Assembly: GCA_016926705.1 (NCBI GenBank)
Contig: JAFGOC010000118.1
Location: 1-38,343 of the forward strand
Direction: 5' to 3'
Length of the DNA: 38,343 nucleotides
Origin: Dehalococcoidales bacterium
Lineage (GTDB): Bacteria; Chloroflexota; Dehalococcoidia; Dehalococcoidales; RBG-16-60-22
Shown here: piece by piece, positions 1 to 38,343 of the stretch
Position numbering within the stretch: the stretch's first letter is position 1
How the letters are laid out: every line of letters begins with the position of its first letter
Made by a program: the position numbers and the translations under genes
Notes under the pieces: generated by a model
Told to the model about the DNA's origin: nothing
The model's input: the letters and a program-made list of their open reading frames with translations, nothing else
Database searches by the model: none

Positions 1-890
1 TTAATTATTTCTTCAGCATTTTGCTCTCTTTTTTCCATCGTATCGTAACGCGGGTCGCTAATCCATTCCTCCTTGCCAATAGCTTTACAAAAGGGTGCCC
101 AGTATTCCTGGTTGGGGTGTACCATCATCATCCAGCGGTCTTTTGTTTTATAAGAATTATACATGGGGTTAGGATTACGACGCCTGTCCCAGATCTTTGG
201 CGGATAGCCGTATAAATTAACCTGGGTATCCAGTCCGAGAGTCCAGACAGCAGTGTGATATAGAGAGAGTTCGATAGCCTGACCTCTACCGGTCTTTTGC
301 CTGTAATACAGGGCGGCACAAATACCGCTGGTCATTTGGGCTGAAGCCACCATATCCATCATTCCCGGGCGCTGTATAGCCGGCGGAGTTTCAGGGTCGG
401 CGGTAACAAGCCCCATTGGGCCACCGTAAGACCAAGCGGCGACATAGTCATAGCCGCGGTCCCTGGCTTTAGGGCCTTTAGTACCATAGCCTGTTAGCAG
501 ACAATGGATTAAATCAGGGAATTTATCCTTGAGGTCCTTATAGGTCAGTTTGAATTTCTCCAGTACGTCAATGGAGTAATTGGTGACAAAGACATCGGCA
601 CCTTTAAGGAGTCTGTGCATCAACTCGAGACCTTTATCGTTGCTTAAATTAATGGCTACGCTCTTTTTGTTACGATTGAGGAACTCAAAATGTAGTTCAA
701 TTTCGCCGGCATTATTCTTGATGATAAGAGGTGTGCGGTTAAAGCTGACCAAACTCCGCTGCCAATCTCCCCAGAGAGGTTCGATCTTAATGACCTCGGC
801 ACCCCAATCTGCAAGTACAGCCGTGGTAGCTGGCATAGCTACCACCTGGTCGAAAGCAATTACTTTAACACCATCGAGTAATCCGGCCAA
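1..890 (-). CDS. CoA-transferase family III (CaiB/BaiF), 3' end outside window
   Basis: Minus frame open through the left edge, absent from the ORF track. Translation starts (TTG) LAGLLDGVKVIAFDQVVAMPATTAVLADWGAEVIKIEP..., with ...NRNKKSVAINLSNDKG... and ...FVTNYS..., typical of CaiB/BaiF. SD-like AAGGAAAGGGG upstream. Confidence 0.88.
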   Translation of the reverse strand, partial: MAGLLDGVKVIAFDQVVAMPATTAVLADWGAEVIKIEPLWGDWQRSLVSFNRTPLIIKNNAGEIELHFEFLNRNKKSVAINLSNDKGLELMHRLLKGADVFVTNYSIDVLEKFKLTYKDLKDKFPDLIHCLLTGYGTKGPKARDRGYDYVAAWSYGGPMGLVTADPETPPAIQRPGMMDMVASAQMTSGICAALYYRQKTGRGQAIELSLYHTAVWTLGLDTQVNLYGYPPKIWDRRRNPNPMYNSYKTKDRWMMMVHPNQEYWAPFCKAIGKEEWISDPRYDTMEKREQNAEEII

Positions 891-903
891 AACACCCCTT
901 TCC

Positions 904-1242
904 TTAATAATTAATAACCACTAACATCGTCACCGGTTTATTGGTCTTATTAATAATCTCCCGGCCCTCGTTAGGAGCGAGATAAAGCGAATCCATGGGA
1001 CCCAGAGTAACTTCTTCCTTTTTATTCTTTACCGTTAACTGACCGTCCAAAACGATATAAACCTTCTCGTTGGGATTATCTTCATACGCCCATTCAGCGC
1101 CACCACCAGGCAGGAAATAAGATAGACCCACCCAGAATTTCTGGATACCGGTTTCTTCCTTTCCCTGAAGACGCATAGCGGTCATATTAAAGTGTTTGGC
1201 GGCAGCGTAAGGTTTTACTTGAGACAAGCTGACCTTTTTCAT
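904..1242 (-). CDS. Small cupin-domain protein
   Basis: 112 aa; FLPGGGAEWAYEDNPNEKVYIVLDGQLTVKNKKEEVTLGPMDSLYLAPNEGREIINKTNKPVTMLVV matches the cupin_2 pattern. Confidence 0.8.
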   Translation of the reverse strand: MKKVSLSQVKPYAAAKHFNMTAMRLQGKEETGIQKFWVGLSYFLPGGGAEWAYEDNPNEKVYIVLDGQLTVKNKKEEVTLGPMDSLYLAPNEGREIINKTNKPVTMLVVINY

Positions 1243-1275
1243 ATTTCCTTCCTCTTCAATTATTCTCGCCCTCGT

Positions 1276-2085
1276 TCATTGCATGCCGTATTTATAAACG
1301 CGGTCAGGAACGTCATTCAAATCTTCCTCGTCGATAAAAGCAACCATCCGTACAATCGAGCCATCGCCCATATACCAGCGGATGGGAAAACCGGAGATTT
1401 TACAGCGCTTACCGACAACTTTGGCAATATCGCCTCCGACATTTTCCCAGCCGAGGATTCCGTTTCGCATTATAAGGTTATGGCACGGTTCCCACTCGGG
1501 AAAATCATCGATTACTTCATGCCCGCCGGACCATTGCTTATATTCTTCGAAAAGGTCTTTTCTTAAGGGACCGGGGCCGTGTGGACCGATTGCGGTATGC
1601 AGCGGATGGTCAAGCGCCTGCTGGTCAACCCCGACGGCTTTAGCTTTATGGGCGACAAACCATTCACCGGCTTCTTTGCCGAGCCCGGGCGAATAGCAAA
1701 AGTATTGTGTGTTGTCTCCCCAGTACTTGTTCCAGCCGGTATGGACGATGATAATATCGCCTTCTTTCATAGGCAGCTTTTTATTAGCAGCATCGAGGTC
1801 TTTAGCAGTGATCAATTCCCATTTCTGCTTGGGAATGTCCCAAATCACGGCATCGCCATAATAGCAGGTAAGCGGAATTTCATGGGTGAACCGGCCGCCC
1901 TCGAAAACATGCGCCGGCGAATCGGCGTGGGTAGTGCAGTGCATCGTCGTCGTCACATATTGCGAAAGCACGCCGGACTTCGCCATGTAATGCATCCTTT
2001 CAATCTTGACATCGGCAAAATACGGCCAGAGCGGACAGCCGCTGCCGAAAGGATGACTTAGATCTACCAGTACTTCCTTTCCCAT
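1276..2085 (-). CDS. Cyclase-family (PF04199-type) metal-dependent hydrolase
   Basis: 269 aa; LVDLSHPF..., HCTTHADSPAHVFEGG metal-binding motif, GDIIIVHTGW. Confidence 0.85.
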   Translation of the reverse strand: MGKEVLVDLSHPFGSGCPLWPYFADVKIERMHYMAKSGVLSQYVTTTMHCTTHADSPAHVFEGGRFTHEIPLTCYYGDAVIWDIPKQKWELITAKDLDAANKKLPMKEGDIIIVHTGWNKYWGDNTQYFCYSPGLGKEAGEWFVAHKAKAVGVDQQALDHPLHTAIGPHGPGPLRKDLFEEYKQWSGGHEVIDDFPEWEPCHNLIMRNGILGWENVGGDIAKVVGKRCKISGFPIRWYMGDGSIVRMVAFIDEEDLNDVPDRVYKYGMQ

Positions 2086-2124
2086 AATAGTACCTCCCGT
2101 TCTCTATATTAATTATTTACCACG

Positions 2125-2889
2125 CTACCAGGTGGTTACTCCACCATCAATGTAGAGAATCTGACCGGTAATAAAACTGGATGCATCGGAAGCGAAAAAT
2201 ATCGCGGGGCCGACGATATCTTCCGGGAGCGCCCATTTGCCCATCGGGATGCGGTCTTTCATCTGTTTGGCGTAAGCCGGGTCGGCTAAAGCGTTTTTAG
2301 TAAGGTCGGTCTCGACAATAGTCGGGGCTACGGCGTTGACCAGGACATTGCTTTTTGCCCATTCGCAGGCCAGCGTGCGGGTGAGCGTATCCACCGCGCC
2401 TTTACTGGGACAATATGCCGCGTATCCAGATGGTAAACCGTATCTGCCTCTGACGGACGAAAGGTTAATAATTCGTCCGCTTTTCTGTTTTAACATTACC
2501 CGGCCAACCGCCTGGCAGCAGATGAAGGTTCCTCGGGTGTTGATATCCATGACTTTCTGCCATTCATCAAGGGGGAAAGTATCAGCAGGCTTACGGATAG
2601 CCAGTCCGGCGGCGTTTACTAGGATATCAATACGACCGAAAGCTTTAACAACCTTGTCCGCCATATCATTGACCTGTTTTTCGTCGGTAATATCCGCAGT
2701 AACCGCCAATGACCCTTTCTTTTTAGCTTCAATCTGTTTTACAACCTCTTTCAATGCCTCGATATTCCGGCTAGCTACTGCGACATCGGCGCCGGCGTCC
2801 GCAAATCCTAAGGCGATAGCCTTACCGATACCGCCATGTCCACCGACCACCAGGGCTACCTTACCGCTTAAATCAAACATTTTACTCAT
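2125..2889 (-). CDS. SDR-family oxidoreductase
   Basis: 254 aa; GGHGGIGKAIA cofactor motif, NAAG, YCPSKGAVDTLTRTLACEWA, C-terminal ITGQILYIDGGVTTW. Confidence 0.93.
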   Translation of the reverse strand: MSKMFDLSGKVALVVGGHGGIGKAIALGFADAGADVAVASRNIEALKEVVKQIEAKKKGSLAVTADITDEKQVNDMADKVVKAFGRIDILVNAAGLAIRKPADTFPLDEWQKVMDINTRGTFICCQAVGRVMLKQKSGRIINLSSVRGRYGLPSGYAAYCPSKGAVDTLTRTLACEWAKSNVLVNAVAPTIVETDLTKNALADPAYAKQMKDRIPMGKWALPEDIVGPAIFFASDASSFITGQILYIDGGVTTW

Positions 2890-3283
2890 CTTTAACCCCT
2901 TGCTTTGACTATTTAGTTAGTTTATTTGTGCGGTTCTTTGTTTTGCTACCAGCATTTTCATGACACCTGGAAATATATTGGTGAAACTCATCTACACCCC
3001 CCAATAATTTTTGTATTATAAACAACAAACCTGTAACAAATAGAACGTTTAAAACAAAAAAGTACACTATAAAAGCATTATGAAATAAATTATTTACTTA
3101 ATTAAAACTTCATATTGCATATCATACTTGATTTATAATATGTGACAAGCTATGATTAGAAATGATATTATCTCTTTGAACTTTTGTCAAGCAAATGTTA
3201 GATTAGGTATATTATTAAGTTAGTTTTTTATCTGTATTAGTTCTAAATACTTAAACATATAATGAAGGAGGCAAAGTAATAAT

Positions 3284-3949
3284 ATGAACGAAGAAAAATT
3301 TCCTAAAGGATGGATAGTTGTCGACCATATAATCCCTGGTGTGACTGCGGAAATGCTCGACTGGTGGTGGGTGAATATGGAAAAAGGCTACGAGTTGTGG
3401 TGCCCTGAAGAACATAAGGGGTTCAAATGGGAGGTTAAGCCGCCCCTGGGTGGCCATATCGGTGCTGTCCAGATTGCCACCGAGAGTATTGATTACGGTC
3501 CCGTAATGAACCTCCGTATCGAATGGGTAGACCCTAACATCGGGACTCAAGAACAAAAAGATTTCTGGACTTATGAGCATCTTTTAACCGCAGGTACAAC
3601 CGGTGCTCAACCGGGTACGAAAGCCATGATTATGCTTTCCCATCAATGGGAAGCCATTCCCGGCGGATGCAAAATGCGTTCCTGCATGCATGGATTTCCA
3701 GAACCGCCACCAGGTAGTGGTCCTCCCCCGGGAAGTATTCCTCCCTCAGGCTCTGTAATGAAACACCCCAGCGGCAAAAAGCCGACCGGTGGAGGCTGGA
3801 GAACACATAATATTGCTGAAGTCAGCACTTTCAAAGCTTTCCTCCCGGCTTTATGGGGAATCTGGCAGGCGGTCACTGACCCAGCTATTAACCGGCATTG
3901 CTCTTTAAAAATCAAAAAAGAAGGTTCTAAGATAATATACGTTAAATAG
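3284..3949 (+). CDS. DAPG hydrolase / phloretin hydrolase (PhlG-like) family protein
   Basis: 221 aa; GVTAEMLDWWWVNMEKGYELWCPEEHKGFKW and C-terminal H-x3-E (THNIAEVSTFKAFLPALW) resemble the PhlG family; Pro/Gly-rich internal segment. Confidence 0.7.
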   Translation: MNEEKFPKGWIVVDHIIPGVTAEMLDWWWVNMEKGYELWCPEEHKGFKWEVKPPLGGHIGAVQIATESIDYGPVMNLRIEWVDPNIGTQEQKDFWTYEHLLTAGTTGAQPGTKAMIMLSHQWEAIPGGCKMRSCMHGFPEPPPGSGPPPGSIPPSGSVMKHPSGKKPTGGGWRTHNIAEVSTFKAFLPALWGIWQAVTDPAINRHCSLKIKKEGSKIIYVK

Positions 3950-3959
3950 GAGGTGAGAT

Positions 3960-4199
3960 ATGGCTTCACCAAAAACTTGGGTAAAGGGAATCAAAATAGA
4001 CTACGATAATTGCCAAGGCTGTAAAACCTGTATGAAAGCTTGTTTTGCAGACGTTATCCGCTGGGATGATACTGATGATAAGCCGATTGTTGCGTATCCA
4101 GAAGATTGCGTCTGGTGCCTTGCTTGTGAAGCCGCATGTCCAGTTCAATGCATAGAAGTAATTCCTAATATACCCGCACCTTTACGTTCATCATTTTAA
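3960..4199 (+). CDS. 4Fe-4S dicluster ferredoxin
   Basis: 79 aa; CQGCKTCMKAC and CVWCLACEAACPVQCIEV motifs. Confidence 0.9.
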   Translation: MASPKTWVKGIKIDYDNCQGCKTCMKACFADVIRWDDTDDKPIVAYPEDCVWCLACEAACPVQCIEVIPNIPAPLRSSF

Positions 4200-4230
4200 C
4201 CACCAATAACTAAACAAAAGGAGTAATATT

Positions 4231-5931
4231 TTGGCTAACATAAAAGAATCGGGTGAAGTTATTTCCACGGATGTATTAATCATCGGCGGTGGCATTGGCG
4301 GCCTGGTGACTGCTATAAAAGTGAAAGAGGAAGACCCGGATTTAGATGTCACAATTGTTGAAAAGCAGACTGCCGGCTGGGCAGGGAAGGCTACGAAAAT
4401 CGGCGGGATTTTAGCCTTTCTTTCACCGAATAATGATGCAGATAAATTCATGGAGTTTCAGGTCCGGAATTCCGGGTTTTATTTAAATGATCAGGAATTA
4501 CTTTTAAAATATATTCAGAGTTCTTACAAGGCAATTGAGGAATTCGGTGAGTTGGGTGCTAAATTAGCGCGAACTCCGGACGGTAAATTTGTCACTATTC
4601 CTACTTTCTGGGCTCCTGAATGGTCAATGACATTTATCGATATTGATTTAATGTTACCTATCATGGCTAAAGCCCGTAAGATGGGGACTAAATTTTTTAA
4701 TAAAATCCATATTGTCGACCTGCTGAAAAAGTCGAATAGAATTATCGGTGCTATAGGGTTTGATATTATTACTGGTCAATTCTACATCTTTAAATCTAAA
4801 GCTACCGTGTTAGCTAATGGTAGTTGTGGATATAAAATAAGGAGATTTTGGATTGCCGGCACCGGTGATGGAATTGCCGCAGCATATCGAGCTGGTGCCG
4901 AGATGAGAAACGCTGAATATGGTAATCTCTACGGTCATACTGTATGGCAGGATACTGATAGCGGCATGGTAGGCCATCAATTTCTGGTTAATGCCCAGGG
5001 CGAAAACTTATCGAAGAAATACCTACCTAATGAAGGGCCTACCGGTGTGTTCTTACCGGTGCAGTTAGCCGTTGGTCTGGAAAAAGAGGTGGCCGAAGGA
5101 AGAGGTCCAATATACTTCGCCCCACCTCCTTCAACCTCTCCATTCGGTGAAATGCGCGTTGACTTGCCAAAATTAAGTGAATGGTCGCGAAGAATGGCTG
5201 AAAAGGAAAAGAAGTATGGTTTACCTCCAGATGTCAAGCGGGCGATAGCAGTGCCTTTACATGGCGAAACCTCATGTATCAAAGTTGACCATGAAATGAA
5301 GACCAGCCTTGAAGGGCTATGGGCTATCGGGGACACCAGTTACGCTGGCTCGGCAGTAGCAGGAGCGGTGGCTTCGCCCCCAGGTGTTACACCGGGGTCA
5401 GGCATTATGTATGCGGCTATTAGCGCAGCATGGGCAGGACCTTCAGCCGCTCGCTATGCTAAAGTAACTCCATCAAATGCTATCAAAGATGTTGAAATAA
5501 AAGCCGTTAAGGATGAAATTTTTACCCCGCTGCGCCGTTCAAAAGGCTTTCCTCCATTAGATGCCATAGCAACGTTACAGGAAATAACTGCTCCGATAAA
5601 GTACAGTCTCCGCCGGAGTAAAAAACGCTTGGATGAAGCTATAACAAGGCTTGAAGAATTGAAAGAAAAAATGCTTACTTTAAGGGCGAAAGATTTCCAT
5701 TATCTAAGTAAATGCCACGAAATTAAAAGCATGGCCTTATGCGCCGAGCTAACATTCCGAGCGGCGTTGATGAGAGAAGAAAGTCGGGGGTTCCATTTCC
5801 GCGAAGATTATCCTAAACGTGATGATAAAAATTGGCTAAAGTGGATAATTCTTAAACAAGACGAGGGTAAGATGAAGCTTGTAACTCTACCGATACCAAT
5901 TAACAAGTATAAAATAAAACCAATTAACTAA
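4231..5931 (+). CDS. FAD-binding fumarate reductase/succinate dehydrogenase flavoprotein-like (AprA-like) protein
   Basis: 566 aa, TTG start with SD AAAGGAG; VLIIGGGIGGLVTAIKVKEEDPDLDVTIVEK dinucleotide-binding motif; LEGLWAIGDTSYAGSAVAGAVASPPGVTPGSG. Confidence 0.88.
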   Translation: MANIKESGEVISTDVLIIGGGIGGLVTAIKVKEEDPDLDVTIVEKQTAGWAGKATKIGGILAFLSPNNDADKFMEFQVRNSGFYLNDQELLLKYIQSSYKAIEEFGELGAKLARTPDGKFVTIPTFWAPEWSMTFIDIDLMLPIMAKARKMGTKFFNKIHIVDLLKKSNRIIGAIGFDIITGQFYIFKSKATVLANGSCGYKIRRFWIAGTGDGIAAAYRAGAEMRNAEYGNLYGHTVWQDTDSGMVGHQFLVNAQGENLSKKYLPNEGPTGVFLPVQLAVGLEKEVAEGRGPIYFAPPPSTSPFGEMRVDLPKLSEWSRRMAEKEKKYGLPPDVKRAIAVPLHGETSCIKVDHEMKTSLEGLWAIGDTSYAGSAVAGAVASPPGVTPGSGIMYAAISAAWAGPSAARYAKVTPSNAIKDVEIKAVKDEIFTPLRRSKGFPPLDAIATLQEITAPIKYSLRRSKKRLDEAITRLEELKEKMLTLRAKDFHYLSKCHEIKSMALCAELTFRAALMREESRGFHFREDYPKRDDKNWLKWIILKQDEGKMKLVTLPIPINKYKIKPIN

Positions 5932-5971
5932 GGCAATCTGGTCTTTAAACTGAATAGAAATTGGGAGAAAT

Positions 5972-6244
5972 ATGGAACATGTAAATTCCGTAGAACATTT
6001 TAATGCAGACGTGGCGGTTTTAGGAACCGGTGGCGCTGGAATGGCTGCGGCCATAACCGCCGCTGAAGGTGGAGCCAAAGTCATCGTTTTAGAAAAAAAC
6101 CTTTTCCAGGTGGGGCATCCAATACCCCCGGTCGGCTTTGGTTTTGCACTTACAACCGGACGTATCGCCGGTAAATCCGCTTTGGACTATTTGAAAAAAC
6201 TATTTTTAACGAAGTTAGGACTCAACAATGAAATTGAAAATTGA
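5972..6244 (+). pseudogene. Internally deleted flavoprotein remnant
   Basis: 90 aa ORF joins an N-terminal FAD motif (ADVAVLGTGGAGMAAAITAAEGGAKVIVLEKN) directly to a C-terminal flavoprotein tail (GFGFALTTGRIAGKSALDYLKK); the core is missing. Confidence 0.75.
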
Positions 6245-6419
6245 AGATTTTTGTATAAAATGCGGGATTTGTATTACACTGTATCCGTAATTATACGAAA
6301 TGGATTTTAATAAAGATCTGGTGCGGATAAAAATAAAGGAGATGCCACCAAAACTAGTTGAAAAGGCTAGGCAAAGTATTAAAGATTGTGCGGTAACTGC
6401 TATTCATTTAAAGAAATAA
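6228..6419 (+). pseudogene. Decayed single-cluster ferredoxin
   Basis: In-frame reading MKLKIEDFCIKCGICITLYP*LYEMDFNKDLVRIKIKEMPPKLVEKARQSIKDCAVTAIHLKK*; internal TAA, and the third Cys of the triad is followed by YP rather than CP. Confidence 0.75.
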
Positions 6420-6515
6420 TTCCGTGATTTCACTCTCTCCTTTACTTGATTTACATATAACGAATGTTCTAAGCTAAAAAGACGAGGCATATAAATTACC
6501 AAAATAAGGTGCAAA

Positions 6516-7019
6516 ATGAATAAAGCCAAGCAAGAAGGAATAAAAAAAAGCAGAATCTCAAAAAAAGATGATCCCGAAATTAATCTCCTTATCATACTTG
6601 ATCAAGCGCACAGTATCGTGAGTAGTGCAGTTGAGCTTGAACTCAAACATCTGCGACTTACCCAACCCCAGGTCAGAATTCTGAATATGCTTTCTCGAGA
6701 AAACAGGCCCGTCACGATAGACGAGTTGGTGAACTGGACTTTAAAAGAGTTCAATTCAGTTTCTACTCTCATTAATCGAATGGAAAAAAATGGATTGGTA
6801 AAGAAGTACAAAAAAAAGGGAGAATTGAAGAATTATATTACATTAACTGAAAAAGGTGATATCTTATATAATAAGAAAGTCACCGAACGCTCAATCCATC
6901 TGATATTTGGCAAACTTTCGGTCGAGGAAAAAAATCAACTTTACGACATATTGAAAAAAGTACGCGATACTACGCGTAATCTCCTGGGTTTGGATTTCAA
7001 ACCACCCTTTTTACCTTGA
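6516..7019 (+). CDS. MarR-family transcriptional regulator
   Basis: 167 aa; LTQPQVRILNMLSRENRPVTIDELVNWTLKEFNSVSTLINRMEKNGLVKKYKKKGELKNYITLTEKG, winged HTH. Confidence 0.88.
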   Translation: MNKAKQEGIKKSRISKKDDPEINLLIILDQAHSIVSSAVELELKHLRLTQPQVRILNMLSRENRPVTIDELVNWTLKEFNSVSTLINRMEKNGLVKKYKKKGELKNYITLTEKGDILYNKKVTERSIHLIFGKLSVEEKNQLYDILKKVRDTTRNLLGLDFKPPFLP

Positions 7020-7253
7020 TTTTGTCAGTTATACGTAAATAATATGTGTCTATCGGGAAAATGACTCCATTCCCCTTAAATGATGCCAACAAAGTTTTTA
7101 AAAAGGGGAATAAAAGATCTCGAAGTAACGAACACCGGAATATAACCAGTCAACCAGTTAATGATATTTCGTGTTTCAAGTAGAATTCGACCCTCCCCAC
7201 ACTCTATTCGTGGCGACTCGGACTATCCTAACTATAGGAGATACTAAAAGAGA

Positions 7254-7292
7254 TGCAAAAAGTTCTGTCTATTGTACAACTTGCTCTACCAA
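7254..7292 (-). repeat. tRNA-like intergenic repeat copy A
   Basis: Minus: TTGGTAGAGCAAGTTGTACAATAGACAGAACTTTTTGC. Confidence 0.6.
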
Positions 7293-7489
7293 GAACTACA
7301 AAGCTTAGGCTCATTAAAGCTTTTAAATACTTCCAGTAGCTCGCGAAAGCAGGCTTTTTATTTACCTTCTAACATAGAACCTATGGTCTCTACGTTAGCC
7401 CAACAAATAGCATATAGAAACCTGAATTATAAAATTACTCAAAAAGTGAATCTTTTTAGATCAAGTGCTTAAGGTTTGATAAAACTGGC

Positions 7490-8302
7490 TTAGTAGGTAG
7501 TTGTATTGGCATTCGGTCGATAAATTTCATCGCCCGGTTTTATGTCACCAAACCATCGCACAAAAGTAACATTGTATATCGACTTGACTATTAAATTAGC
7601 CAGTCCAAAGTTCATCTTAAATGCCTTTTGCGGGCATATCATATAGCAGTGATAGCATCGAATACACCGGTTTGCCAGTACGGGATACGGTTGTAAGGTT
7701 ATATTATCAACGGGACATTCCACAGCACACCGCTGGCACTGGTTACATCGGGATAGGTCTAATTTCGGTTCTGGCATAAGGAGACGCATCATGCCGTCAG
7801 AAATTGTCATTCCCACAATGTCGTAGAATCCCAGACCTGCCTTTAGCGCATCCTTTCGGCTTCCAGTCAGTGTGTTGGGATAGCTTGCCGAAATATGTTC
7901 AGCGACAGCTGTAGCAAACTGCGCCGCTTCAGCTAAATCTTCGGCATTAGGACGCCCCGGGAACCTTCCATCAATACATTTAGCGGGATAGCGCACTTCT
8001 CCGCGAGCCAGAAAACCACCTACTAGAAATGCTCCGCGGTTGCGCAACTCATAGGTCATATCATATAGGACTCTTCCCGGACAACCACCTGATGTCGCAA
8101 TGACAAAAGACCGCTGGCCGTTCAACAACGGTAGACTACTCAAGAATTTTTTAACCGGCGTTGGTGCCTGGCTTACATAGCAAGGAGTGGCTATCCCAAA
8201 TAAATCAGCACTGGTTACATTATGGAGGCTGGCCTTTTTAAGGGGTATTACTTCCACTGTATGCCCTGCCTGCCCAAATGCATTGGCCATAGCTTCGGTC
8301 AC
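7490..8302 (-). CDS. EFR1-like flavodoxin/4Fe-4S ferredoxin fusion
   Basis: 270 aa; flavodoxin-like N-terminus, two Cys clusters CNQCQRCAVECP and CIRCYHCYMICP. The flavodoxin fold extends upstream of the listed ATG (ITLVYLSQTGNTRKVTEAM). Confidence 0.82.
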   Translation of the reverse strand: MTEAMANAFGQAGHTVEVIPLKKASLHNVTSADLFGIATPCYVSQAPTPVKKFLSSLPLLNGQRSFVIATSGGCPGRVLYDMTYELRNRGAFLVGGFLARGEVRYPAKCIDGRFPGRPNAEDLAEAAQFATAVAEHISASYPNTLTGSRKDALKAGLGFYDIVGMTISDGMMRLLMPEPKLDLSRCNQCQRCAVECPVDNITLQPYPVLANRCIRCYHCYMICPQKAFKMNFGLANLIVKSIYNVTFVRWFGDIKPGDEIYRPNANTTTY

Positions 8303-8596
8303 TTTGCGGGTATTACCTGTCTGAGATAAGTATACTAGCGTTATATTAATTTTGTACCGCCATATTTTACTGTACTCAGATTATAGACATTTGAATTCCA
8401 GGGTGCAAGTTAGTTATAGCGCACTAGGGCGTCTTGGCGGAGGCTTTTTTGTCGGAGGGAGACCCGCGAGCCGGAGGTCGCTGATTCAAATCCAACTCCC
8501 ATTCTACTTCCTGCCTGTAAAAGTATATTAAGAAGTCAGCTGATTGTCCAAATTCTTTATTTTATCCTCAAGAAATTGGTTAAGATGATGGATATA

Positions 8597-10084
8597 TTAG
8601 CTGGATGTCTTCTCTATATCACGGAAAAAGGCTGGCCTTAAGGGGTCCCACCTGCCAACCAGCCTGTCGTAAGCAGGCGTGGGAAAGGTCTTCTTGAAGA
8701 TGCGGTAGTAGTAGAGTTCCTCTACAGATGACAGGTAAGGATTGTCCTCAATGCTATTGAATTCGTCGAGCTCAGTTTGGGATACTTCTTTCTCCGCCTG
8801 CGCCCGCATAATATAGGCAACGCCGGAGCCCTGCGCGAAGAAACGCTTGGTCTGATAGATTATGTGGCCGGGCAGGCAGCCCTCGAAGGCCTGGCGCAAT
8901 ATCCATTTGCCGGTCTGTTCTTTCCCGTGAATTTTATACTGTATCGGTATCTTGAGGCTGAAATCCATCACTTTCGCATCAAGGAACGGAGTACGGCTTT
9001 CATAGGAATTGGCGGCATTCAGCCTGTCTAGTCTCTGGAGGGCGGTATTATGGGCAACGTTGATAAGTTTATCAACAATGCCAGCGACTTCTTCCGGGTT
9101 CTCTCCTTTTTTGAACTGGCCGTCGTAACCCCCCAGGAACTCATCGGCACCCTCCCCGGTAAGCACTACTTTCGTTTGCGGCTTGATAAAGCGTCCCGCC
9201 AGGAAATTGGCGATGGCCCCGTGAACACAGCTTTCCTCATACATCTCTTGGTGGTGGATGGCGAGGGGAAGGATTTCTTTTATCTCCTTCTCACCGAACA
9301 TTAAGACGTGGTGTTTTATGCCCAGATATTTGGTAACGTCCTTAGCCAGCGGCAGGTCCTGACCTTCCTCCATGCTGACGGTAAAGCATTCTATATCCGG
9401 TTTTATCTCATGAGCCATATAGGTTATCAGGCTGCTGTCCAGGCCCCCCGAGAGGAGGACTCCCCCTACAGCATTGTCTTTCATCCTCTTTTCCGTAGCC
9501 TCCAGAAGCAGCTCTTTTATTATCTTTTTACCCTGCTCGTAATTTTCTAACTCTGGTGTTTTCACGGCTTCTTGAGGGTATTTCATGAAACCGTTTTCCC
9601 GCGAGTAAACATAACCCGGAGGGAACTCTTTGACGTCTTCAGCGATACCAACCAGCGCCTTAGCTTCGGAGGCGAAGCACAATTTGCCGTTGCTATGACC
9701 ATAATACATGGGCTTGATGCCCGCCCAGTCGCGGGCCAGCACCATTTGCTCGCCATCAGCCACGGCGCAGGCAAAATCGCCATCCAGTTTAGACGCAAAC
9801 CCGGTGCCGTATTTTTTATAAAGGTTGAGTAACGCCCCGGCATCCGTCTTGGTTCCTTTTTCCGGATTATAGACACGACCGTCGAGAACAACGGCTATAT
9901 TTCCCTCTTTAGCGTGATGCGAACCGGATTTACAGCCGGCACCCACGTTCAACTCAAGACTGCCCAGGTTGATTTCTCCCGACCTGTGCAGCCAGGTCTC
10001 GTCGGGGCCGCGATAGCTTATCTTCTCAAGCATCCCCTTAAGTTCGCCGTTATCTCTTCCAAGTACTCCCGCAATACCAGCCAT
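8597..10084 (-). CDS. Asparagine synthetase B-like protein with degenerate glutaminase site (Cys2 to Ala)
   Basis: 495 aa; PP-loop LLSGGLDSS, LTGEGADEFLGGY, SYESRTPFLD, GIKPMYYG; N-terminus is MAGIAGVLG rather than MCGIAGVLG. Confidence 0.9.
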   Translation of the reverse strand: MAGIAGVLGRDNGELKGMLEKISYRGPDETWLHRSGEINLGSLELNVGAGCKSGSHHAKEGNIAVVLDGRVYNPEKGTKTDAGALLNLYKKYGTGFASKLDGDFACAVADGEQMVLARDWAGIKPMYYGHSNGKLCFASEAKALVGIAEDVKEFPPGYVYSRENGFMKYPQEAVKTPELENYEQGKKIIKELLLEATEKRMKDNAVGGVLLSGGLDSSLITYMAHEIKPDIECFTVSMEEGQDLPLAKDVTKYLGIKHHVLMFGEKEIKEILPLAIHHQEMYEESCVHGAIANFLAGRFIKPQTKVVLTGEGADEFLGGYDGQFKKGENPEEVAGIVDKLINVAHNTALQRLDRLNAANSYESRTPFLDAKVMDFSLKIPIQYKIHGKEQTGKWILRQAFEGCLPGHIIYQTKRFFAQGSGVAYIMRAQAEKEVSQTELDEFNSIEDNPYLSSVEELYYYRIFKKTFPTPAYDRLVGRWDPLRPAFFRDIEKTSS

Positions 10085-10127
10085 AACAGTAACTCCTTTC
10101 TAAAATCACTCGCTTATCTAATAGTCG

Positions 10128-10820
10128 TCAGGCTGCCTGACACTTTTCCAGCACCTTGATAGCTTCAAAACCGTCAGCACAGAAGGCATCAGCGCCTATT
10201 TCACGGGCATATTCATCGGAGACGGCGGCGCCGCCGATGAGGACTTTAACCTTATCTCTAAGCTTGTTTTCTTTCAGTGCTTTGATTATAGTGTCCATTT
10301 CCTTCATGGTGGTGGTTAGCAGGGCGGAGAGACCTAAATATTCCGGATTTTCCTGCCTGATTACATCGACGATTTTGTCCTCCGAAGCGTCTGTGCCGAT
10401 GTCGATAACCTGATAACCGGCACCCTTGAGCAAAATAGCCACGATATTCTTACCGATATCATGAATATCACCTTTTACGGTGGCAATGACGAATTTACCT
10501 TTGGTCTCAACATTAGATTTTTCAAGAAGCGGCTTGAGCACGTCCATAGCCGCACCGACGGCGTCGGCGGATGCCAGCATATCCGGGATGAAGTATTCTT
10601 TCTTTGAGTATTTTTCACCGACGATTTCCATGCCGGGCGTAAGGGCTTCAATGATAATTGAATCCGGAGAAACACTGTCAGATATAGCCGATTCGGTAAG
10701 CTCCAGCACGCCTGGAGTCCCGGAGAGAGATTCGTCGATGCCCATGTCATCTTTAGTTTTTCTGCCCTGTATCACATTCTCTTTTATTTTTACCAATAAA
10801 TCTTCAGTCATGGTTATCAC
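10128..10820 (-). CDS. Corrinoid (B12-binding) protein of methyltransferase system
   Basis: 230 aa; DIHDIGKNIVAILLKGAGYQVIDIGTD (DxHxxG), GLSALLTTTM; 4-nt overlap with the upstream MttB gene. Confidence 0.93.
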   Translation of the reverse strand: MITMTEDLLVKIKENVIQGRKTKDDMGIDESLSGTPGVLELTESAISDSVSPDSIIIEALTPGMEIVGEKYSKKEYFIPDMLASADAVGAAMDVLKPLLEKSNVETKGKFVIATVKGDIHDIGKNIVAILLKGAGYQVIDIGTDASEDKIVDVIRQENPEYLGLSALLTTTMKEMDTIIKALKENKLRDKVKVLIGGAAVSDEYAREIGADAFCADGFEAIKVLEKCQAA

Positions 10821-12355
10821 CCTCCTTTGTAAACATTCAGTCGAGGCAGCAGGCCGGGTATCTCACGGTAAATTTTAGCCGTTGTAGCCCGGTCAATGTG
10901 TTCGACAGGTTTTGCGAGAAGCTCCTGCAAGTGTCCGTTGGCTAGAGCGAAGACACTATCACTATCGCCTTCTCCTTCAAAGGGGTAGGGTGGCGATATT
11001 TCCCCGGTGCGCATGACGGGGCGGATATAGTTGATGAACATCTTTTGCGGCGTGGCGACTACATCCCTTATCTGTTTTTTGACGGTTTCCAGCTCCTGTT
11101 CGTTGATACCCGGTGATTTCAGGAAGAACTTAATCATCTTAAAGTGAGCGTTATCCAGGACGGCCTGGAGTAAACAGAACACGGAGTTACAGTCCAGCAG
11201 CCCGAAGGCACAGTGCAGGAACTGCGGGCCGCTTAACGTGACCAGGATATCAGAGAATAATCTTTCAATCGACGACTGCTGTCCGGGTATTTTCACATCG
11301 CAGACACCGGAGGTGGAATAGTTGGGCAGGCTATAGAACCGCGCCATCTGGGCGCAGTCAATGTTGTACTGGCTGGTCTCCACACTACCGTAGGAATCCC
11401 CCAGTGTGTCCATCCTGGCCCTTACGGGAACGGTGCCGTAAAGTACCGGCGTCCCTTTGTTGACCAGCTGGCCGAGCGTTATGCCAGCCAGCACCTCGGC
11501 GTTGATTTGAGCTAAGATACCTGCTTCCTTGATAGGCGCCGATGTCCCAGCCTGCGGCGATGAGGAGACTACGATGGGCAGTCCTCTTTTACACACTTCC
11601 ATAAAGGTCTCGGTAGTGTCATCGACGAACTGGAGCGGGCTTTTAACCAGGCAGGTAATAAATGAGATTAAGGGGTTATTTTTAAGGTTGTCCCGGCCTC
11701 CAGCTATAATTTCCGCCATTTTCACCACGTCGTCCAGCTGCTTGAGGTTGGTCAGGCCGGACATGACGTGCTTGGTGGTGTTGTTCAGGCAGGCAAAGTA
11801 CTTGTTAACGTCCTTATTGTCTTCATTGATGTCCTTATCCTGTATATTGACCGTCCGTATATAGCCATCGACGGTTTCCAGGTGTTCGCAGACATGCGCC
11901 GAATCGCATAAATCGGCAACCGTGCCACGCCTCGGCTTGAATTCAGGTATCTTGATTTCCTTTTTAGGGTCAGCTTTACTTACATAAGTCGGAAAATCGA
12001 CATCCAGCCAGGTGTTGGTCTCCGAGCCAGTGATAAAATATACCCTGGGTTCGTCGCCCCTCATCACCAGGGCATTATCGGGGTTCCTGGCACCCAGTGT
12101 GACCGTGCATGGAGCGCTATCAAGAGCAGCGGTAACAAGTTTTTCCGGTATCTTGATATGCCAGCAGGGGATATTGCTGCCGGATACCTTCGATACTGCG
12201 GCTCCACTACCCTGATATATCTTAGCGGCGTTTTTATTGAAGCAAAGCAGTCCGAGGTTATTGAGTATCTCGATTGATGCGTCGTGAATTTGCTGGACCT
12301 GCTCACAGGACAGTCTTTCTAGAGGTTTTTCAATCAAAATTCCTTCTCTGGGCAT
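10817..12355 (-). CDS. Trimethylamine methyltransferase (MttB) family protein, non-pyrrolysine type
   Basis: 512 aa uninterrupted; NNTTKHVMSGLTNLKQLDDVVKMAEIIAGG; adjacent to corrinoid protein. Confidence 0.9.
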   Translation of the reverse strand: MPREGILIEKPLERLSCEQVQQIHDASIEILNNLGLLCFNKNAAKIYQGSGAAVSKVSGSNIPCWHIKIPEKLVTAALDSAPCTVTLGARNPDNALVMRGDEPRVYFITGSETNTWLDVDFPTYVSKADPKKEIKIPEFKPRRGTVADLCDSAHVCEHLETVDGYIRTVNIQDKDINEDNKDVNKYFACLNNTTKHVMSGLTNLKQLDDVVKMAEIIAGGRDNLKNNPLISFITCLVKSPLQFVDDTTETFMEVCKRGLPIVVSSSPQAGTSAPIKEAGILAQINAEVLAGITLGQLVNKGTPVLYGTVPVRARMDTLGDSYGSVETSQYNIDCAQMARFYSLPNYSTSGVCDVKIPGQQSSIERLFSDILVTLSGPQFLHCAFGLLDCNSVFCLLQAVLDNAHFKMIKFFLKSPGINEQELETVKKQIRDVVATPQKMFINYIRPVMRTGEISPPYPFEGEGDSDSVFALANGHLQELLAKPVEHIDRATTAKIYREIPGLLPRLNVYKGG

Positions 12356-12403
12356 TTCGTTCCTCCTTGTTTACCAGCTAAAGTCGCATATTTTTAGAGC
12401 TAA

Positions 12404-13090
12404 CTACTCACTGTCGTTTAAGGCTTCTATTACAGATACGGCATGAAAACCGTCGGCTCCATAGCCGTCCGCTCCGATTTCTCTGGCGTATTCTTCAGAA
12501 ACGGGTGCTCCGCCGATAATTATTTTTACCTTATCCCTAAGCCCGCTTTCCTCAAGCGCCTGGATAGTGTCTTCCATACTCACCATGGTGCTGGTTAGAA
12601 GCGCTGAAAGCCCGAGATAGTCCGGCTTTTCTTCCCGCACGGCTTTCACAATATCTTTAGCTTCTATATTGTTGCCGATGTCTTTAACCTGATAGCCGGC
12701 TCCCCTTAGCAGAATGATGACGATATTTTTACCGATATCATGAATATCACCTTTTACGGTGGCAATGAGTATTTTGCCCTTGGGCTTGATGCCACTTTTT
12801 TGAAGGTGAGGCTTTAATATTTCCATGGCGGCACCTACTGCCTCGGCCGAGGCCAGCATATCCGGAATAAAATACTCTCCGGTCTCGAATTTTTGCCCAA
12901 CGACTTCCATAGAAGCAGTAAGACCTTTACTGATAACTTCAGATACATCGGCGCCTGAAGCCAGTGCTTCTTCAACCAGTTCGGTGACGCCGGGCTGGCC
13001 TGCCATGCCTTCCTCTATCCCCTCGTCGTCTTTGGTTACTCTACCCTGGATTACGTTCTCTCTGATAAGCTCAATGATATTGCTGGACAT
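12404..13090 (-). CDS. Corrinoid (B12-binding) protein, second copy
   Basis: 228 aa; DIHDIGKNIVIILLRGAGYQVKDIG; close paralog of 10128..10820. Confidence 0.93.
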   Translation of the reverse strand: MSSNIIELIRENVIQGRVTKDDEGIEEGMAGQPGVTELVEEALASGADVSEVISKGLTASMEVVGQKFETGEYFIPDMLASAEAVGAAMEILKPHLQKSGIKPKGKILIATVKGDIHDIGKNIVIILLRGAGYQVKDIGNNIEAKDIVKAVREEKPDYLGLSALLTSTMVSMEDTIQALEESGLRDKVKIIIGGAPVSEEYAREIGADGYGADGFHAVSVIEALNDSE

Positions 13091-13115
13091 TTACAAATCC
13101 TTTCATTTCAGGGCT

Positions 13116-14555
13116 TTACGCCACAATATCTTTAATCTCTGATAAAACACGCTTCCTAGTTTCATCTGGCAAGCTGGGAACCGGGCTTTTCAGTATGGAC
13201 TTAACCTTTTCAGCCGCCATTTCCCATGTTGTATGCCTGCCTTTCTCCTCCCAATTTTCCCGGCTGTTGCGGTCGCTTAAGGTCGGCTGATAGTGTTCTT
13301 TGCGCATAAAACGCCGCGTATGCTTCGCCGTGACAAAGTTGCCGCCAGGACCGATTTCTTTCATAAGGTCATAAGCAATTGTTTCATCGTTGATCTTAAT
13401 GCCTTCGACAGCCCTCATCACCATGCCGAGTATTTCGTTATCGATAACATATTTTTCATAGCAAACGGTCATGGCGAACTCCATTAACCCAGCGCTGTCA
13501 TGAATGAAATTCGCGCCTGACAGAGCGCAGAGCAGGTTGGTAATTGCCGATTCGTAGCCGCTCTGGGCATCCGGCGTCTTGGAGTCGGTCATGCCGCCGG
13601 TGGCGTAATAGGGCAGTTTATAGAACTGCGCCATCTGTGCGCCCGCGGAGTTAAGCAACCCCATCTCCACAGAGCCAGCGATGTATTTATAGTCGCGCAG
13701 GTCGGTGGTGGTGGCTACCGAGCCGAAGATGGCGGGTGTACCCGGGTTGACCGCCTGCGCAAGTATTAACCCCATCAGCGAATCTGCCGTTTGAACTACC
13801 AGGTTACCAGCCAAAGTTACCGGTGAGGTAGCGCCACATAAAGGCTCCGACGGGCAGACCACGGGCAGACCACTTTCGGCGGCGGCAACTAGCATGTCGC
13901 CGTATTTGGCGTCGATAATGAAAGGGCTGATAACGCAGCTGATGATGGAGATAATGGGGCGTTCTCTTAACGCTTGCGGCGAGCCGGCCACCATCTCGGC
14001 TATGCGTATTACCTCGCGCATGCCGTCAATAGTATAGACTCCTCCCATGATGTGCTTGGTGGTGTTATCAAGTCCGGTAAAGAAACGGTTGACATCGACT
14101 TGCTCAATGGGGAGTTCATTGGGGTAGGTCGGCAACAGAAAGAGGTGGATATTATCTAGCTTATCAACCAGTCTGCTGATGTTTTTTAGGTCTTCAAGAG
14201 TGGCCTGGCGTCGCTCGCCGGTAGCCGTATCGTATATATAGAGGGCGGTGCCTCCGGTGCCGGTATAGACCCGGGTGCCTCCGAGATGGATATCATGTTT
14301 CTCATCGCGACCGCAGAGGGTGACCTCGGAGGGGGCTTTACTGATGAGTTCCAGCGCTTTTTTTCTTGGTAGCCGTACGCGGCGTTTTTCACTATTAACG
14401 CTGGCGCCGGCTTTCTCGAAAGCATCACGCGCTTTATCTGAATTGACTTCATAGCCTATTTCTTCAATGATGTTTAGTACTGTTTCGTTTATACTGGATA
14501 TATTTTCGGGGGTGAGGGGTTTATAGCTGCCCCCTTCGAGTCCTTTACGAATCAT
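13116..14555 (-). CDS. Trimethylamine methyltransferase (MttB) family protein, second copy
   Basis: Listed ORF 13116..14627; the internal Met (MIRKGLEGGSYKPLTPENISS) at 14555 avoids a 62-nt overlap with the upstream gene. NTTKHIMGGVYTIDGMREVIRIAEMVAGS. Confidence 0.9.
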   Translation of the reverse strand: MIRKGLEGGSYKPLTPENISSINETVLNIIEEIGYEVNSDKARDAFEKAGASVNSEKRRVRLPRKKALELISKAPSEVTLCGRDEKHDIHLGGTRVYTGTGGTALYIYDTATGERRQATLEDLKNISRLVDKLDNIHLFLLPTYPNELPIEQVDVNRFFTGLDNTTKHIMGGVYTIDGMREVIRIAEMVAGSPQALRERPIISIISCVISPFIIDAKYGDMLVAAAESGLPVVCPSEPLCGATSPVTLAGNLVVQTADSLMGLILAQAVNPGTPAIFGSVATTTDLRDYKYIAGSVEMGLLNSAGAQMAQFYKLPYYATGGMTDSKTPDAQSGYESAITNLLCALSGANFIHDSAGLMEFAMTVCYEKYVIDNEILGMVMRAVEGIKINDETIAYDLMKEIGPGGNFVTAKHTRRFMRKEHYQPTLSDRNSRENWEEKGRHTTWEMAAEKVKSILKSPVPSLPDETRKRVLSEIKDIVA

Positions 14556-14565
14556 CTTTTTTACT

Positions 14566-15240
14566 CTATCTCCTCCTGCCCGGGCAGTCCTTTTCCAAAC
14601 AGGTAATGCACGGGTTATAATTTTCAATTTCTTTATCGGGTCTGCCTATGCCGATGATGCCGGATACCGATTTCTGGGGCACCATCAACATACTGTCATT
14701 CAAATTAATGCCCGCCGCATTATCTCCCAAGGCTTTAAAAACCAGTCCTTGCTGGCTGACATCCCAGTCGCAGTAACCGGGACTGAAGCGGCGGCTGATA
14801 ATAAACCCGTCACGACCAGTATCCTTTCTTATACTCTGTTCAACCCAGATAGCCAGCTTCTCCACCGTACCCGAGGCGATGGCGTCCAGTACCGTCGCCT
14901 GGAGAATCAGCCCCTTCTCCGCCAGGTGGGCAGCCAGGTCTTCCAGGTAATTGCCTATCGTGCAGGCGAAAAAGGCCACCTTTTCACAGCGTTCCATAAG
15001 CCTGGCAACTTTATAACTTTCCAGAATTATTGAATCGCCAGTATCGACACGATTGCCGTTAACAGCTTTGATGCCTCTGACTGTATGAGAATAAAAAGGC
15101 GCAATAAAGTCATGATAATTTTCGATGTAATCATCAACCAGAGAGTCGATACGAGATGATGGTGTAGAATTGCCGTTGTAGCCGATACGGTTTAATATTT
15201 TATCCTTATCAATTTGAATCGGGTCATTCATGAGAGTCAT
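14566..15240 (-). CDS. Vitamin B12-dependent methionine synthase activation-domain-like protein
   Basis: 224 aa; ISRRFSPGYCDWDVSQQGLVFKALGD resembles the MetH activation domain; C-terminal CITCLEKDCPGRRR. Confidence 0.8.
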   Translation of the reverse strand: MTLMNDPIQIDKDKILNRIGYNGNSTPSSRIDSLVDDYIENYHDFIAPFYSHTVRGIKAVNGNRVDTGDSIILESYKVARLMERCEKVAFFACTIGNYLEDLAAHLAEKGLILQATVLDAIASGTVEKLAIWVEQSIRKDTGRDGFIISRRFSPGYCDWDVSQQGLVFKALGDNAAGINLNDSMLMVPQKSVSGIIGIGRPDKEIENYNPCITCLEKDCPGRRR

Positions 15241-15764
15241 ATTTTCATCCCCTTACTTTTTCTAAAGACAGGCACAATGGGCATACGTACCCTATCGCCG
15301 TAAAAATGAGCGCATAAAAGGGGGAAACCTAAGTGAATAACTTGGGGTGGAGTTTTTAACTCACCAAAGATGTATGGCCGGGAGGGGCCGAGAAATTGAA
15401 AGCTATAGACCTGGTAAACAGCCTATTGCTGATGGATCACAGAAATACTGGAATCAACAGGGTGCGGCGAGATTCACAGAAATGATAAAAGTCCCCAGAC
15501 AACACGTCTCATTTACTTCATCAGGTCACGATTTTTTTCCTTGTACCTTCGTTTCTCAAAAAATAAACTTACATGTCCATCCTAACATGATATCGGGTTT
15601 GTGTCTAACATAATTCAGGTCACCATAACTAAGTATATGGGAGTTTTATGGGGGTATGTTTATCTTAACAAAGATAAAGACTCTTTAGCCAAAGACAAGC
15701 TGGCTAACCGACTTTTAATATAAAAAGCACCCCTCATTTGAACTTTTTATCATGTAACAAGTAT

Positions 15765-15995
15765 TTATAGCAGGAATTCGGCACGGGCTAGTTCCAGCAC
15801 CGATTTCCACTGCTGGCAATTATCCGGCGGTTTAATATTTTCCTCAAGGATAGCCTTGGCACCGAGGTTACAGACCCTGGTGCCCCTGCCCGGCTCTTCC
15901 GTCCAGTCCAGTCCGCCAAGCCAGCCAATATTCCATGCGCAGGCTTTTTGCTGGCATCTTAAGAAGCTCTTACCTGCAATCTTAATTGTTTCCAT
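15765..15995 (-). CDS. Small Cys-containing hypothetical protein
   Basis: 76 aa METIKIAGKSFLRCQQKACAWNIGWLGGLDWTEEPGRGTRVCNLGAKAILEENIKPPDNCQQWKSVLELARAEFLL. Confidence 0.5.
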   Translation of the reverse strand: METIKIAGKSFLRCQQKACAWNIGWLGGLDWTEEPGRGTRVCNLGAKAILEENIKPPDNCQQWKSVLELARAEFLL

Positions 15996-16051
15996 ATACC
16001 TTACTTTTCATTGTTACGGCTGCTATTTCTGAATCTAAAAAGGATAACTAT

Positions 16052-16454
16052 TTATGGCCAGTACCACTTAACATGGTGCTCATCATGGTCGGTTAGTTTA
16101 TGCACCAGGTTTGTTATAGATTCCTCTATTGCGTCCGGTGCCTTTTGCGCCATATTCAGTAGGCAAAGATCGCTTGCGACCGGATATTATCACTGTTATG
16201 GCTCCTGTCTCTTAGCATTTTTACAAGTTTTGGTACAAAAGGTCTTACTGCCTCTGGCTCTTCTTCTGAAATTAACGCAAGAATAAAGCAAGCCCTGAAC
16301 CTTACTATGGAGTCCGGGTCTTCAAGCAACTGCCCCAGTCCAGAACGAATCTCTTCCCGTGCCCACGCATTACGGGCGAGTCTAACTTTTTTATCATGAT
16401 CGGCGTTTTTAATTCCTTGAGAATTCCTCCCAAACGATCGGTTATGGTTATCAC
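16052..16454 (-). pseudogene. Frameshifted HEAT-repeat-like protein
   Basis: SD AGGAGG + GTG start; ITITDRLGGILKELK / (shift in A5 run) NADHDKKVRLARNAWAREEIRSGLGQLLEDPDSIVRFRACFILALISEEEPEAVRPFVPKLVKMLRDRSHNSDNIRSQAI / (shift) CLLNMAQKAPDAIEESITNLVHKLTDHDEHHVKWYWP*. Confidence 0.7.
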
Positions 16455-16478
16455 TCCAGCCTCCTGGCTATTATCTTA

Positions 16479-16856
16479 TTATTTCTTCTTTAAATTTATA
16501 TCCATTGCCTCGTCATCAACGTCACGGTAATAGCCTTCATACAGGATTAATTCCGGGTGTCTATCCAAGCTACCGTAACCATCGATGTTAATACCTCTTT
16601 CCTTAGCGATATCTAGATTGAAAATACGAATCATGATTATTTCCAGCGGTTTATCTCCAAGGACAACCTCACGCTCCACACAACTTAAATTCCGTATTTC
16701 ATCAAGAGCAAGGCCGTACCGGCTGACCATATAACCTAACAATTTACCTTCTATGTTCTTAAGAGACTTGTTCTTCTCTCCTTTGATTATCGTTCCCACT
16801 TTACGCCAGAACATGGTATCGCCCCTTTTTTGATTATCATCAATGAGTGCTTTCAT
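16479..16856 (-). CDS. Hypothetical protein
   Basis: 125 aa ORF, 4-nt overlap with the upstream ORF 16853..17098, consistent codon usage. Confidence 0.6.
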   Translation of the reverse strand: MKALIDDNQKRGDTMFWRKVGTIIKGEKNKSLKNIEGKLLGYMVSRYGLALDEIRNLSCVEREVVLGDKPLEIIMIRIFNLDIAKERGINIDGYGSLDRHPELILYEGYYRDVDDEAMDINLKKK

Positions 16857-17098
16857 GAAGTCCGCGACCGCCAGGCGTTTAAAATCTCGCTGCAGATAAT
16901 CTTGCTGGTCTCCTTAGCTGGGTCAGGGTCATTAATCCTTCCTTCCAGGACCTCCTCGAGCCTGTTGTCAGGGACACGGCAATCTATGAGATAATCCAAG
17001 ATGCGTATTCTTAGATTATTTTCAGCACTATTATCCTGACTGGCTTCCCATTCTGCCTTCAGTTTCTGGTATAGCTCAACTGCACTTACTTTACGCAC
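16853..17098 (-). CDS. Hypothetical protein
   Basis: 81 aa ORF translationally coupled to 16479..16856. Confidence 0.55.
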   Translation of the reverse strand: MRKVSAVELYQKLKAEWEASQDNSAENNLRIRILDYLIDCRVPDNRLEEVLEGRINDPDPAKETSKIICSEILNAWRSRTS

Positions 17099-17144
17099 TT
17101 TTTAAACCCCCATATTTTTTAACACGATGGATTTCATCACACAC

Positions 17145-17366
17145 TTACGACTCAATCAAATCATCTTGAGAAACGTCTATTTTTATCTTATTTTTGTCTT
17201 GAACAAGAATTTCCTCGGGAGAGAACATAAGTTCATTTCCAGGAGTGTCCTGGTTTACGCTGAATTTTCTTATTTCACCTGTCCAGGAGTCACGTATCAC
17301 ACGGTCGATGGTGCCCAGAGCATTGCCTTCCCTATCGACTACTTCAGTGCCATATTCTATGTCCAT
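17145..17366 (-). CDS. PRC-barrel-like small protein
   Basis: 73 aa; YGTEVVDREGNALGTIDRVIRDSWTGEIRKFSV. Confidence 0.65.
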   Translation of the reverse strand: MDIEYGTEVVDREGNALGTIDRVIRDSWTGEIRKFSVNQDTPGNELMFSPEEILVQDKNKIKIDVSQDDLIES

Positions 17367-17428
17367 AACTAAAGCTCCCTTACCAGACGCACACGTTTCT
17401 ATGCATATTTAGAGAAATGCGCAATATA

Positions 17429-17902
17429 TTAGTCTTCAATCTCCTGTGGCTTTATTATCAGAATCGGCAATCCGGATTCTCTCAAAACCTGGTCGGCTAC
17501 GCTGCCGAACACAATGCGGCTGAGGCCGCTGTGGCCATGAGTTGCCAGTGCAATCAGGTCAACCGCCTCATCTTGAGCGTAACTGACAATGAGATTACCA
17601 GCTGAACCCTCTACAACGACGCACTCCACTTCAAGACCATTTTCTCGCAGTGACTCTGCCACTTCCTCGAGATATTTCACGGCTTCTTTTTTCAACCTTT
17701 GTTCTTCCTGCTGAATTAGATTGGGGGCCATGTTAACGGTGCCCGGAGTTGCAGATACAAATGTTGTGGCCGGAATCGTATAAGCCTGGAAAAGCACTAT
17801 CTTACTGCGAAAACGCTTGGCTTGTTCAACTACATAAGGCAAAATCTGCTCGGCAAGTTTGGAGCCGTCTAAGCAAACCAGGATTTTGTCAAACATATCC
17901 AT
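17429..17902 (-). CDS. Universal stress protein (UspA family)
   Basis: 157 aa; MFDKILVCLDGSKLAEQILPYV ... LIALATHGHSGLSRIVFGSVADQVLRESGLPILIIKP. Confidence 0.95.
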   Translation of the reverse strand: MDMFDKILVCLDGSKLAEQILPYVVEQAKRFRSKIVLFQAYTIPATTFVSATPGTVNMAPNLIQQEEQRLKKEAVKYLEEVAESLRENGLEVECVVVEGSAGNLIVSYAQDEAVDLIALATHGHSGLSRIVFGSVADQVLRESGLPILIIKPQEIED

Positions 17903-18204
17903 TACACCTCCTTGTTTATAAGACCTTTCCCAAACAGCAGTTTATGATTGGAATGAATTTATAATCATTTCTTTGTATTCCTCACTCTTGAAAAATGGTT
18001 AAATTGAGAAAATATAAAACAGAATTATCTTTAGAAAAAATGAAAGGAAAAATCTAGGTAAGATAATAATAATGATGAAATTGAAAAATATCTTTTAAAA
18101 AGAAACAGGTTGGAGTAATACCCAACCTATCCAGCAGGATAACATAATGAGTAAGTGCTGTCAAGTTGCTATTATTGTTTACTGCCGAGGCTGAACTCCA
18201 GTTG

Positions 18205-18239
18205 AAAAGTTCTTTCTTCCGTACAACTTGCTCTACCAA
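18205..18239 (-). repeat. tRNA-like intergenic repeat copy B
   Basis: Minus: TTTGGTAGAGCAAGTTGTACGGAAGAAAGAACTTTTC. Confidence 0.6.
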
Positions 18240-18495
18240 ATCTTAATTTTTTCTGACATTTATCCGACATTTTGCGAACACCTCACAAAAGGCAAATAAT
18301 TAAGAAGGCTCGCGATAGTTGTTGGTTATTAATAAGAATTTATTTCAATAACCTTTCCGTGCTACTTTAGACGTAATTAGGAACATCTACTTAGATTGTG
18401 AAGTCTATTTCAAATATGGAATTCATAAATAATTCTGCGCGGACATTCCAACTAGTGTTATTAAGCAGGCAGTTATATTTGACTGAATATCATAA

Positions 18496-18840
18496 TCACT
18501 TAGCTTTTTCACCCAACTTCAACGCCACATACTCAATAATAACGCCATAAACTACCCCCATTATGAACCCTATAACATCTTTAAAACCCGTGGAACTATA
18601 AAAAGCGAATGAAACTAGTAAGCCCAAGAGCACTCCACGCCCAATTGCCTGTAATGTGTTCAGCCTACCCCAGGCCAGACCAATCACTATGCCCATGAGC
18701 AAACGATTGAACCAGAAAGAAAATAGATAATAAGCCTCATTTGTAAATCCTGATCTGATCTGGGCACCAACGATACACACAACACCTAAAATTGCACCCG
18801 TAACGATACATATTAACATCCTTCTAGTGAATATATTCAT
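18496..18840 (-). CDS. Small multi-pass membrane protein
   Basis: 114 aa with several hydrophobic segments, downstream of msrA. Confidence 0.65.
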   Translation of the reverse strand: MNIFTRRMLICIVTGAILGVVCIVGAQIRSGFTNEAYYLFSFWFNRLLMGIVIGLAWGRLNTLQAIGRGVLLGLLVSFAFYSSTGFKDVIGFIMGVVYGVIIEYVALKLGEKAK

Positions 18841-18870
18841 ATTCGCTCCTTCATGGGCTATTATAAAAAT

Positions 18871-19662
18871 TTAGTTATTATCAGTTAGTAATCGGCGGCT
18901 GATTTGTAGCAGCTTTTCATTTCCTGTTGGTGACAGACCGAGAGCATTAATTTGTTTCTGTAGTGATTCGTAACTTCCGTAGCCACCCAAATAGCCATTT
19001 ACCCGTGCAGCGGCGGTCGAATGTATTAACTGAACGGTCTCCGGATACATTGCTGTAAATTCATCAAAAAGGTCCGGCTTCTGCTGAAGATAATACTTTT
19101 GGTGATAATCCTCAGCCAGATAGAATTCTGAAAAAGGAATTACTTCAGTAAGAATTTCTTGCCCCAGCTTGGTCTCTTGCCGCTGCTTCGATGCTAAGGC
19201 CACACTTTTCTGGTCTTCGTTATGGTAGAAGATTATTGACATATATTGTCTCGACCGCGGTTGCGCTGTTGGATTATGAGCGTTCCAGAAGATCTCCAAC
19301 AGTTCTTCATAAGTGATTATTGTTGGATCAAAGTCAATTTGAACTGTCTCCGAATGGTCACCCAGAGTATAATAACCGGGATTACTGGTTGTCCCGCCAG
19401 CGTAACCTACACGCGTTCTAATCACACCTTCGATACTCCCGAACCGGGAGTCCGGTCCCCAGAATCAGCCCAAAGCAAAAGTAGCCGTCTCCATTTTTAC
19501 CGAGGTCACTTTATCAATAGGCGGTATAGCGGGAGTACTTATCGTTACATTGTTCGCTATATCCATGAATTGTTGCTCCTCACTGCACCCTGTACTAAAA
19601 CTAGCCATAATAAGGGTTAGCATTATAACTATTAATGAAATCACGATAAATTTGTTTATCAT
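18871..19662 (-). CDS. msrA: Peptide-methionine (S)-S-oxide reductase, predicted selenoprotein (Sec66) lipoprotein
   Basis: ORFs 19465..19662 and 18871..19425 are one reading frame interrupted only by TGA (plus 19465-19467) at the catalytic Cys: [36 protein letters not shown]. N-terminal lipobox (SFSTGC). Hairpin ACTCCCGGTTCGGGAGT begins 14 nt after the UGA. Confidence 0.88.
19435..19451 (-). promoter_or_regulatory. Putative bacterial SECIS element (msrA)
   Basis: ACUCCC-GGUUC-GGGAGU hairpin; first apical G is the 20th nt after UGA. Confidence 0.7.
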
Positions 19663-19668
19663 TTTCTA

Positions 19669-20190
19669 TCAATTTTTACGCTCTTCAAAAATCAAAGCAA
19701 TCGAGTTGATACAATAGCGAAGTCCGGTCGGAGGCGGACCGTCTTCAAATACATGCCCAAGGTGTGCACCACATCGCCAGCACATTACCTCTGTTCTGAC
19801 CATGCCTAGACTATTATCTGTTTCAATTTCAATGCTCTTATCGGATATCGGGGCAAAGAAGCTGGGCCAGCCGGTTCCGGAATCAAACTTTGCTTCTGAA
19901 CTAAAGAGCTCGTTGCCGCAACAAACACATTTGTAAATTCCTTTTTCGTGAAAATCGTAATAATTTCCAGTGAAGGGTCTTTCGGTACCCTTCATCCGGG
20001 TAACCTCAAATTGTTCTGGCGTTAGAATTTGCCTCCATTCTTCGTCACTTTTAATGATCTTACCGGCCATAGCTTCTCCTTCCTGCTCTAAGGATGATGA
20101 ATGTCTATTTGGAGGCGATGCATTTTCGCAACCAAGCGTAAATAATATTGCACAAACCAAAACCAATCCTATAAAAATCCTGAAGATCAT
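19669..20190 (-). CDS. msrB: Peptide-methionine (R)-S-oxide reductase, lipoprotein
   Basis: 173 aa; [59 protein letters not shown]; lipobox LFTLGC. Confidence 0.95.
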
Positions 20191-20229
20191 AATTGTTTAT
20201 TTCTCAACTCGTCCTTACTAAAATAGAAC

Positions 20230-20258
20230 TTGACATCAGCACATTAATTCAATATTAT
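20230..20258 (+). promoter_or_regulatory. Sigma70-type promoter for the perR-heliorhodopsin operon
   Basis: TTGACA (20230-20235), 17-nt spacer, TATTAT (20253-20258). Confidence 0.75.
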
Positions 20259-20262
20259 TAAG

Positions 20263-20283
20263 TAATAGTAACCGTTACTATTA
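20263..20283. promoter_or_regulatory. PerR/Fur-type operator palindrome
   Basis: TAATAGTAAC-C-GTTACTATTA, perfect 10-1-10 inverted repeat just downstream of the -10, in the msrB/perR divergent intergenic region. Confidence 0.8.
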
Positions 20284-20308
20284 TTATTTTATTGGAGTTA
20301 CAAGAATA

Positions 20309-20746
20309 ATGTCAAGGAAATCAATACAAAGAGACGCGATTTTACAAGTAATTAAAAATACTACTTCCCATCCAGGAGTTGATTGGATTTATGACGAGGT
20401 CAGAAAAGAAATTCCCAATATAAGCCTGGGAACCGTTTACCGTAATCTGCGTCTACTGGCACAGGCAGGGGAAATAAGAGAACTGGATATCCCTGGTAGC
20501 GCAAAACGGTTTGATGGCGACACGAGCAACCATCGCCACTTAATATGCGAAAAATGCGGCCGTATTTTCGATTTATATGAGGCTGTAGACCCCAAAATAG
20601 AAGCAAGGATATTTCAAAAAACCGGTTTTAAAGTGAAAAGACAATACCTGAAACTCATTGGATTATGTTCAGATTGTCAAAAACAAGAAGAACAACTGAA
20701 AACCTATATTTATGATAATAGTCTTATAAAAGGAGGGGAAAAATGA
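20309..20746 (+). CDS. Fur-family transcriptional regulator, PerR-like
   Basis: 145 aa; ISLGTVYRNLRLLAQAGEIREL, NHRHLICEKCGRIFDL, LCSDCQ. Confidence 0.93.
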   Translation: MSRKSIQRDAILQVIKNTTSHPGVDWIYDEVRKEIPNISLGTVYRNLRLLAQAGEIRELDIPGSAKRFDGDTSNHRHLICEKCGRIFDLYEAVDPKIEARIFQKTGFKVKRQYLKLIGLCSDCQKQEEQLKTYIYDNSLIKGGEK

Positions 20747-21507
20747 CAATCGACGAAGCTACAGGGAAAAAACTCGGCAAGCTAAGAGTCTGGAACATCG
20801 TCGTCGGCTTGATACTTGCGGTACAGGCAGTATTGATGGCCCTCCTGACGAACGACTTCTCCATCCCGGTAACGGCAACCTTTCTACAGGGGATGCCGGG
20901 TACTCCGTCCACGCTCCAAAACATCTGGAGCATACAGACGGGCTGGGGAGTTTTCGCCTTCATGGCGATATCCGCCGCCGCCCTGCTTCTCATCGCCTCT
21001 CCCTGGGTTTTCCCCTGGTATAAGCGCAACCTGCTCCAGAACAGGAACTACGGTCGGTGGATAGAGTATTTCTTCAGTTCATCGATCATGATAGCTTTAA
21101 TAGCGCAAATCTGCGGTATTACAGATATCGCCGCGCTGATGGCCATTTTCGGTATCAACGCCAGCATGATCCTCTTCGGCGGTATACAGGAAAAATACGA
21201 ACAGCCCGGAAAACCCAGCTGGATACCTTTCTGGTACGGCAGCTTTGCCGGTATCATACCCTGGATAGCCATAGTGGTCTATATAGTTTCCCCGGGGGTC
21301 AGCGCCTCACCGCCCGGATTCGTCTATGCCATCATCGGTTCCTATTTCGTTTTCTTCAATAGTTTCGCTGTCAACATGGTACTGCAATATAAGCAGGTAG
21401 GCCCCTGGAAAGATTACCTGTTCGGCGAAAAGGTATATATAATATTGAGTCTTTCAGCCAAATCTCTTTTAGCATGGCTGGTCTTCGCTAACATACTGGT
21501 ACAGTAA
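20743..21507 (+). CDS. Heliorhodopsin
   Basis: 254 aa, 7-TM pattern; LRVWNIVVGLILAVQAV, RWIEYFFSSSIMIALIAQICGITD (predicted Glu108 counterion), SWIPFWYGSFAGIIPWIAI, SLSAKSLLAWLVFANIL (predicted retinal Lys240). ATGA overlap with perR. Confidence 0.9.
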   Translation: MTIDEATGKKLGKLRVWNIVVGLILAVQAVLMALLTNDFSIPVTATFLQGMPGTPSTLQNIWSIQTGWGVFAFMAISAAALLLIASPWVFPWYKRNLLQNRNYGRWIEYFFSSSIMIALIAQICGITDIAALMAIFGINASMILFGGIQEKYEQPGKPSWIPFWYGSFAGIIPWIAIVVYIVSPGVSASPPGFVYAIIGSYFVFFNSFAVNMVLQYKQVGPWKDYLFGEKVYIILSLSAKSLLAWLVFANILVQ

Positions 21508-21732
21508 TTTACCGGAAATACTTAAGGCAGTTATGGCTTAATATTATTAAGAAAATATTCTAAATATAAGAAACTGATTGTAGCCCAAAGACAATTAATC
21601 AAAGCTTAGGACAATTTACGTAAGGTTAATAACCTGATTATTTTGTGATTTGTATAAGAAACTGGTAAGACGCTACCTTAGCATCAATATTTTTAGAGTT
21701 ATACAAACAGGCACTAATAAAGGAATATAAAA

Positions 21733-22761
21733 TTGTCAAACGCTACGAATTCCAATGAAGTTTGCCAGAATGCATCGATTGACATTAAGGGCATCAACAA
21801 AAGTTACGGCAAGCTTCAAGCGCTGAATAATGTTGATCTGGTAATCGAACAGGGCACAGTTTTTGCCTTGTTGGGGCCTAATGGGTCAGGTAAAACGACA
21901 CTGGTGCGTATTTTAACAACCTTGCTACGGCCGGACTCCGGTAGCGCTCATGTCGCCGGCTACGATGTCGTAAGGGAAGCCCATTCCGTACGGTCAGTCA
22001 TCGGGCTGGCCGGCCAGTATCCAGCCGTAGATGAAATCCTAACCGGTAAAGAAAACCTGGAAATGATCGGCCGGTTATATCACCTGGGAAAATCAGTAGC
22101 CAGAGCACGGGCAAAAGAATTACTTAATCGGTTCGATCTTGCAGAAGCCGCGAACCGGCAGGTCAAAACATTTTCGGGCGGCATGCGGCGCCGGCTTGAC
22201 CTCGCCGCTACTCTGATTGCCCGCCCTTCTATTTTATTTTTGGATGAACCGACTACCGGACTTGACCCACGCAGCCGCCTGGGATTATGGGAGGTTATCG
22301 CAGCCCAAGCTAAAGACTGCAATACCGTATTCCTGACCACGCAATACCTTGAGGAAGCCGACAGATTGGCCAATAAAATCGCCATTATTGATAAAGGCCG
22401 TGTTCTTCGCCAAGGAACAAATCAAGAACTAAAAGAGTGCTGCGGCGGAGACACTTTGATAAAAGTAAGGATTGCCGACAGTAATAAAATATCAAAAGCC
22501 AGCGATGTTCTAGAAGACTTAGCAGCAGGGAAATTGGTGAGTTATCCGGATACCGGAGAGATCACGATACCTGCCATTAACGGGCCGTCCTTAATGCCTG
22601 AAATAGTCCGCCGCCTAGATGCTCATAACATCATTATTGCCGAACTTGCCCTAAAACCGCCCACTCTTGACGATGTATTTTTATCCATCACCGGGCACAC
22701 GGCTTTAGAAAATGCGGAGGCGAAACAGAACACACATATTACCGGCAGGGATGATAAATGA
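21733..22761 (+). CDS. ABC transporter ATP-binding protein (DrrA-like)
   Basis: 342 aa, TTG start; LLGPNGSGKTTLVRILTTL, KTFSGGMRRRLDLAATLIARPSILFLDEPTTGLDPRSR. Confidence 0.95.
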   Translation: MSNATNSNEVCQNASIDIKGINKSYGKLQALNNVDLVIEQGTVFALLGPNGSGKTTLVRILTTLLRPDSGSAHVAGYDVVREAHSVRSVIGLAGQYPAVDEILTGKENLEMIGRLYHLGKSVARARAKELLNRFDLAEAANRQVKTFSGGMRRRLDLAATLIARPSILFLDEPTTGLDPRSRLGLWEVIAAQAKDCNTVFLTTQYLEEADRLANKIAIIDKGRVLRQGTNQELKECCGGDTLIKVRIADSNKISKASDVLEDLAAGKLVSYPDTGEITIPAINGPSLMPEIVRRLDAHNIIIAELALKPPTLDDVFLSITGHTALENAEAKQNTHITGRDDK

Positions 22762-23543
22762 ACATTATAACTGGTTCCAGTATTATGAATAGCTTATCGG
22801 ATATTGGAGTAATGACACGGCGGAACATGTTAAGGTACATAAGGTTGCCCCAATTACTGGTTTTTAACGCATTATTGAATGTTGTGTTATTATTACTTTT
22901 TAATTACGTTTTTGGTGGGGCGATTCAAACCGGAGGTATTGCTTATATCCAGTACTTTTTACCTGGTTTCATGGTGCAAACGGTGGTTTTCGGTTCTACG
23001 CAGACCAGTGTCGGTTTATCTGAAGACCTGGCTAAAGGTATGATTGACCGCTTTCGTTCTTTACCGATATCCCGCCTGGCGTTTATCACGGGGAGGGTAA
23101 TTACCGACGCCGTGCGTTATGCTGTATTAATAACGCTTATGATAATCGTCGGGAGTATCATGGGCTTCCGGTTTGAAAACGGAATAATGCCCGTACTTTC
23201 CGGGATTGGGCTGACAATACTCTTTGGGATTGCCCTTACCTGGGTTGGTGTTTTTATCGGGATATCGGTTAAAGACGTAGAGACCGCGCAGGTAGCCGGC
23301 TTTGTCTGGGTATTTCCACTTGTATTTGCCAGCTCTCTTTACGTGCCGATTGAGACAATGCCTTCATGGTTACAGGTTTTTTCAAATATTAACCCCGTGA
23401 CACCAATGGTTGACACAATGCGGGCACTTTCTTTGGGCGGCAGCATATCAGCTTCATTATGGAAAACTCTTGCCTGGGATGCTGCGATTATCCTTATTTT
23501 CCTCACATTGGCGTTGAGACGCTATAAATCAATCGGACAGTAA
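22758..23543 (+). CDS. ABC-2 type transporter permease (DrrB-like)
   Basis: 261 aa, hydrophobic; PGFMVQTVVFGSTQTSVGLSEDLAKGMIDRFRSLPISRLAFITGR; ATGA overlap with the ATPase gene. Confidence 0.92.
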   Translation: MNIITGSSIMNSLSDIGVMTRRNMLRYIRLPQLLVFNALLNVVLLLLFNYVFGGAIQTGGIAYIQYFLPGFMVQTVVFGSTQTSVGLSEDLAKGMIDRFRSLPISRLAFITGRVITDAVRYAVLITLMIIVGSIMGFRFENGIMPVLSGIGLTILFGIALTWVGVFIGISVKDVETAQVAGFVWVFPLVFASSLYVPIETMPSWLQVFSNINPVTPMVDTMRALSLGGSISASLWKTLAWDAAIILIFLTLALRRYKSIGQ

Positions 23544-23707
23544 AATATATGTAAAAATCAAATAAGAAATACGTTATTTTTGTGAGTAATATCGCATAAA
23601 AATACATTTTTAAAACACTATACTTGATGTATAGACATAAGAAAACAATAATATGATCATTTATTAGCTCTATTTCACCATCATACCGCGGTTAAAGGGG
23701 AATAAAA

Positions 23708-23983
23708 ATGGAAACAGCCGGTAAATGTACAGCATCGATGGATTTTTCAGAAGGGTGGCGTGATTGGAAAAGCAGATTAAAACAATCTGTTGAAAACAGC
23801 CGGGCATATTATCAGGATGAAACCATAAATAACCTGTTACAGAAACTCAATGTGTTCTTAAATAACAAAGTCTGTGCGTCCAATATGTGTGAAGAAATGA
23901 TTGCAGAGATGTGGGACGCGGGCACATCTGAAGAGCGTAAGACGATAGCTACTTTATTTCTCAAGATTGCAGACAGGTTATAA
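23708..23983 (+). CDS. Small protein, DUF3243-like
   Basis: 91 aa; FSEGWRDWKSRLKQSVENSRAYYQDETINNLLQKLNVFLNN...EMIAEMWDAGTSEERKTIATLFLKIADRL. Confidence 0.55.
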   Translation: METAGKCTASMDFSEGWRDWKSRLKQSVENSRAYYQDETINNLLQKLNVFLNNKVCASNMCEEMIAEMWDAGTSEERKTIATLFLKIADRL

Positions 23984-24014
23984 AAAAAGAAGAAAACAAC
24001 CGAGGGTAATTTTT

Positions 24015-24500
24015 ATGACCGATAAGAAGCAAGTTAAAACCGCGCCGGACTTTACCGAAAGCGATACCCAAGGCCGACAGGTCAAACTATCCGAATATCG
24101 AGGCAAAAAGAACGTAATGCTGGTATTCAACCGCGGTTTCCAATGACCCTACTGCCGTAGGCATATGGCGCAGTTGCGCCGGGATTATAATCAGTTCACA
24201 GACCGCAATACTGATATTATCGCTATCGGACCAGAAGGACATGAAGCGTTCAAAGAATGGTGGGATGAACATCAAATGCCCTTCACCGGGATTGCCGACC
24301 CCAAGCATGTTATCGCTGACACTTACGGTCAGCAGGTTAAACTAATCAAGCTTGGACGTATGCCGGCTAGTATATTGGTTGATAAGCATGGGCAAATAAG
24401 ATACACACACTTTGGAGAGTCAATGGCAGACATACCCAAGACTGGGGAAATTCTAACGCTTATAGATGGTCTGAATAGGGAAGATGCCAGTAAGGGATGA
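24015..24500 (+). CDS. Peroxiredoxin/AhpC-TSA-like protein, predicted selenoprotein (Sec44, UPYC)
   Basis: One frame interrupted only by TGA 24144-24146: MTDKKQVKTAPDFTESDTQGRQVKLSEYRGKKNVMLVFNRGFQ-U-PYCRRHMAQLRRDYNQF... The ORF track starts only at 24165. Confidence 0.87.
24167..24180 (+). promoter_or_regulatory. Putative SECIS element (peroxiredoxin-like)
   Basis: GGCGC-AGUU-GCGCC hairpin; apical G 27 nt after UGA. Confidence 0.55.
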
Positions 24501-24625
24501 AGAGATAGGACAAAGAAAGTCATCGCTGAACTCGGGGCGGGGCTTGGAGTTCACGGCGGGCCAGGGGTTTTGCTGGCAACTATCCGGCGGTCTGGTAGTT
24601 AAAGTATAGTTTGGAGGTAACACTC

Positions 24626-25159
24626 ATGACAACACAACACATAATTCTTCTTATTATCAACATTATCGGAGGAACTGCAGTCATCGGCAGTTATATTTTC
24701 GGCTTGAAAGGGCAATCCGGCGGGGCGAATGTACTCTGGGGCGGCGTGCCGGAAAATATCAGGCCGGTGTATACCGTCTCTATGATAATTTCAGCCCTTG
24801 GATATTTCGCCTTTCTTTATTATATCTTCTTCTGCCTGGAACCGGGACAAGTAAGCATTTTCGGTGTTTCCGGTTTTACGATGTTTTACGTAATATTCGG
24901 TATCATTCTTGTCGCCTCGGCCTTCTGGATGCCGCTGACAAATATCTACGTAAATAATCCGAGCACGGGCATATGGATTGGTGTCCGTACTGTTCTAACG
25001 TTGGTGGGCCTTGCCTCGATCGCTCTGTTGTTATCGTTTATTACCCTGCAAGGTAAGGTACCCGGCGCGGCTCACTGGCTGGCGGTAGCAGGCAGCGGCT
25101 ACTTCGCTTTCCATACTGCCGTATTGGACGCTATAGTCTGGGCAGCTTTGTTTAAATAA
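24626..25159 (+). CDS. Multi-pass membrane protein, unknown function
   Basis: 177 aa from ATG with SD TTGGAGGT; the listed ORF begins at an upstream TTG. Confidence 0.75.
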   Translation: MTTQHIILLIINIIGGTAVIGSYIFGLKGQSGGANVLWGGVPENIRPVYTVSMIISALGYFAFLYYIFFCLEPGQVSIFGVSGFTMFYVIFGIILVASAFWMPLTNIYVNNPSTGIWIGVRTVLTLVGLASIALLLSFITLQGKVPGAAHWLAVAGSGYFAFHTAVLDAIVWAALFK

Positions 25160-25214
25160 TCACCGCTAAACGATATCTTGAATTTAAAAGATTATTTAAA
25201 AAGGAGATACAGTT

Positions 25215-25559
25215 ATGAAAATCGATTTCTATTGCTGGGTAAAGTGAAATACCTGCCGTAAGGCGAAAGAGTTTCTTTCGCAAAAGAACGTTGTAATAAA
25301 CGAGCGTGATTTCTTTAAGACTCCTTTTACACGGGCAGAGATAATGGAGTTGCTACAGGGGAAACCTGCTTCGGAGATGTTCAATTTCAGAAGCCCGAGT
25401 TTTAAAGCACTGGGTTTGGAGAAGGACAAGGTTAGTGACAGAGAACTCATAGATTTAATGTTAAAGGAGCCGCGCCTCGTCCGCAGGCCCGTGGTACGTA
25501 TCGATGGTAAAGTATATTTCAGCGCTGATGCTAAAGCCCTGGAAAACATAATCAAATAA
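25215..25559 (+). CDS. ArsC/Spx-like thioredoxin-fold protein, predicted selenoprotein (Sec11, UNTC)
   Basis: SD AAGGAGA; ATG AAA ATC GAT TTC TAT TGC TGG GTA AAG TGA AAT ACC TGC CGT AAG: MKIDFYCWVK-U-NTCRKAKEFLSQKNVVINERDFFKTPFTRAEIMELLQGKPASEMFNFRSPSFKALGL... Confidence 0.87.
25263..25281 (+). promoter_or_regulatory. Putative SECIS element (ArsC-like)
   Basis: GCGAAAGA-GUU-UCUUUCGC perfect 8-bp hairpin; apical G 24 nt after UGA. Confidence 0.7.
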
Positions 25560-25560
25560 T

Positions 25561-26022
25561 ATGAAACGTTTGAACCCAAAGAAATTGCATGTCAGATATT
25601 TAACAGGAGCGTCTCCCGATGAGTTTACGTTACCCAGACGCTACACTCTAACTCATTCCGATAAAACAGGAGAGCTCTTCCTTACGATTGGCAGCGAGTA
25701 TGATAAAAAGCAGATTTCCGGTCTGTATACCAGGTTGATGAGAGACGAAGTCCTGGCTGAACTTTTCCGTGAGAGTGATAGATTGGTATTCAGGGTTTAT
25801 TGTCATATAAGCGGTGGATTTGTCTTCGGTACTGCTGGGCTGCGCAACCGCATCTTCCGGGCTGAATTGCCACTTGTTTTAGAAGCTATCAGGTATGGTG
25901 ACCAGGTTCTATTTGAACGGAATCTCGAACTCGATAATGCGCCAGTTTTAGTAAATTTTGAATCTACTAGTAGCCGATTCAATCAGGTGGAAAACTGGGG
26001 AGCCATGCTTGAATACAGGTAG
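25561..26022 (+). CDS. STAY-GREEN (SGR, Mg-dechelatase) family homolog
   Basis: 153 aa; KLHVRYLTGASPDEFTLPRRYTLTHSDKTGELFLTIGSEYD...YTRLMRDEVLAEL...VYCHISGGFVFG...IFRAELPLVLEAIRYGDQVLF...FNQVENWG parallels plant SGR (PRTYTLTHSD, NRLQRDEVVAEW, HCHISGG, IFSKELPVVLKAF, FNKVECWG). Confidence 0.88.
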   Translation: MKRLNPKKLHVRYLTGASPDEFTLPRRYTLTHSDKTGELFLTIGSEYDKKQISGLYTRLMRDEVLAELFRESDRLVFRVYCHISGGFVFGTAGLRNRIFRAELPLVLEAIRYGDQVLFERNLELDNAPVLVNFESTSSRFNQVENWGAMLEYR

Positions 26023-26028
26023 GAATTA

Positions 26029-26463
26029 TTACGAGACAACCAAACGCTGAGTCTTGTCGAAACCGGCGATGATATATTCACTTACAGCCACCAGTATCAT
26101 GGCATTGTTGGGGTTATCGACAAACTGCCTTAGCCGGGGATGTCTGGCTAGGAAAATATCCTTGAGGCTATTCTTTTTATCTTCTTCCTCGTGAGCAGCG
26201 CCGATTACCGTTACCGCAATAGCTTGCGAAATATCAGAAGGCCGGTTGGTTCTATTATCAATCAATAATGAAATATTACTATTTTCTCTTATATTACTGA
26301 ATTTTCGGGTGTTCCGGTCGGTAACGAAAATCAGCAATCTTAAATCATCGGTTATAGCGAAAGAAACAAGATTGCTATAAGGCAAGCCTTCGCCCAGGGT
26401 ATTAAGTACCGCGAAGTACTGGGTTCTTATTAGTTCTCTTAGTATTTTTTTTACCTGGTTCAT
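26029..26463 (-). CDS. Pyridoxamine 5'-phosphate oxidase-like FMN-binding split-barrel protein
   Basis: 144 aa; QYFAVLNTLGEGLPYSNLVSFAITDDLRLLIFVTDRNTRKFSNIRENSNISLLIDNR. Confidence 0.85.
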   Translation of the reverse strand: MNQVKKILRELIRTQYFAVLNTLGEGLPYSNLVSFAITDDLRLLIFVTDRNTRKFSNIRENSNISLLIDNRTNRPSDISQAIAVTVIGAAHEEEDKKNSLKDIFLARHPRLRQFVDNPNNAMILVAVSEYIIAGFDKTQRLVVS

Positions 26464-26786
26464 TTTACCGATTGCACTCTAGGTGAAAAGACGTTTCATA
26501 AAAAGATTCTATTAATTTTTTAATATACCTCGGGATGGCGGTGCTGTTAAAATGTATTATACTATAATTTCAGCAATACATTTTAGCTCAAAAATGATTC
26601 AAGACACTCGTTTTCGGCCGCTAAACGAAAAACGATTCGTAAAGGGCGAGTAATTACTGATTAGAATTAATTATCCTTATAAGATGTAAAAAGTTAACCC
26701 AAAATCCCTCACGGTTCTATATATTGATCCCTCATATCCACTTAAGGGGATTCGAACCAACGGACTATGTTATATTAAAAACCAGG

Positions 26787-26823
26787 CAAAAGGTTCTGTC
26801 TTTTGTACAACCCCCGCTACCAA
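26787..26823 (-). repeat. tRNA-like intergenic repeat copy C
   Basis: Minus: TTGGTAGCGGGGGTTGTACAAAAGACAGAACCTTTTGCC, with GGTTCGAATCCCC further downstream. Confidence 0.6.
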
Positions 26824-26841
26824 TTTTTTATTTAGACGTCA

Positions 26842-26874
26842 ATAAAAAAGCGGGGCACTTTTACGGTGCCCCGC
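26842..26874 (-). terminator. Rho-independent terminator for the 26895..28062 gene pair
   Basis: GCGGGGCAC/GTGCCCCGC 9-bp stem followed by a T run when read on the minus strand. Confidence 0.88.
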
Positions 26875-26894
26875 TCGTTTACTCATTGATACCC

Positions 26895-27131
26895 TTAAGA
26901 GGCTTTTTCTGCCAGAGCGTTGACTCTCCCCTGAAATGACCTGGCTTCTTCCGCGTCGATAATCAGCCGCCCGGAAGCGAAGCACCATTTGGACAGCTCA
27001 AAAAGACTGGCCTTATTCAGCTCTGCCGGAGAAAGATTTAGATGAGATTCCAGCTGCCGGTCGATAAACTTCTGGCCCGCCGGGCCGATATATTCCTTGG
27101 CTATAGTTACCACATCGTCGTAAAGCGACAT
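26895..27131 (-). CDS. Small hypothetical protein
   Basis: 78 aa; 4-nt gap from the upstream HAMP gene. Confidence 0.65.
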   Translation of the reverse strand: MSLYDDVVTIAKEYIGPAGQKFIDRQLESHLNLSPAELNKASLFELSKWCFASGRLIIDAEEARSFQGRVNALAEKAS

Positions 27132-27135
27132 GAGC

Positions 27136-28062
27136 CTATTCCTCCTTGTCCGTCATCATGAATTTAACAGAAGCAACCATACGCCCGAAGCTCTTGGCCA
27201 GGTCGCCGATTTCGTCTTTCGATTTTATGTTCGGGACAGCCATGTCGGTGTTACCGTGGCTTACCTGATTGGCAACTTCGGTCAGCTTCTTAATCGGATG
27301 TACAATCATTCTTGTCAGCAACAGTGCAAGAGCTATAGCAAAGACCAATACAAGCACGAATGCTATGATGAACTGTGTGGTAAGGGATGATTTCAGGTCT
27401 TCCATTTCGGTTTGTTTCGTAGCCAGTTTATCCTGCTGGATTGACACAAACTCATCGGTGATTTCATTGAATTTTGCATTGTTAAATAGCTCTTCCAGGT
27501 TAATCATCGTAGAACGCAATAAGGGATCATTTACATCAGACGTACTCATGTCGAACATGGGATATCTGAAGTAATAGCCGTATTCCGACATATCATCCAG
27601 TAAAGGATATTTTTCCGTGCCGTCGGCGTTCAGCGTGGGCGATTCGATATTGCCTGTGGCAATCGATGCCGTCGTGGTAACAACGTCATGCCACGCCGAC
27701 CTTACCAATGCACTGCCACTTTGCAGACGGGTAATCAGTTCGGCCTCTTCAAAGGTTAAGTCGGCCGCCTCTGCCTTGCCTATAAAATCATCAAATAGCG
27801 CTTCCCAGGTAATCAGGTGGCTATAAAATGCGTTCAATCTCTCTTCATTCGGCTCATATGCATATTCCCAACTATCCAACTGTAAGTGGTAGTTTTCCGT
27901 GTGGAAACTCTGCACAGCAGAAGTTAATGAAGTGACATTGTTTATTTCCTGGTGCTTGTCTGAAAGCTGGTTGCTTACATTTTGAAACATGTATAAGCCG
28001 AACGCGCCCATTATCGCCGTTACTAAAAGGAACGAGAAAACGAGCTTGTAAATGAGTTTCAT
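27136..28062 (-). CDS. Membrane sensor-like protein with C-terminal HAMP domain
   Basis: 308 aa; N-terminal TM, periplasmic helical region, second TM (FIIAFVLVLVFAIALALLLTRM) then IVHPIKKLTEVANQVSHGNTDMAVPNIKSKDEIGDLAKSFGRMVASVKFMM. Confidence 0.82.
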   Translation of the reverse strand: MKLIYKLVFSFLLVTAIMGAFGLYMFQNVSNQLSDKHQEINNVTSLTSAVQSFHTENYHLQLDSWEYAYEPNEERLNAFYSHLITWEALFDDFIGKAEAADLTFEEAELITRLQSGSALVRSAWHDVVTTTASIATGNIESPTLNADGTEKYPLLDDMSEYGYYFRYPMFDMSTSDVNDPLLRSTMINLEELFNNAKFNEITDEFVSIQQDKLATKQTEMEDLKSSLTTQFIIAFVLVLVFAIALALLLTRMIVHPIKKLTEVANQVSHGNTDMAVPNIKSKDEIGDLAKSFGRMVASVKFMMTDKEE

Positions 28063-28419
28063 TATGTTCCCTCCCTGTATATATCGAGGTCAAAGCGCAT
28101 TCTTCATTAATCTGTATCAAGGCCCCTTTATCCTTTTAGTTTTGTCAGACCTTGATTAAATTGAAAAATGCACACCTGCATTTACCAATCAATCGAGAGA
28201 TTGGCAATATCAAGTCTCTTAAGCTCGATACAGATTCATTATCTCTACAAGATATTATGACGGCGGTGCTTTTTAATTAAAATGGTGCCACCCCTCATTT
28301 GGGTTGAGGGTTTCCCTGAAAGGGCGGTATTGGACCGGGATATATTGAAAAGATAATGAGAGGTTTTGGGTGAAATAACGACGGGCAGAAACGGGTGTTG
28401 TGATGCCAGAAGGGTATTC

Positions 28420-29409
28420 TTACACTCTAATGCAGGCTACCTCATGGCCGGGGCTGACTTCTCTTAAAGTTGGTACGGACTGGCTGCATTCCGGTACGGC
28501 CATGAAACATCGGGGGTGGAAAGGACACCCCGGGGGCGGATTGAGCGGACTGGGCACCTCGCCCTTGAGGATAATGCGCTCCCGCGTCTCCTCCACGAAC
28601 GGGTCGGCGATGGGGACGGCAGAGAGGAGAGCCCTGGTATAGGGATGCAAAGGTTTCTCATAAAGGACCCGTGATTTGCATATTTCCACTACATGTCCCA
28701 GGTACATAACCGCCACGCGGTCGCTAATATGGCGCACCACGGAAAGGTCGTGGGCGATAAAAAGATAGCTTAGCTCCCTGGCTCTGTCCTGCAGTTCTTC
28801 CAGCAGGTTGATAATCTGCGCCTGGATGGAAACGTCCAGCGCGGAAATAGGCTCGTCGCAGATAATGAGCGAAGGGTCACAGGCGAGGGCGCGCGCCACC
28901 CCGATACGCTGCCGCTGGCCGCCGGAAAATTCGTGTGGAAACCGGTCGATCATCGACGGGTCTAAACCTACGGTGCGGAATAGCTCCTCCACCCTGTCTT
29001 TATACTCCCTGCGACTCATGACCATTTGATGGATTTTCAGCGGTTCGCCCACGATACTGCCGGCGCTCTGACGCGGGTCGAGTGAAGAATAAGGGTCCTG
29101 GAAGATAAGGGCTATTTCACGGCGTATTCCCCTTAATTTCTTTTCCGGCATCGACGTTATGTTTTTACCATCGAAGATGATTTGCCCGCCGGTAGCTCGG
29201 TAAAGACCGAGTATGCAGCGGCCGATAGTCGTCTTGCCGCAGCCGCTTTCGCCCACCAGCCCGAGGGTCTCATCACTCTTTAAGTTAAAAGAAACACCAT
29301 CGACGGCTTTAATATCGGCTACCTTGCGGCGCAGCAGCCCGCGCATTACCGGGAAGTACATTTTCAGGTCTTTAACTTCAAGAATGACGTTATTGTTTTT
29401 CTGGTTCAT
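28420..29409 (-). CDS. Oligopeptide/dipeptide ABC transporter ATP-binding protein (OppF/DppF-like)
   Basis: 329 aa; [57 protein letters not shown]-terminal oligopeptide-family CPFHPRC. Confidence 0.95.
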
Positions 29410-30394
29410 TCTTCACATCCGAGGTATCGGCATAACACCTTATATAGTGATTATCGCCGACGGTGGTTATTTCCGGCCAGGGTTCTTTATAGCATCTATC
29501 GATTTTCCAGGAGCAGCGGGGCAGAAAGGCGCAGGTAGGGGGCATGTTAATAAGGTTGGGAGGCAGTCCCTCGATGGGCACCAGCTTTCTGCCTTCCTCT
29601 TCATCGAGTCTAGGAATACACTTGAGGAGGCCCATCGTGTAGGGATGGCGCGGCTTGCTGAAGATATCCTTGGTGGTGCCGGACTCCACAATGCGGCCGG
29701 CATACATGATGTATATTCGCTTGGCGTAGCGGGCTACCACGCCCAGGTTATGCGTCACGATAATCAGCGACGCACGGAAATGCTCCACCATATCCTTCAT
29801 CATTTCCAGGAGCTGCGCCTGCGTGGTGACATCCAGCGCGGTGGTAGGCTCGTCGGCGATGAGGATTCTGGGATTGCAGGAAAGCCCCATGGCAATCATT
29901 ACTCTCTGCCGCATGCCACCGCTGAAGTTATGCGGGTAGTCATCGATGCGTCTTTCCGCGGCGGGGATTCCTACCATTCCCAAAAGCTCGATGGCCCTTT
30001 TGCGGGCGGCTTCGGGGTTCATATTCAGGTGCAGTACCAGCATCTCGGTCAGCTGCTGGCCGATAGTAAGTACCGGGTTCAAGGAGGTCATCGGCTCCTG
30101 GAAAATCATGGCTATCCTGGCGCCCCTGATGGCGCGCATCTGCGGGCTGTGGGGTCTGTATTTGAGGATGTTCTTTCCCTCGAAGATAACCTCGCCGCCG
30201 GTAATTTCACCCGGGGCGTTGATGAGCTGCATAACCGAAAGCTGGCTAACCGACTTGCCGCAGCCGCTTTCCCCAACCAGCCCGATAATTTCCAGTTCGT
30301 TGAGATAATAGGAAACATCGTTTACGGCCTTGACGATGCCGCTCTCCGTTTTAAATTGCGTTACCAGATTATTGACCTTTAGCAGTTCTGTCAC
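29390..30394 (-). CDS. Oligopeptide/dipeptide ABC transporter ATP-binding protein (OppD/DppD-like)
   Basis: 334 aa; [61 protein letters not shown]. Confidence 0.95.
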
Positions 30395-30479
30395 GTCTAA
30401 AAATCCTTCAAGTATCTTAAATCATCCCCTGTTATTAGGGATATGTTAGCAGATAGCCTGTCCGCTGGCAACCATGGTT

Positions 30480-31814
30480 CTATTTATACACTCCATATTC
30501 CTCGGCGGCTTCCATCATGGCGCGCAGGTTAGCCGGGTCTCCCCTATCGATACTGGCGCCACCGGTCAGGATAAAGCCCCCGCCCTCGCCGCAGACCTCG
30601 ATGAGTTTGCGGCAATATTCCTTGACCGCCTGCGGCGTACCCGTGCGCAGCAGTGAAGCAGACACGTTGCCGGCAATACAGGCATTATCTCCCAATATCT
30701 TCTTGGCCCGGAACATATCCGTCTGGTCGAAATGCCACATCACCTTGCCCCGGGGCAGGTCTTTGATAATTTCCAGACGGTCGTTATATTTCCCCTCGGC
30801 GAAGAGCATCGGCACGCAGCCTTCTTTAATCAGTCCCAGAATCACTTTCCGGAACGTCGGCCAGTAGAACTTTTCGTACTGCTTTGTGGACATAAAGGTG
30901 TCATCGCCCTTGTGGAGCGCAAAGAATACCAGCGGCTTTCCGGAGGCGTTGGCCATCTGCACGCCGATATCAATGTTCATTTGCGTCAGCATCTCCATGG
31001 CTTCCATGAGTTTTTCCGGCTGGCGGTACATGTCCATGACGATACCTTTAGTCCCCCGCAGGGTATCGGCCAGGATATCAAACGGGGCGTGAGACTGGCC
31101 GCCGAAGGTTGAAGGGTACCCGGCCGCCAGCGCTTCACGGTCGAACTCCATCAGCGGCTTCATCCAGTCGGCTGTCTCCTTGCCGTAATCGATAATCGCC
31201 TGGAAAGAGTCCCTTACCTCCGGTATGACGGCCGGCATAAGGAACCGGTTGGGCATACCAAGGATAAAAGGCAGCGGTGAGAAAGTAGCGAAAGACGCCA
31301 GCGCCCCCAGGGTCCGCGGCAGGTAATAACGGAAGCAAAAGTCGGACGGGTCTTTAAGAAGGACATCGTATTCGTCCGCTTTCATGTACTCGCCTTCGAC
31401 GAACTGCTGGATGCTGGCGTTATCAGGAAGACCGTGGCCCGGCCACTTGGAGGAGACGCTATTGATGATTTCGGATGCCCTAGCCGAAAAAACCATGCCG
31501 GGGCTGGCATATGTATCGCCCCCTTTAAAATCATTGAAGAACTTGCGGTACGCCTGGCAGAGCCGCTGATTATCGTGCATAGCTTCCTTAAGCGTCATGC
31601 CGTCATAATAAAGCGGGAAACTGCCCACCGGCAGGATTACCGGCACGCGGTCTGGTTTTTCAAGACTCATGGCTTTAATAAACCGGGTCACTCTCTTTTT
31701 ATATCCCTCTTCGGCTTCGGGGCCGGAGAAGCTGACCCCGGGCGGTGAGAGCCAGCGCTCGAACCTCTGCTTGCGTTTTTCCTCGGGTGTTAATTCAGCG
31801 GGATTTTTCTCCAT
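30480..31814 (-). CDS. Uroporphyrinogen decarboxylase (URO-D) family protein, probable methyltransferase-type
   Basis: 444 aa; KPDRVPVILPVGSF, CVPMLFAEGKYNDRLEIIKDLPRGKVMWHFDQTDMFRAKKILGDNACIAGNVSASLLRTGTPQAVKEYCRKLIEVCGEGGGFILTGGASID. Confidence 0.85.
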   Translation of the reverse strand: MEKNPAELTPEEKRKQRFERWLSPPGVSFSGPEAEEGYKKRVTRFIKAMSLEKPDRVPVILPVGSFPLYYDGMTLKEAMHDNQRLCQAYRKFFNDFKGGDTYASPGMVFSARASEIINSVSSKWPGHGLPDNASIQQFVEGEYMKADEYDVLLKDPSDFCFRYYLPRTLGALASFATFSPLPFILGMPNRFLMPAVIPEVRDSFQAIIDYGKETADWMKPLMEFDREALAAGYPSTFGGQSHAPFDILADTLRGTKGIVMDMYRQPEKLMEAMEMLTQMNIDIGVQMANASGKPLVFFALHKGDDTFMSTKQYEKFYWPTFRKVILGLIKEGCVPMLFAEGKYNDRLEIIKDLPRGKVMWHFDQTDMFRAKKILGDNACIAGNVSASLLRTGTPQAVKEYCRKLIEVCGEGGGFILTGGASIDRGDPANLRAMMEAAEEYGVYK

Positions 31815-31927
31815 TGTTTTTCAGACTCCAGTTATTATATTTTTACAGAATACAGGCCGGCCAGGGGTTTTTATTTTATGACTTTTTCGCTCAATTATCA
31901 TATATTGACAAGCCGTGATATAATAGG

Positions 31928-32761
31928 TTGATGTTGCGGCGAGAAAAAAATTCCAACCGACGGAAATATAGCATAAATCCAGGCGGGTCCGCAAATATTT
32001 CTACATCTCTCCACCGCGCCACCGATATCCTCGCGTGCTTGAGTAATGGTGTCAACACCGTCACCGATATCGCCAAGTACTGTGAATACAGCACTTCCAC
32101 GGTCCACCGGCTCCTCCAGACCCTCAAGGAGCTTAATTGGGCGGTCCAGGATGGAAACAACCACCAGTATTACCTGGGTTCTCTGGTTACGCAGCTTGCG
32201 TCAAATCAGATAGTAGCCCACCGTTACCTGATTATGCAGTCGCTGCGGGAGATGATGCGCATGTCTAATATTACGGGGGAAACCGTAAACTTAGCAGTCA
32301 TGCTGCAGCTCCATTATGTACTCCTGCATGAAGTCGCCAGCGAGCACGCCCTGCGTATTACCGAAGCAAGCAAACTTTTGGGGCAGATATATATCGGGGC
32401 CACGGCAAAAGTATTGCTTTCCCAGTTGCCTGATGCGGAACTAAAAAGAACCTTAAGAAATATTAAATTCAACCAGGTTACCGAGACTACTATAACCGAT
32501 AAGGAATTATTGATGGAGCAGCTGATGGAATGCCGTCAACGTGGATATTGCGTCACCTACGGCGAGAGGATTCCCGGTGCCGCGTGTATATCCGCCCCCA
32601 TTAAAAACTATATGTGCCCGGCGTCCTTAAGCATTGTAGGACCGGTAAGCCGACTCCGGGCGCGGATAAATGAGGTCATTGAGGAATTGAAGGAAAGCGC
32701 CGGACGCATATCCGGCGATATCGCTGAATGTTTTGTTGAGAAGGAGGTGATAAATGACTAG
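31928..32761 (+). CDS. IclR-family transcriptional regulator
   Basis: 277 aa; SLHRATDILACLSNGVNTVTDIAKYCEYSTSTVHRLLQTLKELNWAVQDGNNHQYYLGSLV. Confidence 0.93.
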   Translation: MMLRREKNSNRRKYSINPGGSANISTSLHRATDILACLSNGVNTVTDIAKYCEYSTSTVHRLLQTLKELNWAVQDGNNHQYYLGSLVTQLASNQIVAHRYLIMQSLREMMRMSNITGETVNLAVMLQLHYVLLHEVASEHALRITEASKLLGQIYIGATAKVLLSQLPDAELKRTLRNIKFNQVTETTITDKELLMEQLMECRQRGYCVTYGERIPGAACISAPIKNYMCPASLSIVGPVSRLRARINEVIEELKESAGRISGDIAECFVEKEVIND

Positions 32762-32806
32762 GTGAGCATATTATTTTGTAATAATTTAAGGAGGTATAAA
32801 ATAAAA

Positions 32807-34423
32807 ATGAAGAAATTCTTGGTAATTCCTGCTGCGCTCATCTTAGTTTGCATACTGGTCTTTTCCGGCTGTGGAGGGGATGAAACGTCAACGCCCGCTA
32901 CGACGACGCCCACCCAGACTACTCCGACAACTACCGAGCCCACCACGCCACCCGCCGGAACGCCGGTATATGGCGGGACTCTAAGGTGTGTCTCCGGTGC
33001 TATCCCCAATAACCTTGGTTATCCGCCGGAGAAAGCCCCCTCGGACAACTACTTAATGCTTCCCGTACTGGAAAGGGTAGCCGAGTGGGATGAAGATGGG
33101 AACATGATTCCGGTGCTGGCGGAAAGCTGGGAAACTGATGCCGATGCTTTGACAATTACCTGGCACTTGATACAAGGCGTTAAGTTCACTGACGGTACCG
33201 ATTGGAATGCCGAGGCTCTAAGATGGAACTTCCAGTTGGGAATAGACCATAACACACTGACAGACGGCCAGTACGTCGAGTCCCTTGAAGTTGTTGGTGA
33301 GTATGCTCTCACGATGCACCTGAACTCATTTAGCTGGATGATGGTAGAAAACTACGGATTAATCCAGGTAATTTCACCCACCGCTTTTGAGAGCTCCGGC
33401 ACTACCGACGAAGCGCGTACGGAATGGGCGCGCGCAAACGCCGTGGGTACAGGTCCTTTCACAGTGGCTGAATGGATGCGCGACGACCATATTAAGTTTG
33501 AAAAGAATCCTGACTACTGGCAGGAGGGGCTGCCGTATCTTGATGCCATTGAAATCCGCTATATACCGGATGCAATGGTAGCCGCCGCCACGATGGAGGC
33601 GGGAGATGCAGACCTGTGGATGGCTGTGTCTACTGTGCAGAATATAATTGACCTGCAGGACCAGGGACTGAAGATCAATTGGGGACCCGGCATGTTTGTA
33701 ACCCTCCTCCCCGATTCGAGCAACCCTGATTCGCCGCTGGCTATCAAAGAAGTACGCGAGGCAATTGAGTACGGTCTCAACCGACCTGCTATAGCTGAAA
33801 TGCTGGGGCAGGGTCTGTATGAACCGCTTCATCAAATGGCTTCATCTACCTGGCCCGGATATGTAGAAGGATACGACCCCAGGCCGTATAATCCCGAAAT
33901 AGCTATAGGGTTGTTAGACCAGGCAGGTAAATCTGCTGGCCTCACACTGAAGGTAATGGCTACATCTGCAGGCACTGATGCGGTCGCCGCTATACAGTCG
34001 TATCTGGGCGAAGTCGGTATTACTATCGAACCGGATATTGCCGACCTTGGCAGGTACTTTGGCGCCGTCTTCGGCACCGGCTGGACCGACCTGGTATTCA
34101 CCGCTTCCGGTATTAACCCGAGCACAACCGACCTGTTCATCCACTACGGTCCCAGCCCCATGACCTTCCGGACCGGCAACATCTATAAATCACCTGAATA
34201 CCTGGCTCTATGTGCCGAGGCGCTCGACCCCATGTATACGAACGTCTTGGAAGCACTACCCAAGATAAAAGAAGCCATCAGGCAGGCCGGTGAAGATGCC
34301 ATGATTGTCCCGCTCTGGAGAACGGCTGAAGCTTGCATAATGCAGACTTACGTTCACAGCGAATACCCGAAGATTCATGGTATCATGTGGTCACCGGAAG
34401 ACGATTGGATGGAAGCGCACTAG
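32807..34423 (+). CDS. ABC transporter substrate-binding lipoprotein (family 5)
   Basis: Start at MKKFLVIPAALILVCILVFSGCGGDETS (SD AAGGAGGT); GTPVYGGTLR, PVLAESWETDADALTITWHLIQGVKFTDGTDWNAEALRWNFQLGID. Confidence 0.94.
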   Translation: MKKFLVIPAALILVCILVFSGCGGDETSTPATTTPTQTTPTTTEPTTPPAGTPVYGGTLRCVSGAIPNNLGYPPEKAPSDNYLMLPVLERVAEWDEDGNMIPVLAESWETDADALTITWHLIQGVKFTDGTDWNAEALRWNFQLGIDHNTLTDGQYVESLEVVGEYALTMHLNSFSWMMVENYGLIQVISPTAFESSGTTDEARTEWARANAVGTGPFTVAEWMRDDHIKFEKNPDYWQEGLPYLDAIEIRYIPDAMVAAATMEAGDADLWMAVSTVQNIIDLQDQGLKINWGPGMFVTLLPDSSNPDSPLAIKEVREAIEYGLNRPAIAEMLGQGLYEPLHQMASSTWPGYVEGYDPRPYNPEIAIGLLDQAGKSAGLTLKVMATSAGTDAVAAIQSYLGEVGITIEPDIADLGRYFGAVFGTGWTDLVFTASGINPSTTDLFIHYGPSPMTFRTGNIYKSPEYLALCAEALDPMYTNVLEALPKIKEAIRQAGEDAMIVPLWRTAEACIMQTYVHSEYPKIHGIMWSPEDDWMEAH

Positions 34424-34597
34424 TCTAGTAAATTAATATATCCGGGTGGTTCGTTCTTGCCGCGTAACACGGTGGGGATGAATCACCCGGTAACGGTATA
34501 TAACTGCTGTGTTCAACCTCGTACCGCAGGATAAAGCTCTTGGCGGTACGGGTAATAACTCGGTTTATATTATGGAATACTGATATCGGGATTCAGC

Positions 34598-35557
34598 ATG
34601 ACAACCTATATTATCAGGCGAGTATTACAAGCGGTAATAGTACTTATCATTGTTACTCTGATTGTCTTTTTTGTCATCCGGCTGCTGCCTGGTGACCCGC
34701 TTATTATCTATGTAGCTCAAACGGCACAGCTGCAAGCCATGCCCCCGGAAATGATAGAAGAGCTACGCGTCCAGTACGGCCTGGACAAGCCCATCATGGT
34801 GCAATATGCCAATTGGATGTTGGATATGTTCCGCGGGGATTTCGGAGAGTCAATCTATTACCATGAAGATGTCAGCCAGCTCATGGCGGAGCGTTTCCCG
34901 GTGACCCTCCACATTGGTATTTCTTCTCTGATTGTCGGCGCTATATTCGGTATCCTGGTAGGGGTAATTACCGCTGTTAGACGTGGAAAATGGCTGGATA
35001 AAATTTTAACGCCTTTAACGTATGTGGGCATCACTATACCCGTTTTTTTCCTCGGCATACTGATGATATATTTTTTTGGTGTTAAACTTGGTTGGCTGCC
35101 AATTTCTGGTTATACTTCACCATTTGAAAATTTCTGGCTTAATACCAGGCAGCTGGTCATGCCTGTAATCTGCATGTCTTTTTTCAGTATCGCCGCCAAC
35201 GCACGCCAGATGCGTTCGAGTATGCTTGAGGTGATTTCACAGGATTATATCCGCACCGCCTGGTCTAAGGGTTTGACCGAGCGCGCCATTATATTAAAAC
35301 ATGCCATGAAGAATAGCCTGATACCGGTTATTACTTTAGTCGGCGTGGGTGTTGGAATATTGTTCAGCGGTTCAGTGCTTATCGAGACTATTTTTGCTAT
35401 ACCCGGTGTCGGGCGATTGCTTGTCAGCAGCATTTTTGGCCAGGATTACGTTGTCGTTCAGGCAATTACGCTGGTTATCGCCGTGGCTATATTAGTGGTT
35501 AATTTATTGGTAGACATATCTTACGGCTGGCTTGACCCCAGGATTAGATACGGCTAA
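34598..35557 (+). CDS. ABC transporter permease (DppB-like)
   Basis: 319 aa; RRVLQAVIVLIIVTLIVFFVIRLLPGDP, YIRTAWSKGLTERAIILKHAMKNSLIPVIT. Confidence 0.95.
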   Translation: MTTYIIRRVLQAVIVLIIVTLIVFFVIRLLPGDPLIIYVAQTAQLQAMPPEMIEELRVQYGLDKPIMVQYANWMLDMFRGDFGESIYYHEDVSQLMAERFPVTLHIGISSLIVGAIFGILVGVITAVRRGKWLDKILTPLTYVGITIPVFFLGILMIYFFGVKLGWLPISGYTSPFENFWLNTRQLVMPVICMSFFSIAANARQMRSSMLEVISQDYIRTAWSKGLTERAIILKHAMKNSLIPVITLVGVGVGILFSGSVLIETIFAIPGVGRLLVSSIFGQDYVVVQAITLVIAVAILVVNLLVDISYGWLDPRIRYG

Positions 35558-35569
35558 AGGGAATTCACT

Positions 35570-36466
35570 ATGGCAGATAGTCAAATAACTGAAGTCGGAT
35601 ATCTGGAAAATGCGCCCCGTGTGAGTGAGTGGCGGCGTTTCCGGAGGGTATTTTTCTCGCGCGGCGTTGTCGTTTTTGGCCTGGTGGTCTTGTTACTGGT
35701 AATATTTACGGCTATCTTTGCCGAGGGATTGGCTCCTTTCGACCCCTACAAGACGGGAACCGGGCCGTCTCTGGCACAGCCAAGCTGGGAGCACTGGCTG
35801 GGCACTGACATCCTCGGGCGCGATACTTTAAGTCGGCTTATCTATGGCTCCAGGACAGCTCTGATGGTAGGCTTCGTATCCGTAATAGCATCCTCGATAA
35901 TCGGTATTCCGCTGGGAATGATAGCCGGCTACTCCGGGACTATTGTCAACGCTATTATAATGAGGACTATGGACGCCCTGATGTGTTTCCCGATGCTCTT
36001 ATTTGCGCTTGTTTTAGCAGCCGTCCTCGGCAGTGGCATCTGGAACGTTATCATCGCCTTAAGCGTAGCCACCATACCCGGCTATGCCAGGGTCACACAT
36101 GGGCTGGCCTTAAGTATTAAGGAGAACGACTATATTTTAGCACAGCAGTCGATGGGCTCCAGTAATCTGCGAACCATATTCAGTCATATATTACCAAATG
36201 CGTTTCCCCCGCTAATTGTCCTGATGACCATGCAGCTGGGTAATCTTATTCTAGCGGAAGCTGGTCTTAGTTTCCTCGGCATCGGTATTTTGCCTCCGGG
36301 CGCCGCCTGGGGGGCCATGGTCAACTCGGGTTATCAATATCTAAAAATCAGTCCCTGGTTATCCTTTGCCCCGTGTATAGCTATTATGCTGGTGGTCTTT
36401 GCCTTTAATATGGTGGGTGACGGATTGAGGGACGCCCTCGACCCCAGGCTAAGAGGCCTGCTTTAA
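35570..36466 (+). CDS. ABC transporter permease (DppC-like)
   Basis: 298 aa; HWLGTDILGRDTLSRLIYGSRTALMVGF, ILPNAFPPLIVLMTMQLGNLILAEAGLSFLGIG. Confidence 0.95.
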   Translation: MADSQITEVGYLENAPRVSEWRRFRRVFFSRGVVVFGLVVLLLVIFTAIFAEGLAPFDPYKTGTGPSLAQPSWEHWLGTDILGRDTLSRLIYGSRTALMVGFVSVIASSIIGIPLGMIAGYSGTIVNAIIMRTMDALMCFPMLLFALVLAAVLGSGIWNVIIALSVATIPGYARVTHGLALSIKENDYILAQQSMGSSNLRTIFSHILPNAFPPLIVLMTMQLGNLILAEAGLSFLGIGILPPGAAWGAMVNSGYQYLKISPWLSFAPCIAIMLVVFAFNMVGDGLRDALDPRLRGLL

Positions 36467-36540
36467 CTAATTTAGAGTAATCAATATTTATCCGTAACTA
36501 CTTTATTATCCGCATATATTTATCGGAAGGAGTATGAAAA

Positions 36541-38343
36541 ATGAGCACGTGGCATGAGTATGTTCAGAAGACAGGTAAGGTGCCGGAATGGCCCTACCCG
36601 GTCAATTACGGCAAGATGAATGAAATCGTCTCCGATGTGCTGGTTATCGGCGGGGGTGTGGCGGGGCTGCGGGCAGCTATCAGCGCCGCCAAGGCAGGCG
36701 TGAAGGTAGCCGTCCTCGAAAGGGGCCAGGCCAAACGGAGCGGAGCGGGTGGGGCGGGTGTCGACCACTGGCACGGCGCGGTCACCAATCCCTGTTCTAA
36801 GGTCACTCCTGAAATGTACACTAACGCCTGTTATAACAGTATGCAGGGATGGACCGGCGGGCACGTCCGCTACATTATTACCAAGGAAAGCTGGGATACC
36901 CTGCTTGAATGTGAGAAGATGGGCATCCAGATAAGGGATGTTAAGGACGAGTTCAAGGGCGCTGTCTTCCGCGATGAAGCAACCAAGCTCATGTTTGCTT
37001 ATGATTACAGGAGCCGGCATGTTATCCGGGTCTGGGGCTTTAATATCAAACCGAAGCTGTATGAAGAAGCCAGACGACTCGGGGTGAATATCCAGAACAG
37101 GATGATGCCCACTGCCCTCCTCACCGCCGGAGGTAAGCAGGGGGCGAGGGTCGTGGGCGCCACCGCCGTCAATGCCCGCACCGGAACGTTTTATGTGTTC
37201 AGGTCGAAAGCCACCATTATCGCCACGGGCGGGGCCGGCCGACTCTACGATTTTTCACCGGAGGTGACCGCTTCCGGCTCAATGGGGAACATGAACGCCG
37301 CCGGCGCCGGCGAGGCGCTGGGATGGAAGGCGGGTGCCGAATTCGTCTGCATGGAGGGCTCCGGGCCGGGTCGGCTTACCGGCCACGCCTATGCTCCCTA
37401 CAGCATGGCTAACGCCCACAATACCTATCACGGCACGCCGATTGTCGATGCCGAGGGCAAGGAAGTCCCATGGGTCGATGCCTTTAATCGACCTGTTAAA
37501 AATGTAGAGGGTCGTTTCCTCCCCTCGGATGGACAGGACTTCATACTGGGCGAGGGCATCGGCATTTCGCGATATGCGGAGCAGTTCCGTAATAACAGCC
37601 TCATTTATGACCTCCCCGAGCGCATCCGTAAAGGCGAGTTCAAGCTGCCGCTCTATGCCGACCTTACCCGACTTTCCGAGGCGGAGCGGCGTTGCATCTT
37701 CGGGATGATGGTCGGCAACGAGGGCAAGACCCGCATCCCCGTTTACGACATTATGACCAAAGCCGGCTTCGACCCCGATAAAGACCTCTTCCAGGCGCCG
37801 GTCACCATGCCGGAAGGATACGCCCACCCCAACTTCTGGTCCACGGGCGTTAACACGCCGCCTTCGGTGCGCAGTCTGGGTGGCGGCGGCTTTTTGACCG
37901 ACTGGGAACTTCGCACTAACCTCGAGGGGCTCTATGTAGGGGCGGGGGGTAACCTCTTCGGCGGCGGCTGCCACGGCGAGTCCCATACCACCGGACGTTA
38001 CGCCGGCCGGCATGCCGCGCAATACGCCAGAACAGCCCCCGAACCAAAGGCCGACAGCGCCCAGGTGGACGCGGAGAGAGAGTCTGCCTATACCGCTATA
38101 CGGCAGAGCAAAGATGGCAACGGCTGGAAGGAAATCAACGCCGCCATCGCCCGCATAATGCGCGACTACTGCGGACAGTACAAAAACGAGCAGACGCTCA
38201 AGCTCGGCTTGAGACTGCTGAATGAACTCAAGACCACCGAGCTTGCCTCGGCTTACGCCTCCAACCCACACGAGCTGGGGCGACTGCTGGAATGCCAATC
38301 CCTGATTACCGTCGGAGAGCTGGTGATGAAGGCCTCCCTGGAA
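36541..38343 (+). CDS. FAD-binding fumarate reductase/AprA-like flavoprotein, 3' end outside window
   Basis: Open frame from ATG (SD GGAAGGAG) to the right edge, missed in the ORF track: MSTWHEYVQKTGKVPEWPYPVNYGKMNEIVSDVLVIGGGVAGLRAAISAAKAGVKVAVLERGQAKRSGAGGAGVDHW...ATIIATGGAGRLY... Confidence 0.9.
   Translation, partial: MSTWHEYVQKTGKVPEWPYPVNYGKMNEIVSDVLVIGGGVAGLRAAISAAKAGVKVAVLERGQAKRSGAGGAGVDHWHGAVTNPCSKVTPEMYTNACYNSMQGWTGGHVRYIITKESWDTLLECEKMGIQIRDVKDEFKGAVFRDEATKLMFAYDYRSRHVIRVWGFNIKPKLYEEARRLGVNIQNRMMPTALLTAGGKQGARVVGATAVNARTGTFYVFRSKATIIATGGAGRLYDFSPEVTASGSMGNMNAAGAGEALGWKAGAEFVCMEGSGPGRLTGHAYAPYSMANAHNTYHGTPIVDAEGKEVPWVDAFNRPVKNVEGRFLPSDGQDFILGEGIGISRYAEQFRNNSLIYDLPERIRKGEFKLPLYADLTRLSEAERRCIFGMMVGNEGKTRIPVYDIMTKAGFDPDKDLFQAPVTMPEGYAHPNFWSTGVNTPPSVRSLGGGGFLTDWELRTNLEGLYVGAGGNLFGGGCHGESHTTGRYAGRHAAQYARTAPEPKADSAQVDAERESAYTAIRQSKDGNGWKEINAAIARIMRDYCGQYKNEQTLKLGLRLLNELKTTELASAYASNPHELGRLLECQSLITVGELVMKASLE

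Follow-up and report, generated by a model that had tools for sequence, protein, structure and literature searches.

The function of heliorhodopsins (HeRs) is still largely unsettled. Partner systems have been described in which an HeR operon contains a regulated partner, namely glutamine synthetase (PMC9529153), photolyase (PMC9769723), or the ABC transporter OmrDE (PMC11109279), and DUF2177, one of the ten neighbour groups listed for these systems, also recurs near HeR in the order Dehalococcoidales. Bulzu et al. (2021, PMC8612252) report glutaredoxin, glutathione peroxidase, peroxiredoxin, and catalase genes adjoining HeR and propose a role in oxidative stress mitigation; their main text makes no mention of PerR or of methionine sulfoxide reductase.

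Here we analysed an HeR gene (20743-21507, + strand) from a Dehalococcoidales bacterium, found in a contig of 38,343 nt that we refer to as the window (JAFGOC010000118.1). As in the partner systems, the gene shares its operon, and as in the survey of Bulzu et al., oxidative-stress genes lie around it. In contrast to the partner systems, the operon mate is a Fur/PerR-type repressor; the published list of neighbours includes MerR as a group but lacks one for Fur/PerR. The position of HeR behind a peroxide repressor and a probable operator offers a connection to oxidative stress that is direct and can be tested, and does so in bacteria for the most part considered anaerobic and independent of light. 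Cultured Dehalococcoidales are strict anaerobes. The reading that we favour, with modest confidence, is that the locus forms a small regulon of the PerR type, in which a peroxide-derepressed operon would make a photosensor charged with scavenged retinal as one component of a photo-oxidative stress module.

The heliorhodopsin and its retinal pocket

The 254-aa HeR protein matches the Pfam family PF18761 (Heliorhodopsin) over 242 of 242 profile positions with 315.7 bits (E=2.3e-94), against a gathering score of 26.7 bits. PF18761 is the sole Pfam family matched, which rules out an unrelated 7-TM family and confirms the identity proposed in the initial annotation. The top sequence matches in the PDB are the 48C12 heliorhodopsin entries 9ljj, 6su3, and 6uh3 (E ~2e-71), and the TaHeR-type entry 6is6 is matched as well; the window HeR resembles 48C12 and TaHeR over its full length, including the counterion glutamate and the Schiff-base lysine. 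In the alignment to these matches, the TM3 glutamate E108 is paired with E107, the counterion of 48C12, and K240 with K241, its Schiff-base lysine; E108 and K240 are the residues to which the initial annotation had given these roles, and K240 forms the SxxxK motif together with S236. Within a set of 72 relatives, drawn from the order and from outside it, R105, W106, E108, Y109, S112, and E150 show no variation; at the positions of S236 and K240, the 71 members of this set that have a residue there are all identical. Equivalents of 48C12 Ser76, Ser111, Ser237, Arg104, Tyr92, Glu149, Glu230, and Trp246 are also present. The AlphaFold model of the protein was too poor to be used (pLDDT 46.8) and was set aside. 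By homology to 48C12 and TaHeR, the protein is expected to have the inverted 7-TM topology and to bind retinal, and it would thereby act as an all-trans-retinal photosensor with the usual heliorhodopsin fold.

The window HeR differs from 48C12 and TaHeR at both pocket histidines, with Leu25 and Leu81 in place of 48C12 His23 and His80, and also in being encoded together with perR. His23 and His80 are part of a proposed proton-accepting network, and mutants at these positions nonetheless form the M state (PMC9726877, PMC6951262). The remaining residues of the network (N18, Q28, S77, Y93, R105, S112, E150, E229, S236, and W245) are conserved in the window HeR. Among 72 HeR sequences, the two pocket positions are both histidine in 20 and both leucine in 52, and are never mixed; 51 of the 52 Leu/Leu proteins fall into one group of the tree, on a long and fully supported branch. 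As far as these alignments go, the Leu/Leu pair is a subfamily trait and no criterion for heliorhodopsin membership. Such a clade is not mentioned in the literature searched, which did not extend to the PNAS family survey of 2020. As the clade lacks histidines that are central to models of the heliorhodopsin photocycle, its members are natural variants with which such models can be tested.

The PerR-type regulator and the divergent promoters

The gene directly upstream of HeR (20309-20746, + strand) encodes a 145-aa member of the Fur family (PF01475, E=1.6e-27), the closest solved structure being B. subtilis PerR (2fe3, E=1.6e-27), to which it aligns without gaps. Its residues H21, D69, H75, H77, and D88 correspond to the B. 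subtilis PerR metal ligands H37, D85, H91, H93, and D104, and C80, C83, C120, and C123 to the structural zinc cysteines, so that both ligand sets are fully retained and the earlier designation as a PerR-type regulator stands. Asp104 of this ligand list, a glutamate in Fur, has been proposed as the key to H2O2 access or sensitivity (PMC4866751). Fur-family members are hard to tell apart by sequence and the genome encodes five paralogues, and it could therefore be argued that the regulator is a Fur that responds to iron or another metal and no peroxide sensor, the locus then linking HeR to metal status. We regard this as quite improbable, as all five PerR ligands match, including the aspartate at the 104 position, the two closest matches among solved structures, B. 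subtilis 2fe3 and 4i7h, are both PerR proteins, and the divergent gene is msrB.

The junction of the two genes is as the initial annotation described it: the TGA stop of perR and the ATG of HeR overlap by 4 nt as ATGA, the regulator reaching the HeR start through a 17-residue C-terminal tail. Translational coupling is possible, but HeR has a strong Shine-Dalgarno sequence of its own (AGGAGGGG) about 5 nt before its start, and coupling to perR would thus not be needed. In the nearest relative (locus L011 of genome G076, HeR 91% identical), PerR is 17 residues shorter, the genes are separated by a 43-nt gap, and HeR starts with GTG, which indicates that the overlap arose through a C-terminal extension in the window lineage. 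Among the 78 HeR loci compared, the 4-nt overlap is confined to the window.

Divergent from perR, on the - strand, lies msrB (19669-20190), encoding a methionine sulfoxide reductase with a SelR domain (PF01641, E=4.7e-53). Between the two genes is a perfect 21-bp inverted repeat of 10-1-10 form, TAATAGTAAC-C-GTTACTATTA (20263-20283). It is flanked by two sigma-70-type promoters, each agreeing with the consensus at 11 of 12 bases, TTGACA-17-TATTAT for perR-HeR (20230-20258, + strand) and TTGACA-18-TAAAAT for msrB (20286-20315, - strand). When the region was shuffled 5000 times, a 10-nt arm arose in 13 cases and 11/12 promoters on both strands in none. The proposed Fur/PerR operator (TAATAGTAACnGTTACTATTA) differs from the B. 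subtilis PerR box, which is 7-1-7.

A scan of the whole genome allowing up to three mismatches gave a perfect match at the window site only and one further match on contig C7, whereas a reversed control pattern gave none. This second operator-like palindrome (L143, G000:C7:2378-2398) lies about 25 bp before a Fur-family gene that is divergent from the gene for a flavodiiron protein (ODP and flavodoxin domains). The predicted operator thus precedes perR itself and the oxidative-defence gene msrB at one site, and stands by a Fur paralogue and a flavodiiron protein at the other. In the order as a whole (156 genomes), box matches were no more numerous than those of the reversed control, and only their placement is informative: of 19 box sites inspected, 8 have the start of a Fur-family gene no more than about 50 bp away. 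G076 carries an imperfect version of the box before its perR-HeR genes, and in two genomes of family f10 a box with its Fur gene precedes HeR by about 900 bp, in the same orientation. From its placement before Fur-family genes, the palindrome probably serves as an operator for a Fur-family protein, with msrBA and perR-HeR both most likely under its control, and each of the five Fur-family proteins of the genome is a candidate to bind it.

For the PerR-type regulon that we favour, the following sequence of events can be proposed. PerR, as an Fe/Zn peroxide-sensing repressor, would bind the palindrome, which overlaps the start regions of both divergent promoters, and would keep msrB (with msrA) and perR-HeR silent for as long as its metal-site histidines are not oxidised by peroxide. 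HeR would then be produced from the perR transcript, possibly via coupled translation.

Distribution and neighbours of HeR in the order

The comparison set consisted of 78 non-redundant HeR loci and of the 156 genomes of the order, 48 of which carry HeR. A Fur-family/PerR gene directly upstream of HeR was found in two of the 78 loci, those of the window and of G076, whose HeRs are sisters. HeR therefore does not need PerR, and a conserved perR-HeR operon is not the general rule. The window genome has a second HeR copy (C110), 77% identical to the first, with neither the box nor perR; the gene before it appears NUDIX-like from its translation. The initial annotation had read the overlapping genes as tying photoreception to peroxide-type regulation. 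The predicted operator between the msrBA and perR-HeR promoters argues for such a tie, while the rarity of the arrangement and its absence before the second copy argue against a general one. The facts of that annotation were sound and its meaning was half right. A wider connection of HeR with oxidative stress was already suspected, and the PerR link represents a local variant of it.

In a maximum-likelihood tree, the window HeR and that of G076, a genome assigned to a different family, f12, are sisters with a support of 100/99, and the pair is nested in a group whose other members come from the genus of the window and from a Dehalococcoidales contig without placement. This topology suggests that the perR-HeR unit moved by lateral transfer between the window lineage and G076, the alternative being a mis-binned contig. 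It is possible, though on the unlikely side, that HeR is a mobile and self-sufficient gene that landed behind perR and gained a promoter with no functional tie to peroxide, its role being set by DegV, the 5-TM protein described below, and DUF2177. HeR does occur in many different contexts across the order and on plasmids too, the sister relationship with the HeR of an f12 genome suggests transfer, and the neighbours in question recur, DegV being the commonest clustered neighbour of HeR (19 of 78 loci) and the 5-TM gene being accompanied by HeR in 24 of the 29 genomes that have it. However, perR and an operator resembling the box stayed with HeR in the transferred unit, and oxidation-related genes are found near HeR in several separate lineages.

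These oxidation-related genes fit the PerR-type regulon proposed here. Beyond msrB, the window contains an msrA gene (18871-19620, - strand, start uncertain) and a gene for an AhpC/TSA peroxiredoxin-like protein (24015-24500, + strand), in each of which the catalytic position is occupied by an in-frame TGA (G-TGA-FWG and Q-TGA-PYC, respectively); ordinary ORF calling truncates both. Since the TGA codons fall on active-site positions and the genome encodes SelB, both products are probably selenoproteins. At candidate SECIS elements of these two genes, RNA folding gave hairpins that were not stronger than those of shuffled sequences (z -0.65 and -1.36), and an Rfam search of the hairpins gave no match. 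Elsewhere in the order, G084 has an MsrA frame before HeR that starts just past the equivalent catalytic position, G083 a related MsrA before HeR, G093 and G096 a peroxiredoxin-like gene after HeR, and G083 and G036 a catalase near HeR. Between HeR and the peroxiredoxin-like gene of the window, an ABC-2 transporter ATPase and permease (21733-23543, + strand) begin 225 nt downstream of HeR. On the other side of HeR, an MttB-family methyltransferase gene (13116-14627, - strand) overlaps an Rfam PYLIS_3 match (13493-13592); its 503-aa frame holds no in-frame amber codon, which rules out pyrrolysine and identifies a pyrrolysine-free homologue.

A concrete candidate for an HeR partner is an orphan 5-TM protein of 182 residues ('TM180'; 24611-25159, + strand) that recurs beside HeR and Staygreen genes. 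No Pfam family matched it, leaving homology to TspO unsupported by Pfam; its structure, predicted with confidence (pLDDT 89.7), has five long helices, and a comparison of this model with the PDB gave no fold match below E=0.9. In 12 genomes no more than 6 kb separate the gene from HeR, with DegV often preceding the 5-TM gene, and its co-occurrence with HeR (24/29 genomes versus 48/156 overall) corresponds to a Fisher P of ~1e-10, uncorrected for shared ancestry. Like the Leu/Leu clade, a PerR operon with HeR and an orphan 5-TM partner were not found in the literature searched, whereas the link between HeR and oxidative stress is already published.

Two further HeR genes were noted. One lies on a 10.5-kb mobilizable plasmid of Lactococcus petauri (L169, NZ_CP141705.1), flanked by the genes for an IS6 transposase and a recombinase, and another, sister to a Dehalococcoidia HeR, on a contig binned as Phycisphaerae (Planctomycetota; L051) that is probably mis-binned. 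A search for HeR in phages found none.

Retinal supply and tetrapyrrole-related neighbours

Profiles for phytoene synthase (PF00494), Blh/Brp (PF15461), and RPE65 (PF03055) had no match in the window genome (79% complete), which extends to the available genome the initial observation that no retinal biosynthesis gene was visible in the window. Over the 156 genomes of the order, PF00494 exceeded its cut-off in three, and PF15461 and PF03055 in none, the silence of PF15461 being the weaker result as it was also silent in 14 of 14 control genomes. It is unlikely that the genes are merely missing from a 79%-complete bin, as closed HeR-bearing genomes of family f10 (99-100% complete) also gave no match to PF00494, PF15461, or PF03055. 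Two of the three genomes with a phytoene synthase (G091 and G127) are those with the TspO cluster beside HeR.

Such a lineage could in principle use HeR as a light-independent apo-opsin or as a lipid- or retinoid-binding protein. The near-complete lack of phytoene synthase, Blh/Brp, and RPE65 here and in the relatives, closed HeR-bearing genomes included, speaks for this reading, as does a habitat that is probably anoxic and often dark. We nevertheless consider it very improbable, as the Schiff-base lysine and the counterion glutamate are invariant across the family and heliorhodopsins acquire external retinal fast and are used by microbes without retinal synthesis (PMC9296517). Taken together, the lack of retinal genes and this fast uptake make scavenging the likely supply route for the window HeR. 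The rhodopsins of Saccharibacteria offer a parallel, as their carriers also lack retinal synthesis and use scavenged retinal, but these are type-1 proton pumps from freshwater lakes and not heliorhodopsins (PMC9296517). With known retinal-making genes nearly absent from 156 genomes, 48 of them with HeR, retinal scavenging becomes a sharp question in this order.

Within the PerR-type regulon, retinal would thus come from outside the cell, because the cell cannot make it by known genes. Light would then cause HeR to alter the activity of a partner, with no ion pumping; candidates for this partner are the 5-TM protein encoded in the same cluster or the repair enzymes. Taken as a whole, the unit would pair light sensing with the repair of oxidised methionine and the handling of photosensitising tetrapyrroles.

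The tetrapyrrole component is suggested by a further set of neighbours. Downstream of the 5-TM gene, the window encodes a homologue of the Staygreen (Mg-dechelatase) family (25561-26022, + strand; PF12638, E=5.3e-50). A Staygreen gene also stands beside HeR in G076 and G025, and the family is present in seven of the 156 genomes, six of them with HeR; for six of nine Staygreen genes, the 5-TM gene lies within 450 nt. A Chloroflexota Staygreen enzyme strips Mg from chlorophylls in vitro (PMC11006732), and we did not find heliorhodopsin and Staygreen named together in the literature searched. TspO directly follows HeR in G127 (L103), a gene of the same cluster follows HeR in G091 (L104), and G075 has a gene for a SOUL haem-binding protein close to HeR, a gene of the same cluster being present in G074.

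These neighbours allow a broader, speculative proposal, unlikely to hold in all its parts, of a Dehalococcoidales photo-oxidative stress module that runs on scavenged pigments. The histidine-less HeR, charged with retinal from decaying phototrophs, would act via the 5-TM protein; Staygreen, TspO, and SOUL proteins, together with selenoprotein Msr enzymes and peroxiredoxins, would handle chlorophyll-derived photosensitisers and the damage that they cause; and PerR would exert direct control in some lineages. The window genome also has a second Staygreen copy (G000:C9:19975-20421).
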